Source: Sulfobacillus acidophilus DSM 10332 (GTDB lineage Bacteria; Bacillota; Sulfobacillia; Sulfobacillales; Sulfobacillaceae). From it: a stretch of DNA of 64,000 nucleotides. The DNA lies in assembly GCA_000237975.1 (NCBI GenBank), contig CP003179.1, positions 930,001-994,000 on the forward strand. The letters run 5' to 3'. Within the stretch, counting starts at the first letter, position 1. Every line of letters starts with the position of its first letter. Below the pieces are notes generated by a model. That model was not told where the DNA came from and made no database searches. It saw nothing but the letters and a program-made list of their open reading frames with translations. Position numbers and translations under genes: made by a program. Of the stretch, positions 1 through 64,000 are shown one piece after another.

Positions 1-2
1 TG

Positions 3-1787
3 ATGCGGATTGGCCCTCATTTTACCGAAGGGATTGTCCATCGGCAGGATCCTTCCTTGATATTTTTCACCAATCCCCGCACCAATTATTTGACGGCGTT
101 GGTCATGGAGCGGGAGGCGACCGCGATTGCCGGGGCTTTTCAGCATCAGGTGGCGGTTAACGTGCTGCATTCGATCATGCAAAGCACGGGTCGACTACAA
201 TCGGCAAGCGAGCAAGCGGCAAAGGGTGCAATGGCGTTAGCGGAGGCGGCGCATGGGATCGCCCGTCGTACCGACCCGTGGGTTTCCGCAAGTCGCGCGT
301 TGGCGGTTGGCGCTGACGTTCTAGCGAATCAGACGTGTCTCTGGCAAGCCCAAGAACGGTTGTGGGGAACGTCTTTCGGGGATTGGCAGCAAGCGTACCA
401 GGCATGGACCGGTCAGCTTTTACCGTTGGACGGGGGGGCGGCCAATCTCGTTCATCAACTGGATCAAGTGGCCGAACAAACGGTCCCGTTAGCCACCACG
501 AGTGATCAATTGGCAGGAACCGCCGGCCAAGCCGCCCAATCGGCATCCCTAGCCCTGTCGCAAACCCAAGCACTGACTCGGATCGTGGCCGAAAATCATC
601 AGCTCGTCGCCAACCTCACGGCGTCGGTCGGGAGCGGCCAGGTCAATGCTCCGACCGTGGAGGCGCTCTTGGCTCAATTGACCAGCTCCGACCTGGCATT
701 AGAGACTGCGGTTGGCCAACTCGCGTCAACCCAAAGTCAGTGGGCGACGGCGACGCGTCAGATCGCCACCGATTCCCAGGTGTTGAGACAAAACGGCACC
801 TCCGTCAGTCAAGGGGTGAGTGCGGTCACGACGGCCCTCAAGACCTGGCAAGGGCAATTGACGGATTGGCAAAGCGGTGGACAAATACTCAGCCGTCAAT
901 CCGCCCGCCTTTTCAAGGGGAGCGCCGAGTTGTCGGAAGCGGCGGGGGGATTGGCCCGGGGAGCCGATAGCTGGGCTCGACAGGTACGTTCGTGGTCCGT
1001 AGACGGATCTCAATTGATGGCGGGATTGACCCGATGGCAAGGACAGGCTCAACAATGGTCCGGTGCGGTGGCGCACTTTCCCGAGGCGTTGTCGCACCTA
1101 TCCCTCACGTTGCCCCAGTTGACGGGCCCGTTTCGGGTGCGCCTAGTGTCGATCGCGAGCCGGGAAACCTACGGCAGCGGATTGGCCCCTTATTTTATCG
1201 GCCTTTCGCTTTGGGTAGGGGCTGTCGTAGCCACGGTGCTCATTCCCGGCGGATCCAAGGCCAAGGCGGGTTTGGTCCGACGCCTTTATTGGAGTGCGGG
1301 ATTGTCCTTGGCGCAAGCGGCACTCTTGGTTCTGGGGTTGGAGGCATTGTTGCCGTTTCATCCGGTTCATCCCTGGGCCTTTTTGGCCGCGATGGGCGGG
1401 ATTACCTTGGCGTGGTGGATCTTGGTGCGCGGTTTGGTGGAACATTTGGGCGATGCCGGTCGGATTGCCGCAATTGCCCTATTGGTTTTACAGTTGGCCG
1501 CCTCGAGCGGTACGTACCCCGTGCGCCTATCGCCAGGGTTCTTTCAAGTCATTCATCCCTGGTTGCCCATGACCTGGGCCATTCATTGGTTGCGGTATGC
1601 GATTAGCGGAGCCGCCCCGACCACGGTCGGTTCCAATGTTATTCGATTGGCCCTTTTGAGCGGTTTGAGCGGGGCTTTCATCCGATGGCTTCCGTGGCAG
1701 TGGCGGTTTGAAGCGCCGGTTCTGACGGGGTCATCGGCGGCCGCCGGTGAAAAAGGCCTTCCCCCGTCCGAGGTACAAAGTTTGTAA
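3..1787 (+). CDS. YhgE/Pip-like membrane protein, 5' end outside window
   Basis: This is the C-terminal 594 residues of a YhgE/Pip-family protein. The frame is open to the window edge and the first visible residues already match the inside of the extracytoplasmic domain, so the true start lies upstream. A long Gln/Ala/Ser-rich, helical and probably coiled-coil region fills about residues 30-360. It is followed by about five hydrophobic segments from roughly residue 395 onward, including the YG..APYF-LWVGA and LQLAASSGTYP-LPMTWAI-LR stretches typical of the family. Relatives take part in phage infection or in ABC-2-like or ESX-type export, and the substrate is usually unknown. Family assignment is firm and function is not. 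Confidence 0.8.
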   Translation: MRIGPHFTEGIVHRQDPSLIFFTNPRTNYLTALVMEREATAIAGAFQHQVAVNVLHSIMQSTGRLQSASEQAAKGAMALAEAAHGIARRTDPWVSASRALAVGADVLANQTCLWQAQERLWGTSFGDWQQAYQAWTGQLLPLDGGAANLVHQLDQVAEQTVPLATTSDQLAGTAGQAAQSASLALSQTQALTRIVAENHQLVANLTASVGSGQVNAPTVEALLAQLTSSDLALETAVGQLASTQSQWATATRQIATDSQVLRQNGTSVSQGVSAVTTALKTWQGQLTDWQSGGQILSRQSARLFKGSAELSEAAGGLARGADSWARQVRSWSVDGSQLMAGLTRWQGQAQQWSGAVAHFPEALSHLSLTLPQLTGPFRVRLVSIASRETYGSGLAPYFIGLSLWVGAVVATVLIPGGSKAKAGLVRRLYWSAGLSLAQAALLVLGLEALLPFHPVHPWAFLAAMGGITLAWWILVRGLVEHLGDAGRIAAIALLVLQLAASSGTYPVRLSPGFFQVIHPWLPMTWAIHWLRYAISGAAPTTVGSNVIRLALLSGLSGAFIRWLPWQWRFEAPVLTGSSAAAGEKGLPPSEVQSL

Positions 1788-1855
1788 AACCGTGATCCCG
1801 ATCACCATGTTGCCCGGCGGTCCGTGCATACTGAGAGCGAACAGGAGGGATCGTC

Positions 1856-3136
1856 ATGGCGGATCGCCCGGACGTCGGCAACATTTCCTACAAGCCCAGT
1901 GTCAATATTGCTCAAGCACCGAAGATTGTCGGTCCGATGCTGTTTTTTGTCACCGGTTGGGTCATTTTGGCTTGGGAGGCCGGATTGTTGGCGGCTTTAC
2001 GGGGGGATGTGGCGCGAGGGGCCTGGGGTAGCCCGGCAGTCATCGGACTCGTGCATGGCTTTACGCTGGGATTTTTGACGATGACCATGATCGGGGTACT
2101 GACCCAATGGGTGCCGGTCGTGTTTGATGTGCCGCCGATTCCCTTGTCCCGGATCTATTGGGTATGGGCCGTCTATACGACCGGCGTCATCCTTTTCGTG
2201 ACCGGCTTTCTCTGGCCGTTTCCGATAGCCCTGGCATCGGGGGGGATTTTGGTAGCGACCGCGATAACCGTCATGACCGTTTTCGTGGGCGGACAATTGC
2301 GGCGCTCTAAGCGGCCTGGGGATAGTATGCGCGGGGCTTTGGCGGTCAGCTTGGTCAGTCTGAACCTGGCCTGGATTCTGGGCCTGGGGATGGCTTTGGC
2401 CTGGGTGGGATGGTGGCCTTGGCCGCACTTTTTGACATGGCACCTGGTCACGGTATTAGTGGGGTGGGTCGGGTTGACCTTGCTGGCCGTGCAAATGAAA
2501 TTGGTGCCGATGTTTGCCATGGGCAAGATGGAGCGGGTATATCCGGCCGTGCCGGTTGTCTTGGCCTTTCTGGGGATCGGGGTCGGCTGGAGTTGGCCGT
2601 GGACCGGAACCGTCGGGCGGGAGTGGTCGGCCGCACTTTGGGGGGCATCCGGGTTAACCGCCGTAATCCAAGTGCTTTGGGTGATACGAACCGGGAAAAG
2701 TCCGAGCCGGGATCCCGTCTTTTGGGGCGTCTTCGTCGGATGGCTCGAATGGTTGTTGGCCGCTTACTGGGTTACGGCTCATCCCGTCTGGTCCGTCTTT
2801 CTCATGCTTTGGGGCGCATTCACCTTTGTCGCCACCTATCAATCCCGAATTTTGCCGTTTATCATCGCGTTAGCGATCGCCCGCAAGCTTCCGGGGCCGC
2901 CAGCCAAAGCGTTTTTTATGGCGCAAAGCTTTAATCCCCGGCGCAGTCTTTCGGTTTTAGCCGGGGCCAGTCTATTGGGCGCTTTGGCCATTCTCGACGG
3001 GTTACGGTATCATCGGGCCGAAGGGTTTTTCATCGCGGCCGGGGTGTTGGGGATGATGTTGATCGGGCACATCGGTCAATTGGCCCTGGGAATCCGGCGG
3101 GGACGCCGGGATCGGCGTGCGGTGCCAAAAGCATAA
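1856..3136 (+). CDS. polytopic membrane protein, NnrS / heme-copper oxidase subunit I-like
   Basis: The 426-residue product is almost entirely hydrophobic, with about 12 predicted membrane segments. Two His-containing segments (HGFTLGFLTMTMIGVLTQ near residue 65 and WHLVTVLVGWVGLTLLAVQ near residue 200) resemble the helix-plus-His pattern of NnrS and stand-alone heme-copper subunit-I-like proteins. The start is the ATG at 1856, preceded by AGGAGGG. No oxidase subunit II or III lies next to it, so a respiratory role is inference. It may bind heme or act in nitric-oxide or copper stress. A stable hairpin follows the stop codon. Confidence 0.6.
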   Translation: MADRPDVGNISYKPSVNIAQAPKIVGPMLFFVTGWVILAWEAGLLAALRGDVARGAWGSPAVIGLVHGFTLGFLTMTMIGVLTQWVPVVFDVPPIPLSRIYWVWAVYTTGVILFVTGFLWPFPIALASGGILVATAITVMTVFVGGQLRRSKRPGDSMRGALAVSLVSLNLAWILGLGMALAWVGWWPWPHFLTWHLVTVLVGWVGLTLLAVQMKLVPMFAMGKMERVYPAVPVVLAFLGIGVGWSWPWTGTVGREWSAALWGASGLTAVIQVLWVIRTGKSPSRDPVFWGVFVGWLEWLLAAYWVTAHPVWSVFLMLWGAFTFVATYQSRILPFIIALAIARKLPGPPAKAFFMAQSFNPRRSLSVLAGASLLGALAILDGLRYHRAEGFFIAAGVLGMMLIGHIGQLALGIRRGRRDRRAVPKA

Positions 3137-3162
3137 TCCGCCTGGCGGGGACCAGGCGGATT
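3135..3162. terminator. intergenic hairpin between convergent genes
   Basis: A perfect 11-bp inverted repeat (AATCCGCCTGG / CCAGGCGGATT, 6-nt loop) begins within the stop codon of the upstream gene. No T-run follows directly on either strand, although one occurs about 15 nt downstream on the plus strand. It probably serves as a transcript end or mRNA-end stabiliser for both converging genes. Confidence 0.65.
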
Positions 3163-3184
3163 CCGGAGAGACGGCTTTCGTTTT

Positions 3185-4723
3185 TTAACGCAGGCTATTT
3201 TGTAACATCGGCCAAACCCCCGAGTCTTCTTCCCCTAAGTCCCACAAAGCCACGCCGCCTAAGTGGTTTTGAGAGACCAAAGCCACTTTAAATGCTTCGC
3301 TATAGCTGTCCTCAAACCATACGGTGTGGGTTACGCCGTCGGCAGTGTAGGTGATAGTGGGTTCGTCGGTTGTTCCCCCGACCCAACGGTATCCATATTG
3401 GTTCACTAGCGCCAAGGCTTGGTTGTCGCTGATTTCGGCGTTGCCTGCGGATGACCAGTCATAGCCGTAACCCGCCAAACCCACTAAAATTTTAGAGGAT
3501 GGGATTGTGGCCTCGGCGTATTGAACGATGGCCGAAACCCAATTCATGGGGGCGACAGGTCCTGGAGACCCGGTATTGTCATGGTCGTCATACGTCATCA
3601 AATCGACATAATCCGCCGCCGCGCCCAAGGTGCGATAGTCATAGACGTGATAGCCGTTGGCATCGCTGGTGCGAGGGCCGACCGAGACAATCAATTTCTT
3701 TCCGGCTTGATGGAGACCGGCGGCCAAATCGGTGACAAATGCGTTGAGCCCCGATTCATCCGCATTGTTCAACGACTCAAAGTCGATATTCAATCCGTCA
3801 TATCCTTGGGTCGTGGTGAGGTTAATCAACGTTTGCACATCTTGTTGCATGATGGACGAATTCGTCAGCATCGTATCATTGCCGTACCCGTTAATGACCA
3901 TCGGGTAGACCCCAATCTGGTGATCATGGCACCAGGTGGTAACCGTCGATTCATTTTGCCCGAGATTATGCAAGGATCCGTCCGGTCGGATGGAATACCA
4001 AAAGGGGGCGATAGCGGTAATTTGACTGGCGTGGGCAATCAAATCTTGCTGGGCCGCGCTGCTCGGAACGTAATAACCTAAGACCATCGGCGAAGCCGGA
4101 GAAGCGCTGGCGGCCGGAACGGTCGACGAGGAAGGCGTGCCGGTGTTGGCCGGCGGCGATGAGGGCGAGGAGGCCGGCGGCTTAGGATTTAATGCCGCTT
4201 GGATCGCCTGAACGGTTGCCGGGGTCGCCATGCCGGTGACCCCAAGTCCTTGATGGGCTTGAAAAGCGCGAACGGCAACCACGGTCGCATCGTTAAACAC
4301 GCCGTCGGCGGCCCCGGCGTAATATCCGAGCCGACCGAGGTCTTGTTGGAGCGTGACGACGCTTTGGCCCGCATCCAAAAACCGCAGCGTCTGATTGCCA
4401 AGGGGTCCCGTTACGGGAATAAATGCGGTGCGTAGGGAATGGGCCAAACTCTGATCGGTCAACGGCCCCACAATCCCGTCCACGACTAGCTGATGATTTC
4501 GTTGATAGGCTTTAACGGCGGATTCGGTGGTGAGAGAAAAGGTTCCGGTGATTCCGCCGGGATGATAGCCCAAATCTTGTAATTCCTGTTGCAAAACGGA
4601 CACGGAAGGCCCGTGACTTCCCCGGGCTAGTAGGGAGACGGCCCAGGTGTTGGGGGCTAATAACCAGGCCGGTAAAAGGGCGAGCGTGATCGCGAAGAGC
4701 CCGCGTCGAGGAACTGATGGCAT
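3185..4723 (-). CDS. secreted peptidoglycan-binding GH18 protein
   Basis: The 512-residue product starts with a signal peptide (basic start, hydrophobic core, cleavage near residue 28). Two PG_binding_1 repeats follow at about residues 30-90 and 105-170, then a Pro/Ser/Thr linker and a GH18 TIM barrel from about residue 210 to the end. The barrel keeps the catalytic DGLNIDFE signature (DxxDxE) and the SILVGLAGYGYDW and GVALWDLGEED stretches. This architecture matches spore cortex or germination enzymes of the YaaH/SleL type and other cell-wall N-acetylglucosaminidases. It would act outside the membrane on peptidoglycan. The exact substrate and any spore role are inferred. Confidence 0.85.
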   Translation of the reverse strand: MPSVPRRGLFAITLALLPAWLLAPNTWAVSLLARGSHGPSVSVLQQELQDLGYHPGGITGTFSLTTESAVKAYQRNHQLVVDGIVGPLTDQSLAHSLRTAFIPVTGPLGNQTLRFLDAGQSVVTLQQDLGRLGYYAGAADGVFNDATVVAVRAFQAHQGLGVTGMATPATVQAIQAALNPKPPASSPSSPPANTGTPSSSTVPAASASPASPMVLGYYVPSSAAQQDLIAHASQITAIAPFWYSIRPDGSLHNLGQNESTVTTWCHDHQIGVYPMVINGYGNDTMLTNSSIMQQDVQTLINLTTTQGYDGLNIDFESLNNADESGLNAFVTDLAAGLHQAGKKLIVSVGPRTSDANGYHVYDYRTLGAAADYVDLMTYDDHDNTGSPGPVAPMNWVSAIVQYAEATIPSSKILVGLAGYGYDWSSAGNAEISDNQALALVNQYGYRWVGGTTDEPTITYTADGVTHTVWFEDSYSEAFKVALVSQNHLGGVALWDLGEEDSGVWPMLQNSLR

Positions 4724-5221
4724 AGAGATGAAACCCTTTCCTGTTATTGCCTCCGGAGTTAGCTTACGGGTTAGGCAACAGGAAAATTGCCCGGTCTTTG
4801 ACCTTCACCCCCAATGAGGATCCTCCGTATTTCCGAGCATCGGAAAATTCGGCGTGGGTTGGACACCCTTATGATAAGGAGATGGGGGTTTTGTGTCAGA
4901 TGGGGTATGGGGCGCCCAGCCGCCGGCGATGACAAATTTCCCCGATATCCCCTCTTTTTTACCCATCCGGGAAATCTTTTGGGCTATTGGAAATTCTTTC
5001 GCGGTCAGGATTCTTTGGCATTTTAGATTCTCGTTATCGTCGAATCGTCGGCTATTGTCGGGTCATGGAGATGCGATCGGTCAAGTCGAGCATGGGCCGT
5101 TGTCGTAGGGCGGAATATTGCCGGGAAATATGACCTGTTCGAATAAGGCCGGCTTCTCTCTCAAAACGGGTGATAAACTTAAGATTTTTTCCGGCTCTGC
5201 GTCGCGCTTTATGACAAAAGA
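4724..5221. other. intergenic region without recognised gene
   Basis: This stretch lies between the divergently transcribed GH18 gene and the glp operon. Short reading frames are present but have neither convincing ribosome binding sites nor recognisable products. I see no repeat or RNA motif in it beyond AT-rich patches that could carry the GH18 promoter. The glp promoter and attenuator lie immediately after it. Confidence 0.5.
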
Positions 5222-5250
5222 TTGCAGAAAACTCGTTGAGGATCGATAAT
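5222..5250 (+). promoter_or_regulatory. candidate sigma-A promoter of the glp operon
   Basis: TTGCAG (5222-5227) and GATAAT (5245-5250) are separated by exactly 17 nt. A transcript from here would start around 5257 and run through the terminator hairpin at 5299-5332 before glpA. Confidence 0.6.
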
Positions 5251-5298
5251 AGAAATCAGTTCAAGAATATCACGTCTTTGCCGGGATGAGACAAGGAG

Positions 5299-5332
5299 AA
5301 CCTGGCAACGCTGCCGCGTTGCGAGGTTTTTT
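5299..5332 (+). terminator. leader attenuator before glpA, probable GlpP target
   Basis: A 13-position stem (5299-5311 with 5316-5328, one G/G mismatch, TGCC loop) runs directly into a T-rich tract. It lies between the promoter and the glpA ribosome binding site. It has every feature of an intrinsic terminator, yet it sits in front of the operon rather than behind it. In Bacillus, GlpP with glycerol-3-phosphate antiterminates such a hairpin ahead of glpD, and a glpP gene is present four genes downstream. The GlpP link is therefore strongly suggested but not shown. Confidence 0.8.
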
Positions 5333-5350
5333 CTTTTGGGAGGGGTAACC

Positions 5351-6823
5351 ATGGTGGTGGTCATTGGAGCCGGTGCCACCGGATTAGGGGTTGCCTGGGA
5401 TTTGACGTTACGGGGGATCCCGGTCACTGTGATTGACCAAGGCGACATCGGCCATGGCACGTCCGGGCGCTTTCATGGTCTTTTACACAGTGGGGGTCGT
5501 TACGTCGTGACGGATCCTCCGGCGGCACGCGACTGTTATGAAGAGAGCCGGATTCTGACACGCATTTTCCCGGGGGCGGTCATACCCACCGGGGGCGTGT
5601 TTGTAGCCGTGCAGAATGAGGATCTCGCGTTTCAAGAGCTGTGGCTCAAAGGCTGCCAAAGGGCGTCCATTCCGGTCCGGGAACTGTCGCCGGCGGCCCT
5701 ACGGCAGAAAATCCCCGATTTGACGTCCGCCGTACAATCCGCCTTTCAGGTGCCGGACGGGGTATTGGAAGGCTTTACGGTGCTGTTTCGATTGGCACGC
5801 CATATTGAGGCGGCGGGAGGCCAAATTTGGCGGCAAACACGGGTTGAGGCGATTCGCATGGTCAATGGACGGGTCAGTGGGGTGGTAATCCGCACCCGGC
5901 AGGATGACCGGCGGGATATCGCCTGTCAAGCGGTGGTCAATGCCGCCGGACCTTGGGCGGGAGACATTTCTCGGTTATTGAAGGATCCGCTGAGGATGAA
6001 TTTGGCGGCCGGTATGATGATCATTTTTGCCCATCGGCGCGTACCGTTGGTGGTTAATCGACTGCGCCATCCCGGCGACGGGGATATTTTGGTGCCGCAT
6101 GGGCGTACGGTCATTTGGGGGACAACCGATGTGCCGCAAGAACGTCCGGATCCGCCCCGACCGACTCGGGAGGAGGCACGGCGTCTCATCCACCTCGGCG
6201 AGGCATTGTTCCCCGAGATGGGCCAATGGCGCGTATTACGGGCCTTTACGGGAGTACGGCCGCTGTACCACCCGGGGGCGGTGGGGGATGCTCGCGAAAT
6301 TTCGCGCGATTTTACCGTGATTGATCATTTGGCTCAGGGGGGACCGGAAGGGGCCTTTTCCGTAGTCGGCGGCAAATGGACCACTTTTCGGTTGATGGCG
6401 GAACGGGTCGCTGATCAGGTGGCACGGTATCTGTCCGTGGACCAAAAGTCTCGCACCCGGGATGTGGTTCTCCGGCCGACGGAAGATCATCAAGCCCGGT
6501 CGGCCGGTCCTCTGGTGTGCGAATGCGAGGGCGTATCGGTAAGCGCCTGGGGCGACGGCGCGGCACCGCTTGATCACCGTCGACTCCGGTCGTGGTTTGG
6601 TATGGGGCCTTGTCAAGGCACGTTGTGTGCCCATCGGGCGACCGGACTGAGAGCTCGGGAGGTCGAACCCCATCAAGCATTGGCCGAGTTACGGGCTTTT
6701 CGGGAGGAGCGGATGGCCGGGATGCGGCCTGTCGACTGGGGCGATAACGCACGACAATATGCGTTGTTAGAGGCCGTTCGGCAACAGACCTATGCCGAGA
6801 TGGAGGAAGCGGACGATGCGTAA
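5351..6823 (+). CDS. glpA: anaerobic-type glycerol-3-phosphate dehydrogenase subunit A
   Basis: This FAD enzyme oxidises sn-glycerol-3-phosphate to dihydroxyacetone phosphate and feeds electrons to GlpB and GlpC. The 490-residue product opens with the dinucleotide-binding stretch VVVIGAGATGLGVAWDL. It carries the DAO-fold motif HGTSGRFHGLLHSGGRY and ends with a BFD-like [2Fe-2S] domain (CECE, then GMGPCQGTLCAHRA), which separates GlpA from aerobic GlpD. The ATG at 5351 is chosen because GGGAGGGG lies just upstream. An in-frame TTG at 5336 is too close to the terminator and lacks a binding site. The gene overlaps glpB by 8 bp. Confidence 0.92.
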   Translation: MVVVIGAGATGLGVAWDLTLRGIPVTVIDQGDIGHGTSGRFHGLLHSGGRYVVTDPPAARDCYEESRILTRIFPGAVIPTGGVFVAVQNEDLAFQELWLKGCQRASIPVRELSPAALRQKIPDLTSAVQSAFQVPDGVLEGFTVLFRLARHIEAAGGQIWRQTRVEAIRMVNGRVSGVVIRTRQDDRRDIACQAVVNAAGPWAGDISRLLKDPLRMNLAAGMMIIFAHRRVPLVVNRLRHPGDGDILVPHGRTVIWGTTDVPQERPDPPRPTREEARRLIHLGEALFPEMGQWRVLRAFTGVRPLYHPGAVGDAREISRDFTVIDHLAQGGPEGAFSVVGGKWTTFRLMAERVADQVARYLSVDQKSRTRDVVLRPTEDHQARSAGPLVCECEGVSVSAWGDGAAPLDHRRLRSWFGMGPCQGTLCAHRATGLRAREVEPHQALAELRAFREERMAGMRPVDWGDNARQYALLEAVRQQTYAEMEEADDA

Positions 6824-7955
6824 GGCGGTCGTCGTGGGATGGGGGCCGGCCGGGTACTTGACAGCCCTTCTCTTGGCGGAATCGGGAGTGCAGGTGACAT
6901 TGGTCGGAGATGCCGTCGGCTCCTGGCCGCTTTGGGGAGGAGCCTGGGATTTTCGCAACCGGGACGATCAAGGTCGCTGGGTTGTACGCCCCCAGGTCGC
7001 TTGGCAAGGGGTTGGGGCCCAGCATCCTTTTGCCCGTTGGACTCCCACCGTATGGGAACGCGCCTGGACTGTCTTTCATGATGTGATGATGCGCTGGTCG
7101 ATACCGTTTGAGGGGGGAGGCGACAAAAATCATTGGACCCTGACGGCGTTAGGGCGGCCTAAACGCTGCTATTGGGTACCCGCTTGGCAATGGATAACGG
7201 ATGAATGGACTCCTTTGACGGTTGTTCGGTTACCGGAGTTCCTGGATTTTCCGGTGGAATTATGGTCCGAAACGTACACCCGGCAAACAGGGCAACCTCT
7301 TGACATACGGGAATTGCCCAAACCTCCGGGATGGCGAGCCGATTGGACTAGCCTCCGTTGGGCCCGATTTTTCGATCAACCGGACGGCCAAGGGTGGTTA
7401 GAAGAGACCATGAGTCGGCTCGGCCCTTGGCGGTATCCGGCGGTCTTTCCTGGAGTGCTCGGGCGGGATGACACCATGTCGCTGATTCGTCGACTGGAAC
7501 GCGTCACCGGTCAACCGGTGCGGGAGATTCCCTTGGGTCCGCCCGCACTGGGGGGGATTCGTATCGAGCGGAAATTGAAAACCGGCCTTTCGGCGCGAGG
7601 GGTTATCTCGATCAGTGGCCGAGTCGTCGCCTATTCCCCCGCCGGAGCCGTGACGTTGGCCGATGGCCGGGTCCTTCACGGTGAGGGCGTCGTTTGGGCT
7701 ACCGGCGGTATTTTAGGCGGGGGGATCACGGTTCAGGTGGATGGCCAATTGCTCGATTCCGCCACGGGCGAGGTACTAACAGAGGCAGGCCGGCGGCGGT
7801 GGGGGCCATATGAACGGGTGGCAGGTCGACAGTTGGCCGGTTGTAATCCCGACCGCCATGGGGATGGCGGGGCGGTGACCTGGGCATCCGCTCTTTGGAC
7901 GGCGGCAAGTTTCGTGAGTAAGGAGGAGGCTTATGTGGCCCCATTTGGCCTATGA
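6816..7955 (+). CDS. glpB: glycerol-3-phosphate dehydrogenase subunit B-like flavoprotein
   Basis: The 379-residue product begins with an FAD-binding Rossmann motif (VVVGWGPAGYLTALLLAESG) and ends with a second flavin-contact region (GVVWATGGILGGG). Its position between glpA and glpC identifies it as GlpB. Sequence drift from the enterobacterial protein is large and it is about 40 residues shorter. In the family, GlpB joins GlpA to the membrane-anchoring iron-sulfur subunit. The ATG at 6816 follows GGAGGAAG and overlaps glpA by 8 bp. The 3' end overlaps glpC by 23 bp, so the three genes are translationally coupled. Confidence 0.82.
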   Translation: MRKAVVVGWGPAGYLTALLLAESGVQVTLVGDAVGSWPLWGGAWDFRNRDDQGRWVVRPQVAWQGVGAQHPFARWTPTVWERAWTVFHDVMMRWSIPFEGGGDKNHWTLTALGRPKRCYWVPAWQWITDEWTPLTVVRLPEFLDFPVELWSETYTRQTGQPLDIRELPKPPGWRADWTSLRWARFFDQPDGQGWLEETMSRLGPWRYPAVFPGVLGRDDTMSLIRRLERVTGQPVREIPLGPPALGGIRIERKLKTGLSARGVISISGRVVAYSPAGAVTLADGRVLHGEGVVWATGGILGGGITVQVDGQLLDSATGEVLTEAGRRRWGPYERVAGRQLAGCNPDRHGDGGAVTWASALWTAASFVSKEEAYVAPFGL

Positions 7956-9150
7956 TGCGTGCCTGAAATGTCAAATCTGCCTATCGGCCTGTCCGGTCTA
8001 TTGGGTCGAGGACGACTTTCCTGGGCCGAAAGCCGCCGGACCCGATTGGTACCGCCGGGCAGAAGCCGGCGACGATACCCCGTTGCCGCATGTCGATGAT
8101 TGTACTTTTTGTCAGTTATGTGAGGAGGCGTGTCCGGCCGACGTGCCGATTGCCCATTTAATTGCCGAACATAAGGCACGCCTATCCAAATCCGGCCGGA
8201 TGCGCATGCGGGATTTTATCTTGAAGCGGCCCCACTGGGTGGCGCGTTATCCTCGGTTGGGCCACATACGGGGGGCTGTGGCCGAGTGGATGGGACTTTC
8301 TCGTCAGAGCCGACGTCCCCGTATCTATCGCCAACGGACGGCTACGCGTTCGACGGTTCGGCCTCCGGTACAAGGGCGGGTGGGACTCTTTATCGATTGT
8401 TTCAATCGGGGGTATGATGAAGTCGTCATTGCGCGAGCCGAGGCTCTGCTGAATCTGTGGGGATATGAGGTAATCCGCTTACCTGCCGAATTCCGGTGCT
8501 GTGGGGCCGCCGCCTATGCCGGCGGAGATTCGGCCTTAGCCCGACGATTGGGCCACGAGACGGCCCTGGCTATCGAATCCGTAGTTCGCCGGGAGAAGCC
8601 GAGTGTCTTGGTCACCTTAAATGCGACCTGTGACGGGACATTGCGGGACGAATGGCCGACCTATTACGGCTTGTCGATATCACTTCCGGTCATCCCGTTT
8701 GAAGAGTTCGCTTGGGAAAAGGCGCCGCAAGAATTTTGGGCGGTGCTGCGACGGGCCGCTCCCGAAACGAGTCTGACCCATACCACCTGTCGGGGACAGG
8801 TGGCACGCGGGAACGGTTTGTTGTCCGCTTTAGCCAAACGCGCCGGATGGGAGGCGGTTCATTTACCCATAAGCTGTTGCGGAGCCGCCGGGAGTTATGC
8901 ATTTAAAGCGGAACATGACGCTACGGCCCATCGGTTGGCCGAGGCGGCTCTTCCCGCGGTCTCCCGGGACCCGTCGTTTTTAATGGTAGACAGTGGCACC
9001 TGTGCCGTACATTTGCAACAGGTCCTGGGAATCGTCGCGCGGCACCCCGCGTACTGGCTTTACGAACGCTATCAAGAAGGGATGAAAGAGAATGACGGAA
9101 CCCCGAAGGCGCTCAATGCCGACCATCATTCCGGCGCTCCGTCGGCTTGA
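7933..9150 (+). CDS. glpC: glycerol-3-phosphate dehydrogenase iron-sulfur subunit C
   Basis: The 405-residue product has two N-terminal 4Fe-4S motifs (CLKCQICLSACPV and CTFCQLCEEACPADVP). Two CCG domains follow, with the diagnostic CCGAAAYAGG and CCGAAGSYAF stretches that bind a further cluster in heterodisulfide-reductase-like and GlpC-like proteins. It would pass electrons from GlpAB to the quinone pool. The start at 7933 lies inside the end of glpB behind a GGAGGAGG site. Its 3' end overlaps glpP by 59 bp. Confidence 0.9.
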   Translation: MWPHLAYDACLKCQICLSACPVYWVEDDFPGPKAAGPDWYRRAEAGDDTPLPHVDDCTFCQLCEEACPADVPIAHLIAEHKARLSKSGRMRMRDFILKRPHWVARYPRLGHIRGAVAEWMGLSRQSRRPRIYRQRTATRSTVRPPVQGRVGLFIDCFNRGYDEVVIARAEALLNLWGYEVIRLPAEFRCCGAAAYAGGDSALARRLGHETALAIESVVRREKPSVLVTLNATCDGTLRDEWPTYYGLSISLPVIPFEEFAWEKAPQEFWAVLRRAAPETSLTHTTCRGQVARGNGLLSALAKRAGWEAVHLPISCCGAAGSYAFKAEHDATAHRLAEAALPAVSRDPSFLMVDSGTCAVHLQQVLGIVARHPAYWLYERYQEGMKENDGTPKALNADHHSGAPSA

Positions 9151-9667
9151 GGATATTCCCCGCTTACCGCCGGGTGACGGGTTACGGTGGGTATTTATGT
9201 TAGGGGGGACATTGTCTACCGTTCCAGAGGCGGTTCGCACGCTTCATCAACGGGGGTGGCGCGTCTTTGTGCATGTCGACATGTTACGAGGCCTTACGGC
9301 CGATGGCGAAGGGCTTAAGTTTCTTCAGCAGGTGATTCGCCCGGAGGGCATTATCACCACCCATTCGCAGACGGTCACGCAGGCCAAAAAGGTAGGCCTT
9401 TTTACCATACAGCGGATATTTTTGTTGGATAGTCAATCGGTGGCGACCGGCGTTGCCCAGGTGCGGGCAGCCGCCCCCGATGCCGTCGAGACACTCCCGG
9501 GTATCTTGCCCGGTATCACCCGGGACATTTGCCGCCAGGTGACGTGTCCAGTCATTGCGGCCGGGCTGATCCAAAATCCGGAACAGGTCGAGAACATGCT
9601 GGCCGTCGGAGCGGCCAGTATTTCCACGAGTACGCCGACCCTATGGCATTGGCAGAGAGGGGGATAA
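9092..9667 (+). CDS. glpP: glycerol-3-phosphate-responsive antiterminator GlpP
   Basis: The 191-residue product aligns by eye with Bacillus GlpP, sharing HVDMLRGL, GIITTHS, IQRIFLLDSQS, ETLPGILPGI and AAGLIQN. The protein is a TIM-barrel RNA-binding regulator. With glycerol-3-phosphate it stops termination in leader hairpins of glp genes. Two such hairpins exist in this window, at 5299-5332 and 10011-10065. The start at 9092 overlaps glpC and has GAAAGAGA upstream. An ATG at 9116 is possible but has a poorer site. Confidence 0.9.
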   Translation: MTEPRRRSMPTIIPALRRLEDIPRLPPGDGLRWVFMLGGTLSTVPEAVRTLHQRGWRVFVHVDMLRGLTADGEGLKFLQQVIRPEGIITTHSQTVTQAKKVGLFTIQRIFLLDSQSVATGVAQVRAAAPDAVETLPGILPGITRDICRQVTCPVIAAGLIQNPEQVENMLAVGAASISTSTPTLWHWQRGG

Positions 9668-9673
9668 AAAGGA

Positions 9674-9943
9674 TTGACGCGCGAATATGAGGTACAAGAC
9701 AAGATTGGGCTTCATGCCCGGCCGGCTGCCCAGTGGGTGAAAGCGGTGGCCCGCGTTAAGGGCCCAGTAACCATTCGCTCGGGTGAGACCGTAATCGACG
9801 GAAAAAGTATTTTACAGGTCATGGCATTAGGAATGCGGCCGGGGGCTGTCCTGACGGTTACCTTTCCGGATGATCTGACGGCGGATATGCTGCAGGAGAT
9901 CGACGATGCCGTCAAAGACTTTCTGGTACCCAAAATTTTTTAA
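9674..9943 (+). CDS. HPr-like phosphocarrier protein
   Basis: This 89-residue protein has the HPr active-site motif GLHARPAA with phosphorylatable His14 and a GKSIL motif with Ser45, the site used by HPr kinase in Firmicutes. It starts at a TTG behind AAAAAGGA, 6 nt after glpP. No enzyme I or sugar permease of the PTS is in the window. The nearest partner is the single-domain DhaM at 14166, so a role in phosphorylating DhaM for dihydroxyacetone kinase is likely by context. It could also be the general HPr of the cell. Confidence 0.88.
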   Translation: MTREYEVQDKIGLHARPAAQWVKAVARVKGPVTIRSGETVIDGKSILQVMALGMRPGAVLTVTFPDDLTADMLQEIDDAVKDFLVPKIF

Positions 9944-10010
9944 ATTATCCCGGAAATATGGGAGGATTTTCAAATCCCAATCGCGAAATAGTGGGTTAGA
10001 ACAAAGGCGG

Positions 10011-10065
10011 GAGAACACGGAGAACCGATGCCTTAGTGCATGGGATCTCTGTGTTCTCTTTTTTT
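10011..10065 (+). terminator. leader attenuator before glpF, probable GlpP target
   Basis: A 13-bp stem (10011-10023 with 10046-10058, one G-U pair) encloses a 22-nt loop that could form a small inner helix, and is followed by seven T residues. It lies 40 nt ahead of glpF and downstream of the HPr gene. It may end the glpABC-glpP-hpr transcript and act as a second conditional terminator for glpFK-dhaKLM. The stem shares no primary sequence with the glpA hairpin, so any GlpP recognition would be structural or would use flanking bases. Confidence 0.78.
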
Positions 10066-10105
10066 GGGCATGTGAGAGATTAACCAAGGATAAGGGGGAA
10101 GCGGC

Positions 10106-10996
10106 ATGGCAACCCGAGCGGGAAAGACCGGGTGGCGCGCCACAACGTGGGGCGAGTTGTTGTCGGAATTTTTAGGTACAATGGTGTTGCTGGCTTTTGG
10201 GGATGGGGTGGTTGCGGTGGCCGTGGTCGGGCTGACCATGTCGGGCCGCACATTGGTGATTTTTCAAGGGGCCGGGGGATGGCTTCTCATTACCTGGGGA
10301 TGGGCGATGGCCGTGGTCATGGGCGTTTATGTGGCCGGCGGGGTGTCCGGCGCCCATCTAAACCCGGCGGTGACCTTGGCTTTGGCGCTAAAGAAGGATT
10401 TTCCTTGGCGTAAGGTGCTCCCGTATTGGGGGGCTCAACTGGCGGGGGCGTTTGTGGGCGCTGCGATTGTCTATGTGGATTATTTTCATGCCATCAACGC
10501 CTGGAATTTGGCCCACCATGTCATGTCACGTGCGTCGGCGGGCGGATTGACGACGTTTAGCATATTTGCCACCTTTCCGGCGGCCTATTTTCATGGGCAG
10601 ATGATATGGGCGTTAGTCGATCAGATTATCGGAACCTTCTTTTTGGTGCTGTTTGTTCTGGCGATTGGCGATTCGCGTAATCTGGGAGTGCAATCCAATC
10701 TCGGGCCTTTTATCGTCGGCATGGCTGTGGCCGCCATCGGTATGTCCTATGGGGTTGACGCGGGCTATGCGATTAATCCCGCCCGTGATTTAGGGCCCCG
10801 CATTTTTGCGTATTTGGCGGGTTGGGGAGCCAATGCCTTTCCGGGGCCCAGTGGGTATTTTTGGGTGCCCATTGTCGGGCCCTTGATTGGGGGAGGGGTA
10901 GCCCCGTTCATTTACCGGTGGTTTATCGGACGGACGTTAGAAGAGCGGCAACCGGCCGTGGTCTCCGAGACCACGACAAAAAGCCAAGCCCAGTAG
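10106..10996 (+). CDS. glpF: glycerol facilitator, aquaglyceroporin
   Basis: The 296-residue MIP-family channel carries both half-helix motifs, NPA in GAHLNPAVTLALAL and NPARD in AINPARDLGPRI. The Asp of the second motif is typical of glycerol-permeable members. Six membrane segments plus the two re-entrant loops fit the length. It sits 18 nt ahead of glpK, the usual transport-and-trap pair. The start at 10106 follows AGGGGGAA. Confidence 0.93.
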   Translation: MATRAGKTGWRATTWGELLSEFLGTMVLLAFGDGVVAVAVVGLTMSGRTLVIFQGAGGWLLITWGWAMAVVMGVYVAGGVSGAHLNPAVTLALALKKDFPWRKVLPYWGAQLAGAFVGAAIVYVDYFHAINAWNLAHHVMSRASAGGLTTFSIFATFPAAYFHGQMIWALVDQIIGTFFLVLFVLAIGDSRNLGVQSNLGPFIVGMAVAAIGMSYGVDAGYAINPARDLGPRIFAYLAGWGANAFPGPSGYFWVPIVGPLIGGGVAPFIYRWFIGRTLEERQPAVVSETTTKSQAQ

Positions 10997-11014
10997 GGAA
11001 AGGAGATGTCCCGG

Positions 11015-12514
11015 ATGAGTGGTCGATATATTTTGGCCTTAGATCAGGGAACCACGAGTTCTCGTGCCATTTTATTCAATCAGCAGGCGTTGCCGGTGGC
11101 CATTGGGCAACGGGAGTTTCGTCAAATCTATCCGGAACCCGGCTGGGTGGAACATGATCCGGAAGAAATTTGGGCGTCGCAATGGGAAGCCATTGAAGAG
11201 TGTCTCCAAAAGGCAGAAGCAACGCCGGACGACATTTTGGCCATCGGGATTACCAACCAGCGTGAGACGACGATTCTCTGGGATCACGCCACCGGCCGGC
11301 CGGTATACAACGCCATTGTTTGGCAATGTCGGCGCACGGCGGATTTCGCTGCATCCTTACGGGACCGCGGTTTAAGCCCCATGGTTCAAGAGAAAACCGG
11401 GCTTGTAATCGACGCGTACTTTTCCGGCACCAAAGTGGCTTGGCTATTGGATCATGTGCCGGGCCTGCGGGAGCGGGCCGAGGCCGGTGAGATTAAATTC
11501 GGGACGGTTGACAGTTGGCTTATCTACAAATTGACGGGGGGAGCACGGCACGTCACCGATTATTCCAATGCCTCGCGGACACTGATGTTTAACATTCACG
11601 ACTTGGCCTGGGACCTGGAACTCCTGTCATTATTGAATATTCCGGCCGCCGTGTGCCCCGAGGTGGTGGATTCCTCCGGTATTGTCGGGTACACCGATCC
11701 CCGGTGGTTTGGACGGCCGATTCCGATTGCTGGCATTGCCGGGGATCAGCAGGCCGCGTTATTCGGGCAAGGGTGTTATGACCCGGGAATGGCCAAGAAC
11801 ACGTACGGGACCGGATCGTTCATGCTGATGAACACAGGCACCGAGCCGGTGACGTCCCGGCATGGGCTGGTGACGACCATTGCCTGGAGCATTAACGGAA
11901 CGGTCTCCTATGCCTTGGAGGGCTCGATCTTTGTCACCGGAGCCGTGGTCCAATGGCTGCGGGACGAATTGGGGGTGATTCAAGACGCGGCGGAAACCGA
12001 GGCTTTGGCCGCATCCGTGCCCGACACCGGCGATGTCTACTTTGTTCCGGCTTTTGTCGGATTGGGCGCACCCATCTGGGACAGTTATGCTCGAGGGTTG
12101 ATTATCGGCCTGACCCGCGGGACAAAAAAAGCGCATCTGGTTCGGGCGGCACTGGAGTCGATGGCGTACCAGACGCGTGACGTGCTCGAAGTCATGGTCA
12201 AGGACAGCGGATTTCCGGTGACGACCCTGCGGGTGGACGGAGGAGCCATCCGGAATCAATTCTTGGCCCAGTTTCAAGCCGATATTGTCGGGTGCCGGGT
12301 TGATCGGCCGCGGGTTACGGAAACGACGGCCTTAGGGGCGGCGTTTTTGGCCGGGTTAGCCGTCGGGTTTTGGCCGGATCTATCGACTATCCAACAAACG
12401 TGGCAAAAAGACGCCAGCTTTGAGCCCCAAATGGATCCCGCCACACGGGAAGCGCGCTACCAACGATGGCAAGCCGCGGTCGACCGCGCGCGCGGGTGGG
12501 TCGGCCACGAATAA
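11015..12514 (+). CDS. glpK: glycerol kinase
   Basis: The 499-residue FGGY kinase converts glycerol to glycerol-3-phosphate with ATP. The N-terminal phosphate-binding motif DQGTTSSRA, the substrate region [27 protein letters not shown] and the C-terminal VDGGA are all present. The ATG at 11015 is preferred over the one at 11006 because GGAG directly abuts the latter. The family's PTS phosphorylation His occurs in low-GC Firmicutes, but I did not confirm it here. Confidence 0.95.
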
Positions 12515-12539
12515 ATCAAAATCACGGGAGGGGAAGAGG

Positions 12540-13553
12540 ATGAAGAAGATTATGAATCACGTCGACCAGATGGTGGATGAAGCGCTCGACGGCATGGAAG
12601 CCGCATTTCCGCAATATCTCCGGCGGATTGTCGGTACCCATGTGCTCGTGCGCCGAACCCCCAAACCGGATGGACGCGTAGGCCTCGTATCGGGCGGAGG
12701 ATCGGGTCATGAGCCCGCACACGGCGGCTATGTCGGGCGGGGCATGTTAGATGCGGCGGTGGCCGGCGAGGTATTTACCTCGCCGACGCCCGATCAGGTG
12801 CTAGAGGGCATTCGCGCCGCCCATCACGGCGCCGGCGTGTTACTCGTCATCAAAAACTATACGGGCGATGTCATGAACTTTGACATTGCTTGGGAGATGG
12901 CCGAGGCGGAAGGGATTCCCGTGGCCTCGGTCATCGTCAATGACGACGTGGCGGTTCAAGACTCGCTATATACGACCGGTCGGCGGGGAATTGCCGGGAC
13001 CGTACTGGTGCATAAAATTGCCGGAGCCTTGGCGGAACGGGGCGGTTCGTTGGCAGAAGTCAAGCGCATCGCCGAGAAAGTCATTCAAAACGTGCGCTCC
13101 ATGGGTTTTGCATTAACCCCGTGTACCGTGCCGGCGGTCGGGCGTCCAACTTTTGAGCTGGGCGACGACGAAATGGAGATGGGAATCGGCATTCATGGGG
13201 AGCCCGGCACTCACCGCCAACCGATTGTCCCCGCCAACGAGTTGGTTGACGAGTTATTACACCGTATTGAGGATGATTTGGGATTGGGCGAAGGGCAACA
13301 TGTGATGGTACTGGTCAACGGAATGGGCGGTACGCCGATGATGGAATTGGCCATTATGGCGCGGCGCGTCGCCGAATGGGCGAAGGAGCGCCGGCATCGG
13401 TTGGAGGCCCAATGGGTGGGGGAATTTATGACGTCGTTGGACATGTCGGGCGCCTCCCTGACCGTTCTCCGATTGGATGAGGAATTAACCGACCTTTTAC
13501 AGGATCCGGCCGATACGCCGGCTTTTCGGCAGGGGGGATTTCATGACCACTGA
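12540..13553 (+). CDS. dhaK: dihydroxyacetone kinase, substrate-binding subunit
   Basis: The 337-residue product contains [20 protein letters not shown] and the GIHGEPG motif whose His219 should bind dihydroxyacetone covalently. It works with DhaL (ADP carrier) and DhaM (phosphoryl donor) to make dihydroxyacetone phosphate from PEP. The ATG at 12540 follows GGGAGGGGAAGAGG and lies 25 nt after glpK. The reading frame overlaps dhaL by 11 bp. Confidence 0.95.
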
Positions 13554-14169
13554 AACATTGCGTCACTTTTGGATTCGGTTTGCCGACCGGATCCAAGGGG
13601 CCCAAGACGAGTTGAACCGACTAGATGCGGCGATCGGCGATGCGGACCATGGTACCAACTTTGCCCGTGGATTAGCGCGGGTGAAAGCGTATTGCCAGGC
13701 ATCCGAGGACGACTGGTCGGATGCGATCAAGGCCATTGGCATGGCGTTATTAAGTACGGTCGGGGGCGCCTCGGGCGCCCTTTGGGGTTCGGGGTTACTG
13801 CGGGTGGCGACTCGGCTCCCGCACGCCGCGGATGCCGATAAGGCGACGCTCACGGAGGCGATTGACGTATTCGTGACCGCTCTGAAAGAACGGGGGAAAG
13901 CCGAGCTCGGGGACAAAACGATGATGGATGTGTGGTTACCGGCTCGAGAGACGCTACATGAGCGGCTGGACGCAGGCGATAGCGGGTGGGAGGCCCTTCA
14001 ATATGTGGCCCGGCATGCCCGCATCTGGGCCGAAGCGACCATTCCCTTGACGGCCAAAAAAGGGCGAGCCGCCTATTTAGGTCCGCGGAGTCAGGGGCAT
14101 CTGGATCCCGGAGCCTTGTCATCCGCCATTTGGTGGGAATGCTGGCTGGAGGAGGGGGTCGCCCGATGA
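13543..14169 (+). CDS. dhaL: dihydroxyacetone kinase, ADP-binding subunit
   Basis: The 208-residue product has the Mg-ADP-binding signature DAAIGDADHGTN, the GGASGALWGSGLL loop and GDKTMMDVW, all typical of DhaL in PTS-dependent kinases. It overlaps dhaK at the 5' end and shares an ATGA with dhaM at the 3' end, so the three subunits are coupled in translation. Confidence 0.94.
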   Translation: MTTETLRHFWIRFADRIQGAQDELNRLDAAIGDADHGTNFARGLARVKAYCQASEDDWSDAIKAIGMALLSTVGGASGALWGSGLLRVATRLPHAADADKATLTEAIDVFVTALKERGKAELGDKTMMDVWLPARETLHERLDAGDSGWEALQYVARHARIWAEATIPLTAKKGRAAYLGPRSQGHLDPGALSSAIWWECWLEEGVAR

Positions 14170-14555
14170 CCGGTTTGCTGTTGGTTTCGCATCTGCAGGC
14201 GACAGCCGAGGGGGTCCGCCAACTGGTCAAGTCGCTCGCGGGCTTGGACAATGACCAGATTCTGGCGCTCGGCGGACATCCGGAACCGGGAATCGCTTAT
14301 GACGATCTTTGTCATCAGTTACAGAGTTGGCAACAGGACCATGAGCTGACCGATATCATTGCGATCGGGGACTTAGGCAGCTCGTTATTTTTGCTGGAAC
14401 AATGCCGGGACACGGAAATTCCCGGCCGATTGTGGGTTGTCGACGCCCCCTTTTTAGAAGGGGCGTTGGCGGCTGCGATGGCGATGAGCGTGGGTGAAGA
14501 GCCCCAGGCGATTTTCCAGGCGGCGGAAAACGCGTGGGAGATCCGAAAAAGATAG
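14166..14555 (+). CDS. dhaM: DhaM, EIIA-type phosphotransferase subunit only
   Basis: The 129-residue product is a mannose-type EIIA domain with active His9 in LLLVSH and the IAIGDLGSSLFLLE stretch. Enterobacterial DhaM continues into HPr-like and EI-like domains. This one stops after EIIA, as in Lactococcus. It therefore needs phosphate from a free HPr, and one is encoded 4.2 kb upstream at 9674. The ATGA overlap with dhaL supports coordinated synthesis. Confidence 0.88.
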   Translation: MTGLLLVSHLQATAEGVRQLVKSLAGLDNDQILALGGHPEPGIAYDDLCHQLQSWQQDHELTDIIAIGDLGSSLFLLEQCRDTEIPGRLWVVDAPFLEGALAAAMAMSVGEEPQAIFQAAENAWEIRKR

Positions 14556-14619
14556 GATAAAATTGGGATTTTTGTTAAAATAATGAAGGTAACGATTGTG
14601 GGGTGAGGAGGAGGTTTAG

Positions 14620-15735
14620 GTGAGCCGAGTCAATAATGTCGGAACACCCGCTGCCGATGCCTGGCAGCGTCTCATTAACGAGGCGAATAGCCGAGGCCAC
14701 CGGCTTATCACAGCGTTAAGGTCCCTCCAGAGCCGATGGGCCCGGCAATTAGGGACTCCCTACGAAATTCGGGATACCTACGGTGTGCGCGTGATCGCAG
14801 AGGGCGACCTACCTTCCCGGGCGTTGACTTATGTCCTGCCGCTTAGGCATGACGACCGGGTTTTCGCCTCCGTGATGACCCCTTCGCGGGTGGAACCGGT
14901 TACGAGTGCCGATTTTCATTGGTTAGCCTTGGAGTTGGCGTTGATCCTCACGGAGCTTCAGGAATGGGCCGAGACGGAAGCGGAGCGACGCGGCGAAAAG
15001 TTGCGGATGTTGGAAGAGCAGGGGCTTACCGCCGATGTATTGGAGCTTTTGACTCTTTGTGGGTTTCGTTCGGAGGGGCCTTTTGCCGTAGCGGGGGTAC
15101 AATTGGCCAGCGGGCCACGATTTCAGGCCATGGAGGTGCTCCGGCGATACTGGATAGCTCACCGATGGCGTTATCAACAGGGATTCCCTTGGATTGCCTA
15201 TCGTCCCAACGGGATGATGATTATCCAATTTGGCGAGTCGTCAGGGGAGATGACCCGTCGGCTTACGGTGGATCTGGTCGGCTGGCGGCGCTATCGCCCG
15301 GATCTCTCCGTAAGGGCTTATGTGGCGGAGGCTCGTACAGTGAACCAACTCCCCATGACCATTCGAGATGTCGAAACGATTTTGGACTTTGGCGAACGGT
15401 TTCACTTGACGGGATTATTGAATTCTCGTGTGGACCGTCAATGGGTGCGATTTTTAGTGGATTTGAAACCCGATCAGTTAGAAAAATTAGTGCGAGAAAC
15501 GTTGGGGGCGTTATTGGATCCCGTCCATCACGAGCTGTTGGAAACCTTGGCCGGCTATCTCGACGCCAATCAGTCGTTGGCGGCGAAGGCCCAAAAACTC
15601 TATGTTCATCCAAATACGGTTTGGTATCGGGTGCGCCGGGCCGAGCAGCTGTTGGGAGTTCATCTCAAAGAGACGGAGCAACTGTCACGTATTTGGGTGG
15701 CCTTACAAGGTTATTATTTATTATCGGGGCGATGA
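14620..15735 (+). CDS. PucR/CdaR-family transcriptional regulator
   Basis: The 371-residue product ends in the PucR-type helix-turn-helix (LLETLAGYLDANQSLAAKAQKLYVHPNTVWYRVRRAEQ across about residues 305-345). An N-terminal, possibly ligand-sensing region of about 130 residues and a GGDEF-like middle part precede it. It starts at a GTG with GGAGGAGG upstream, 64 nt after dhaM. Position suggests it senses a metabolite of glycerol or dihydroxyacetone use or acts on these genes, but no operator is evident. Confidence 0.8.
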   Translation: MSRVNNVGTPAADAWQRLINEANSRGHRLITALRSLQSRWARQLGTPYEIRDTYGVRVIAEGDLPSRALTYVLPLRHDDRVFASVMTPSRVEPVTSADFHWLALELALILTELQEWAETEAERRGEKLRMLEEQGLTADVLELLTLCGFRSEGPFAVAGVQLASGPRFQAMEVLRRYWIAHRWRYQQGFPWIAYRPNGMMIIQFGESSGEMTRRLTVDLVGWRRYRPDLSVRAYVAEARTVNQLPMTIRDVETILDFGERFHLTGLLNSRVDRQWVRFLVDLKPDQLEKLVRETLGALLDPVHHELLETLAGYLDANQSLAAKAQKLYVHPNTVWYRVRRAEQLLGVHLKETEQLSRIWVALQGYYLLSGR

Positions 15736-15743
15736 GATGACAT

Positions 15744-15775
15744 GGCGGTACCCGGCTGTGAAATCGGGCACCGCC
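15744..15775. terminator. hairpin between convergent pucR-like and adh genes
   Basis: GGCGGT-a-CCCG pairs with CGGG-c-ACCGCC around a 10-nt loop. It occupies nearly all of the 48-nt gap between two converging genes and can serve both. T-runs are weak on either side. Confidence 0.6.
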
Positions 15776-15783
15776 TCGTCCGT

Positions 15784-16917
15784 TTAATCGTTCGGATGAA
15801 TCAAGACTTTGGTGTACCCCTCAATCCGTTTATCAAACTTTTCATAGGCCAGAGGGGCATCCTCGAGGGAAATTTCATGAGAGACGACGAAGCTTGGGGT
15901 GGCTCGCCCGGCGATGATTAAGTCCCGTAAATAACGGTTATATTGCTTGACATTGCATTGTCCGGTGCCCATCTTGAGACCTTTTTCGAAAAACTTGCCG
16001 ACAGGAAACGAAAGATATCCTTCCCGTGCCAACGGGTCCACACCTCCAGGGTCCGAGGGCACATAAAGGCCGGGCACCCCGAGCCCTCCGGTCGCCCGTA
16101 CTACACGAACCATGGAGACGAGAACCGTGTTAGGCACTTCGCGGCCGGCTTGCGTGGCCTGATATCCTACGGCGTCAACCGCTCGATCCACGTAGGCGCC
16201 ATGCCTCTGATCTAAAATCTGGTCGACGGCATCCGCTTGATCAAAGTTAATCGGGATCGTACCGATTTGACGAGCTTTTTCCAGCCGTTCGGGAACGCGG
16301 TCGACAACATACACTTCGGAGGCGCCCCGGAGCACGGCGCTATACGCTGCCATTAAGCCGACCGGCCCGCCGCCGAAAACAACCAGGGATTCGCCGGGTT
16401 GGAATCCGGACAAACTGACACCGTGCCACCCGGTGGGGAAAATATCGGCCAACAACGCGAAGTCCGATTCGTGTTCGCGGCCGGGGGGCAGACTGAGCGC
16501 ATTAAAATCAGCCCAGGGCACCCGTAGATATTGGGCTTGCCCGCCGGGATAGGGGCCCATGGCGACATAACCGTAGGCGCCCCCGGCAAAACCGGGATTC
16601 ACCTCAGTGCAAAAGGCCGTATAACCGGATTCACAATTTTGGCAATGGCCGCAGCCGATATTGAAGGGCATGACGACCCGATCGCCGACTTTTAACCGAC
16701 TTACCGCGGATCCGGTTTCGACCACCACGCCCATATTTTCGTGACCAAAAATGATGCCCGGCTCGGCGGCCGTACGCCCCTCGTACATGTGCAAATCCGA
16801 CCCGCAAATACAGGAGGTGGTGATTTTGACGATCACATCTGCCGGATGCTGAATCGTGGGTTCAGGAACCTCTTGGACGGCTACTTGAAACGGCCCTTGG
16901 TAGACAACCGCTTTCAT
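15784..16917 (-). CDS. zinc alcohol dehydrogenase, formaldehyde dehydrogenase-like
   Basis: The 377-residue medium-chain dehydrogenase has the catalytic zinc elements CICGSDLH and GHENMGVV, a structural-zinc cluster (GCGHCQNCESGYTAFC) and an NAD loop (VVFGGGPVGLMAA). A long insert and the ADIFPTGWHG and DRAVDAVGYQA stretches are characteristic of glutathione-independent formaldehyde dehydrogenase (FdhA-type) relatives. It may detoxify aldehydes. Formate produced by such a reaction could feed the formate dehydrogenase at 49.5-53.9 kb, but that link is inference. The binding site is AAGGGGGAAGAG before the ATG. Confidence 0.85.
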   Translation of the reverse strand: MKAVVYQGPFQVAVQEVPEPTIQHPADVIVKITTSCICGSDLHMYEGRTAAEPGIIFGHENMGVVVETGSAVSRLKVGDRVVMPFNIGCGHCQNCESGYTAFCTEVNPGFAGGAYGYVAMGPYPGGQAQYLRVPWADFNALSLPPGREHESDFALLADIFPTGWHGVSLSGFQPGESLVVFGGGPVGLMAAYSAVLRGASEVYVVDRVPERLEKARQIGTIPINFDQADAVDQILDQRHGAYVDRAVDAVGYQATQAGREVPNTVLVSMVRVVRATGGLGVPGLYVPSDPGGVDPLAREGYLSFPVGKFFEKGLKMGTGQCNVKQYNRYLRDLIIAGRATPSFVVSHEISLEDAPLAYEKFDKRIEGYTKVLIHPND

Positions 16918-16969
16918 TTCTCTTCCCCCTTCTTCGGACTGAACCGCGTATAGGCCTTACACCAATGGC

Positions 16970-17055
16970 GGGGCTTCAGGTCTAGGACCTTTGGCGGGAG
17001 TCGGAGAGCCGAAGCCCCGAATGTTGGGCCCCCATGTTTTCGTGGGGAGGGCCCA
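16970..17055 (-). promoter_or_regulatory. structured leader region upstream of the adh gene
   Basis: An 8-bp helix (GGGGCTTC 16970-16977 / GAAGCCCC 17011-17018) closes a loop that contains a 5-bp hairpin (AGGTC/GACCT, 16978-16990) and a possible GGC/GCC arm. A second hairpin is formed by TGGGCCC/GGGCCCA at 17025-17055. The element would lie in the 5' leader of the minus-strand adh mRNA, or be the end of the band-7 transcript. It matches no riboswitch class I recognise. Confidence 0.4.
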
Positions 17056-17123
17056 CGACTCCTTGCCGAAGGAGGATTTTTAGGCCGGACTTGAAAATTG
17101 CCGAACGGTTCTTGGGGTGGAAT

Positions 17124-17945
17124 TTAAATAGGCGGCATATCGGTTGGAACCGCGGCGGAGGAAGGCCCGGTCACATCGGTTTTAGGCGAGGAGGAGGGGG
17201 GTTGCAGAAGGGGGCCGACGCTTCGCAACATATCGGTGACTTCCGTCGGAATAAAGAGGAGCGTATTGCGATCGGACTTCACGGCTTCCAATAGCACATT
17301 CAACCCGCGTAGGCGAAAAGCGATGGGCGAGGTTTCATACACCTGGGCGGCTTTCAAAAATTCTTCGGCGGCGACGACTTCCGCTTCACCGTAAATCCGT
17401 CGGGCTTCTTTTTCCGCTTGGGCTTGGGCTTTACGGCTGAGGACATCCTGCAATGAACTGGGGATCTCGATATCGCGGATTTCGACGTTTTGCACTTCGA
17501 CGCCCCATGACTGCGCTCGTTCGCGAATACTGGAGGCGATTTGTTCATCGATTTTTCGTTGGTCGCTTAATAGTTGTTCGAGATCACTCCGACTGACTAC
17601 GTCGCGCAAGGTGGTCTGGGCCGCCAAATCAATCGTCGCACGATAATTTTGGACTTCCAGCGCAGCCTTGGTCACATCTTGTACTTTCCAAAACAACACG
17701 GCCAAGAGCGTGACCGGGACCTTGTCTTTCGATAGGGTTCCTTCGGTCCGAAATTCGGTGGTCGTGACACGCTTATCGATAATGAGGCCGCGTTGAATAA
17801 AGCGCCAGACGACGGTAAGACCTGCCCGCCGTACACCGGTAAACCGGCCCAAAGTGAAGAGCACCATTTCCTCCCATTGTCGGACGATGCGAATCGACGA
17901 TAGCACGTATATCACGGCAAGCACAAAAATCACAAGAACAACCAT
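17124..17945 (-). CDS. SPFH/band-7 (stomatin-like) membrane protein
   Basis: The 273-residue product has one N-terminal membrane helix (VVLVIFVLAVIYVLSSI). A band-7 domain follows with RIVRQWEEMVLFTLGRF, the TLRDVVSRSDLEQLLSDQ stretch and a charged coiled helix rich in Ala/Glu/Lys (KAQAQAEKEARRIYGEAE). Such proteins form membrane-attached oligomers that scaffold proteases or lipid domains. The usual NfeD partner is not adjacent, so this is a slipin-like stand-alone member. Confidence 0.88.
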   Translation of the reverse strand: MVVLVIFVLAVIYVLSSIRIVRQWEEMVLFTLGRFTGVRRAGLTVVWRFIQRGLIIDKRVTTTEFRTEGTLSKDKVPVTLLAVLFWKVQDVTKAALEVQNYRATIDLAAQTTLRDVVSRSDLEQLLSDQRKIDEQIASSIRERAQSWGVEVQNVEIRDIEIPSSLQDVLSRKAQAQAEKEARRIYGEAEVVAAEEFLKAAQVYETSPIAFRLRGLNVLLEAVKSDRNTLLFIPTEVTDMLRSVGPLLQPPSSSPKTDVTGPSSAAVPTDMPPI

Positions 17946-18198
17946 GGGTGTTTCCCCTCTTTCCCAAACCGGATAGTCCAGGGTATTCTTCGTGAATAAG
18001 AAAAATCCTGTACGGAAATTTGGATAAGCCGAATATTTTTGTCGAATGAGGAGGACTTTTTACGTCATGGGCAAAATGAGCAGGAATGGGGTGTCCATCG
18101 GTCCGGGGAAAATGCTCCGATTGGCCCGGGAAGGAGGACCGGGAAGCCCTGATTCGGCATACGGCTTGGGGGTATCATCGTGCTGTGAGGTGATCAAG
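17946..18198. other. divergent intergenic region, band-7 / lpd-like
   Basis: The 253-nt gap must hold the promoters of both divergent genes. An in-frame ATG-less extension of the lpd-like frame reaches 18046, but its encoded residues do not resemble the family. I see no convincing -35/-10 pair or RNA element. Confidence 0.4.
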
Positions 18199-19602
18199 AT
18201 GGATAACGCATTTGATTTGATCGTCATCGGTGGCGGGGGCGGAGGTTATCCGGCTGCCTTTCGGCTGGCCCGGGCCGGGCGTTCCGTGTTGTTGGTGGAT
18301 GATAAAGGGAATTTGGGTGGCAACTGCCTTTATGAAGGGTGTGTCCCATCCAAAGCCGTGCGGGAATCGATCGCGTTATTTCAACATATTCAAGAGGCCG
18401 ATCGTTTTGGTCTGCAGGTGGCGGGGGCCCACGCGGATTGGCGCGCCATCCGAGCCTATAAGGACGGGATTCAAACCCGACGGTATCGGCAACATACGGA
18501 AGAGATCGAAGCGACGCCCCGGTTGACGTTTATTCGCGGCCGAGCGCGGTTTTTGGATAGCCGCCGGGTCGAAGTCACCGATCATGATCGGGGCACTCAA
18601 ACCGTGGTGACGGGGACCGATATCTTGATTGCCGCCGGCTCGGAAGCCAGCGCGCTGACGGTGCCCGGCTTCGAGCTGACCTGGAATCACCATCAGCTGT
18701 TTGCCTGGCAGGATACCGTGGAGTCCTTGCCTGACTCCGTTATTATTGTCGGAGCGGGGTATATCGGTCTGGAAGTGGCGTCCATGCTGGCCGATTTGGG
18801 CGTGAAGACGACCGTATTGGAAAAGGCCGATACCGTCTTACCCGGCATGGACCGGCAACTGGCGAGTGTACTGGCCGACATCCTTCACGACCGCATAACG
18901 ATAATCACGGGTGTGACCGTTAACGCTATCGTCAAACTTCCGGGCGGTGGATATCAAGTGGAGGGCTTGGCTCAGGGAGCATCGGAGCCTCGGCGATGGC
19001 AAGCCGGGCAGGTGATTTCGGCGGTCGGGCGGCGTCCGTACCTGACGCCGGAATTGGGTTTGGACCAGGCCGGGGTCCACTATAGCCCAAAGGGAATTGT
19101 GGTCGATGCGATGATGCGCACGAACGTTCCCCATATTTGGGCGGCCGGGGACGTCACCGGGCAATCGATGCTGTTTCATGCGGCGGTGCGTATGAGTGAA
19201 GTGGCCGCCCACGCGATTCTTGATCCCGACGGCACGGCCGATCGGTTTCGTGCCGAGGAGATGCCGGCAACGGTGTTTACCCGGCCGGAGGCGATGTCCG
19301 TCGGGTGGACGCGGGAAATGGCCGAGCGATTCGGCGAGCCCGTGTTTGAAGTCGAACGGTCGATGGGCGTGGAAGCACGGGCGCAAATCGCCTTGAGCAC
19401 GCCCGGCTTTTTAAAGATGGTCATTTCCCGGCAAACCGGGCAAATTCGGGGAATTCATGCGGTGGGTGTGGATGCGGCCGACTTGTCGGCCGTGGCGCAT
19501 CTCATTGTGCGTTTAGGGTTGACGCCGCGGCAACTAGGGCAGATGACATTTCCTCACCCGACGCAATTTGAAATCTTTGACCGGTTGGCCCGTAATGTCT
19601 AA
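18199..19602 (+). CDS. dihydrolipoamide dehydrogenase-like flavoprotein
   Basis: The 467-residue class I pyridine-nucleotide disulfide oxidoreductase has an FAD motif (LIVIGGGGGGYPAAFRLA) and the redox-active disulfide GGNCLYEGCVPSK. It also has an NAD motif (VIIVGAGYIGLEVASMLA) and the C-terminal HPT-E base motif (FPHPTQFE). It could be the E3 component of a 2-oxoacid dehydrogenase or of a lipoate-dependent system, but no E1/E2 genes are near. Start ATG 18199 follows GTGAGGTGATCAAG and gives the normal length. The frame upstream to 18046 is judged untranslated. Confidence 0.85.
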   Translation: MDNAFDLIVIGGGGGGYPAAFRLARAGRSVLLVDDKGNLGGNCLYEGCVPSKAVRESIALFQHIQEADRFGLQVAGAHADWRAIRAYKDGIQTRRYRQHTEEIEATPRLTFIRGRARFLDSRRVEVTDHDRGTQTVVTGTDILIAAGSEASALTVPGFELTWNHHQLFAWQDTVESLPDSVIIVGAGYIGLEVASMLADLGVKTTVLEKADTVLPGMDRQLASVLADILHDRITIITGVTVNAIVKLPGGGYQVEGLAQGASEPRRWQAGQVISAVGRRPYLTPELGLDQAGVHYSPKGIVVDAMMRTNVPHIWAAGDVTGQSMLFHAAVRMSEVAAHAILDPDGTADRFRAEEMPATVFTRPEAMSVGWTREMAERFGEPVFEVERSMGVEARAQIALSTPGFLKMVISRQTGQIRGIHAVGVDAADLSAVAHLIVRLGLTPRQLGQMTFPHPTQFEIFDRLARNV

Positions 19603-19694
19603 CCGGGTTGTCAGAGATTTCCGGCAGTTGTCAGAAGGTGAGGTGGTATGATAAAACAAATCAAGTCTCTCGCGAATGGATGGGAAGGCAGACA

Positions 19695-20540
19695 ATGGGC
19701 TACCTCGACCAACATTACAACTGGCTGGTGCTCTGGCACCCCGAAACCTTGGTGCTGGTGATCTTATTGACGGTACTCTATTTTCAGGTGACCAGTCCTG
19801 ACGCTTTGGGGGCACGTTGGGGTTTTTCTCGCCCTTCGGCGGGACAAGTCCGGTTTTGGCTGGCGGCGATGCTGATGGACTACTTGGCCATGGGTTCGCC
19901 GCTGGCTACCGTCGCGGACGGCTATTTGTATGTCGGACATATGTTGCAAGTGACCATTTTGACCATGATCGTGCCTCCGCTCATTTGGGCGAGTCTGCCG
20001 GCGGACGTGATTGAGACTTTGCTCAACCGGCCCTGGGCGGCCCGGCTTTTCCGCATCTGGGGACATCCCTTGTTGGCCTTGGTCATTTTTAATGTGCTCA
20101 CCTGGATTTGGGACTATCCGCCGATTTTGGACAAAACCCTGCAAGTGAGTGTGTTATTTGTGATCGGCAACTACATCATGTTAATTGCCGGACTATTTTT
20201 GTGGTGGCCGGTGATGGCGCCCCGGGCGCAGAACATCGGCGGTCGGCGCGGGTTTCGCGAACTATTGACACCGCCGGCGGGAGTGGCGATTAGCCCCGAG
20301 GCCCAAATGCTGTATCTTTTTTTCAACTTTGACCTGATGATGCCCCCGACCATTTTTATTGCCGATACCACCAAGCCCTTTTATGCGTTTTATGAGCGAG
20401 CGCCGCACGTCTTTGGTCTGGGCGCGCTGGCCGATCAGCAAACCGGCGCGTTGTTAATGGGTGTGGCCATGTTTTTGGCGTATGCGATTGCCTTTGGTGC
20501 GGCGTTTCGGCGATATGATTTCTCGTCCTGGTACGCTTAA
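19695..20540 (+). CDS. ctaG: CtaG-type cytochrome c oxidase assembly protein
   Basis: The 281-residue protein has about seven membrane segments and the caa3_CtaG family features DYLAMGSPLATVADGYLYVGHMLQ and LWWPVMAP. In Bacillus CtaG is needed to mature the CuA/CuB-containing caa3 oxidase. The ATG at 19695 follows GGAAGG, with ATG 19680 as an alternative. No oxidase subunits adjoin it. The SCO1 fusion (40906) and CcoI-type ATPase (55767) elsewhere in the window serve the same broad process. Confidence 0.85.
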   Translation: MGYLDQHYNWLVLWHPETLVLVILLTVLYFQVTSPDALGARWGFSRPSAGQVRFWLAAMLMDYLAMGSPLATVADGYLYVGHMLQVTILTMIVPPLIWASLPADVIETLLNRPWAARLFRIWGHPLLALVIFNVLTWIWDYPPILDKTLQVSVLFVIGNYIMLIAGLFLWWPVMAPRAQNIGGRRGFRELLTPPAGVAISPEAQMLYLFFNFDLMMPPTIFIADTTKPFYAFYERAPHVFGLGALADQQTGALLMGVAMFLAYAIAFGAAFRRYDFSSWYA

Positions 20541-20545
20541 AACAA

Positions 20546-20576
20546 ACTTCGGGGCCCTTATCCCAGGCCCCGAAGT
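20546..20576. terminator. bidirectional terminator, ctaG / serA
   Basis: A perfect 11-bp stem (ACTTCGGGGCC / GGCCCCGAAGT, 9-nt loop) lies between two converging genes. On the plus strand AT-rich sequence follows. Confidence 0.75.
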
Positions 20577-20585
20577 CGATGGAAA

Positions 20586-22154
20586 TTATTCTTCAAACAC
20601 GTACACGTCTTGAATGCCCGGCAAGGCACGAATGGCGTTGAGCAGCGCGGGAGGCGGCGAGGTGTCCAATGTCAGCACCATCAGCGCCCGATCGCCTTGG
20701 CGGGTTCGGCCCAAGTGTAAATCGCCGATGTTGATATCGTATTGACCCACTAAGGTGCCGACTTTGCCGACGACGCCGGGTGCATCTTGATGGCGGGTAA
20801 TCAAGGCGCGTTCCGGCCAAGGGATTTCCATCGGGATGCCGGCCAACACTTTGAATACCGGTGTGCCTTGACGCAAGGTCAATACGGTTTCGGTATCCGG
20901 TTGCCCCTCCCAGCGGAGTTTGAGCGTAGGCTCCCCCGAATCGGCTCCGTCTTCTTCCACGAGTAACCGAATGCCTTGTTCCTCCGCCTTGATTAAGGCG
21001 TTGACAGTGTTGACCCGATCGTCGACCCGTTCTTGTAATACGGCGGCTAACACGGCTTGCCGCATCCAGGGGGCAACCGATCCGGCAATATCCCCACTTA
21101 AGGTGAGCACGAGGTGATGGCCGGGCACCGGATTTAAGGTGGCGAAAACTCGGCCGGCAACCTGGGCGGCATAATCCAACGCATGGAGTTGATCGTGTTC
21201 GATATCGGGGATCGGTACGTTGACGATATTGGGCGGGGTCAGTCCGTTGAGCGCGTCAATCACACCCCGGGCGGTCATTACGCCCACTTCGGCCAAGGCT
21301 TCATGGGTCGAACCGCCCAAGTGCGGGGTCATGACCACGTGGGGGAACTGGAAGAGTTTGAGGGTTTTGGGCGGCGGTTCGCTTGAGAACACGTCGAGGC
21401 CGGCGCCTTGAATATGGCCCGATTCCATGAGGGTCGCCAGCGCATCCTCATCAATTAAACCGCCACGGGCCGCGTTTATCACAACCGCGCCCCGCGGTAA
21501 GCGCGAAAGCAAATCGAGTCCCAGTTTAGGGCCCGATTTGGGGGTGTGGATGGTCAGAATGTCGATGTCCGGCAAGAGGGCTTCCAACGACGTGACCCGC
21601 GTCACGTTGTGGGCGCGGAAAATATCGTCGGTCAGGTAAGGATCGTAGGCGGTGACCGTCATCCGGAACCCGTGGGCAATCCGGGCGACGTTTCGTCCCA
21701 CGCGACCTAACCCGATAATACCCAGACGTTTGCCGTAAAGCTCTTGGCCTAAATAGGCCTGACGGTTCCACCCGCCTTCCCGAACATGCTGATCACCCAA
21801 CAAAATATTGCGCATCACGGCTAACATCAGGCCGAAAGTATGTTCGGCGGCCGCGATGGCGTTGGCGCCGGGCGCATTGATCACGGCCAGTCCCAGTTCG
21901 GTGGCAGCGTCCAAATCCACGTTATCCACTCCGGCACCGGCTCGAGCGACGACTTTCAGCCGAGGGTGCCCCGCCATAATGTCACGGGTCAGGCGATGGG
22001 CACTTCGAATAATGACCGCATCGTACCCGTCCATGAGGCCAGGTAAATCCTCCGGCGGCAACAAATCATAGGCATCCACCTCGGCGTGCTGGCGGAGAAA
22101 GGCTAAGCCTTCCGGACCCAGCGCCTCGGTAACCAAAATCTTGTAGGGTTTCAT
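20586..22154 (-). CDS. serA: D-3-phosphoglycerate dehydrogenase
   Basis: The 522-residue enzyme performs the first step of serine synthesis, oxidising 3-phosphoglycerate to 3-phosphohydroxypyruvate. It has the NAD motif GIIGLGRVGRNVA, the catalytic Arg in NAARGGLIDEDAL and the His in HLGGSTHEA. A following ASB domain and a C-terminal ACT domain (RHQDAPGVVGKVG) make it the long, allosteric type found in Bacillus. It is the second gene of the T-box-controlled operon that starts with the class V aminotransferase at 23369. The binding site is GAAGGAGG. Confidence 0.95.
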   Translation of the reverse strand: MKPYKILVTEALGPEGLAFLRQHAEVDAYDLLPPEDLPGLMDGYDAVIIRSAHRLTRDIMAGHPRLKVVARAGAGVDNVDLDAATELGLAVINAPGANAIAAAEHTFGLMLAVMRNILLGDQHVREGGWNRQAYLGQELYGKRLGIIGLGRVGRNVARIAHGFRMTVTAYDPYLTDDIFRAHNVTRVTSLEALLPDIDILTIHTPKSGPKLGLDLLSRLPRGAVVINAARGGLIDEDALATLMESGHIQGAGLDVFSSEPPPKTLKLFQFPHVVMTPHLGGSTHEALAEVGVMTARGVIDALNGLTPPNIVNVPIPDIEHDQLHALDYAAQVAGRVFATLNPVPGHHLVLTLSGDIAGSVAPWMRQAVLAAVLQERVDDRVNTVNALIKAEEQGIRLLVEEDGADSGEPTLKLRWEGQPDTETVLTLRQGTPVFKVLAGIPMEIPWPERALITRHQDAPGVVGKVGTLVGQYDINIGDLHLGRTRQGDRALMVLTLDTSPPPALLNAIRALPGIQDVYVFEE

Positions 22155-22191
22155 GACTGTCCTCCTTCAAAATGGGTAAGGCAAAGCCGGA

Positions 22192-22210
22192 CTTTGAGTC
22201 GATCTCAAAG
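22192..22210 (-). other. small hairpin between aminotransferase and serA
   Basis: CTTTGAG and CTCAAAG flank a 5-nt loop in the 78-nt spacer of the serine operon. It has no T-run, so it may be a processing or stabilising element rather than a terminator. Confidence 0.35.
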
Positions 22211-22232
22211 CCCCGTGGGCCAATGCGAACGA

Positions 22233-23369
22233 TTAGGAGAAAACCGGAGACGGAGATTTCCAGGCGGTAAATGCGGCTTCAAGCGCCGGGAGGGGATTCG
22301 GCACCATGTGGGCCAAAATACCTAATCCGCCCCATAAGTCGGCCGCATCAACCGCGCCGACATGACCGATACGGATGGCCGAATGATGCCACGGCCCGAG
22401 GCCTCCGGCAATTTGTAAACCCCTCTCCGCCGCCTGACGGCGCAGGTCTGCCGGCGTTAAAGGAGCCGGTACCGATAAGGCGGTGACGGTGGGGGAGGTA
22501 ACATTCTCGCCCACCAAGGGGGGGAGTCCCGCCGCTTCGCCGAATGCCCGTGCCATCTGCGCCAGTTGTCGGTGCCGGGCCAAACGGGCCGCTTCGCCTT
22601 CTTCGTCCAGGAGTTCTAAGGCGGCGTCGAGACCGTAAATTAAGGAAACCGCCGGGGTGTAGGGTAAATGGCCGTCCAGGTACGGCCGGAGATCGAGATA
22701 ATGGCGTCCGCGACGATCCTTGAGAACGTGTTCGACGGCGCGTCCCGACAGGCCCAGGATCGCCAAGCCCGGTGGGCACATAAATCCCTTTTGCGAGGCC
22801 GCAATAATCACGTCGGCTTGCGACTGCATCAGATTGAACGGTACCGACGGCACGCCGCTGATGCTATCCACTAAGATTAAAGGCGAGTGGGGCAGCGCGC
22901 GAATACGCGGGGCCAGGGTTTCGACCGGGTTGAGTACGCCCGTGGAGGTTTCGTTATGGGTCAATAAAACGCCTTTGACCGGCGTACGTTCCAGCACTTC
23001 AAGTACTTGCCCCTCGTCAAAGGCCTGGCCCCATTCAAAGGCGACGGTTTCGACCTGGATATCCATCGCCTGGGCAATTTCTTTAAACCGCTTGCCGAAA
23101 AGGCCGGTTTCCACCGATAGGACGTGATCGCCGGGCTGAAAAAAGTTTTGGATCGCGGCTTCCAGACCACCGGTTCCTGAAGCCGGCAAAACGGCGACGC
23201 GGCCGGCATTCCCGACATGTAAGAGGGCTGCCAAGCGGGCGTACACCCGCGCTAATACCGGCTCGAAGACGTTTCCGCGATGATCGGACATGCTGCGTAA
23301 CATGGCTTGTTGGACCCGTTCGGGGACGGGGGTAGGGCCGGGCAACAAAATATGCGGGGTGTCTAGCAC
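22233..23369 (-). CDS. class V aminotransferase, probable phosphoserine/serine-pyruvate type
   Basis: The 378-residue fold-type I PLP enzyme opens with LLPGPTPVPERVQQAML and carries the Schiff-base Lys in AASQKGFMCPPG. It is closest in pattern to serine-pyruvate, alanine-glyoxylate and serine-glyoxylate aminotransferases. Its position directly before serA, behind a serine T-box, suggests it works as the phosphoserine aminotransferase. Class V members of this branch replace SerC in some bacteria. A GTG start at 23369 is chosen because AGGAGG lies 9 nt upstream. The ATG at 23384-side sits inside that site. Confidence 0.85.
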   Translation of the reverse strand: MLDTPHILLPGPTPVPERVQQAMLRSMSDHRGNVFEPVLARVYARLAALLHVGNAGRVAVLPASGTGGLEAAIQNFFQPGDHVLSVETGLFGKRFKEIAQAMDIQVETVAFEWGQAFDEGQVLEVLERTPVKGVLLTHNETSTGVLNPVETLAPRIRALPHSPLILVDSISGVPSVPFNLMQSQADVIIAASQKGFMCPPGLAILGLSGRAVEHVLKDRRGRHYLDLRPYLDGHLPYTPAVSLIYGLDAALELLDEEGEAARLARHRQLAQMARAFGEAAGLPPLVGENVTSPTVTALSVPAPLTPADLRRQAAERGLQIAGGLGPWHHSAIRIGHVGAVDAADLWGGLGILAHMVPNPLPALEAAFTAWKSPSPVFS

Positions 23370-23410
23370 AACTTTCGACCTCCTCATGGTTCGGCGACAT
23401 GTGGCGCAAA

Positions 23411-23628
23411 ACAAGAAAAACCGCCCATATAGGGACGGTAGTACCGCGGTGCCACCCTATTTGACGAAGAGAGTTCCTCGTCCGCTTCAGGCCATAACGC
23501 CGGCTCGCGATCAGCTCATCGCTGATGTCCTCCGGGGTGGAATCGGGCTCGGAATTTCCCGTCGGTTTCCATCCTCCCGACTTTCTGAAGGGTCATCCGG
23601 CTCTTCCCGTTCATCGGACTATATTGTG
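23411..23628 (-). promoter_or_regulatory. T-box riboswitch, probably tRNA-Ser responsive
   Basis: The conserved T-box AGGGTGGCACCGCGG is at 23458-23444. It can pair with the following CCGTCCCT to form the antiterminator. The competing terminator (23439-23421) ends in TTTTT. Upstream, stem I shows a GA/K-turn base (GATGAAC with GGAGGACATC), GGGAAGAG and the distal AGAAAGTCGG-GGATGGAAA-CCGAC element. In the specifier region GATTCCACC, the UCC triplet (23541-23539) followed by A fits tRNA-Ser(GGA). Charged-tRNA shortage would switch on the aminotransferase-serA operon. Confidence 0.93.
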
Positions 23629-23629
23629 G

Positions 23630-23658
23630 ATTATGGCAAAATTCTTGGACCCTGTAAA
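23630..23658 (-). promoter_or_regulatory. sigma-A promoter of the T-box serine operon
   Basis: On the minus strand TTTACA (23658-23653) and CATAAT (23635-23630) are 17 nt apart. The predicted start falls a few bases before stem I of the T-box leader. Confidence 0.8.
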
Positions 23659-23841
23659 GAGTCGGTCTAAAATTTTTCCGAATTCGGTCGAGAATTGTTC
23701 GGATGCGCCCTGCCCCGGAGGAACGCCGCCCGTCCCGAAGAACGGGGTTTGACGGCCCATGCCGATAACGTGGGTCCCTCTATTCGATTAGGCCGATTAT
23801 TTGATATGATGCGGTATAAAAGCGTTGCAAGGGGTGGTCCT

Positions 23842-25059
23842 ATGTTGGTCGTACAAAAATATGGAGGCAGTTCGTTAGCGACGACCGAATTGGTGAAGCA
23901 TGTGGCGACCAAGATCACCCAAACGGTTCAACAGGGCAATCAAGTGGTGGTGGTGGTATCCGCGATGGGGGATACCACGGATGACCTCATTGCCCGGTCG
24001 GAAGATTTGGTCACGAATCCGGTCGCGCGAGAAATGGATGCTCTATTAGCCACCGGCGAAATGCAATCGGCGGCCTTGATGGCGATGACGTTATCGGCCC
24101 AAGGGACTCCGGCCCGATCGTTTTCCGGGTGGCAGGCGGGTATTCGAACGGACGGAGAACACGGGAAGGCGCGCATCCAAGCCGTCAATCCGGAGGCGCT
24201 ACAAGCGGCGTTGGCCGAAGGCATTGTCCCGGTGGTTACCGGTTTTCAAGGCATCGGCCCTGACGGGGCGGTGACCACGCTGGGACGTGGCGGCTCCGAT
24301 TTAACCGCCATAGCGATTGCGGCCGCACTGGACGCGGATCGCTGTGAAATCTATTCGGATGTGGCCGGGGTATTTACGGCGGATCCCCGCGTGGTGCCGT
24401 TAGCGCACCCGCTGGCGGCTTTATCGTACGATGAAATGTTGGAGTTGGCGAGTCAAGGGGCACAGGTCCTCCAAACCCAGGCGGTGCTTTACGCCCGTGG
24501 AGCGGGGGTGGCAGTCCACGCCCGTTCGACCTTTGATGATGAGCCGGGTACGGTCGTCCGAGACGATGTGCGATCATCCGACGGTCCGGTGACGGCCGTG
24601 GCGTTAGATTCTCATATCACGAAGATGGCATTGCTCGGTGTACCGGATACGCCCGGGGTGGCGGCCTATGTGTGTGAGCAATTGGCCTCGTCAGGCATTA
24701 ACATTGACTTGGTCTTTCAAGCGGTATCGCATGAGGATGAACGGGCCGATATCGCTCTGACGATTGCGGATAGCGACCGCGACAAGGCCCGCGGTATTTT
24801 GACCCAGGTGTTAAAGGACTTAGGCGGTCGGCAACTGTTGGTGGATTCGGAAGTGGCCAAGGTGTCCGCGGTCGGGGCGGGGGTCCGTAATCATCCGGGC
24901 GTGGCGGCCACCATGTTTCGCGCATTGGCCGATGCCGAAATCAATATCCAGATGATCTCGACCTCGGAAATCAAAATCGCCTGTATCATTCACCGACACG
25001 AAGCCCAGCAGGCGTTAAACCGGATTCACGCCGCATTTAACCTCGAAGACCGGGACTAA
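23842..25059 (+). CDS. lysC: aspartate kinase
   Basis: The 405-residue enzyme phosphorylates aspartate at the head of the Lys/Thr/Met pathway. It has the kinase motif KYGGSSLA, the loop GRGGSDLTAIAIAAAL and two C-terminal ACT domains (VPDTGVAAYVCEQLASSG-like and GAGVRNHPGVAATMF). The length matches Bacillus LysC-type isozymes. The ATG at 23842 follows AGGGGTGG and gives the family N-terminus. It is divergent from the serine T-box operon and converges on thrB. Confidence 0.94.
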   Translation: MLVVQKYGGSSLATTELVKHVATKITQTVQQGNQVVVVVSAMGDTTDDLIARSEDLVTNPVAREMDALLATGEMQSAALMAMTLSAQGTPARSFSGWQAGIRTDGEHGKARIQAVNPEALQAALAEGIVPVVTGFQGIGPDGAVTTLGRGGSDLTAIAIAAALDADRCEIYSDVAGVFTADPRVVPLAHPLAALSYDEMLELASQGAQVLQTQAVLYARGAGVAVHARSTFDDEPGTVVRDDVRSSDGPVTAVALDSHITKMALLGVPDTPGVAAYVCEQLASSGINIDLVFQAVSHEDERADIALTIADSDRDKARGILTQVLKDLGGRQLLVDSEVAKVSAVGAGVRNHPGVAATMFRALADAEINIQMISTSEIKIACIIHRHEAQQALNRIHAAFNLEDRD

Positions 25060-25083
25060 TTCCCGGGATGCGCAAATAATCGG

Positions 25084-25109
25084 AATCAGGCCGGCGTTCC
25101 GGCCTGATT
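25084..25109. terminator. bidirectional terminator, lysC / thrB
   Basis: A perfect 11-bp stem (AATCAGGCCGG / CCGGCCTGATT) with a CGTT loop begins 24 nt after the lysC stop and overlaps the thrB stop codon. Short T-rich ends occur on both sides. Confidence 0.8.
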
Positions 25110-26079
25110 ATACTTGGGTCGATGTCTGTAAAAGGCGGGTATGCCAAGGAATGTTGGAGGCGCTGCGCCACCGCCAAGAATCGAGCACCGATTGGGCGCC
25201 CCAGGGGCTAGGAGCGGTTTCATGGACCGTAAAGCCCTCCGGAAACACGGCTTCGGCTATCTCAAACACCCGGCGGCGCACGCCTTCTAAACGGTCGGGA
25301 GAGACCAAGGCTATCATCGTGGGTCCGGAACCGGACAACGCGGCAAATTCGGCCCCCGCCGCCAAAGCCCCCTCGATAATCGGCCGCATGCCAGGGACTA
25401 AAGCTTCTCGGTACGGTTGGTGCAAGCGATCCTCTCCCGCATACCGCAAAAGGGACCAATCCCGCTGAGACACCGCATGAATCCAGAGGGCCAGCCGTTG
25501 GCTATTGAATAAGGCATCCTCTAGCGACACTTGAGTCGGCAACACTTGCCGAGCGGCCTCCGTGGAGACGTGAAACGAGGGAATAATCAGCAGAACTTTT
25601 AATTCCGGCGATCGGTAATGGTGCACATGGACACGCCGACCATCGTTCCACGCAAATACGAAGCCTCCATATAACGCGGCCGCCACATTATCCGGATGAC
25701 CTTCTAATTTAAGCGCCCACTCCATCAACTCGTCGACCGTTAAGCGCTTTTCCAGTACGGTATTCGCCAATAATAAGCCGGCGACAATGGCAGCGGCGCT
25801 CGAACCCAACCCGCGCGCCAAGGGAATTTGGCTGACGACTTTCAGCCGACCCGTCGGCATGGGGGAGCCGGTCACGTGTCGATATAACGTGTCGGCGGTT
25901 CGCCATACGAGGTTGTCGCTCGTTTCCGGAATCATGCCGCGACCTTCGCCGCGGACTTCGATGGCGAGGCTGTCGTCCAAGGTAAACCAGCATTCGAGGT
26001 AGATCGAGAGCGCCATGCCTAAACTGTCGAACCCCGATCCGAGATTGGCGGTGCTGGCCGGCACCTTAATGTGCCACAT
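25108..26079 (-). CDS. thrB: homoserine kinase
   Basis: The 323-residue GHMP kinase makes O-phosphohomoserine for threonine synthase. It has the N-terminal VPASTANLGSGFDSLGMAL, the ATP loop PLARGLGSSAAA and the C-terminal GAEFAALSGSGPTM. ATG 26079 lies inside the last codons of thrC (14-bp overlap) behind AAAAAGGAG, so the two genes are coupled. Homoserine dehydrogenase is not in the window. Confidence 0.95.
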   Translation of the reverse strand: MWHIKVPASTANLGSGFDSLGMALSIYLECWFTLDDSLAIEVRGEGRGMIPETSDNLVWRTADTLYRHVTGSPMPTGRLKVVSQIPLARGLGSSAAAIVAGLLLANTVLEKRLTVDELMEWALKLEGHPDNVAAALYGGFVFAWNDGRRVHVHHYRSPELKVLLIIPSFHVSTEAARQVLPTQVSLEDALFNSQRLALWIHAVSQRDWSLLRYAGEDRLHQPYREALVPGMRPIIEGALAAGAEFAALSGSGPTMIALVSPDRLEGVRRRVFEIAEAVFPEGFTVHETAPSPWGAQSVLDSWRWRSASNIPWHTRLLQTSTQV

Positions 26080-27115
26080 GGGCGTCCTGCTCCTTTTTGG
26101 ACAACAGCTGATTAATCGTGGATAAAATCGTATCGGCAGTGGTGACCACCGGTTCGGCATCGACCCACTGAAGAGGGGTGGTACCGTCTTTGAGGCCCGA
26201 CCCGGTTAAAACGGCCACCACGTCCCCCGCCGGGATCGCTCCCATCTCGAATAACTGCTTTAACCCGGCGTACGCGGTCGCGGAGGCCGGCTCAACGTAC
26301 ACTCCGCCGCGGGCCAATTCCTTTTGGGCGGCCAGAATGAGGGCATCGCTGACGGCGAAAAATCGCCCTCGGGACTCGGCCACGGCTTCTCGGGCCAGAT
26401 GGGCACTGGCCGGTTTACCAATCCGGATGGCCGACGCGACCGTTTGCGGGTGTTCGAAAAATTCGCCTTTTACCAGCGGGCTAGCCCCTTCGGCCTGAAT
26501 GCCCATCATCTGCGGAATTCCCCGCCCGTAGCGGCGAAACCCTTGAAAGTAAGCCGAAATGTTACCGGCATTGCCGACCGGAATCACTAACGCGGCCGGC
26601 GCATGACCCAAGCTGTCGACGACTTCGTAGGCTCCCGTTTCTTGCCCCCGAAGCCGCCAGGGGTTGACGGAATTGACCAAGGCAATCGCCGGGTTTTCGT
26701 CCGCGGTCCGTCGGACGAGGGCCAGCGCGGCATCGAAATTACCTTCGACAGCCAACAACGTGGCACCATAGGCACTGGCTTGCAACATTTTTTCTCGGGT
26801 GACTTGGCCTTGGGGTACGACCACCAACGCGGATAATCCCGCCCGTCCGGCATAAGCGGCGGCGGATGCCGCCGTATTACCGGTGGAGGCACAAATGACG
26901 GCTTTGGCGCCTTCATGGCGTGCAATACTGACGGCCACCGTCATACCTCGGTCTTTGAACGATCCGGTGGGATTCATCCCTTCCAACTTAAGCCAGACCC
27001 GGGTGTTATGCCACTGGCTCCAGGGAATTAAGGGCGTAGAGCCTTCACCTAAGGACACGGGTTCCAGATCCGGTAAATCGAGATATTTGCGGTAGCGTTG
27101 GATCACGCCGGACAT
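26066..27115 (-). CDS. thrC: threonine synthase
   Basis: The 349-residue fold-type II PLP enzyme converts O-phosphohomoserine to threonine. The PLP Lys is in NPTGSFKDRGM, and the phosphate-binding and dipole segments STGNTAASAAAYAGRAG and PVGNAGNISAYF are present. The length is that of the short bacterial/Bacillus class. It is the first gene of a thrC-thrB pair and is divergent from the methionine operon. Confidence 0.95.
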   Translation of the reverse strand: MSGVIQRYRKYLDLPDLEPVSLGEGSTPLIPWSQWHNTRVWLKLEGMNPTGSFKDRGMTVAVSIARHEGAKAVICASTGNTAASAAAYAGRAGLSALVVVPQGQVTREKMLQASAYGATLLAVEGNFDAALALVRRTADENPAIALVNSVNPWRLRGQETGAYEVVDSLGHAPAALVIPVGNAGNISAYFQGFRRYGRGIPQMMGIQAEGASPLVKGEFFEHPQTVASAIRIGKPASAHLAREAVAESRGRFFAVSDALILAAQKELARGGVYVEPASATAYAGLKQLFEMGAIPAGDVVAVLTGSGLKDGTTPLQWVDAEPVVTTADTILSTINQLLSKKEQDAHVAH

Positions 27116-27155
27116 AGTGTTAGCCTCCAGAAGTCGACGATGTAAAATTATTAAA

Positions 27156-27185
27156 ATAGTAGCATATCCCGTTTCTTCGGCACAA
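27156..27185 (-). promoter_or_regulatory. candidate promoter of thrCB
   Basis: On the minus strand TTGTGC (27185-27180) and TACTAT (27161-27156) are separated by 18 nt, about 40 nt ahead of the thrC start. A transcription start near 27149 would leave a short leader with no obvious RNA element. Confidence 0.55.
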
Positions 27186-27208
27186 CCGTCGAAGGTCGAT
27201 TCCGACTC

Positions 27209-27237
27209 TTGACGGGACCGTTCGCTCGTGGTATTTT
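27209..27237 (+). promoter_or_regulatory. sigma-A promoter of the SAM-riboswitch operon
   Basis: TTGACG (27209-27214) and TATTTT (27232-27237) are 17 nt apart. The aptamer begins about 20 nt after the expected start. The -10 box runs into the palindrome described at 27233-27249. Confidence 0.75.
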
Positions 27238-27249
27238 GTCAGACAAAAT
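27233..27249. promoter_or_regulatory. palindromic operator overlapping the -10 box
   Basis: ATTTTGTC-A-GACAAAAT is a perfect inverted repeat with a 1-nt centre. It is too tight to form an RNA hairpin but suits a dimeric DNA-binding protein. The TTGTC-N-GACAA core resembles sites of GntR/FadR-type regulators. Binding here would block RNA polymerase, adding repression on top of the SAM riboswitch. Confidence 0.6.
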
Positions 27250-27263
27250 CCATAAGGTTTCAA

Positions 27264-27413
27264 CTTCTTATCCAGAGTGGTGGAGGGACTGGCCCGATGA
27301 AGCCCGGCAACCCCGCAAAACGTGGGAGGGTGCCAATTCCGGAAGAACTCATGGTTCTTCAAGATGAGAAGAGTGTGGGTCCTACGACACGCCTCTTCCC
27401 GAGGCGATTTTTT
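27264..27413 (+). promoter_or_regulatory. SAM-I (S-box) riboswitch with terminator
   Basis: P1 is formed by CTTCTTATC (27264-27272) and GATGAGAAG (27363-27371). Between them lie the hallmark stretches CTTATCCAGAGTGGTGGAGG, GATGAAGCCCGGCAACC and GGTGCCAATTCC. The terminator CGCCTC-ttccc-GAGGCG (27390-27406) is followed by a T6 run. High SAM should turn off the three methionine genes downstream. The start of the first gene lies 31 nt further on. Confidence 0.96.
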
Positions 27414-27444
27414 ATTTGACAAACGAGATAAAGGAGCTTACTGG

Positions 27445-28422
27445 GTGAAAACTTGTGTGCTGGGATCCTATCCCAAAATTCCTGCAGCGGGTGGTCCGAG
27501 CGTGCGGACAGCCATTCAACGGTTTGAAGCCGGAAAAATTGGCCCGCGGGATCTCTATCTGACATACCGCGATGTGACGGATCGGGTATTGGCGCTGGCG
27601 CGTACCTACGAGCTGGACATGACCACCGATGGGCAAATTCGCTGGAACGACCTGTTGGATCCCTTAACGCGGGACATCGATAATTTACGGGCATCCGGCC
27701 TGCTTCGGCTCTTCGACAATAACTTTTATTACCGCCATCCGGTCATTACCGGTCGGTTGCAATTTCAGGGCGGGACGCTCGCCGCTTGGGTTCGCGAAGC
27801 GGTTCAGCGTTCCTCGGTACCGGTCATGGTGGCGCTACCGGGACCCTTTACCGTGTTGGCGTTGTCGGAGGATCAAAGTTATCACGACTCGACCAGCCTC
27901 CTCAAAGATCTGGTTGAGGTATTGGCGTTGGAAGCCGAGTCGTTGGCGGAAACCGGCATTGTGGAGATTCAATGGGATGAACCGGCACTGGCCACCGGAT
28001 CTCTTCGGCCGACGAGCCAAGAGGTGGCGGAGGTCTACCGCGATCTGACCGCCGATGCCCGGACACCGATGGCCGTAGCACTATATTGGGGGCGGTCGAC
28101 GCCTTGGCTCGACGCATTTCAGTCCCTGCCGCTTTCCCGACTGTCCGTCGACCTGGTGCATGATGCGGAGATTGTTTCGCGCCTGGCAGACTCCGGATGG
28201 CCGACGGCGGTGGGTTTGGGCGTGTTTAACGCGCGGGAAGTGCGGTTGGAAGATAGCGGGCAGGTAGCCAAGACCATTGACCCGGTGCTTCGGCGGATGG
28301 GGTCGGACCGGGTATGGGTCCATCCCAATTCCGGATTGGAATTGCTGCCGCCTGATCGGGCAGAGGCCAAACTGGCTCGGGTTCAGGAATTTCGCCGTTT
28401 TATTTTAGGTCAGGAAGGATAG
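27445..28422 (+). CDS. MetE-like protein lacking zinc ligands (half of a split pair)
   Basis: The 325-residue product has the MetE/UROD-like barrel fold signs (LGSYPKIPA, IQWDEPALATG, ALYWGRSTPW). Where catalytic MetE has the His-x-Cys and DPDCGL zinc ligands, this protein has YWG and HPNSGLEL, so it cannot bind the catalytic zinc in the usual way. It resembles the N-terminal half of MetE more than the C-terminal half. It may provide methyl donor (folate) binding for the next gene product. It starts at GTG 27445 behind AAAGGAG and is the first gene after the SAM riboswitch. Confidence 0.78.
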   Translation: MKTCVLGSYPKIPAAGGPSVRTAIQRFEAGKIGPRDLYLTYRDVTDRVLALARTYELDMTTDGQIRWNDLLDPLTRDIDNLRASGLLRLFDNNFYYRHPVITGRLQFQGGTLAAWVREAVQRSSVPVMVALPGPFTVLALSEDQSYHDSTSLLKDLVEVLALEAESLAETGIVEIQWDEPALATGSLRPTSQEVAEVYRDLTADARTPMAVALYWGRSTPWLDAFQSLPLSRLSVDLVHDAEIVSRLADSGWPTAVGLGVFNAREVRLEDSGQVAKTIDPVLRRMGSDRVWVHPNSGLELLPPDRAEAKLARVQEFRRFILGQEG

Positions 28423-28428
28423 GGAATC

Positions 28429-29409
28429 ATGCATAAAACGTTACGGACGACCAGTGTGGGAAGCTTTCCGAAACCTCGGCCGCTCCAAGAGGCCCGGGCC
28501 CGTTTACGCAAGGGCGAAATCACCCCTGATGAGCTCAAAGCTATTGAGCGTGAAGCGACGGAAGCCGTGATTCGGCTACAGGAAAAATTGGGTTATGACG
28601 TCTTGGTTCATGGAGAAATGGAACGCGGAGACATGGTCGCGTACTTCGCGGAACATTGGAAAGGATTTAGCGAATCGCTGCCGGTGCGGTCCTACGGCAA
28701 CCGCTATTATCGTAAACCGATCGTTGAAGGACCGGTCGCCGGTAATCCGGGTCTCACCGTCGAATCATGGAAAATCGCCAGCGCATTGACCGATCGTCCG
28801 GTCAAAGGGATGCTAACCGGCCCGTATACGATTTGCGACTGGTCCTTTAACGTGCACTACCCCGATCGGCGGGCGTTAGTGTTGGATTTGGCCCGGGTTG
28901 TGCATGAAGAAGCCAAAGCGTTGGAAGCGGCGGGGGCCGAGTTTATTCAAATTGACGAACCGGCCATTTCCACCCGGCCGGAAGAAATTGATTTGGCCAT
29001 TGAGGCGATGGGGATTGTGACCGAAGGGTTAAAGGCGCACACGATTAGCCATATTTGTTACGGGCGGTTTGACTTGATCTATCCCGCGCTGTTGGATTTG
29101 CCGGTGCGTCAGCTCGACTTGGAGGCGGCCAACGGGCATTTTCAGTTGCTGGAACTCTTGGCGCAATATCCGTGGCCGGACGACAAGGAACTGGCGTTAG
29201 GCGTTGTCGATGTCCACAGTCACCGGGTGGAATCGGTCGACGAGGTCAAGGCGGGCATTCGGCGAGCTCTGGAATTTATTCCGGCCGACCACCTCTACAT
29301 CGACCCCGATTGCGGGCTCAAAACCCGGACCTGGGATGAGGCGGAGGCCAAGTTGGCGGTCGTTGCCGAGGCCGTTCGGCAATTACGCGAGGAAGAGGGA
29401 CTCCGGTGA
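28429..29409 (+). CDS. core MetE-type methionine synthase (zinc-containing catalytic half)
   Basis: The 326-residue product matches the C-terminal catalytic domain of cobalamin-independent methionine synthase. Visible stretches are TTSVGSFPKPRPLQEARA, GEMERGDMVAYF, GPYTICDWSF, QIDEPAIS, SHICYGRF and DPDCGLKTRTWDEA. The last two, with the upstream Glu, supply the zinc ligands that activate homocysteine. The N-terminal half of full-length MetE is missing, as in archaeal-type core-MetE enzymes, some of which use non-folate methyl donors. It lies 6 nt after the zinc-less paralogue and overlaps the next gene by 4 nt. Confidence 0.88.
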   Translation: MHKTLRTTSVGSFPKPRPLQEARARLRKGEITPDELKAIEREATEAVIRLQEKLGYDVLVHGEMERGDMVAYFAEHWKGFSESLPVRSYGNRYYRKPIVEGPVAGNPGLTVESWKIASALTDRPVKGMLTGPYTICDWSFNVHYPDRRALVLDLARVVHEEAKALEAAGAEFIQIDEPAISTRPEEIDLAIEAMGIVTEGLKAHTISHICYGRFDLIYPALLDLPVRQLDLEAANGHFQLLELLAQYPWPDDKELALGVVDVHSHRVESVDEVKAGIRRALEFIPADHLYIDPDCGLKTRTWDEAEAKLAVVAEAVRQLREEEGLR

Positions 29410-31277
29410 AACCGCTGGCCGAGGCGCTGAGCCATGGACTTTGGCTGGCTGACGGCGCAATCGGAACCTGGTTTTTGTCCCAAGGGGTAGAGCCCCACCA
29501 ACTGCCCTTGTTGCCGTTGGATCATCCGGATTTGGTCATCCGCTGCCATCTGGAATATTTGCAAGCCGGTGCCCAGATCATTGAAACGCATAGTTTTTCG
29601 GCTAACCGGAGCAAATTGGCGGCTATGGGCTGGGACGGATCGGTCGGGGAGTTAAACCGGCGGGCGGCTCAACTGGCCCGCCACGCCCGGGATATTTTTG
29701 GCGAGCCGGCCTATGTGCTCGGCTCGCTGGGCCCTTTGGCCGTCCCGGTGGATTCCCCGATTGTGCCGGGGCTTGACCGGGCCGAGGCGGAAACCGTCTA
29801 TCGGGAAGCGGTAGCAGGGCTTCTGGCCGGCGGGGTGGACGGGTTTTTGGTGGAGACGATGTCGGACTTGGCGACGGTTGAAGCGGCGGTTTCGGCCATC
29901 CGCGCCGAAAGCGATTTGCCGATCGTGGTCTCCTTCGCGTTCTCCCCGTTGGGCACCACACTCTATGGGATTACGCCGGAGGCTGCCGTAGAAGCCGTGA
30001 TGACGCTTCCGGGCGGGCCGCCGGCGGCCATCGGCGCCAACTGCGGCAGTGGTCCCTCCCCGCTCTTGGATGCGGTCATCCGGATGGCGGAAAAGGCTCG
30101 TACGTATCAGCTGCCGGTTGTGGCCTATCCGAACGCGGGGGAGCCGGCTCTACGGGACGGCCATGTGCACTATCCGGCGTCTCCGGACTACATGGCCACG
30201 ATTGCACCGGCGTTAAAGGCGGCCGGCTGCGCGGTGATCGGCGGCTGTTGCGGCACGACTCCGAGCCATATTCGGGCGATTCGACAAAACATGCAAGGGG
30301 ACCTGCATCCCCAATTGACGGCCCGGCCGGGTTGGAGTCTGACGGAAGATGTAGTACCGAAAAGCCCGGATCCGGAATGGAGCCGCCCGCCACGCCTCGT
30401 GCACGAGCTGTTGGCACAGCAGTTTGTGCTGAGCGTCGAATTGGATCCCCCGCGTGGCCCTAATTTAACGCGATTAGTGGATGCGGCCCGGCAACTGGAA
30501 GAGGAACAGGTCGATGTCATCAATGTGGCCGATTCGCCGATGGCCCGGGTACGGTTGGGCGCCTTGGCCACAGCCCGTTTAATTCAAGAACGGACGCGGC
30601 TGGCGACCATTTTACACTTTACCACTCGCGATCGAAATCTCATGGGCCTGCAAAGTGATTTATTAGGGGCGTTTGCACTCGGGTTGACCAATATTTTGTG
30701 TTTAACCGGTGACCCGCCGGGACTCGGCGACTATGCGCACGCCACGGCGGTTTATGATTTGGATTCCATTGGGCTCACCAAGGTTTTGGCCGGCTTTAAC
30801 CAAGGGCTGGATGCCCTGGGGCAACCTCTGGGATCGCCGACGGTTTTTTCGATTGGCGTGGGGGTGAATCCTACGGCAGATCCGCTAGAAAAAGAAATCG
30901 AGCGCTTTCGGCAGAAAGTGGCCGCCGGGGCTCATTATGCCATGTCGCAACCCATCTATGCGCCCGAGCAGTTCTATCGCTTTTTGGATGCGCTCGGGGG
31001 TCCGTTGCCCATCCCGCTGATTTTGGGGATTATGCCCTTGGTATCGTATCGACAAGCGCTATATTTGCATAACGAAGTGCCGGGAATCACGATTCCGCCC
31101 GAGGTGCTGAGCCGCTTCGAGTCGGTTCAAGACGGTGTTCACGTCGGGATCGAGCTGGCGTTGGAACTTATTCAAGCCTTACGGGCCGGAATTCACGGGA
31201 TCTATTTGGTACCGTCTTTTAATCGCGTCGAACCATTGGTGCCTCTGATTCGGGAAATTCGACGGCTCACCCGATAA
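29406..31277 (+). CDS. bifunctional homocysteine S-methyltransferase / methylenetetrahydrofolate reductase (YitJ-type)
   Basis: The 623-residue fusion begins with a homocysteine methyltransferase domain (LADGAIGTWFLSQG, GANCGSGPSPL, GGCCGTTPSHIRAI with the zinc Cys pair) at about residues 1-295. It continues with a MetF domain (SVELDPPRG, FTTRDRN, CLTGDPPGLGDY). The length equals Bacillus YitJ. It would supply methyltetrahydrofolate and possibly methylate homocysteine itself. The GTG start overlaps the previous stop (GTGA). It is the last gene of the SAM-controlled operon, before a strong hairpin. Confidence 0.92.
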   Translation: MKPLAEALSHGLWLADGAIGTWFLSQGVEPHQLPLLPLDHPDLVIRCHLEYLQAGAQIIETHSFSANRSKLAAMGWDGSVGELNRRAAQLARHARDIFGEPAYVLGSLGPLAVPVDSPIVPGLDRAEAETVYREAVAGLLAGGVDGFLVETMSDLATVEAAVSAIRAESDLPIVVSFAFSPLGTTLYGITPEAAVEAVMTLPGGPPAAIGANCGSGPSPLLDAVIRMAEKARTYQLPVVAYPNAGEPALRDGHVHYPASPDYMATIAPALKAAGCAVIGGCCGTTPSHIRAIRQNMQGDLHPQLTARPGWSLTEDVVPKSPDPEWSRPPRLVHELLAQQFVLSVELDPPRGPNLTRLVDAARQLEEEQVDVINVADSPMARVRLGALATARLIQERTRLATILHFTTRDRNLMGLQSDLLGAFALGLTNILCLTGDPPGLGDYAHATAVYDLDSIGLTKVLAGFNQGLDALGQPLGSPTVFSIGVGVNPTADPLEKEIERFRQKVAAGAHYAMSQPIYAPEQFYRFLDALGGPLPIPLILGIMPLVSYRQALYLHNEVPGITIPPEVLSRFESVQDGVHVGIELALELIQALRAGIHGIYLVPSFNRVEPLVPLIREIRRLTR

Positions 31278-31330
31278 CGAACCCAAAGACCTATTCCGGG
31301 CAGGCCCGGAAGGTATGGCCGGTAACAGGA

Positions 31331-31355
31331 GATCCCGGGGATGACCCCCGGGATC
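31331..31355. terminator. terminator after the methionine operon
   Basis: GATCCCGGGG and CCCCGGGATC form a perfect 10-bp stem with a 5-nt loop and are followed by TTATTG. The minus-strand permease gene ends 15 nt away, so it may serve both directions. Confidence 0.8.
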
Positions 31356-31369
31356 TTATTGTCCGGTCA

Positions 31370-32887
31370 TCACTCGGCCGCCAAGGTGGCATGGCGCGAC
31401 CGAATACCCCAAGGCAAAAAGAGCACGAGAGAGACGACGACGACGATGAGACTTCCCCAATCGCTATTGACCCAGCTTTTGGCCCCGACGCCCCCAATGT
31501 AGGTCATAATGGTGAGAAAGGCGATATATCCGATATACCAAAGGGCTTGGCCAAAGCCTTGGCCGACACGGTATAAGAGACCAAACAGGAGTGCGGCGAC
31601 GGCCAAAATAATGACCGCATAGGGGACGGCGGGCCAGCCGCTCCAATAGACAATCAACGACGAGGCGGCAAAGGCCACGGCGGCAATCCACTTCCCGCCG
31701 GCCAGTCGCCCGGGCCGGCCATCGGCCCGTAAGGCCCACATGACCACCGGGTTGACGGCGAACCCGATATAGCCGGCCACCACCGCATCACTGATTAAGT
31801 TGTAGATGGACGGCAGAGGCGCCGTGAGATAGGCCACGATGGCTCCTACCGCGGTAAACACCCCCAGCGACCAGGCCGGGATCTGATAGTCCTGATTAAT
31901 GTGCCCCAAGCGTTGAGCCACCAGTCCGCTGCGACTCATGGCCAACAACACCCGGCTGCCGGCGCCTTGATAAATGTACCCGGTCACAAACGGTCCAATG
32001 ACGGCAATCGCAATGGTTAAAGGGATGAGCCATCCGCCATGGTTGGCGTGGGCCAAGGTGAGAAAGGGATTGCCGGGCATCTTATCCACATTCTGCCATT
32101 GCCCGGGGGCCGTTTTGACGGCGTGCCAGTTCAGACCGGTCAGAAAGCCGACGGCAAACAGGAGATAGACGACGGTTTGGCCGAGTACAACCCAGATAAT
32201 GGATCGGGCGAGAGAACGTGTGTCTTTGGTTTCTTCCGCGTAGTCCGGGATGACGCGAATCCCGCCAAATGCAAACATCCCGAGGGGAATGGCCGCCCAA
32301 ATTCCCTGGAATCCGAACGGAGTCAAGCCGCCATAATGGGTGAAATTTTCAAAGCGGGCAAAACTGATGAATCCAATCGCCGTCAAAGCGTACAACAGGA
32401 TTTTGATCAATCCCAGCAGATTGGTGGCACGGGAAAAGGCCCGAATGCCGAAATAGTTAAAGGGCAAGAACAGAATCATCAGTACGACACCCAAGAGCGC
32501 TCCGAGTGTCGTCGGATTGCCTTGGCTATTAATCAACTGCGGCCAGAAATAGTTAAGCCCTTCGACGGTCGCTAACGCTTCGATCGGGGGAATGAAGAGA
32601 TACCAAATGAGGTCGGAAAAGGCGTTAATTAAGTTGGTCATGCGCCCATGGGTATAAAGACTATAGCGGGAGGGACCGCCCGCTTCCGGATAAATTTGCC
32701 CGAGCTCGACATAGGTGAGTCCCACGAAGAGGTACATCACGGCACCGATGAGCCACGCCACAACGACTCCGGGCCCTGCGACTGCGGTCATGCCGGCGGT
32801 ACTAAATAACACGCCGGTGCCGACGGCGCCCGCAATCCCTAAAATGAGCAGATCCGTCAGGGAAAGAGCGCGTTTTAAGTGAGACAT
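31370..32887 (-). CDS. APC-family amino acid permease
   Basis: The 505-residue protein has about 12-14 membrane segments. The first helix motif (DLLILGIAGAVGTGVLFSTAG) is the unwound GxG substrate-binding helix of the amino acid-polyamine-cation family. GGIRVIPDYAEETKDTRS in the loop after helix 6 also fits. The substrate cannot be read from sequence. The start follows AGGAGGCGAGGGAT. It converges on the SAM-regulated operon. Confidence 0.87.
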   Translation of the reverse strand: MSHLKRALSLTDLLILGIAGAVGTGVLFSTAGMTAVAGPGVVVAWLIGAVMYLFVGLTYVELGQIYPEAGGPSRYSLYTHGRMTNLINAFSDLIWYLFIPPIEALATVEGLNYFWPQLINSQGNPTTLGALLGVVLMILFLPFNYFGIRAFSRATNLLGLIKILLYALTAIGFISFARFENFTHYGGLTPFGFQGIWAAIPLGMFAFGGIRVIPDYAEETKDTRSLARSIIWVVLGQTVVYLLFAVGFLTGLNWHAVKTAPGQWQNVDKMPGNPFLTLAHANHGGWLIPLTIAIAVIGPFVTGYIYQGAGSRVLLAMSRSGLVAQRLGHINQDYQIPAWSLGVFTAVGAIVAYLTAPLPSIYNLISDAVVAGYIGFAVNPVVMWALRADGRPGRLAGGKWIAAVAFAASSLIVYWSGWPAVPYAVIILAVAALLFGLLYRVGQGFGQALWYIGYIAFLTIMTYIGGVGAKSWVNSDWGSLIVVVVSLVLFLPWGIRSRHATLAAE

Positions 32888-33105
32888 ATCCCTCGCCTCC
32901 TGGCTGGATGACTGATAGAATCAATAGCCTATATTTAGTATATCGGGAACCCGGTGGAAAGGCTGCCCATTCGGCGGACCCATGCAATTTGTTATGCTTA
33001 AGTCCAAGAAATCTCGCAGTGAAATGTCAAAGACCAAGTGGCCTGGAGAAGAACCGACGAAAAGGGCCGGGTCGACATAAACCTGCCCTGAAAGGAGGCA
33101 TTCCA

Positions 33106-34974
33106 ATGGGCATGCACGGATTAGGGGGCGGAGGCCCTTTGCACGCCGTGTGGGAACAACGGCGATCGCGTCAATATTTGGAGGGGGGAGGGAAACCTTC
33201 CAAAGAGACGGCTCGTCGCGTTTGGCGCGTGCTCCGGCCCCATCGCACGATACTGGCTTTCGCGCTGCTGCTGACCGGCTTAGGGGTGGTCGTCGGGCTG
33301 ATCCCGCCTTTGTTGGTGCGGGACATCATTGATCGCGCGATCGCCCGCCACAATCTGTCTTTATTAATCTGGTTGGCGGCCGGACTGGTGGCGTTTCCGG
33401 CGGCCGGCGCCTTATTGGGCGTAGGCCAAAACTACCTAAATACCGTGATTGCTCAAGGCGTGATTCACGATCTGCGGCGGGCCCTCTATGAACATGGTCA
33501 GCGGCTGGGCGTAGACTTTTTCACCAAAACTCCCGGGGGAGAAATTCACTCCCGGCTTGTTAATGACTTGAATGCGGTCCAAAATGTTTTGACGCGCACG
33601 TTAAGCGGGTTATTTGTCAATGCGCTGACGGTCGTCCTCACGTTGGCCACCATGTTTTGGCTGAATTGGAAACTGGCGTTGGCCAGTGCCTTGGTATTAC
33701 CGGCGTTTGCGTTACCGGTGATGAGTTTCGGCGAACGTACCTATCATGCCATCACGAAAGCCCAGGAAGCGTTGTCGCGACTGACGCAGCATTTGGAGGA
33801 GACCTTAACCCTATCCGGTATTTTGGTGGTGAAAAGTTTCGGAACGCGGCGACGCGAGGCGGATCGGTTTCGCGCGCTGAGTCAAACGGTACGGGAAACC
33901 CAAGTCCGTCAAAATATGGTGGGTCAATGGCTTTCCTTATTGGTGCAAGTCCTGTCGGCATTTGGGCCTGCCGTCTTATATGGCTATGGCGGGTACTTGG
34001 TGATGACCGGGAAAACTCCGCTCGGAACGGTCGTCGCCTTTGCCACCTATTTGACCCGCTTGTTCAATCCCGCGTCGTCATTGGCCGGAGCCAATACCAG
34101 TTTAATTGGCGGATTGGCTTTGTTCGACCGGATTTTTCATTTTCTCGATTTGCCCGTAAGCGTGCCGGAACCCGAGGCGCCTCGGCCGTTGCCGGTTAAT
34201 TCCGGGCAACCCGTGGCATTGGCTTTCCATCACGTCACGTTTGCCTATCCGGGACAAGCGCCGGTTCTGCGTGATTTAACGTTTGAAGCCGAGGCCGGTC
34301 GATTAACGGCACTGGTCGGTCCCAGCGGGGCCGGGAAAACCACGATTTTGTCCTTGGCGGCGCGGTTTTATGATCCCTTGGCGGGGACCGTGAGTCTGGC
34401 CGACGTGCCGTTGACGGACATTGCGGACGATGTTTTTCGCACCCAAGTTGCGGTTGTGACCCAAGAACTGTTTTTGTTTCACGCGAGTTTGGCGGATAAT
34501 GTGCGCTACGGCAATCCCGACGCCCCGCCGGAACTGGTATGGGAAGCGATTCGGGCGGCACAGTTGGAAGAGTTGGTGCGGTCCTTGCCCGAGGGATGGG
34601 ATACCGTGGTCGGCGAGCGGGGCTATCGCTTGTCGGGCGGCGAAAAACAGCGGGTGGCAATTGCCCGTGCAATTTTAAAGAATCCGTCCGTCTTACTGTT
34701 GGACGAAGCGACGAGTTCGCTCGACTCCCATGCCGAACGCTTGATTCAAGAGGCTTTGCAGCGGTTGTTTCACGGGCGGACGGTGATTGCCATTGCCCAC
34801 CGCCTGTCAACGATTTTGGCGGCCGATCAAATCATCGTGATCGATCAAGGACAGATTGTCGACCGTGGGCGCCATACCGAACTTCTCGCTCGGGGAGGTC
34901 TCTATGCCCGGTTATATCATGAGCAATTTGATCCGGGATTAAATCCTCCCGCGGCCGCCATTAGTGCCCGGTAA
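33106..34974 (+). CDS. ABC-type exporter half-transporter
   Basis: The 622-residue protein joins a six-helix type I exporter domain (about residues 45-340) to an ATPase domain. It has Walker A GPSGAGKTT, Q-loop VVTQELFLFHASLADNVRYG, signature LSGGEKQRVAIARA, Walker B VLLLDEATSSLDS and H-loop AHRLST. It probably works as a homodimer for drugs, lipids or peptides. ATG 33106 follows AAAGGAGG. The frame extends upstream but without family-like sequence. A Gly-rich N-terminus (MGMHGLGGGG) is unusual. Its 3' end overlaps the converging gene by 14 bp. Confidence 0.92.
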   Translation: MGMHGLGGGGPLHAVWEQRRSRQYLEGGGKPSKETARRVWRVLRPHRTILAFALLLTGLGVVVGLIPPLLVRDIIDRAIARHNLSLLIWLAAGLVAFPAAGALLGVGQNYLNTVIAQGVIHDLRRALYEHGQRLGVDFFTKTPGGEIHSRLVNDLNAVQNVLTRTLSGLFVNALTVVLTLATMFWLNWKLALASALVLPAFALPVMSFGERTYHAITKAQEALSRLTQHLEETLTLSGILVVKSFGTRRREADRFRALSQTVRETQVRQNMVGQWLSLLVQVLSAFGPAVLYGYGGYLVMTGKTPLGTVVAFATYLTRLFNPASSLAGANTSLIGGLALFDRIFHFLDLPVSVPEPEAPRPLPVNSGQPVALAFHHVTFAYPGQAPVLRDLTFEAEAGRLTALVGPSGAGKTTILSLAARFYDPLAGTVSLADVPLTDIADDVFRTQVAVVTQELFLFHASLADNVRYGNPDAPPELVWEAIRAAQLEELVRSLPEGWDTVVGERGYRLSGGEKQRVAIARAILKNPSVLLLDEATSSLDSHAERLIQEALQRLFHGRTVIAIAHRLSTILAADQIIVIDQGQIVDRGRHTELLARGGLYARLYHEQFDPGLNPPAAAISAR

Positions 34975-36010
34975 AGGCTCGCCGTAACACCCCCTCGGCG
35001 GGCTTTCCGCGGGGCGTGTAGCCATTGTCGCGGGGGCCGCCCTGCCAGTCGGGATTGGAAGGATTCGCCCACCAAAACCAGAATATCCCCCGATTCCACG
35101 GGCGCCGGGCAATCGTGGCCAAGGTGGCTTGATAGAGTTTGACCTGAATGCCCAGATCGACCGGCAAGTTGGGGTACCAGGCGCCGGGGTTCGCGGCGGC
35201 GCCGGTTTCCGAACAATAGCCGAGTTCGGTAATCACGAACGGCTTATTCTCCAGGTGGTCTGCGACTCTCCACTGTTGAATGTGATCGGCAATATGATTC
35301 CAGGCCGTTTCAAGGGAGGCCAGCGAGGGGTTCGGGGATTGGCTCAACGGAAAGTAGGCATCTAACCCGACTTGATCGAGGGCCGACCAAAAGGTGACGG
35401 ACTGGTAGTGGACAAAATCGGCACCGTAGGTAATCGGCCCCCGGTAAACTTGCCGCACCGTATGGATGGCTTGGAGCCAATACGGGCGATATGCCGGCAC
35501 TGCGTCCAAAGAATCCATTTCGTCGCCGATGGCGAATAAATCTACGTGATCTTGCTGGGCGAGGACTGCGTAGTGGTGGAGATATTGGTCAAAGCTATGA
35601 AACCAGGCCGGAACCGAACGGGGGTCGAAATTGGCCTGCCAGCCGTTTCCTTGGAGCGAGTTGACAAACGGGTCCAAAAACACGCGGAACCCCATTTGAT
35701 GCGCAAGCCGGATCAAGTGGCTGACACTCGCATCCGTGGGCGTTTTTTGAGGACTGGGAAACAAATTGACCGATTGGTTCGTCCGTTGAAACCAGGCGAC
35801 TTGAATCGACAGCCAATTGATGCCGTCCCGCCGCATTTCTTTCAACGACTGGGTCATGACCGGGGAGTTAAATACGTCGGGTTGGTAGCCCGCCTCGGTC
35901 ATGCCGTGAATCTTGGCGGACAACGGGGGGAGAGACGTCGATTGACATCCGGTTACGAGACAGCCGATGGAACACATGACCAACCACCGGGATTTCAGGC
36001 GTATGGACAT
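34961..36010 (-). CDS. GH113-like glycoside hydrolase lipoprotein
   Basis: The 349-residue product starts with a lipoprotein signal (hydrophobic core then LVTGC, lipid-modified Cys near residue 22). A TIM-barrel glycosidase follows. FAIGDEMDSL would carry the acid/base Glu and FVITELGYCSETG the nucleophile Glu. The stretches GPITYGADFVHY, VTFWSALDQVGLDAYFPLSQ and GIFWFWWANP are typical of GH113 mannanase relatives. It would act on the outer face of the membrane. ATG 36010 has GAAGGAGAAAAGAGG upstream. Substrate is not established. Confidence 0.78.
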   Translation of the reverse strand: MSIRLKSRWLVMCSIGCLVTGCQSTSLPPLSAKIHGMTEAGYQPDVFNSPVMTQSLKEMRRDGINWLSIQVAWFQRTNQSVNLFPSPQKTPTDASVSHLIRLAHQMGFRVFLDPFVNSLQGNGWQANFDPRSVPAWFHSFDQYLHHYAVLAQQDHVDLFAIGDEMDSLDAVPAYRPYWLQAIHTVRQVYRGPITYGADFVHYQSVTFWSALDQVGLDAYFPLSQSPNPSLASLETAWNHIADHIQQWRVADHLENKPFVITELGYCSETGAAANPGAWYPNLPVDLGIQVKLYQATLATIARRPWNRGIFWFWWANPSNPDWQGGPRDNGYTPRGKPAEGVLRRAFTGH

Positions 36011-36201
36011 CCTCTTTTCTCCTTCGGTCCATGATGGCCTAGTATGGCATCCGGCGGCGCGTTTCACTCTCGGGACCGTTGGGCCCGAAGAATAGGGGCG
36101 AATGGCCCTTTGAAGGGGACCGGAAGGCCATATCCCCGCCGAGAGCAATTCGGCAAGATTAAATTGTAAATCCAGCCCAGTGGGAACGGAGATGACCAAC
36201 G

Positions 36202-36492
36202 GTGGCTGTACCCATGACCATGAGCACCTCTTTAACCGGCGGAGAAATCATTATTGTCGTCACGGGATTGGTTGTGGTGGCGTTAGTGATTGCGGCAAGT
36301 ATCTTGGCGCGTTGGGATGAGCCGGCCGTGCGACGCATTCGGGTACCTCACCGTCACGGTCGGGTCATTCCGCTGCCTCCTTGGTGGGTACGGCGCTGGT
36401 GGCATTATCAAATGCACCGACTGGAGAAACCCAAGCCATCGGCGACGAAGTCGGGGCCCGACTCCCGGCGTCCGGTGCGGCGACCCTCGTGA
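36202..36492 (+). CDS. small membrane protein of unknown function
   Basis: The 96-residue product has one membrane helix at about residues 13-35 (EIIIVVTGLVVVALVIAASIL) and a very basic, Trp- and Pro-rich cytoplasmic tail. GTG 36202 lies 10 nt after GGAG. ATGs at 36214 and 36220 are alternatives. I do not recognise a family. It sits 27 nt before the AbrB-HicB-like gene and could be co-transcribed with it. Confidence 0.55.
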   Translation: MAVPMTMSTSLTGGEIIIVVTGLVVVALVIAASILARWDEPAVRRIRVPHRHGRVIPLPPWWVRRWWHYQMHRLEKPKPSATKSGPDSRRPVRRPS

Positions 36493-36519
36493 ACCCAGAA
36501 AACGGAAAGGGTGAGTCCC

Positions 36520-36960
36520 ATGTCCTTGAGCAAAATTACCCGTAACGGCCAAGTCACAATCCCTAAGCTGATTCGGGAAGCATTTTCTCTAGAAGAGGGC
36601 GACTACGTCGACATTCTGCGCGATGGCGACCAGATTGTCATGCGGCCCAAAAAAGTCAAGATTATCGACGCGTCTGCCAGTTATCTCTGGCGCAATCAGG
36701 CTGCCGAAGCCCATGCCGAACCGGTTCCGGAAAGCCATCCACAACGCTTTAAAGTGTGGTTAGGTTGGGATGCCGACGCGTCATTGTGGGTTGCGTATGT
36801 CCCGGCTTTGAATCATGTGTCGGCCCGGGGAGAAACCCGCGAAGAGGCCCTCAAAAACGCACAAGAAGCGATTTTAAGCTATTTAGGGTTATCGGGCAAA
36901 ACGGTACAAGCTACGCCGGTCGGCGATGTATCGGAAATGGTGGAAATCGACATTCCCTAA
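36520..36960 (+). CDS. AbrB/MazE-HicB domain fusion, antitoxin-like
   Basis: Residues 1-47 form a SpoVT-AbrB swapped-hairpin domain (SKITRNGQVTIPKLIREAFSLEEGDYVDI). Residues about 70-145 form a HicB/UPF0150 domain (FKVWLGWDADASLWVAYVPALN, then SARGETREEALKNAQEAI). Both domains are common DNA-binding or antitoxin modules, but HicB usually carries a ribbon-helix-helix or HTH domain rather than AbrB. No HicA, MazF or PIN toxin is encoded beside it. ATG 36520 is chosen because GGAAAGG precedes it by 9 nt. The GTG at 36511 abuts that site. Confidence 0.8.
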   Translation: MSLSKITRNGQVTIPKLIREAFSLEEGDYVDILRDGDQIVMRPKKVKIIDASASYLWRNQAAEAHAEPVPESHPQRFKVWLGWDADASLWVAYVPALNHVSARGETREEALKNAQEAILSYLGLSGKTVQATPVGDVSEMVEIDIP

Positions 36961-37045
36961 TCGGGAGGCGAGCGTGTCCAATCAGGGGGTCGCGGGAACG
37001 GCGACTCCTTTTGGTTTCGTGGTCCCTTGAGTCAGGCGGAGATTT

Positions 37046-37067
37046 CTGTCAAGATCATATATGACAG
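37046..37067. promoter_or_regulatory. dyad upstream of the GntR/FCD gene
   Basis: CTGTCA and TGACAG are perfect inverted halves separated by 10 nt, centred about 65 nt before the regulator start. An autoregulatory operator is plausible. The spacing would also allow a weak RNA hairpin, but no T-run follows directly. Confidence 0.45.
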
Positions 37068-37122
37068 GATTTTGATGCGGCGGTTACGGCCGCTATCGTC
37101 TGTACAGATAGGGGTCGAAAAG

Positions 37123-37785
37123 ATGTCAAAAACCGATGTGGTATACCAGGAATTGCGTCGCCGCATTTTATCCGGTGAATTGGTGGCGGGCTATCGGCTG
37201 GTGATTGATCAGTTATCGCGGGAGTTTGGGGTCAGCGCGATTCCCGTTCGGGAGGCGATTCGCCGACTCGAAGCGGAATCCTTGGTGGATTACCATCCCA
37301 ATGTCGGAGCGCAAGTGAGCCGGATAGACGAAGACACCTACGAAGAGGTCCTGACGGTATTGGCCCGCCTTGAAGGTTGGGCGACGGCGTTAGCGGCGCC
37401 CCGACTCATCGGGGAGGATATCGAACGGTTGCGGGCCATAGCGGCCGAAATGGATGCGGCGCTCGAGCGGGCTGATCTGCCCCGCTATGGGGAGCTGAAC
37501 CGGGCGTTTCATCAAACCATTCGGACTCGTTGCCCCAATCGGTACCTCATCGAATTGATTGAGGACAGCGGGGCGAAGTTAGATCGGGTGCGCTTTAACA
37601 TGTTCGTATTGGTTCCCGAGAGGGCCCGGGCCTCGTTGCAAGATCACTACCAGATTTTGCAGTCTCTCATCGAAGGGGCACCCCCGCTCGTGCTCGAACG
37701 GTTGGTGGAAGACCATCAATTAAAAACGCTGGAAGCTTACCGTCAATATAAGCGACGGACACCGGCGTCGCCGGTGGTTTTTTGA
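37123..37785 (+). CDS. GntR-family regulator, FadR/FCD subgroup
   Basis: The 220-residue product has an N-terminal winged helix (VYQELRRRILSGELVAGYRLVIDQLSREFGVSAIPVREAIRRLE). An all-helical FCD ligand domain follows with metal-ligand-like positions in YGELNRAFHQTI. FCD regulators sense small organic acids or amino acids. ATG 37123 follows AGGGGTCGAAA, and the upstream frame is not family-like. The palindrome at 27233 has the type of core such proteins bind, but no link is shown. Confidence 0.88.
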   Translation: MSKTDVVYQELRRRILSGELVAGYRLVIDQLSREFGVSAIPVREAIRRLEAESLVDYHPNVGAQVSRIDEDTYEEVLTVLARLEGWATALAAPRLIGEDIERLRAIAAEMDAALERADLPRYGELNRAFHQTIRTRCPNRYLIELIEDSGAKLDRVRFNMFVLVPERARASLQDHYQILQSLIEGAPPLVLERLVEDHQLKTLEAYRQYKRRTPASPVVF

Positions 37786-37788
37786 CGA

Positions 37789-38019
37789 TTAGTCTTCGGT
37801 GCCCGGCCAGGGCAGTTCGACCCAGACCGGCTCCAAAGACCGATTATAGACCACAATCCGCATGCCGCCCCGGGTGGGGAGAGGGCCGGCAATGACGTCG
37901 GCGTCAGGCGGATCGGTGGCCAAAACGGGGACCGGTTTCGGCTGCCACCCGTTATCGATCGCAAACGGAGGACTTTGGGCCAGTTGACGGGGGCCGACGT
38001 GTAGACGGATGCGCGACAT
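37789..38019 (-). CDS. small hypothetical protein downstream of pirin
   Basis: The 76-residue product has no motif I recognise. It starts 4 nt after the pirin stop codon, has no strong ribosome binding site and may depend on translational coupling. It ends 3 nt from the converging GntR gene. Pro and Arg are frequent and there is no membrane helix. A real gene is moderately likely. Confidence 0.45.
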   Translation of the reverse strand: MSRIRLHVGPRQLAQSPPFAIDNGWQPKPVPVLATDPPDADVIAGPLPTRGGMRIVVYNRSLEPVWVELPWPGTED

Positions 38020-38023
38020 GACG

Positions 38024-38992
38024 TTAAGAGGGCCGAAAGTCGGTGGCCGGGATTTGCCCCATCTTGCCCGATTGATAATCTTCAAAGGCTTGCACAATTT
38101 CGGCATGGGTATTCATCACAAAAGGACCGTAAGACGCAATCGGTTCGCGAATCGGTTGACCCCCTAAAATTAAGACCTCCATTCGCCCTGTGGGTCCGGC
38201 CGGGGTTTGGCTTGCCGTGACACGGAGGGACTGGCCGGAACCAAAGAGAACGCCCTGTCCTTCCCGAATCAACACGTGATTCGGTCCGACGTCACCGGAT
38301 CCGGTGAGGACATAAGCCATCGCATTAAATTCCTGCGGCCAGGGCAACACCAGTCGGGCCCCCGGTTCCAAACTGGCATGAATCACGGTAATCGGGGTCC
38401 AGGTTACGCCAGGGCCGCGAAAGCCGCCGACTTCGCCGGCAATAATCCGTACCAGCGCGTCACCGCGAGCGGATGCGACCACGGTGACATGGGACGCCTC
38501 CAGGCTCTGGTAACGGGGGGGCGTCCACTTTAACGCTCGCGGCAAGTTGACCCAAAGTTGAATGCCGTGAAAGAGCCCGCCTTTTGCGACCAAGTCTTCC
38601 GGGGGCATTTCGTCGTGTAAAATTCCGGCTCCCGCCGTCATCCATTGGGTGTCGCCGTCGGTAATCATGCCGCCGCCTCCCTGCGAATCCCGATGGCGCA
38701 TCACCCCGTCAATCATATAAGTAACCGTTTCAAATCCCCGGTGAGGATGCCAAGGGGCACCTTTAGCTTCACCAGGGCCGTATTCGACCGCGCCCATATG
38801 ATCCAACAGCAAAAACGGATCCGCTTCCCGAAATCCGATGTCTCGGCTCGGAAAGGGGCGGCGGACCGGAAATCCGGCGCCTTCCAATAACGACGGGGCC
38901 GTCGTTAATCGGACCACGGGGCGTTCGGGGGCGTCGGCGCTTTCGGCGATGCGGGGTAAATCCGTCCAACGTTCGGGCGTTATGGCCGGCAT
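38024..38992 (-). CDS. pirin family protein
   Basis: The 322-residue bicupin has the pirin metal site HPHRGFETVTYMIDG and the second half AGAGILHDEMP. The C-terminal cupin (GSGDVGPNHVLIREGQGVLFG, PIREPIASYGPFVMNT) is complete. Bacterial pirins include quercetinases and redox-linked regulators. The substrate here is unknown. The start is ATG 38992 behind GGAGGTGG. Confidence 0.9.
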   Translation of the reverse strand: MPAITPERWTDLPRIAESADAPERPVVRLTTAPSLLEGAGFPVRRPFPSRDIGFREADPFLLLDHMGAVEYGPGEAKGAPWHPHRGFETVTYMIDGVMRHRDSQGGGGMITDGDTQWMTAGAGILHDEMPPEDLVAKGGLFHGIQLWVNLPRALKWTPPRYQSLEASHVTVVASARGDALVRIIAGEVGGFRGPGVTWTPITVIHASLEPGARLVLPWPQEFNAMAYVLTGSGDVGPNHVLIREGQGVLFGSGQSLRVTASQTPAGPTGRMEVLILGGQPIREPIASYGPFVMNTHAEIVQAFEDYQSGKMGQIPATDFRPS

Positions 38993-39042
38993 AAAGCCAC
39001 CTCCTTCTACTCACAATAGTATAGTACATAGCAAGACAAAAG

Positions 39043-40284
39043 TTAATCACCGCCCAAAATGGTCAGGAGTTTTCGCAGCTCCTTTTCCCATTCGGCTTTC
39101 ATTTTTTCCAGTTTTTGTTTACCCTTTTCTGCGTTTTGCACAATCAACTGGAAGTGATGGCCGATATCGCTGGCGGTTTCGAGGCGGTCTAAGAGCTGGT
39201 TCAACAGGTTTTGGGCTTTGTCGAGGTCAAGGACGTCGGTGGGCTGCCGATTTTCCATGGTGGCCAGTTGTTGGGCCAGTAGGACGGCCAACCTGATGGT
39301 GGCGGACAAGATGGCGGGATGGTCCTCGTCGGGGTCCCAAACCAACAGAATCTGCCGATCCCCGGCAATGCGGACACTGCCTTGATCCATGGATTGAGTG
39401 GCCCCTCCGGGATGCCGGTGGGCCATAATTCCGATTTGTGCCTGACGGCCTTGGATGGCGGACTGCAACTGTTTTAGGTCCGATTTTTGGGCGTCCTTGC
39501 ATTCAATCGTCACTAATGTGGTGTCGTTGTAGGAGATGACCAGGTCGCCGTCTTTACTGCCGTTGACCCCTTTTTCGTCGGCGACCCGGCGGATGAGCAT
39601 GGTATGGGGAAGGGCATACGTTTTAATGGCTTCTAACAGTTCCCACTCATAATCGGTCCCTTTTTGGGTACCGCGTTGTTTGGCCCATTGAAGCTGTCCT
39701 TGGCTACGGATCGCCTCTTCCAGGCGCGCCAGCGTTTCCGCCAAGCCGGACATTTTCGGAACCACCGCGCCGTCTACGATTTGCCGCATGTGCTCTTTGA
39801 GGCGCCCTTCCAGTTGGGCCCCGATACTTTCGGTTTGGCGGGGATCGAGAGCCCGCACCAAATCCAGTTGACTTTGCTTCAGTCCTTGCTGGAGTTCGGT
39901 GAGGGCTTTTTGGAATTGTTGGCGTAGGAGGGAGTGGTCTCCGGTAACCGCTTGACTGAGCACATGGTCGATGGTGGTCTGGCTCATTTGTAACTTGGCG
40001 TCCAATTGTTGAAAAGTGCCTTTCAATCGTTCCGCCAATTCATTTAACGTAGCGTCGGCGGTCGCTTTGAGGGATTCGTTCAACGATTGCATCTGATTGT
40101 TCATTTTAATGGCCAACCCCAATCGCATCAGGGAAACCAGTTCCGTCACCCGGTCGTCTTCGTTCACACTCGCCAGCCACTCCGCCAATCGAGGTTCCGG
40201 TAACAAGATATCTTCAAGGTAGACTCCGTCGGCGGTCAAAATGACACGACCGTTTGCCGGCGGATGTTCGCGCAAAGGCTCCAT
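39043..40284 (-). CDS. coiled-coil protein with PD-(D/E)XK nuclease-like domain
   Basis: The 413-residue product has a helical coiled-coil region at about residues 55-205 and a C-terminal charged helix (KLEKMKAEWEKELRKLL). Between them lies a restriction-endonuclease-like core, GTDYEWELLEAIK, KDGDLVISY, then VTIECKDA. This gives the E...D-x(n)-E-x-K pattern of PD-(D/E)XK nucleases. RmuC and DUF2130-type proteins have a similar coiled-coil plus nuclease layout. No partner methylase or helicase lies beside it. A role in DNA processing or defence is inference. Confidence 0.7.
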   Translation of the reverse strand: MEPLREHPPANGRVILTADGVYLEDILLPEPRLAEWLASVNEDDRVTELVSLMRLGLAIKMNNQMQSLNESLKATADATLNELAERLKGTFQQLDAKLQMSQTTIDHVLSQAVTGDHSLLRQQFQKALTELQQGLKQSQLDLVRALDPRQTESIGAQLEGRLKEHMRQIVDGAVVPKMSGLAETLARLEEAIRSQGQLQWAKQRGTQKGTDYEWELLEAIKTYALPHTMLIRRVADEKGVNGSKDGDLVISYNDTTLVTIECKDAQKSDLKQLQSAIQGRQAQIGIMAHRHPGGATQSMDQGSVRIAGDRQILLVWDPDEDHPAILSATIRLAVLLAQQLATMENRQPTDVLDLDKAQNLLNQLLDRLETASDIGHHFQLIVQNAEKGKQKLEKMKAEWEKELRKLLTILGGD

Positions 40285-40399
40285 CGGGTTCCGTCCTTTC
40301 CGTTAAGGGGCGTCAGAAGGTACCTGTACGCCCCTATTATGCCGGAATTGACGTGAATGCCCAACCCTTCGATGCCGGACCCCGGCATCAATGGCCGCC

Positions 40400-40870
40400 T
40401 CACCCACCGGATGGTTTGCGAGCCGCGGCCGGCGGCGGATTGGTCGTCAGCGGCTTTTTCACCGGGGACGACGAAGGCGGGAACGGGATTTGCGGGGCTT
40501 CTTCGGGATAGTACCAAACCCAGTAGACAAAAAGGCCCAAGGCTAAGCGTTGGGCAAGTTGGGCAAACGGGATGTCGGGGCCCCAGTCGACGGTGATCGC
40601 CGGATGGCCGATCGGAAACGTCGCCTCACTCGTCGGGCTCTCGAGGGGAATCCGGGCAATGCGGCTCACCATGAGAGCGGCCCGTGAACCGGTTTCGTCC
40701 GACGGTTGGGAGGCGCGGACGGTCGTTCGCGACCCGGACCGGACACGAATTTGAAGGCCCTCTGACGCGGCATGGGACACCAATCCCCAACGACTTAGCG
40801 CCTGGGATAAGGTAAAAGCCCATTCCGAAGGGAGGTCAACAGTGGACACGGCGATTGAAAATTTTCCCAT
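40400..40870 (-). CDS. hypothetical protein
   Basis: The 156-residue product has no family I recognise. A possible short amphipathic or membrane-associated segment lies near residues 108-120 (LALGLFVYWVWYY), and a Pro/Ser/Lys-rich tail follows. It starts at ATG 40870 with a weak GGTG upstream, between the nuclease-like and SCO1-fusion genes on the same strand. Confidence 0.5.
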   Translation of the reverse strand: MGKFSIAVSTVDLPSEWAFTLSQALSRWGLVSHAASEGLQIRVRSGSRTTVRASQPSDETGSRAALMVSRIARIPLESPTSEATFPIGHPAITVDWGPDIPFAQLAQRLALGLFVYWVWYYPEEAPQIPFPPSSSPVKKPLTTNPPPAAARKPSGG

Positions 40871-40905
40871 AGCGCATCACCGATGCCAGTTTATGCCAGG
40901 TGTGG

Positions 40906-42597
40906 CTATGGGGTGACGCCTTTAGGGAACAATGGGAGGGGCACCGCGCTCCATTGGCCATGAATATTGCGCCACAAGGTGACTCCACCGGCGGTTTCTG
41001 ACCAGATCCAGGGCCCGGCGGCCGTTATGTCGATACCGCTGACGGGAACATTGGGCAGGCCGGGACCTGTCGCCAGCCATTGATTAGCCGCGCCGTTCCA
41101 TTGCAGCAACTGGTGGGTCGGCGATAGGACCGTCAGGCGGTTGCCTTGGTTCGTGACGCCGCCGCTTAGCGGATTCGTGACGGTCACCGGTGCGGTGGCG
41201 AGCGTCCAATGGCGGCCCCCGTCGTGGGTTTGGAAGCCTCGGAGGGTCTTGTTGTGGTCAATAACGGCTAGCAGGCCCGAATTGGCCGAAACCCAGTGCG
41301 GGGCCAAGGCCACACTGCCGGAACCCGCGGGGGATAACGATACGGCGTCAAATTGACCGGTTTTCGGCTGGTACTGCCATAAGGCCGCCTTTTGACGAAA
41401 GGTCCCGCTAAGCCAGAGTTGTCCACCGGGTGCCAAGGACAAGGCGGCGTTGGTTAACGAGGGCACCCGGGTCGATAACGGCAACCAGGTTTGGCCGCCG
41501 TCGACGGTTTCCCATAAGGTATGACGACTGATAAACCAGGCGGTCTGGGCCGATTCGGCGGCTAACGGCTGGCGCGCATAGGAAGGCAACGGTCCCGGCA
41601 ACACCGATGCGGCCCAACTTTGTCCCCCGTTTTGGGTAACAAACAGCGTGGGATCGGCCTGATAGCCATACGGCTTGGCCATGGCCCAGGCGGTCGTGGG
41701 CGACAAGCCGACGACGTCGAGTCCCCCTCGTTGGGAAATCCCTTCCGGGGCCACCGCATTCCAATGGGTCCCGTCGGTTGAAGTAAGAATGGTGCCGTAT
41801 CCGGACGCGAGTCGCCCGCTAATCCAGCCGCCGCCACCAAGTAAAGGCTCAACGAGAGGCGTCGAGGGATATTGCGGGGTCATTGGAGCTGTCGGCGTAC
41901 TGGCCAGGTCAGTAGCAGTGGGAGCCGACGGTAGCGTGACCCCGAGTGCCTTGGCCACGTAATTGGCTAATAAGGCGGCCGTTCCCACCGTATATTGCGG
42001 GGATTCCTGAGGCGAACTCAACCAGCGTTCGTGGCCATGGGGGCCGATAATCCAAATGTTTTCCGCGTGATCGACCATCCCGTATTTTGGCACCGAGACA
42101 TATTCATAGTATGCTTTCCAGACTTGTTGCAACGTAGCCGTGCTGGGGGACGTAGCAAAAGTCCAATTGGGTAACTGATTCATCCCGTGCTCGGTATCAA
42201 ATTGGTCGATAGAGGCCACACTATGCACCAGAGGATTGGCGGCCACCGCCACGATCTGGACTCGCGCGGCTAATTGGGGACCTAAAATCCGGTCAAGCTC
42301 ACTCAGCTCCAACGCCTCTAAAGGACATTGATACCAGCACACCGGATCCAAAAAGGTTAACACGACGACTTTGCCGCGATATTGCGCCAGCGTGACCGGC
42401 TGTCCCGATTGATTGACCAGGTGAAAATTCGGTGCAAGCTGACGATTGACAGGGGTCATACCGTCCGCCGCCAGAGCTTGGGTGGCTTTAGGCGATAAGC
42501 TGGAGGCAGGACTTTGATGCCATACCCCGTACAGCACTCCCCCCATTACGCTGGCTCCCAAAATGCCCCCTAGCCACCATTTCGGCCGTTGCGCCAT
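40906..42597 (-). CDS. SCO1/SenC copper chaperone fused to a beta-propeller
   Basis: The 563-residue product begins with a membrane anchor (about residues 8-25). It continues with a SCO1-type thioredoxin fold (residues about 48-235) with copper-binding CWYQC (Cys87, Cys91) and the later His in VDHAENIWIIGPHG. From about residue 265 to the end are repeated DGG-x-x-W units (STDGTHW, QNGGQSW, VDGGQTW, HDGGRHW). These are typical of BNR/YCF48-like propellers. The SCO part should serve CuA assembly or thiol redox. ATG 42597 follows AGGAGGG at a proper spacing. Confidence 0.85.
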   Translation of the reverse strand: MAQRPKWWLGGILGASVMGGVLYGVWHQSPASSLSPKATQALAADGMTPVNRQLAPNFHLVNQSGQPVTLAQYRGKVVVLTFLDPVCWYQCPLEALELSELDRILGPQLAARVQIVAVAANPLVHSVASIDQFDTEHGMNQLPNWTFATSPSTATLQQVWKAYYEYVSVPKYGMVDHAENIWIIGPHGHERWLSSPQESPQYTVGTAALLANYVAKALGVTLPSAPTATDLASTPTAPMTPQYPSTPLVEPLLGGGGWISGRLASGYGTILTSTDGTHWNAVAPEGISQRGGLDVVGLSPTTAWAMAKPYGYQADPTLFVTQNGGQSWAASVLPGPLPSYARQPLAAESAQTAWFISRHTLWETVDGGQTWLPLSTRVPSLTNAALSLAPGGQLWLSGTFRQKAALWQYQPKTGQFDAVSLSPAGSGSVALAPHWVSANSGLLAVIDHNKTLRGFQTHDGGRHWTLATAPVTVTNPLSGGVTNQGNRLTVLSPTHQLLQWNGAANQWLATGPGLPNVPVSGIDITAAGPWIWSETAGGVTLWRNIHGQWSAVPLPLFPKGVTP

Positions 42598-42723
42598 CGC
42601 CATCCCTCCTGTGGTCTGGTTATCCCGTTGTCCTCGATACCTAACAGGCATTGTAACATACCCGGTCTTCGGAGGATGTAATCCAGATTGTGGCCAAGGG
42701 ATGGTCGATGGGGTGTTGGCCGC

Positions 42724-43317
42724 TTAGAGATTGGGACCGGTAAAGAGTTCGGAAATGGCTACACCGTTTGGCAACGGGGCGACACCGACCCCGATTTGGG
42801 TCATATAGGGACTTAAGATGTTGGCTTGATGAGGCGGCGAAGCCATTAGCATGAAAAACGCCTGTTGGACGTTTCCCGCTTCGGCAATGTTTTCCGCTCC
42901 CATACTCTCCGCGCTGATCCCCGCTTGTTGTTCCATTTGAACGGGCCATCCATATTGGGGTAAATCCGAGGTAAAATCGCCGGTTTGGGCAATCATTTGC
43001 GCCCGTTTTTGCGCCAAGGCCATGAGGGTCGGATTGATCGTATACGGTAAAAGCCCCTGTTGCCGCCGCGCTTGATTGATTAACAGAATCATGGTGGTGG
43101 CCTCGGACGGCGACAAGACGGGCGAAGTCACGGCGGATATCGGGGTTGAAACCGTCGATGGTGTTTGAGGCGCCAAAGTCTCCGGCCAAACATAGCGGCT
43201 TATCATAGGACTTGGCGTCGTTACGGGGGCCACCGATAGGGGGGGCGGGGTCACCGCGGTATTGAAGCCCAGCACGGGAAGACCGGCGGCCAGCAATAAG
43301 TGGGTGAAATAGTTCAT
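42724..43317 (-). CDS. secreted CAP/SCP-domain protein
   Basis: The 197-residue product has a signal peptide, a Pro/Thr/Ser-rich linker and a CAP domain. The domain shows LLINQARRQQGLLPYTINPTLMALAQKRAQMIA, then GAENIAEAGNVQQAFFMLMASPPHQANIL and IGVGVA. The usual His of the HNxN motif is not evident. Bacillus YkwD-type proteins share this design. Its role outside the cell is unknown. Confidence 0.85.
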   Translation of the reverse strand: MNYFTHLLLAAGLPVLGFNTAVTPPPLSVAPVTTPSPMISRYVWPETLAPQTPSTVSTPISAVTSPVLSPSEATTMILLINQARRQQGLLPYTINPTLMALAQKRAQMIAQTGDFTSDLPQYGWPVQMEQQAGISAESMGAENIAEAGNVQQAFFMLMASPPHQANILSPYMTQIGVGVAPLPNGVAISELFTGPNL

Positions 43318-43486
43318 CTTATCTTACTCCCTTTTCTTTTTCGCTGATATCGCCAGTGTCCTCGGAAAGTCCCGGCCAGGCAAACCGCGCCTCGCCAGAC
43401 CAGGCGAGACAAGCTGGAAACACGGCTTAGATAAGGAAGATCCGGGGGTTCTCTAAAGATTTTGACGGATCAGGGAATATATGGGA

Positions 43487-43519
43487 GGCTCCCGAACCGG
43501 GTGTGAAGGTTCGGGAGCC
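43487..43519 (-). terminator. terminator of the Cys-rich protein gene
   Basis: A perfect 12-bp stem (GGCTCCCGAACC / GGTTCGGGAGCC, 9-nt loop) lies 8 nt after the stop codon at 43528. No long T-run follows. Confidence 0.7.
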
Positions 43520-43527
43520 CTTGCCGT

Positions 43528-44088
43528 CTAACTTCCCGCTTGAGGAGGGAAGAGGGGAGCAGGCGGGCAAGAAAGGACCGGGCCTACTTGACACGGTTCA
43601 GGCGAGCAGAATCCGTAGGTGGGAACCAGCAGCTGAACCGTGGCGGAGACTTGAAACAGCACACAAAGCGTAATGGTGCAGCTCAATTCCGTCGAGGAGA
43701 TGGCCACGCAGGTGCAAGAGCCCGATAAAATGGAGCAGGAGGGAGTGGTTCCTGACGGGTTATACAGCGTCACCGTCGTGGTGGTGACCGCCGTTTCCGG
43801 AGTCGTAACGCCGCCACAGGTGACGGAGTAGGCCGCCGAAATCACAAAAGTAATGTTGTTATAGTTATCCACCGAGGAGGGGGTGACGGCTCCTACGGTG
43901 CACGTCGAAGACGAAAGATCAATGGAGCAACCGCTGGGAGTGCATCCCGCTACCGGCGCCGGCACCGTTTGGGTGATGGAGACGGTTTGAATACAGGACG
44001 CATACACTTTATCGACAACGATACAATCAATTTGGGTCGGCGGAGGACATCCGGTACTCGGGCACGGTCCGGGAGAAACGCTAGCCAT
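43528..44088 (-). CDS. Cys-rich, Ser/Thr-rich surface-type protein
   Basis: The 186-residue product contains 16 Cys residues, no Trp, and long Ser/Thr/Val-rich stretches. It has the opening CIVVDKVYASCIQTVSIT and no signal peptide. Proteins with this opening and even Cys spacing occur in spore-forming Clostridia as putative coat or exosporium components, which is how I would read it. ATG 44088 follows AAAGGAG. It is a single gene with its own terminator. Confidence 0.6.
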   Translation of the reverse strand: MASVSPGPCPSTGCPPPTQIDCIVVDKVYASCIQTVSITQTVPAPVAGCTPSGCSIDLSSSTCTVGAVTPSSVDNYNNITFVISAAYSVTCGGVTTPETAVTTTTVTLYNPSGTTPSCSILSGSCTCVAISSTELSCTITLCVLFQVSATVQLLVPTYGFCSPEPCQVGPVLSCPPAPLFPPQAGS

Positions 44089-44142
44089 GAAGTCAATCTC
44101 CTTTCTCAGCTCAGTCACGCGAGCTATTGTGTTATATGACGG

Positions 44143-45297
44143 CTATTGGAAAAAGGTTCCATTCTTACGCAGAGCGGGTAACCCGACGGTCGCCAAGAGG
44201 ATGAAGCCCAGTCCGATCGTCGCGATAGGCCAAAATTGTCCATGGCGGTACACGAGGGAGGCCGCGGCCGATCCGCTCAAGAGGCCGCTATACATCGCGG
44301 TATTGTTCCAAGCCAAACTGCGAGCCCGCATGCGGGAGGGCACTTGGGACGCCCAGCTTTTAATGAGGGGAATGTAGGCCTGGATAAAACCAAAGCCTAG
44401 ACTCGAAAGGATGAGGCCCGGGAGGGAAACTTTTAGGGCGATGACGGTCAGGATCAGGATGATGACGGTTTCGCTCCACAGGGCCCGTCGAAGGACGGGG
44501 AGGATCCCCCCATGAATCGCCTTTCGGGCATAGATGAGGTTTCCCAGGGCACTTAGTCCACCGTATCCCATCAACACCGCCAAAAGCGCCTGGGGCCCTA
44601 GCCCGTACCGGGTCAGCTCCGTGGGTAAAAAGGTGTAAATCGCCCCTACCGCACCAAAGGCACAAAAACTGATCCATAACGGGCGCCACTGACGGGACGG
44701 TGACCAAGGGGGAGGAACCCTGGCGGAACGGGGCGGGACCGGGGCTTTAACGTGTAATAAAAGAGTTTCGGATACGGCGAAAAATCCTGCCAACAGGCCT
44801 AATGCGACACGCCAACCGGCTATTTGGCCAATACCCATCCCGAGCGGGACCCCGAGTACGGTGGAGAGCGAGAGTCCGAACGAGGCGAGGGCCATGGACC
44901 GGGTCCGGGCCTCACCGTGATATTGGTCGCCAATCCATGCGTAAATTTCCGGGCTGACCGCTCCGGCAAATAGTCCGCCCGCTGTCCGAGCGGCCAACAA
45001 GGCGAAAAAATCAGGCGCCAGAGCGGATGCGAGTTCGGCCAGAAAAAGGCCCGTAAGCCCGGTGAGGACGACCTGTCTTCGCCCCCAGCGGTCGGCCGCC
45101 CACCCCGCTAAAGGGGAGGCGAAAATGTATCCCAGCGCGAAGGCCGTTACGAGAAAACCGCCTTTGGCCGGGGATATGCGAAAGCTGGTATCAATGGCGG
45201 GAATTAACGGGGCAATGAGATTGAGATCGACTCCGACGAAAAACATTATGCCGAGAAAAAGAAAAGATAGGGTTGAACGATGCGAGAGAAAGCCCAC
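44143..45297 (-). CDS. MFS transporter
   Basis: The 384-residue carrier has about 12 membrane helices. The loop 2-3 motif GWAADRWGRRQV and helix 5 GVPLGMGIGQIAGWR are those of drug:H+ antiporter-like members of the family. It starts at GTG 45297 behind GGGAGG. The substrate cannot be read from sequence. Confidence 0.87.
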   Translation of the reverse strand: MGFLSHRSTLSFLFLGIMFFVGVDLNLIAPLIPAIDTSFRISPAKGGFLVTAFALGYIFASPLAGWAADRWGRRQVVLTGLTGLFLAELASALAPDFFALLAARTAGGLFAGAVSPEIYAWIGDQYHGEARTRSMALASFGLSLSTVLGVPLGMGIGQIAGWRVALGLLAGFFAVSETLLLHVKAPVPPRSARVPPPWSPSRQWRPLWISFCAFGAVGAIYTFLPTELTRYGLGPQALLAVLMGYGGLSALGNLIYARKAIHGGILPVLRRALWSETVIILILTVIALKVSLPGLILSSLGFGFIQAYIPLIKSWASQVPSRMRARSLAWNNTAMYSGLLSGSAAASLVYRHGQFWPIATIGLGFILLATVGLPALRKNGTFFQ

Positions 45298-45346
45298 GTT
45301 TGGCCTCCCTTGGACTTTCTCTCAGTATGTCCCCTTCCGGCGCTCT

Positions 45347-45766
45347 TTACTTATCATGGGAACCGACAACGGTGACCGGAATCGGAGAGTGCTGAATGAC
45401 GGCAAAGGATACGCTGCCCAGTAAGTTCCCTAACGGCGAATGGCCGCGCCGACCCAACACAATTAAATCCGCTTGATGATGGACGGCATAATCGACGATG
45501 GCCCGAGCCGGTGTGCCGATGACACTGACGGTATTAATCGGTGGACAGCAAGTGATGACCTGTTCGGTACGTTCTAAAGCTCGTTCGGCCCGTCGCCGCG
45601 CTTCATCCAAGGCATCTTCCACCGCGTCGGCGGAGTTGATGGTCATGACGGTCAGGAGGGTGATGTGCGTCCAATCCGGGGTGGCAAACCGATTTAACCA
45701 GCGCGCGGCCGCCAACGCGGCGGGTGATCCATCGGTTGCCAAAATCACCGATACGGCCTTTCCCAT
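45347..45766 (-). CDS. universal stress protein (UspA family)
   Basis: The 139-residue product has VSVILATDGSPAALAAARWL and the ATP-binding loop GRRGHSPLGNLLGSVSFAVIQHS. It is closely similar to the second Usp at 46621. AAGGAGG precedes the ATG. It lies downstream of the DUF981 gene, separated by a terminator-like hairpin. Confidence 0.92.
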   Translation of the reverse strand: MGKAVSVILATDGSPAALAAARWLNRFATPDWTHITLLTVMTINSADAVEDALDEARRRAERALERTEQVITCCPPINTVSVIGTPARAIVDYAVHHQADLIVLGRRGHSPLGNLLGSVSFAVIQHSPIPVTVVGSHDK

Positions 45767-45792
45767 CGGGATTGCGCCTCCTTATAACCCAT

Positions 45793-45821
45793 AACCCGCG
45801 AAGGGAGCGCCTTCGCGGGTT
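45793..45821 (-). terminator. terminator after the DUF981 gene
   Basis: A perfect 11-bp stem (AACCCGCGAAG / CTTCGCGGGTT, 7-nt loop) lies 27 nt after the stop at 45849 and just before the next Usp ribosome binding site. Confidence 0.7.
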
Positions 45822-45848
45822 AATCCCTCACCTACCCGCTACTCTACG

Positions 45849-46436
45849 TTATTTGTGGGCGCTATTCAACAAGGTCGCCGGAACATATTTGGCGAAGTCG
45901 GCGAGATGACCCCAGACGGCCTGATATCCGGTAACGGCCCAGATTAAGGCCGAAATGCCGAGGATAATGGCGGCCAACACCGCAATCCAGCGAACTTGCC
46001 GCCATTGCAGGGCCGGTAAGGTGAGAAGACCGCCCAATCCGGCCGTAATGTACCCCCAACCCGCCAAGACGGGGCTTTTGGTCATGCCCAGATTCATCAG
46101 TCGGATGCCCACGACAATTGCCAGGATACCACCAAACACTCCAAACAAGGCCGGGATCAGGGGTTCCCATTCAAAGGCGAGGGTGATGGCCGCCGCCAAA
46201 AAGGCGACGCTCAGAAATAACGCCGGTTCACCAAAGGCCACGTTATACGACCCCGGCAAGGGCCACGTCACGACCATGGCGAACGCGGTGAGAAGGCCTA
46301 ACAAACCGACGGCAAAAAATCCCGAAGCCCAACTCCGGCGGGTGCCCCGGTCAGGATTCACATAAAGATAGTGCGCTAAAATCGCCAGCCCGGCCGCCAA
46401 GTTGACCAGCATGACGCCGACGAAGTCGATGAACAT
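45849..46436 (-). CDS. DUF981 family membrane protein
   Basis: The 195-residue product has about six membrane helices. It shows the DUF981 pattern FIDFVGVMLVNLAAGLAI, TWPLPGSYNVAFGEP and GIRLMNLGMTKSPVLAG. Family function is unknown. ATG 46436 follows GGAAAGGAAGCGAG, and the long upstream frame extension is unlike the family. It is flanked by two universal stress genes on the same strand, which suggests a stress-related membrane role. Confidence 0.8.
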   Translation of the reverse strand: MFIDFVGVMLVNLAAGLAILAHYLYVNPDRGTRRSWASGFFAVGLLGLLTAFAMVVTWPLPGSYNVAFGEPALFLSVAFLAAAITLAFEWEPLIPALFGVFGGILAIVVGIRLMNLGMTKSPVLAGWGYITAGLGGLLTLPALQWRQVRWIAVLAAIILGISALIWAVTGYQAVWGHLADFAKYVPATLLNSAHK

Positions 46437-46596
46437 AGGGCTCGCTTCCTTTCCGTACCGGAATGCCTGAACCCCAATTGCAGGTTCCAATAGCATTGTG
46501 CGCGAAGGAACGCAAGCACACAGGGGGCAAGTGGCGCATTTTGCCATCCCCAAAGGGTCTGACGAACTCGGCACCGATGACCCTTCAGGAAAAGCC

Positions 46597-46620
46597 AAAA
46601 GGCCCCTTGAGGGGCCTTTT
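46597..46620 (-). terminator. terminator of the upstream usp gene
   Basis: AAAAGGCCCC-TTGA-GGGGCCTTTT begins at the stop codon of the Usp gene. A-rich and T-rich flanks make it functional on either strand. Confidence 0.85.
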
Positions 46621-47085
46621 TTAATGATCCATTTCAACGATGGTGACGGGAATTTTGGATCGCTGTAGCACGCCAAAGGAGACGCTTCCAAATAGATTCC
46701 CTAGGGCGGAGTGGCCGCGCCGGCCCATCACGATGACGTCGACGTGGTGGGATTGGGCATAGTCGACGATGGCATCGGCCGGATTGCCGGACAGGGTAAC
46801 CGTGGTAACGGGCGGGCAGGCTGTCAGTTTGGCGGCGGTTTCGGTCAACGCGGTTTGGGCTTTCTTTTGGGCCTCCTGATACGCTTCTTCTAATGCTTCT
46901 TGGTAAAGCTCACCGGAATTGGGATAGAGACCGGTGGTGGCAAAATGATCGATGGCCGGTACGGTCACCACGGTGGCTAAAGTAATTTGGGTATGTTCGG
47001 GGGACACAAATTGATTCAGCCATTCGGCCGCGTGCAGCGACGAAGGAGAACCGTCGGTGGCCAATAATAGGGTTAGTGCTTTCAT
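46621..47085 (-). CDS. universal stress protein (UspA family)
   Basis: The 154-residue product has LTLLLATDGSPSSLHAAEWL and the nucleotide loop GRRGHSALGNLFGSVSFGVLQRS. Compared with the Usp at 45347 it carries an insert around residues 48-65. ATG 47085 is chosen because AGGAGG is 7 nt away. The ATG three bases upstream is also possible. The sequence similarity of the two genes suggests duplication. Confidence 0.9.
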   Translation of the reverse strand: MKALTLLLATDGSPSSLHAAEWLNQFVSPEHTQITLATVVTVPAIDHFATTGLYPNSGELYQEALEEAYQEAQKKAQTALTETAAKLTACPPVTTVTLSGNPADAIVDYAQSHHVDVIVMGRRGHSALGNLFGSVSFGVLQRSKIPVTIVEMDH

Positions 47086-47214
47086 CATAACGCCTCCTGT
47101 GAACCGAGAGTGCCAGCCGTTGAACAAGGGCCGGTTGTAATTAGTAGAATACCAGGTAGGCGACAAGGTCCCTAGGGCCGTTTGGCCCTCTGCCGATGGT
47201 CGAAGGTTCGTCCT

Positions 47215-47346
47215 TTATCCGTGCCCAAGTCCGAACACGCCCACGAGTAGCAAATAAAGGCCCAACACCAGCCGAAAATATCGGGGATTCCATAACGTCA
47301 CAATGCCTGTGGCCATCGCGGCCAACGCCATTAAATCCTGCCGCAT
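47215..47346 (-). CDS. small DUF3096-like membrane protein
   Basis: The 43-residue product consists of two short hydrophobic helices (LMALAAMATGIVTLW and LVLGLYLLLVGVFGL) joined at NPR. This matches the small DUF3096 family. The ATG at 47346 has GGGG 8 nt upstream. It lies between the peptidase and usp genes on the same strand. Function is unknown. Confidence 0.55.
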   Translation of the reverse strand: MRQDLMALAAMATGIVTLWNPRYFRLVLGLYLLLVGVFGLGHG

Positions 47347-47402
47347 AATCGATTCCCCGCTTTTTGCTGGGTATGATATGCCGCGCGCGGGACAGCGGTG
47401 AC

Positions 47403-49337
47403 TTAGGAAAGGTTGGCGACGGGTATCGGCGGCAAAGGATCCGCCAGCCGAATGCCAAAGATTTTCGCGTAAAACCATAATTCGGCCTCGGTCGCGCGCA
47501 CAATCGTCGCCCCGTCGACAAAACCGTGGCCCTCTCCGGCAAAGGTCACATACGAAACTGGCACCCCCTGAGCTTTCAGCCCCTCGACCATCTGGGCGGA
47601 TTGAGGGGGTGGGACCACCCGGTCGTCCGATCCTTGGAAGAAAATGACGGGCGTTCGGCATTGGTCGGTGTGCGCCAACGGTGAACGGGCCTGGTATTCG
47701 GCTTCGGCAGCCGGCCAGGGACCGACTAACGAATCGAGGTAGTGGGCTTCGAATTTGTGGGTCTCTTGGGCTAAGGATGCGAGATCACTCACCCCATAAT
47801 AACTGGCTCCGACGTGGAAGGTTTTCCGAAACGTGAGCGCCGCTAAAGTGGTATACCCGCCCGCGCTACTGCCCCGAATGGCTAGGCGGCGCTCGTCGGC
47901 TAATCCTTGGCGGACCAAGTACCGCGTGAGAAAGACACAATCGTCGACGTCGACGATTCCCCATTTGCCGGTTAACCGTTGTCGGTAGGCCCGTCCATAA
48001 CCCGTACTGCCGCCATAGTTCACGTCGGCTACGGCGAATCCCCGACTGGTCCAAAACTGGATCGCCGGCTGATATACCGGAAAACGCTGAGTGGTGGGAC
48101 CGCCGTGGACAAATAGGACTAAGGGCGGTCTTTCACCCTCCGGCGCCCGATAATGCGGATTGGCCGGAGGATAATAAAACGCATGGGCGGTGGTGCCGTC
48201 GGAGGTGGGAAACTCTATCGGTTGGGGGCGGGACAGATAATCCGGCATGACCGGCCGTTCCCAGGCCCGCCTTAACGTTTGAAAGCGGTCATGGTGCCAG
48301 TCAAAGCGGACCACTTGCGATACGTCGTTGTCGGCCGCGACGATCATTAAGGCGGCGGTGGGGCCCACTTTTAACCGGCCAATCCAGGTAAACGGCATGC
48401 GAATGTGGGTCAGTTCCCGGGTGTCGACGTCAATGCGTACGAGATGGGAATAGCCTTTGATGCTATAGGTAGCCAAGAGGGTGTGGCTATCAATCAGGCC
48501 CATGGTGGATTGGCCAAGCGTCCACGTCGGCACCCCAAATTCGGCCTTTAAGGCGGTGACCGGGGTAACGCCGGATTCCGGCGTCCAGCGATAGATATTC
48601 CACCAGCCGGTCCGATCGGAAATAAAATAAAGGGATCCGTCAGGGGACCATAAGGGTTGTTGGACCGATTCGGCCGGACCGCCGGCAATCCGTTTTGGCT
48701 GTTGGATCGAACCGTCCGGGGCCCACTCGCCTAGCCAGAGTTCAGACGCGTCCCAAGGCATGGCCGGATGGTTCCAGGACACCCAAGCGATCCGCCTGCC
48801 GTCGGGACTCACGCGCGGGGCTTGATAAAAGTCGTGGCCCGAGACTAAGACCTGTCCGGGCGAGATGCTGTGGCCATCAATGGCGACGAGCGTATGGGTC
48901 GGATGTCCCTGGGCGGTGTGGTCCTCGCGGATGGCCAAAAGCCGGCGGCGAGCCGCATCCCAATGCAGATCGCCATAACGATACGGTCCTTCGGGCGTGA
49001 GAGGCTCGGGTTGACGGCCCTCGCTCAGGCGAACCACTTGATGGGTACGATAGTCGGTAAAGTACACCGTTCCGTCGGCGACGGTGGCGGCCCCCCCGCC
49101 ATATTCATATACCCGGGAACGTACGTGGTACGGTTCGGGCGTGACGACCTCCGTGCGCCCGTTTAGGGTTCGGCGCATCAGGACGGAACGACCGTTTTCT
49201 TCCGGTCGGCTTTCGATCCAATAATCACCGGACGAATCTGTCAGCACATCATCTAATCCGACCGCCCGCTCAACGAGCGACTGGGCGGAAATGGGGGATT
49301 TCCAAGTTCCAAAAGGGGCTACCGTAGCCGGCTCCAT
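47403..49337 (-). CDS. S9-family prolyl oligopeptidase / acylaminoacyl peptidase
   Basis: The 644-residue serine peptidase has an N-terminal seven-bladed propeller (about residues 30-370) and a C-terminal alpha/beta-hydrolase. The catalytic Ser is in RGSSAGGYTT, the Asp in GSDDRVVPP and the His in GEGHGF. The layout fits the S9C branch. No signal peptide is present, so it should degrade peptides in the cytoplasm. ATG 49337 follows AAAGGAG. Confidence 0.93.
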   Translation of the reverse strand: MEPATVAPFGTWKSPISAQSLVERAVGLDDVLTDSSGDYWIESRPEENGRSVLMRRTLNGRTEVVTPEPYHVRSRVYEYGGGAATVADGTVYFTDYRTHQVVRLSEGRQPEPLTPEGPYRYGDLHWDAARRRLLAIREDHTAQGHPTHTLVAIDGHSISPGQVLVSGHDFYQAPRVSPDGRRIAWVSWNHPAMPWDASELWLGEWAPDGSIQQPKRIAGGPAESVQQPLWSPDGSLYFISDRTGWWNIYRWTPESGVTPVTALKAEFGVPTWTLGQSTMGLIDSHTLLATYSIKGYSHLVRIDVDTRELTHIRMPFTWIGRLKVGPTAALMIVAADNDVSQVVRFDWHHDRFQTLRRAWERPVMPDYLSRPQPIEFPTSDGTTAHAFYYPPANPHYRAPEGERPPLVLFVHGGPTTQRFPVYQPAIQFWTSRGFAVADVNYGGSTGYGRAYRQRLTGKWGIVDVDDCVFLTRYLVRQGLADERRLAIRGSSAGGYTTLAALTFRKTFHVGASYYGVSDLASLAQETHKFEAHYLDSLVGPWPAAEAEYQARSPLAHTDQCRTPVIFFQGSDDRVVPPPQSAQMVEGLKAQGVPVSYVTFAGEGHGFVDGATIVRATEAELWFYAKIFGIRLADPLPPIPVANLS

Positions 49338-49467
49338 AGGGGACTCCTTTCCGGGCGATGATAGGAACAGCATAGCAAAAATCGGTGACGGGCACATGCT
49401 GGCGGGTTCTTTTGGGGAGCGGCAAAAGGCAGCGGAGGCGTTCTCCGCTGCCGACGATTACCCGGTT

Positions 49468-50295
49468 TTAGGGTTCGGCTTGGACATATTGATAGCCGTA
49501 GCGGCCTTTGACACACAGCATACCGTGGGTGACCGGGTGATCCATGGGGGAGGTGACCTTGACAATCCGGTTATTCTGCACATGAAGTTCCAGTTGGCAA
49601 CCGACCCCGCAATAGGAGCACACGGTTTGGGTGACTTCAATGTCATCCGCGTTCCAAGCGCCTTCTTGCCGTAACGTCCACTCCGATCGGTCGATTAATG
49701 CCCCGGTGGGACACACGGCCACGCAGTTGCCGCAGAACACGCAATCGGATTCCGGCATATCGCGTCCAAATCCGGCATCGATATGGGCCTCAAAGCCCCG
49801 TCCGGCTACTTGAATGGCAAAGGTATTTTGTGCGTCGGTCCCGCACGCTTCCACACAGCGGTAACACAAGATGCATTTGGCGTAGTCGCGAACGTACAAC
49901 CGGTTATCGTCCCGGACGGGGATTTCGCGGGTCTCTCCCGCCAGCCGTTCGGGAGTGGCTTGGGTTCGTTCGAGCAAGGTTTGTACGCTGGGTGCCAGCG
50001 AGACGTCGGTGGCCGACGCCAAGAGCTCGCCTACCACGCGGCGGGCATTTTGCACCCGGGGACTTTGGGTATGGACGACCATCCCTTCTTCAGCGACTCG
50101 CGAACAAGAGGCCACGAGGGCGCGATTGCCTTCGACCTCCACCACACAGGCACGACACGCGTTGGCCGGCGTGAGGTTTTCGTGCCAGCAAACGGTCGGC
50201 ACCTCCTGACCTACGGCCTGAGCGGCGGCCCTAAGGGTCGTGCCTTCTTCTACTTGGACCGGGATGCCGTCGATGGTGAGGGAAATCTGTCCCAT
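49468..50295 (-). CDS. formate dehydrogenase, detached N-terminal iron-sulfur part of the alpha subunit
   Basis: The 275-residue product has a [2Fe-2S] plant-type domain (TVCWHENLTPANACRAC) and two 4Fe-4S motifs (CILCYRCVEACG and CVFCGNCVAVCP). It ends in a molybdopterin Fe4S4 domain (CSYCGVGC, then MLCVKGRYGYQYV), stopping exactly where the catalytic domain should begin. The His-Cys3 cluster usual between the first two is missing. The remaining alpha-subunit sequence is in the first gene of the operon (53874). Together they give about 912 residues, the size of a whole FdhA/FdsA. ATG 50295 follows AAGGAGG. Confidence 0.88.
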   Translation of the reverse strand: MGQISLTIDGIPVQVEEGTTLRAAAQAVGQEVPTVCWHENLTPANACRACVVEVEGNRALVASCSRVAEEGMVVHTQSPRVQNARRVVGELLASATDVSLAPSVQTLLERTQATPERLAGETREIPVRDDNRLYVRDYAKCILCYRCVEACGTDAQNTFAIQVAGRGFEAHIDAGFGRDMPESDCVFCGNCVAVCPTGALIDRSEWTLRQEGAWNADDIEVTQTVCSYCGVGCQLELHVQNNRIVKVTSPMDHPVTHGMLCVKGRYGYQYVQAEP

Positions 50296-50297
50296 GC

Positions 50298-51521
50298 TCA
50301 CGCCTCCTTTACCGCTTGCCAGAGTTGGGGTCGATCCAGATACGACAAAAACGCTAACGGGGCGGTCTGACCTAGCCCGCAAATAGAGGCGTCGCGCATG
50401 GCTTCCCCGAGATCACGTAAGGCCGGATGCTGGTCGGAAGAGGGCCAGCCTCTTTTCAGCCGTTCCCACAGCCGATGGGTACCGATACGGCAGGGAACAC
50501 ATTGTCCGCACGATTCCTCGGCAAAGAAACGAGCCAACTGGGCCAGTACGGCGGTCAAATCGACGGTCCGATCAAAAGCCATGACCGCTCCGGATCCTAA
50601 GCTCGCGCCATAGGGGCGTAAGTCGGGATAGTCGAGACGAACATCCCGGACTTCTTCGGCCGTTAGCCAGGTTCCGGCGGCTCCCCCTAATAACACGGCC
50701 TGTAAATCGCCGGTTCCGCCGATGCCGCCCGCATAGGCGGGATCGGTCAGTAATGTCCATAGGGGGGTGCCAAACGGAATTTCGTACACGCCCGGCCGTT
50801 TGACATGTCCGCTGACCGCCATGAGTTTGGTGCCGGGGGTGGCCGACGTCCCCACGGCGCGGAACCAATCGACGTCGTGCGCGAAAAGATGGGCGATGTT
50901 CGCCAAGGTTTCGACATTCTGAATCACGGTCGGACGGCCAAAAAGTCCATGCCGGGTCGGAAAGGGAGGCTTCACCCGTGGCTCCGGGCGTTTGCCTTCG
51001 ATGGAATTGAGTAACGCCGTCTCCTCTCCGGCAATATAGGCCCCGGCTCCGCGGCGAATGTCCAACGTTATGCCGTTCGGTCCGGTCCAGCCCAACGTTT
51101 CGAGTTGAGCCAGTGCGTCCTTTAGAATTTGCTCGACGTCTTGATATTCGCCCCGGATGTAAATGTATCCCTGACGGGCTCCAATGGCGTAGGCCGCAAT
51201 TAAGAGACCGACCAAAGGGCCAAAGGGATCTTGCTCCAATAACACCCGGTCTTTGTAGGTGCCGAGCTCACTTTCATCGGCATTCATGACGACATATTTG
51301 ACGGGGTCCGGTTCTTGAGCGACGCTCAGCCACTTGCGGCCGGTCGGAAATGCCGCGCCGCCACGGCCCATAATGCCTGAGCGGGTGACCTCGTCAATGA
51401 CGTCTGCCGGGCTTAGAGATTGGGAGCGTTGCCAGGCATGATGATAGCCCCGTTCATAGAGTCGCTCCAGACTAGCCGGCGGCGACGAGAGATCCGGTGG
51501 CGGCAATAGTCGTGCAATCAT
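50298..51521 (-). CDS. NAD-dependent formate dehydrogenase beta subunit (NuoF/FdsB-like)
   Basis: The 407-residue diaphorase has the NADH/FMN motifs GRGGAAFPTGRKW and NADESELGTYKDR and the GAGAYIAGEETALLNSIEG stretch. It also has a C-terminal [4Fe-4S] site (ESCGQCVPCRIGT, then ASICGLG). It would pass formate electrons to NAD(P)+. ATG 51521 shares an ATGA with the upstream NuoE-like gene. The next gene starts 2 nt after its stop. Confidence 0.93.
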   Translation of the reverse strand: MIARLLPPPDLSSPPASLERLYERGYHHAWQRSQSLSPADVIDEVTRSGIMGRGGAAFPTGRKWLSVAQEPDPVKYVVMNADESELGTYKDRVLLEQDPFGPLVGLLIAAYAIGARQGYIYIRGEYQDVEQILKDALAQLETLGWTGPNGITLDIRRGAGAYIAGEETALLNSIEGKRPEPRVKPPFPTRHGLFGRPTVIQNVETLANIAHLFAHDVDWFRAVGTSATPGTKLMAVSGHVKRPGVYEIPFGTPLWTLLTDPAYAGGIGGTGDLQAVLLGGAAGTWLTAEEVRDVRLDYPDLRPYGASLGSGAVMAFDRTVDLTAVLAQLARFFAEESCGQCVPCRIGTHRLWERLKRGWPSSDQHPALRDLGEAMRDASICGLGQTAPLAFLSYLDRPQLWQAVKEA

Positions 51522-51964
51522 GAGGACCCTCCTTCCGGCCGTGCCTTGGCTCGAATGGCGTCCACCGTCGCATGAGGCAACGGCTGCCAATTAACCAAAG
51601 CGGCGGGCGCCTGATCACAACGGCCCAAACAGGGGGAGGGAATCACGTCCCCGATGGCCTCGTCTTTTAACCGCGCGATTAAGGTCTCGGAGCCCGCCAG
51701 TCGGCACATCACGTCGTCGCATACATGAATCCGCACGGGGGACGCCTCATCCCACCGAAAGAGTTGATAAAATGATGCCACGCCATAGACATCTGCCGCC
51801 GGAATGTTCATGACTTGGCTCAAGGCCAAAAGCCGAGATTCGGTTAAACAGCCGTCGTGCTCCATTAGCCGCCATAACGCCGGCAACAAATACGTCCGTT
51901 CAGGAGGCAGATCCGCCAACAAGGCTTGGACATCCGGGGTCGATGAGTTCTTTGGATCGGTCAT
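51518..51964 (-). CDS. formate dehydrogenase gamma subunit (NuoE/FdsG-like)
   Basis: The 148-residue thioredoxin-like protein has four [2Fe-2S] ligands in CDDVMC and CLGRC and the LALSQVMNIPAADVYGVASFYQLF helix region of NuoE. It overlaps both neighbours through ATGA junctions. It would join the FMN subunit to the iron-sulfur chain. Confidence 0.93.
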   Translation of the reverse strand: MTDPKNSSTPDVQALLADLPPERTYLLPALWRLMEHDGCLTESRLLALSQVMNIPAADVYGVASFYQLFRWDEASPVRIHVCDDVMCRLAGSETLIARLKDEAIGDVIPSPCLGRCDQAPAALVNWQPLPHATVDAIRAKARPEGGSS

Positions 51965-53874
51965 GACGATCCCTCCACACGTTCGATGCGGACCGCCGCC
52001 GCTTTAAATTCGGCGGTGCCTGATGCCGGATCCGCCGCATCGATGGATAAAATGTTGGTCCGGACATGCTCAGGAAAGTGAAACGATAGAAACACGGTCC
52101 CGGGATTTACGGTGGTCACCAACCGGACCGGCACGGTGATGGATCCCCGGCGGGAGGTGACCCGTACCGTTTCGCCGTCTTGGATGTGCAACCGCTCGCC
52201 ATCCCAAGGATGCATTTCCATCCATTCACCCGTTTTGTGCGGGTGGTCGTACACATTGGACTGCACTCCGGTATTGAAAAAGGCCAAACGGCGACCGGTG
52301 GTCAGCAAGAACGGATAGGCCGTATCGGGTTCTTCGACCGGGGGTTGCCATTCGACCGGGTTAAACGACACTTTGGGCTCGACCGGGTCGTCCCATAAGC
52401 GGGTATGCAGCGTCTTGGTGCCTGGGTGACCCGGTTCCGGGCAAGGCCACTGGATACCCTGGTGTTCTTTTAACGCCGAATAAGTCATCCCGCGAAAGTT
52501 GGGCGCTAATTGCCGCATTTCATCGAATACGGCTTCGGCGTCCTTAAGGGGCCAATCATAGCCCATGGCCCGGGCCAGTTGAGTAATAATCCAGATATCG
52601 TCTTGGGCCTCTCCGGGGGCTTGGCGGGCGGCGTTAACGCGTTGCACCCGTCGTTCGCTGTTGGTATAGGTCCCGGTACTCTCGGCAAAAGAGGCGCGGG
52701 CCGGCAGGACGACATCAGCCAGTTCGCCGGTGGCGGTGAGGAAAATGTCTTGGACCACAAGCGCGTCCAAGTCTTCGAACAAGTGCCGAACATGGTCGCT
52801 ATTGGCTTCCGATTCGATGGGGTTTTCCCCGATGACGTAGAGGCCTCGCAAGCGTCCGGCCGCCATCGCATCAAACATTTGCGTCTGATTAAGTCCCGGT
52901 TCAGGGTCTAGCGGTACCCCCCAAGCGTCTTCGAAACGCTGGCGAACCACCGGATCGCGAAGATCCTGAAAGCCCGGCAAACGATTGGGGAGCGCTCCCA
53001 TATCGCCGCCGCCTTGAACATTGTTTTGCCCTCTTAAAGGGTTCAATCCGGAGCCGTGACGGCCGACATGGCCGGTCAATAAGGCCAAATTGATCAACGA
53101 AAACACGTTGTCCACCGCGTTATGATGTTCGGTGATGCCGAGCGTCCAAGCAATCATGGCTCGCGGTGCTTTCGCATAGCGGTGGGCCAAGGCCACAATC
53201 CGCTCCGGGGCAATGCCGGTAATCGCGCTCGCTCGCTCCGGTGTCCAAGAGCGGACACTCTCCCTAAAATTCTCATATCCGACCGTGGCCCGGCGGACAA
53301 AATCTTGATGAACCAGGCCGTCACGGATAATCACATGGGCCATGGCGTTAAAAAGGGCGATATCGCTTCCCACACGAATTTGGACATGCTCATGGGCGCG
53401 CTTGGCCGTCAGCGTTTTTCGGGGATCGACGACGACTAATTCGGCGCCGTTACGGACCCCGCGCATCATATGGTGAAAAATAATCGGATGCGCTTCGGCG
53501 GCGTTGGAACCCACCAGCAAGATCATGCGGGTATGATGAAATTCTTCATAGGAACTGGTGCTGGCACCGGTCCCAAACACGGCTGCGAGACCCGCAACCG
53601 AAGGAGCGTGTCAGGTGCGGTTGCACGAGTCCACGTTATGCGTGCCGAACACCACCCGGGAAAACTTGGATGCCAGATAGTTCAGCTCATTGGTGGATTT
53701 GGAACAACTAAATACGCCGAGGGCGTTTCCGCCGTACGCGTTTTTCACGCCCTGAAATAACGCGGCCGCTTTGGTCAATGCCTCATCCCAGCCGGCCGGT
53801 CGCAATCGGCCGTTTTCGCGAATCAACGGCACGGTTAGCCGCTCCCGGCGGTTAACGGGTATGGTGGTAGCCAT
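51961..53874 (-). CDS. selenocysteine-containing formate dehydrogenase catalytic subunit (lacks N-terminal FeS part)
   Basis: The 637-residue product is read through an in-frame TGA at 53613-53611 as selenocysteine (residue 88) in the context [14 protein letters not shown], the FDH active-site motif. Both halves are in the same frame, and downstream sequence carries the Mo/W-bis-PGD domain ([35 protein letters not shown]) and the C-terminal MopB domain. The N-terminal Fe4S4 domain of the family is absent and sits in the gene at 49468. ATG 53874 has AGGAGG 8 nt upstream. It is the first gene of a four-gene operon. Confidence 0.93.
53580..53613 (-). promoter_or_regulatory. bacterial SECIS element of the formate dehydrogenase gene
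   Basis: The UGA (53613-53611) is followed after 10 nt by an 8-bp stem, CGGTTGCG (53600-53593) with CGCAGCCG (53587-53580), and the apical loop GGTCT. The position and loop match the E. coli fdhF SECIS, whose loop is read by SelB. This is direct evidence that the UGA is decoded as selenocysteine rather than being a nonsense mutation. Confidence 0.92.
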
Positions 53875-53994
53875 GAACGACACCTCCTATAAAACCCTTG
53901 AGCTTTCCAACCTATCGAAATGCTGTTTCAAGAGCTAAACGCTCTAGGGACATTTTAGCACCAAAAACCACATCGGTTGGCGCAAGAAGAGCGT

Positions 53995-54025
53995 AAAGGC
54001 TCCGAGAAGGATCCCCGGAGCCTTT
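53995..54025 (-). terminator. terminator of tauE
   Basis: AAAGGCTCC and GGAGCCTTT form a 9-bp stem with a 13-nt loop. The distal arm overlaps the tauE stop codon. A short T stretch follows on the minus strand. Confidence 0.65.
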
Positions 54026-54857
54026 AAGGATGGAGGTGAAGTACACTGAGATTTTTGTCGATCATATAGAGTGCCATGAGGAAAATGACGCCGGCGAAGA
54101 GATAATTGAGTAACGATTTCTGGCGACTCAAACGGGTGGCCAAAAGAGCCCCGCCCAGTCCTCCAAGAATCCCGCCTAAGATAAATTCTCCGGCCAGAGC
54201 GGCACTGACCCATCCGGATAAGGCATAGTTTACGGCGGTGGTGAGGCCAAAGGTGCCCACCGCAAAGAGCGAACTGCCAATCGCTTGAATAATGCTCATG
54301 CCGGTGGAAAAAATAAGCCCGGGTACGATTAAAAATCCGCCGCCGATCCCAAAAAACCCCGAGAGGGCACCCACTGCAAATCCGGTTACGGCCACCGGCA
54401 GGACCCGTTTTTTCAGCGGAACTTCGGCCACGTGGGCGGCACTAGTGGCTTCGACGGTTTCCAGAACCATTTGACGGGTTTGATTCGCTCGCTCGCGACG
54501 GATCATGAGACCGGCGACCACAAACATGAGAATCGCGAACAAAAACAGGAGGTCCTTGCCATTAACCAATTTCCCCAAATCGGAGCCGATAATCGCCCCG
54601 AGAACACCGGGAATGGCAAACAATATAGCCGGACCCCATCGGACGTGGCCTTGTCGCCAGTGGGGAATCAAGTTGAAATAGGCGTTCAGGGAAACGGCCA
54701 GGGCCGAGGTGCCAATGACTTCGTGGGCGTCCTTGACTCCGACGAAGTACATCAACAGAGGGACCGCCAGAATACTGCCGCCACCGCCTAAAAGGCCGAG
54801 ACTGAATCCCACAATGGCCCCCGATATTAAGGTTAGGATAATTTGATGGCCGGGCAT
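54024..54857 (-). CDS. TauE/SafE-family sulfite/anion exporter
   Basis: The 277-residue protein has about eight membrane helices and the paired motifs GFSLGLLGGGGSILAVPLL and GALSGFFGIGGGFLIVP that define the family. Members export sulfite, sulfoacetate or other sulfur anions. It is divergent from a tandem rhodanese, and both promoters share an operator-like dyad. This supports a role in handling sulfite or persulfide by-products, as in cst operons. Confidence 0.9.
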   Translation of the reverse strand: MPGHQIILTLISGAIVGFSLGLLGGGGSILAVPLLMYFVGVKDAHEVIGTSALAVSLNAYFNLIPHWRQGHVRWGPAILFAIPGVLGAIIGSDLGKLVNGKDLLFLFAILMFVVAGLMIRRERANQTRQMVLETVEATSAAHVAEVPLKKRVLPVAVTGFAVGALSGFFGIGGGFLIVPGLIFSTGMSIIQAIGSSLFAVGTFGLTTAVNYALSGWVSAALAGEFILGGILGGLGGALLATRLSRQKSLLNYLFAGVIFLMALYMIDKNLSVLHLHP

Positions 54858-54896
54858 TGCCGGTCCCCTCCTTTACCGTACATCGCAGTTCTATTT

Positions 54897-54925
54897 AATA
54901 TATACCACGTTGGGTATGTTCTAAA
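54897..54925 (-). promoter_or_regulatory. tauE promoter with CstR-like operator
   Basis: On the minus strand TTTAGA (54925-54920) and TATATT (54902-54897) are 17 nt apart. The dyad ATACC-ACGTTG-GGTAT (54902-54917) fills the spacer. A repressor bound there would exclude RNA polymerase. The same dyad occurs at 55051-55066. Confidence 0.65.
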
Positions 54926-55023
54926 CATGGGATATATCTGGGGGTTTCCGTGAAGGGGGGTATTACAAAATACGATGGAAGCATTGTTATTAAATGAAAA
55001 ATCACTAGAACAATGTTTGCCCC

Positions 55024-55052
55024 TTGCGATGGTAAATGGTAAAGTGTAAAAT
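55024..55052 (+). promoter_or_regulatory. promoter of the tandem rhodanese gene
   Basis: TTGCGA (55024-55029) and TAAAAT (55047-55052) are separated by 17 nt. The -10 box abuts the operator-like dyad at 55051-55066. Confidence 0.65.
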
Positions 55053-55066
55053 ACCCAGTAAGGTAT
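55051..55066. promoter_or_regulatory. CstR/CsoR-like operator before the rhodanese gene
   Basis: ATACC-CAGTAA-GGTAT has the same half-sites and 6-nt spacing as the dyad in the tauE promoter. ATACC/GGTAT half-sites are those of CsoR-family repressors, including the persulfide sensor CstR. It overlaps the -10 region and start site. No CsoR/CstR gene lies in the window. Confidence 0.6.
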
Positions 55067-55094
55067 ATCTTATCGACACAACAGGAGGAGAGTC

Positions 55095-55715
55095 ATGGAG
55101 GCTCAAGAAATTTGGAACGCAGTATCCCAAGGTGAGGCAATTGTCTTGGACGTCCGGCCTCCCATGGCATTCAGCCAGGGTCATGTACCGCAGGCCGTTA
55201 ATGCGCCCTTCCAACGGGGTGCTTGGGGCCCGGCCGTTAAGCGGTGGCTGGCGGGTCAATCTCCTCGGCTGGTCTTGTTTGGCGACAACGCCATGATTGT
55301 CGAGGCGGCCGCGAAGGCGTTGGAACAAGAGCAACTGACGGTGTGGGCGCGGTGGACCGAGGGAATTGATGCCTGGCGTCAAGCAAATTTGCCGGTGGTG
55401 GAAGTCCACCAAATTACCGTGGATGCCTTGCACCAAGAACGTGATCAATGGGTTGTGATTGATGTCCGAGAACCGTATGAATTGCGTTCGGGCATGATTC
55501 CCAACGCGATGCATATTCCGCTGGACAGTTTGCCGCAACATGTGGAGAAGCTGGATCAAAACCAGCGCTATGCGGTGGTTTGTGCGCACGGGAGCCGGAG
55601 CCAAGCGGCAGCGGCATTTTTGGCCGATAAAGGGTTTCAGGTTGGCACGGTGGTCGGAGGCATGGCCCTTTGGTTAGGGGCCGGATATCCCACCATGCAA
55701 CCCTCGCACCGGTAA
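55095..55715 (+). CDS. tandem-domain rhodanese (sulfurtransferase)
   Basis: The 206-residue protein has two rhodanese domains. The first (residues 1-100) lacks the active Cys (LFGDNAM in its place). The second (about 103-200) has DVREPYELRSGMIPNAMHIPL and the active loop CAHGSRS with Cys163. It would carry persulfide sulfur. AGGAGGAG precedes the ATG. It stands alone, divergent from tauE, with its own terminator. Confidence 0.92.
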   Translation: MEAQEIWNAVSQGEAIVLDVRPPMAFSQGHVPQAVNAPFQRGAWGPAVKRWLAGQSPRLVLFGDNAMIVEAAAKALEQEQLTVWARWTEGIDAWRQANLPVVEVHQITVDALHQERDQWVVIDVREPYELRSGMIPNAMHIPLDSLPQHVEKLDQNQRYAVVCAHGSRSQAAAAFLADKGFQVGTVVGGMALWLGAGYPTMQPSHR

Positions 55716-55738
55716 TCCCCGGACATGAAAAGAGATAC

Positions 55739-55768
55739 ACCGGCCGGAGCCTTTCGGCCGGTTTTTTT
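55739..55768 (+). terminator. terminator of the rhodanese gene
   Basis: ACCGGCCG and CGGCCGGT form an 8-bp stem with an 8-nt loop followed by seven T residues, 24 nt after the stop codon. The end of the converging ATPase gene overlaps the T-run. Confidence 0.9.
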
Positions 55769-58211
55769 AAACGCCCCACCAAGCCAAGGCAAACAAGACG
55801 GCCGTGACCGCGCCGACCAGGGCAGCGCCCCAAGCATAACGTTTCGGGGACCAACCCAATATTCGGAGCGAGTTTCCCAGCACAAAGGTGCTGGAGAGGA
55901 CCATAGCCGCGGCCGCAATCAAAGGGCTGGTCCATCCGAGGGCCGCCGCCGGTAATGCCAAAACGTTATAGAGAAAAGCCCAGCCTAGGTTTTGACGAAT
56001 AATCCGCACGGCCTGCCGACCGGTGTGAAACGCGGTCACCAACGGTTCTAATTGGGGGCGTGTCAGGGTCAGCTGTCCGGATTCGATGGCCAAATCGGCG
56101 CCTTGGCCCATGGCAATGCCCAGATCGGCGGTGACCAAGGCGGGAGAGTCGTTAATCCCGTCTCCTACGAAAGCCACCCGGTGGCCGGCCGCTTGCTCCT
56201 GCCGAATCCAATCGGCTTTCTCCAACGGTTTCACTTGGGCCTGCCAGTGGCTAATGCCTAAAGTATCGGCCAGACGTTGGGCCGCGAGCGGGTGATCACC
56301 GGACAGCATCGCCAATCGGTATCCGGCCGCTTTCAGCTGATGGATTGTCGTGACGGCATCGGCGCGCACGGGATCTCGCAAAAGAATGGCGCCCATCACC
56401 GTGTCGTCGCGGGTGACGATGCTAACGGTGCCGCCGGATGCACGCCATTCGGCGACGATGGGTTCTAACGGAGGCGGTAGGGGCCGATCATGTCCTGCAT
56501 CGACCGAGACCCGGTGCGATCCGATGCGCGCGGTGACCCCAAACCCCGGCGTGGTGACGAATGCTTCTCCGGGGTAAAGGGGCAGATGACGGGCTTCGGC
56601 GGCTCGGACGATGGCCTGGGCTATCGGGTGTTCGGAACCGACCTCGACCGAAGCGGCCCAGGGTAAAACCGTGTCGGCGTTAGGCCACACGGATTCGACG
56701 GTCATCTGACCTTCGGTCAAGGTGCCCGTTTTGTCCAGCACAATGGTGTCAATGGCGGCCAAGCGTTCCAGTCCGTCCGCGCTGCGTACCAAAATGCCCC
56801 ATTGGGCTAATCGCTGGACACCCGCCATAATTGCCAGGGGAGTCGCTACACTGAGCGCACAAGGACAGGCAATCACAAAAACCGCAACCATTCGGAGGAG
56901 AGCGGCGGGCCAGGCCTCGCCGATGGCCCAGTGGGTGAGGACTAGCGTGAGTACGCCGAATCCCAGCACGACCGGTACGAAAATCCGCAAGATCCGTTCC
57001 GCTAACGTTTGCCAGGGACCGCGGGCTTCATTGGCTTGTCGAACATACCGGGCGATTTGGGCCACCAGCGACTCGTCGCCTGCCCGGTCGACGAGAACAA
57101 CTAAACGGCCGGTATGGTTCATCGTGCCGGTATAGACCCGATCGTCCGGACCTTTTTCGACCGGGAGCGATTCACCGGTCAAAATGGATTCGTCGATGGT
57201 CGAACGGCCCTCCACCACAACCCCGTCGGCGCCGATCCGCTCGCCCGGCAGTACCACGATTTTGTCTCCGGCCGCCACCTGCTCAATGGGAACCAGTCGA
57301 ATCTGACCGTCCGCGTCTAACCGTCGAACCTGTCGCACCATCATACGGGACAGCAAGCGGACGATGCTTCCGGCTCGCGTTTTCGTGGCAGACTCCAATA
57401 CACGGCTTAGTAAAAGAAACGTGACCAACATCGCGGCCGTGTCAAAATAGAGATATTTGCCTCCGGTCAAGAGGGTGACCCAGCTATATCCGTAGGCCGA
57501 CAAGGTACCGATAGCGATTAATAAATCCATCGTGGGGTAGAGGTGCCGGATTGACGCCCAGGCGCCGCGGAGAAAGGGCCAACCGCCCCAGAAGACGACT
57601 GGGGTGGCTAACAACATCAGTCCGTAACCTAATACGGTATGAAATACGGGCGGTAAAGCGGGCAAATAGCCCGACCAAACGGGCACGCTAAACATCATGA
57701 CAAACATCGAGAGCACCAGCGACACGCCGAAGCGGGTCAACAAGTCCCGTTCTTTGCCGTCTTCCGGTTGGGTGCTGCCGTGTTCCTTGACCCCGTAGCC
57801 CAGTTTGCGGACACTGGTCCGAATCGCCTCGGCGTCTACTTGGGATCGATCAATCGCCACGCTGGCGGTACTGGTGGCGTAGTCGATCTGAACCCCTAAA
57901 ACCCCTGGTGATCGCGCCAGGACCTGTTCAATCAAAAGAGCGCACGAGGCGCACCACATCCCCTCGATGTCGAGCGCGAGCGATTCGGGCTGAGCGCTGC
58001 CGAAGCTGATAGCCGGTGTGGGGGTGGTCCGACTGATTTGCTGTTTCAGTTCTTCCCAATCCACCCCGGGTCGGCTCTTCAGGTCTTTTAATTCGTCTTC
58101 GCCAATAATTCGCCAGAGTTCGCGACAGGCATGACAACAAAACGTGTGACCGTCCGCCGGGACGGGAGTGACAATGGGTTGGTCGCAAAAATCACAGGTT
58201 AAAACAGCCAT
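55767..58211 (-). CDS. CcoI/CopA-type copper-translocating P1B-ATPase
   Basis: The 814-residue pump starts with a Cys-rich segment (CDFCDQP, then CCHACRELW) seen in FixI/CcoI oxidase-assembly ATPases. An HMA domain with GMWCASC follows near residue 85, then about eight helices with the CPC metal site. The P-domain has DKTGTLT, the N-domain SEHP and the hinge GDGINDSPAL. CcoI-type pumps supply copper to cbb3-type oxidases, while CopA-type pumps detoxify copper. The N-terminus and neighbours favour the former. It overlaps the DsbD_2-type gene by 13 bp. Confidence 0.9.
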   Translation of the reverse strand: MAVLTCDFCDQPIVTPVPADGHTFCCHACRELWRIIGEDELKDLKSRPGVDWEELKQQISRTTPTPAISFGSAQPESLALDIEGMWCASCALLIEQVLARSPGVLGVQIDYATSTASVAIDRSQVDAEAIRTSVRKLGYGVKEHGSTQPEDGKERDLLTRFGVSLVLSMFVMMFSVPVWSGYLPALPPVFHTVLGYGLMLLATPVVFWGGWPFLRGAWASIRHLYPTMDLLIAIGTLSAYGYSWVTLLTGGKYLYFDTAAMLVTFLLLSRVLESATKTRAGSIVRLLSRMMVRQVRRLDADGQIRLVPIEQVAAGDKIVVLPGERIGADGVVVEGRSTIDESILTGESLPVEKGPDDRVYTGTMNHTGRLVVLVDRAGDESLVAQIARYVRQANEARGPWQTLAERILRIFVPVVLGFGVLTLVLTHWAIGEAWPAALLRMVAVFVIACPCALSVATPLAIMAGVQRLAQWGILVRSADGLERLAAIDTIVLDKTGTLTEGQMTVESVWPNADTVLPWAASVEVGSEHPIAQAIVRAAEARHLPLYPGEAFVTTPGFGVTARIGSHRVSVDAGHDRPLPPPLEPIVAEWRASGGTVSIVTRDDTVMGAILLRDPVRADAVTTIHQLKAAGYRLAMLSGDHPLAAQRLADTLGISHWQAQVKPLEKADWIRQEQAAGHRVAFVGDGINDSPALVTADLGIAMGQGADLAIESGQLTLTRPQLEPLVTAFHTGRQAVRIIRQNLGWAFLYNVLALPAAALGWTSPLIAAAAMVLSSTFVLGNSLRILGWSPKRYAWGAALVGAVTAVLFALAWWGV

Positions 58212-58918
58212 GGGTTAACCTCCGGAATCCATCCATTGACGGCCAGACCCCGTAATACGAAGAGAAGGCCCGACAAGCCGATAAAGAGGGCGGTGACATA
58301 ACTGGCCCAGCGGCCTTGCAGGCGCCGGCGGCCGTAAAAACCGGCTAAAGCCACACTTAAGAGGGCGGGCACGGTGCCAATCCCAAACGTTAAGAGTGTC
58401 AAGCCTCCTTTCCACCACGAGCCTGCAGAAGCCGCGGTCAATAAGACGGCAAACAAGAGTCCACAGGGATGCAGGCCGAGAATCAATCCGGCTGTCGTGG
58501 CGGATCCGGGCGTATGGGCCCGCAAAAGACGCCGCAAGCGCTCTTGCAGGGGTTTCCACGATAAAAGGGACCATCGTTCAATAAAGCCGGCGCCGTGCCC
58601 GCTGACAGCCTCGTCAAAGGCCCACAGGACCATCAGGCTTCCTCCGATAATGCCGGCTACCGCGTCTAATCCCCGGGCATGCGCCGCCACATTCACAAAT
58701 GAACCCACGAGCCCAAAGACGATCCCCAGCATGGTAAACGCGGCAATCCGTCCGATATTATGCGCGATTAATAAAGTCCAGGTTTGAGAACGGGTCAACC
58801 GGTCTTTGGGTAACGCGAAGCTATAAGCCAGCACAAAAGGGCCGCACATGCCCGAACAATGGAGAAATCCCTGGAGAAGCCCAACCCCCAGTGCGGTTAT
58901 GAGAATAGCGGTGATCAC
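58199..58918 (-). CDS. DsbD_2/CcdA-like membrane protein (oxidase or copper maturation)
   Basis: The 239-residue protein has about six helices and the paired motifs FLHCSGMCGPFVLAY and LGLHPCGLLFAVLL. These mark the DsbD_2-type family often annotated as TauE-like or cytochrome biogenesis protein. It commonly accompanies copper ATPases in oxidase assembly operons. The GTG start at 58918 follows AAAAGGAGG. The conserved Cys and His residues may handle copper or thiol redox. Confidence 0.85.
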   Translation of the reverse strand: MITAILITALGVGLLQGFLHCSGMCGPFVLAYSFALPKDRLTRSQTWTLLIAHNIGRIAAFTMLGIVFGLVGSFVNVAAHARGLDAVAGIIGGSLMVLWAFDEAVSGHGAGFIERWSLLSWKPLQERLRRLLRAHTPGSATTAGLILGLHPCGLLFAVLLTAASAGSWWKGGLTLLTFGIGTVPALLSVALAGFYGRRRLQGRWASYVTALFIGLSGLLFVLRGLAVNGWIPEVNPWLF

Positions 58919-58972
58919 GGTTGGCCTCCTTTTCCTCTGCCGCCTGCCAGACTCTGCCCGTGTGTCATCCGC

Positions 58973-59503
58973 CTAACACCAACTATGGGTCGATAACACA
59001 CTGCCAATCACCATCAGGGCCATGGCCAACGAAATAAGCCACCCGATCCAAGCTTGCCGTTCCAATAAAATCGCCCAACCGGCCCCGGCGAAAAATCCCA
59101 TGCCGTAGAGTACCACGTCGGCTTCCGCCAAGAGGGGCCGATGGAGATCGATATATACATTAAATTGCGGGACGACCCAAAAAATGTCGGTGAGCATGCC
59201 TAAGACAATGCTCAAGGCCGCCACTGCGTTAATGCGCTGTTGTCGACGAGTCGCATCGGCTTCCGGCATCAAGACCCGGGCGGCTTGACGCGCCCATCGA
59301 ATGATCGCGGGACCGACGGCTAATCCGAAAATCATTCCGGCTTGGACAATCGTGGCATATTCTAATCCATGCACGTTGACGCACCCTTGCCGGTCCGCCG
59401 CTACCGCCGCTTGGAACCAGCGGGAGGAAACCGATAGGGCAAATAGTGCCAGCGAAAGTACCGGCCAAGCCCACCGATTCCAGCGTCTGGACGATTCGTT
59501 CAT
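58973..59503 (-). CDS. hypothetical four-helix membrane protein
   Basis: The 176-residue product has about four or five membrane helices with a His/Asp-containing loop (VYIDLHRPLLAEADVVLYG). I do not recognise a family. GTAGGAGGGG precedes the ATG. It is the second gene of the same-strand copper cluster, so a role in oxidase or copper maturation is likely but unproven. Confidence 0.7.
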   Translation of the reverse strand: MNESSRRWNRWAWPVLSLALFALSVSSRWFQAAVAADRQGCVNVHGLEYATIVQAGMIFGLAVGPAIIRWARQAARVLMPEADATRRQQRINAVAALSIVLGMLTDIFWVVPQFNVYIDLHRPLLAEADVVLYGMGFFAGAGWAILLERQAWIGWLISLAMALMVIGSVLSTHSWC

Positions 59504-59527
59504 AAACCCCTCCTACGCGCCGTCTCT

Positions 59528-59923
59528 CTAGTTGTTCACCTCAACGGGAATGGAACGGGACCAATGCCAACGGGTGGTTTGAATCGATAAATTCAACCGC
59601 CAGGTACCGGCCATCGTCGGAATGACGGTGCCTTGGAAGACCCCGGGAGATTCCCGGATATAGGTCACCGATTCCCCGGGCATGCTCATGGATGTCATTT
59701 GAAGGGTGGCGGAAATCGCCGCCGAGTTGGCCGGCGGCGGCGTGATCCGAACCACCGAAATGGCCGTTTGCAACGCGGTCGGAGGGCTTTTCCATTGGAT
59801 TTCTACGGTTGTCCGGGAATTGACCCGGAGGATCGTCGGCGGATCCGAGAACGATCCCGGCGCACTACCGCAACCCGTTACCAAGAGTCCTAGTCCGAGA
59901 ACTCCCCCCCACCATGCGCGCAA
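59528..59923 (-). CDS. FixH/YtkA-like lipoprotein
   Basis: The product of about 131 residues has a lipoprotein signal (LGLGLLVTGC). A small beta-sandwich follows with MTSMSMPGESVTYIRESPGVFQGTVIPTMAGTWRL, the pattern of YtkA/FixH-like copper or oxidase-assembly domains. The start is uncertain. A TTG at 59923 has AAAGGAAG at good spacing, while an upstream ATG (59953) lacks one. It heads the ATPase cluster. Confidence 0.75.
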   Translation of the reverse strand: MRAWWGGVLGLGLLVTGCGSAPGSFSDPPTILRVNSRTTVEIQWKSPPTALQTAISVVRITPPPANSAAISATLQMTSMSMPGESVTYIRESPGVFQGTVIPTMAGTWRLNLSIQTTRWHWSRSIPVEVNN

Positions 59924-60135
59924 GCCATTCACTTCCTTTATCCGCACCCACATATTCAGGACAAATTATATCAATTATCTTGAGAAGGCGCGTAAGAAGC
60001 GTCTGGATCCCATGGCCATGCCCGCCAGTCCGTGCGGGCTTTACCAAACCTGCCAAACCATCAGAAACCCAGTCTTTTTCCCCGCCAAAAAACGTATGTT
60101 GGATAAAGGAGAGGTTTCCGCTAGGAGCGATGGCG

Positions 60136-60582
60136 ATGGCAACACCCAGCCAGGAAGATTACCTCGAAGTCATTTGGACGTTAATTCAAGAGAAAGGGTA
60201 TGCGCGGGTCGCGGACGTGGCGGAGCGGTTGGGCATAAGCGCCGCCTCGGCCAGTAAAATGGTCCAGCGTTTGCACCACGAAGGCTTGTTGACGTATGAG
60301 CGTTATCGTGGATTTAATCTAACCCCCATGGGATATGATAAAGGACGGAGATTAGTGGAGCGCCATCGTGTACTCGAACGGTTGTTGACCCATTTGGCCT
60401 TGGGGACGGCCAGTGATATTTATCATATTGTCGAGGGCATCGAACATCATTTTTCGGTGGAATCCTTAGAGCCGATTCGCGCATTGGTGGACTATATTGA
60501 AGCCCATCCGGGGTGGTGGAACGAGTTTCGGCAAACGCAAACGGCCGGGGGGCCGCATGCCCCGCCGGCCGACGCCTTTTAA
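60136..60582 (+). CDS. mntR: manganese-responsive DtxR-family regulator
   Basis: The 148-residue product matches Bacillus MntR closely. Shared stretches are TPSQEDYLEVIWTLIQEKGYARVADVAERLGISAASASKMVQRL, YERYRGFNLTPMGYDKGRRLVERH and EGIEHHFS. The Asp, Glu and His metal ligands are in place. It would repress Mn uptake when Mn is plentiful. ATG 60136 has AGGAG 8 nt upstream, and the long upstream frame is not family-like. The NRAMP gene lies just downstream on the other strand. Confidence 0.93.
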   Translation: MATPSQEDYLEVIWTLIQEKGYARVADVAERLGISAASASKMVQRLHHEGLLTYERYRGFNLTPMGYDKGRRLVERHRVLERLLTHLALGTASDIYHIVEGIEHHFSVESLEPIRALVDYIEAHPGWWNEFRQTQTAGGPHAPPADAF

Positions 60583-60585
60583 CAT

Positions 60586-60798
60586 TTAATGAATTATGGT
60601 GGCGATGTTCCAGATGACGATGACAACCATAAAGAGGACGTAGCCCCGGAGAGCCCAAAGCAGTGTTTTCACCGCCGGGGAAAGCGGCCGAAGTCCGAGG
60701 GATTCGGCTTGAGCGGCGCTGGCACGGTATTCCTGGACCGCCTCTTGAATTAACCGGCGAGTTTCCGGATCGTCGACGAGTAAGATTTCGGAAGTCAT
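60586..60798 (-). CDS. small membrane protein downstream of the NRAMP gene
   Basis: The 70-residue product has a soluble acidic N-terminal half and one C-terminal helix (GYVLFMVVIVIWNIATIIH). GAGGTG precedes ATG 60798, 31 nt after the NRAMP stop, so the two are probably co-transcribed. It ends 3 nt from the converging mntR gene. No family is recognised. Confidence 0.6.
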   Translation of the reverse strand: MTSEILLVDDPETRRLIQEAVQEYRASAAQAESLGLRPLSPAVKTLLWALRGYVLFMVVIVIWNIATIIH

Positions 60799-60829
60799 GA
60801 GTAGCACCTCTTTTTTGGGGATTATGGGA

Positions 60830-62161
60830 CTAAAACCATTGAGGGAAGACGACGGTTAAGGCATATAGCACCCCGGCCAAGGAGATGAAGACTCCCACCC
60901 CGATGCCCAAGGCATTTAATAACCGGGTATTTTGATGTCCTCGCATAATCTCCCGGTCATTGGCCAGCAAGAGGAGAAATCCTATGGCGGGCGGCATCGT
61001 CAATACCGCGACCACATTGACGATGATGACGACCATTTCCAACGGAAATCCCGGAATCAGGACCACCGCCCCGCTAATCAAGGCGACCAGCAAGAGAATT
61101 CCGTAGAAAGCGGGGGCCTCTTTAAACGGCCGGTTGAGACTGTGGGCGGTGCCCGTGACTTCCCCGAAAGCGTAGGCACTGGAGGTCGCGATTGTAATCG
61201 ACGCGACCAACCCGGCTTCGAGGACGCCCAGGGCGAACAATCCCGCCCCAACGCGGCCGGCATAAGGTACCAATGCCTGAGCAAATTGGGCGGCGCCGAA
61301 TTGACCGGCATTCATGTGGTGAAGATAGAGCGGGGCGGTCGCAATGATGGCCCCCATCGCCGCCAGGGTGGCCAAAAGAGCCCCGAGTGCGGTATCCCAG
61401 CGTCCATGGCGAATGTCGTGGACGGAGAGCCCTTTGTCGGTGACCGCGCCTTGTTGGAAAAATAGCATCCAAGGCGTAATGGTGGCCCCAATGTCGGCGA
61501 GCAGAATAATGACCGTGTTGGTGTTCATCCCGCCGGGCAGCGGCCTCCAGGTGAGAAATGCCCGGCCCACCATTAACCAGTCGGGATGGGTGAGAAAGGC
61601 CACCGGGATAAAGACCAGATTGACCAACGCCAATGCCATGGTGATGCGTTCCCAGCGCCAGTAGCGACGAGATAGCACCGCCACGGCAATTAACCCGACG
61701 GCCCCGATGACGGCTGCGGCGGGCGGAATGCCGAAATACCCGGCACCGGCGACAATCCCCACAAATTCGGTGATGAGGGTCATCAGATTGGTCGCCAGTA
61801 AATCAATCATGGCAAAATTGCCCCAAAACCGTCCGAACCGGCGGTAAATCAACTCCGCATGGCCCGCTTTGGACACGGCGCCCAGCCGTACGGTCATTTC
61901 TTGCGCGATAAACGCCATCGCAAACGTCAGCATGACAAACGGCAAGAAAAATCCAATCCCGAACTGGGATCCGGTGGCGGCGTAGGAGAGCATGGACGGC
62001 GCATCATTTTCTCCGAGCATGACCAAGATACCGGGACCGGATAAAAACCAGAGCAGAAGCCACCATTTGCGGTGGTGTCGGGCCTTCAAAACAGACAGCC
62101 GGTCGCGCGAACGGCGTTTTTCTTCTTCATTTAATGTTTCTAAGGAATCGGAGAAAGCCAT
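60830..62161 (-). CDS. NRAMP-family divalent metal transporter with variant ion site
   Basis: The 443-residue protein has about 11 membrane helices. In helix 1 the usual DPGN is replaced by LGENDAPSM, and in helix 6 the usual MPH is replaced by ITPWMLFFQQ. These changes remove the Met that favours transition metals and place the protein in an NRAMP-related branch, some members of which carry Mg2+. Position beside mntR supports Mn. The substrate is therefore open. Confidence 0.85.
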   Translation of the reverse strand: MAFSDSLETLNEEEKRRSRDRLSVLKARHHRKWWLLLWFLSGPGILVMLGENDAPSMLSYAATGSQFGIGFFLPFVMLTFAMAFIAQEMTVRLGAVSKAGHAELIYRRFGRFWGNFAMIDLLATNLMTLITEFVGIVAGAGYFGIPPAAAVIGAVGLIAVAVLSRRYWRWERITMALALVNLVFIPVAFLTHPDWLMVGRAFLTWRPLPGGMNTNTVIILLADIGATITPWMLFFQQGAVTDKGLSVHDIRHGRWDTALGALLATLAAMGAIIATAPLYLHHMNAGQFGAAQFAQALVPYAGRVGAGLFALGVLEAGLVASITIATSSAYAFGEVTGTAHSLNRPFKEAPAFYGILLLVALISGAVVLIPGFPLEMVVIIVNVVAVLTMPPAIGFLLLLANDREIMRGHQNTRLLNALGIGVGVFISLAGVLYALTVVFPQWF

Positions 62162-62200
62162 GGTAGAGTCCCTTCCCTCGAGCTAGCTCAAGCTGGTTTT

Positions 62201-62235
62201 GTTAGTCCCGGGCAATATCACGATATCCGGCTAAC
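62201..62235. promoter_or_regulatory. composite dyad between the NRAMP and msrB genes
   Basis: Three nested inverted repeats share one centre: GTTAG/CTAAC, CCGG/CCGG and ATATC-ac-GATAT. A separate 10-bp palindrome, GAGCTAGCTC, lies at 62180-62189. They lie 40 nt before the NRAMP start and could be operators for MntR or a structured leader. Neither looks like a known MntR box. Confidence 0.45.
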
Positions 62236-62314
62236 CTAGGGGAGGTGCTTGGCCGATGCAAGAAAAATGGACGCCAGGATATAATGGAATCACCATGAAA
62301 AGGAGGACGACCGG

Positions 62315-62755
62315 ATGAATAACCCGGATCAACCGTTGAAGCAGCGGTTAACCCCTCTGCAGTTTGCCGTGACGCAAGAAGGGGCCACGGAACCGCCCTT
62401 TCATAATGCCTACTGGGATCATCATGAGGAGGGCATCTATGTCGACGTGGTGTCGGGTAAGCCGCTCTTTTCTTCCCGGGATAAATTTGACAGCGGCTGC
62501 GGATGGCCGAGCTTTGCTCGACCGTTGGAACCGGAGGAACTGCAATACCGCAAGGATTTCAGCCACGGCATGGTTCGGGTGGAAGTCCGCAGTCAAACGG
62601 CAGATTCCCATCTAGGTCATGTATTTGATGACGGGCCGCCCGAACTGGGCGGGATTCGTTACTGTATCAATTCGGCGGCCCTGCGGTTTATTCCCAATGA
62701 CCGCTTGGAAGCCGAAGGTTATGGGGCTTATCGCCGGCTTTTTGAAGAGGATTAG
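62315..62755 (+). CDS. msrB: peptide-methionine (R)-S-oxide reductase
   Basis: The 146-residue enzyme repairs methionine-R-sulfoxide in proteins. It shows [19 protein letters not shown] and catalytic Cys117 in [13 protein letters not shown]. The two CxxC zinc pairs of many MsrBs are absent, as in the zinc-free Bacillus type. AAGGAGG lies 8 nt before the ATG. It overlaps the converging peptidase gene by 4 bp. Confidence 0.95.
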
Positions 62756-64000
62756 GCGTTTCCTAAGTAGTGGGCGAAAAAGGCCCAGATGTCGGACTCT
62801 TCGTCGAGCCAAACGTTGAGGCTTTTGCCTGCGCCATGGCCGGTTTTGGGCGCCAGGCGAAGAAAGACCGGCTGGTCCGATGCGGTGGCTTCGATTAAGC
62901 GGGCGGCCATTTTGAAGGCATGTACGGGATCGACCCGACCGTCTTCTTCCGAGGTGAACAGGAGGACCGCGGGATAGGGCGTGTGATCTTGTACGCGATG
63001 ATAGGGCGAATAGGCGTAGAGCCATTGAAACTCCTCGGGGATATCCGGTGAACCGTATTCGGTGGTCCAGAGCCCTCCAATCAAAAACCGGGGAAAATGG
63101 ATCATATCCAATAAAGGCACGCCCATCACTACGGCTCGGGCGGTGTCGGGATGTTGGGTCAGGAAAGCACCGGCCAAGAGCCCGCCGTTACTGCGGCCCA
63201 GGACGCCTAATTGGCGGGCGGTGGTGAATCGGGCCTGAATCAGGTGATTGGCGGCGTGATAGAAGTCGTCGAAGCCCTTTTGTTTATGCGACCGCATGCC
63301 GTCACGATGCCACGCGTCCCCAAATTCGCCTCCGCCTCGGATCACGGCCAGCGCATAGAGTCCTCCTTTTTCCACCCACGCCTCAATGGTCGGGGAATAA
63401 GAGGGCAAATGCGCCACGTTAAATCCGCCGTATCCGTTCAGCACGAGCGGTCGGGGGCCCGAACCGGGTTGCCAGTCGGCCGGGTGGGCCACAATGACAG
63501 GAATCGACGTCCCGTCGGACGAGGTGGCTTCCGTCCGGGTCACTTTCATTGAGGCGATTGGGCTACGGGGGGCGTGCCAGAGGGTTGCCTGACGATCGCT
63601 GTCGTGCCACCGTTCAATGCGGGGCGGCAAGAAAAATCCGGTCACTTCATAATACAGAGTGGAGCCGACGGCTTCCATTCCACGGATATGGGTACCTTCC
63701 GCCATCATCGTCGCATCCAACAAACGGCCGGTTTCGGGGTCTCGTCGTTCCAACTGCGACCGCGCGTCGACAAGACGGTGAAGGTACAGCCACTGTCGTG
63801 TGACCACTGCATGCAAGATGGGCTGGCGGGCTATCTCTTCGATGACGGGGGTCCATCGGTGACCATCATAGCGTAGGACGGATCCGCTACCGGCCTCGTC
63901 GGTAGTCAGTGCCCAAAGCCTGCCGTCCGGCCCCCAAAACGGCTGACAGCGGGATTCTCCCCGGTCCCATAGGCATTCCCAGCGGGCGTCGGGTTGTCCC
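62752..64000 (-). CDS. prolyl oligopeptidase (S9A), 5' end outside window
   Basis: The frame is open to the window edge with no stop, so the N-terminal propeller lies partly beyond it. The visible part ends in an alpha/beta-hydrolase domain with [24 protein letters not shown], catalytic Ser in [10 protein letters not shown], Asp in EEDGRVDP and His in KTGHGAGK. This is the S9A branch that cuts short peptides after proline. It is distinct from the S9C-type enzyme at 47403. Confidence 0.93.

Follow-up and report, generated by a model that had tools for sequence, protein, structure and literature searches.

A tauE-type exporter gene and a tandem-domain rhodanese gene are divergently arranged in Sulfobacillus acidophilus DSM 10332, and the region between them carries the same inverted repeat twice, which raises the question of which protein would read this repeat and in response to what signal. 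The locus is part of the window, that is, the whole 64-kb stretch analysed (chromosome 930001-994000), in a genome of two replicons (3,472,898 and 84,933 bp) with a coding share of 87.3% (DSM 10332 = NAL(T); PMC3558970). Sequence comparison indicates that the two dyads are very probably operators of a CstR-like repressor of the CsoR family, most likely the distant protein designated here as CstR-A.

Two identical dyads in one divergon

The earlier note had described two dyads with the same half-sites and spacing in this divergon, and both were recovered as exact 16-bp matches of ATACC-N6-GGTAT (Table 1), each reading TAC-X8-GTA. Two exact matches in the window compare with a mean of 0.01 expected from 100 dinucleotide-preserving shuffles, none of which reached two. 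The placement that it had claimed is also the geometry given by the consensus scan: the 17-bp spacer of the predicted tauE promoter is taken up by dyad 1, and dyad 2 begins within the predicted rhodanese -10 and extends toward +1. Since each promoter scores 9/12 against the consensus, a level at which about 1.1 sites per kb arise by chance, both are to be regarded as predicted.

Elsewhere in the window (51961-53883, minus strand), a formate dehydrogenase alpha-subunit-like gene has one TGA codon in frame (CNRT[TGA]HAPSVAG) and reads as a selenocysteine enzyme; the genome holds a tRNA-Sec match of 73 bits (cut-off 47).

Table 1. Features of the tauE/rhodanese divergon, exact dyads of the genome and CsoR-family genes
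Feature	Position	Strand	Basis or context
tauE-type sulfite/sulfonate exporter gene, 277 aa	window 54024-54857	-	PF01925, 4.7e-48; orthologues within the family
Predicted tauE promoter	window 54897-54925	-	-35 TTTAGA, 17-bp spacer, -10 TATATT; consensus scan 9/12
Dyad 1, ATACCACGTTGGGTAT	window 54902-54917	.	exact ATACC-N6-GGTAT; predicted CstR-type operator, tauE promoter -35/-10 spacer
Predicted rhodanese promoter	window 55024-55052	+	-35 TTGCGA, 17 bp, -10 TAAAAT; consensus scan 9/12
Dyad 2, ATACCCAGTAAGGTAT	window 55051-55066	.	exact ATACC-N6-GGTAT; predicted CstR-type operator, rhodanese promoter -10/start region
Tandem-domain rhodanese gene, 206 aa	window 55095-55715	+	PF00581, 3.5e-27, two stretches; orthologues in relatives' PDO operons
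Predicted terminator-like hairpin and T run, 3' of rhodanese gene	window 55739-55762	+	scan
P-type ATPase gene with metal-binding CxxC motifs	window 55767-58211	-	ends near rhodanese gene
Dyad	chromosome 127675		rhodanese, DsrE
Dyad	chromosome 386643		sulfur oxygenase reductase (SOR; PF07682, 7e-160)
Dyad	chromosome 840556		aldolase-II-like gene, hemY; weakest of the 11
Dyads 1 and 2	chromosome 984902, 985051		tauE/rhodanese
Dyad	chromosome 1428129		SQR-like flavoprotein
Dyad	chromosome 1557942		between the CsoR-family gene CstR-A and a DUF302-glutaredoxin-metallo-beta-lactamase (PDO-like) operon
Dyad	chromosome 2511353		DsrE, SQR-like
Dyad	chromosome 3140844		protoglobin-MCP, then GGDEF/EAL gene
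Dyad	chromosome 3307433		tandem rhodanese
Dyad	plasmid 36157		NiFe hydrogenase
CstR-A gene, 93 aa	chromosome 1558025-1558306		about 573 kb from the divergon; Cys0/Cys+24; PF02583, 2.5e-18, over gathering score
CstR-B gene	chromosome 1361840-1362133		beside dsrE2-sHdr operon; Cys0/Cys+24, without metal-ligand His
Copper-type CsoR gene	1278814-1279173		Cys, His+25, Cys+29; heavy-metal P-type ATPase gene downstream

The dyad across the genome

A genome search for further sites, proposed together with the original observation, returned 11 exact matches of ATACC-N6-GGTAT on chromosome and plasmid, against none for the reversed control pattern. None of the 11 lies within the open reading frames kept by a rough ORF caller, and sulfur genes adjoin most of them. 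Across the Sulfobacillaceae (121 Mb), 194 exact dyads were counted against 80 for the reversed control; this reversed-pattern rate of 0.66/Mb would yield about two sites per genome by chance, so that one or two among the 11 may be fortuitous.

The gene content of the divergon had been likened to that of cst regulons. In agreement with this, Pfam matches to TauE, rhodanese, persulfide dioxygenase (PDO) and SQR proteins were found beside the 11 sites and at the conserved loci of relatives, the PDO and SQR names denoting superfamily matches read together with their context. On the 85-kb plasmid, the dyad lies upstream of the genes for the small and large subunits of a NiFe hydrogenase, meaning that the regulon may span two replicons. 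At chromosome 3140844-3145160 the dyad precedes the protoglobin-MCP gene, after which comes a PAS-GGDEF-EAL gene that matches protoglobin weakly; taxis and cyclic-di-GMP may in this way be coupled to sulfur sensing. The SOR dyad was rejected as a family-wide feature, as none of six SOR genes in four relatives carries it.

CsoR-family regulators in the genome

It had been stated that no CstR gene is local and that a distant CsoR-family protein would act at the dyads. The genome does encode three PF02583 (CsoR/RcnR) proteins, two of them devoid of the metal-ligand histidine, and no CsoR-family gene was found in the 64-kb window, all three lying outside it. The CstR-A promoter holds an exact dyad and that of CstR-B has none.

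In CstR-A, which has relatives with solved structures, the metal-ligand histidine at +25 is replaced by serine and position +29 is alanine, the cysteines being residues 39 and 63, that is, 24 residues apart and not the canonical 29. The +24 pattern holds across the whole CstR-A/CstR-B clade, and every member of the Cys+24 clade in the family lacks the His+25/Cys+29 pattern. A gapless alignment with the S. pneumoniae CstR (7MQ1) places alanine opposite the second cysteine of the latter, whereas the second cysteine of CstR-A comes five residues earlier, so the sulfur chemistry of CstR-A may differ in detail. Owing to this +24 position, CstR-A is filed as a CstR-like variant and not as a canonical CstR. 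The notion of a distant CstR-type regulator is therefore upheld in that a CstR-like protein with the dyad in its own promoter exists, and has to be amended in that this protein is no canonical CstR.

As a separate observation, genes of the CstR-B clade are mostly the second of a small operon that additionally encodes a conserved protein some 115 aa in length.

Association of the dyad with regulator type

The family sample comprised the PF02583 genes of 34 Sulfobacillaceae genomes from 11 genera, with 49 Cys+24 rows representing 47 distinct genes (one contig had been fetched twice) and 49 genes of the metal pattern; the two groups parted in the tree with a support of 100/100. An exact dyad occurred upstream (within about 400 bp) of 23 of the 47 CstR-like genes and of none of the 49 metal-type genes (Fisher p = 8e-9), and upstream of the latter no N6 dyad was found with one mismatch allowed. 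The N6-spaced TAC/GTA inverted repeat, used as the test for an operator, was thus present at CstR-like genes and absent from metal-type genes.

The distribution within the Cys+24 clade is informative on whether CstR-B, alone or with CstR-A, acts at the dyads. The two proteins share their clade and their cysteine pair, and the CstR-B gene adjoins a sulfur-oxidation operon; CstR-B could thus use the sites jointly with CstR-A or in competition with it. However, the dyad lies upstream of 23/33 CstR-A-type genes and 0/14 CstR-B-type genes, and in strain TPY of S. acidophilus the adjoining sHdr operon, dyad-free in DSM 10332, changes in the opposite direction to sor (PMC5114278). A role of CstR-B at the dyads is accordingly considered unlikely, and it was rejected as owner of the motif given that the regions upstream of the 14 CstR-B-type genes showed neither a dyad, at spacings 2 to 11, nor any other common palindrome.

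The comparison outside the family covered 92 classifiable genes for CsoR-family proteins, drawn from other families and phyla. TACC-N6-GGTA was present upstream of 13 of the 26 genes without the His+25/Cys+29 pattern (7/15 with Cys+29 and no histidine, 6/11 with Cys+24) and of none of the 66 that have it, while 37 of these 66 metal-type genes are preceded by an N7 dyad, which equals the TAC-X9-GTA operator of copper CsoR (PMC3902906); this sample is non-random, the searches having been seeded with CstR-A-like sequences, and the N6/N7 split is sharp nonetheless. Such a pattern suggests a rule whereby N6 would serve CstR-like sensors and N7 metal-type CsoR proteins. It also lends support to the reading of the dyads as putative CstR-type operators, the N6 form tracking CstR-like and not metal-sensor genes.

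At five loci in further families of this phylum, N6 dyads also accompany Cys+24 CsoR-family proteins, and three of these proteins keep His+25; the Cys+24 variant is therefore not confined to the Sulfobacillaceae.

Should the association with CstR be incidental, the dyads could be bound by an unrelated sulfur-responsive regulator, either of the ArsR type (BigR/SqrR/SoxR) or from another family, as similar genes are under other families in proteobacteria. This is very improbable, because upstream of the dyad-bearing CstR-A genes the dyad (23/23, by selection) is far ahead of the next palindrome (7) and of shuffles (at most 3), and because outside the family, too, it goes with CstR-like genes. 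Scarcely credible is the proposal that the dyads are copper operators of the copper-type CsoR, tied to the copper-type P-type ATPase gene that ends near the rhodanese gene. Copper CsoR operators do have the same layout of TAC/GTA and G tracts (PMC3902906), but both dyads are TAC-X8-GTA and not the type 2 TAC-X9-GTA, metal-type genes have N7 elsewhere and never N6, those of the family have no N6 dyad, also when one mismatch is allowed, and the ATPase gene is convergent with the rhodanese gene and stands behind neither promoter. The N6 spacing together with the gene association led to rejection of copper CsoR as the binder.

Conservation at related loci

Conservation of the dyads in related species, on which the original proposal had been made to depend, was found at the rhodanese loci of relatives, 26/29 of which carry an exact dyad, against 0.064 expected. 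It usually immediately precedes an operon that encodes PDO-like, rhodanese and thioredoxin-like proteins, placed between this operon and a divergent CstR-like gene at L071, L073, L075, L076 and L077, or between it and a divergent tauE at L072 and L074. Given this conservation and the CstR-like genes local to several relatives' loci, the divergon in the window is a version of a conserved locus, with its regulator gene placed elsewhere. Other close TauE orthologues have an upstream dyad in 9/19 cases, the remaining 10/19 having none within 450 bp. When one dyad was sampled per relative, 15/29 adjoined proteins of the same set, including the DsrE-SQR pair as in S. acidophilus. In two relatives, two N6 dyads precede tauE with starts 14 bp apart and an overlap of two bases, an arrangement suggesting that binding may be cooperative.

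That both palindromes arose by chance and lack a function is hardly tenable, for despite the family background of exact matches (80 for the reversed pattern) the window has two against 0.01 expected and the dyad recurs at the relatives' rhodanese loci.

Proposed mechanism and expression data

In the model favoured here, a reduced CstR-A tetramer would sit on each dyad and block RNA polymerase, through the promoter spacer in the case of tauE and the -10/+1 region in that of the rhodanese gene. Rising per- and polysulfides would then join Cys39 and Cys63 of CstR-A through sulfur bridges, and the bridged protein would leave the DNA, relieving repression. The consequent induction of tauE, the rhodanese gene and other targets would allow sulfur to be moved, oxidised and exported.

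On elemental sulfur, as compared with ferrous sulfate, S. acidophilus TPY expressed sor about 10-fold and the rhodanese TPY_0110 about 17-fold more strongly (PMC5114278). By the gene order rhodanese, DsrE, LysR, SoeA, TPY_0110 would be the dyad-bearing rhodanese at 127691. The values agree with an induction by sulfur and say nothing about the regulator. TPY_1113, 4.8-fold higher on sulfur, is perhaps the rhodanese of the window and was kept out of the evidence.

Implications

To judge from the sequences, the operator and the gene set are of the CstR kind. What is new is the second cysteine of the regulator at +24 instead of +29 and a predicted regulon that reaches SOR, a NiFe hydrogenase and a chemoreceptor of the globin type; the literature on CsoR-family persulfide sensors may already mention the Cys+24 clade. 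A broader and more tentative idea, which we regard as possible although short of probable, is that thermoacidophilic sulfur oxidisers control a dispersed regulon of energy metabolism through a distinct CsoR-family clade with Cys-X23-Cys in place of Cys-X28-Cys, sulfane sulfur being read as a sign of fuel in addition to being a poison. If so, sulfane sulfur would switch on SOR, persulfide oxidation, rhodaneses, sulfite export, NiFe hydrogenase and the globin chemoreceptor; no description of sulfur-fuel sensing by Gram-positive bioleaching bacteria was found in the literature searched. A regulator has been named, an operator defined exactly and 11 promoters proposed as candidate targets, each of which can be tested directly, and a sensor clade with another cysteine geometry offers a test of how the CsoR scaffold detects persulfide.

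Comparison with known systems

The nearest systems are CstR of S. aureus with its cst operon (tauE, cstA, cstB, sqr), CstR of S. pneumoniae (PDB 7MQ1-7MQ3) and YrkD of B. licheniformis. Like CstR and YrkD, CstR-A is a CsoR-family protein that lacks the metal-ligand histidine and has a cysteine pair available for sulfur sensing, and the targets shared with CstR systems are TauE, rhodanese/sulfurtransferase, persulfide dioxygenase and SQR (PMC5480029, PMC9774590, PMC9918477). The differences concern the second cysteine, at +29 in S. aureus CstR (Cys31/Cys60), the position of the CstR-A gene, which unlike those of known CstR systems is unlinked to the tauE/rhodanese divergon, and the extent of the predicted regulon, dispersed over 11 sites that include SOR, hydrogenase and chemoreceptor genes, whereas in S. 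aureus a single operon is likely under the direct control of CstR (PMC5480029).

The system proposed here also resembles that of TTHA1953 from the thermophile Thermus thermophilus HB8, a CsoR-family member that represses a dispersed regulon for sulfur oxidation and likewise has TAC/GTA half-sites (PMC10318464). Its consensus is TACNNTACNNNNGTANNGTA, compared with ATACC-N6-GGTAT in S. acidophilus, and it has cysteines C39/C68 (+29) and Sox targets, while the S. acidophilus targets include SOR, PDO-like and rhodanese genes. Finally, the type 2 operator of the Streptomyces lividans copper CsoR also has C and G tracts enclosed by an inverted TAC/GTA repeat (PMC3902906), but with TAC-X9-GTA in place of the TAC-X8-GTA seen here, a difference of one base that parts metal-type from CstR-like genes in the sample.
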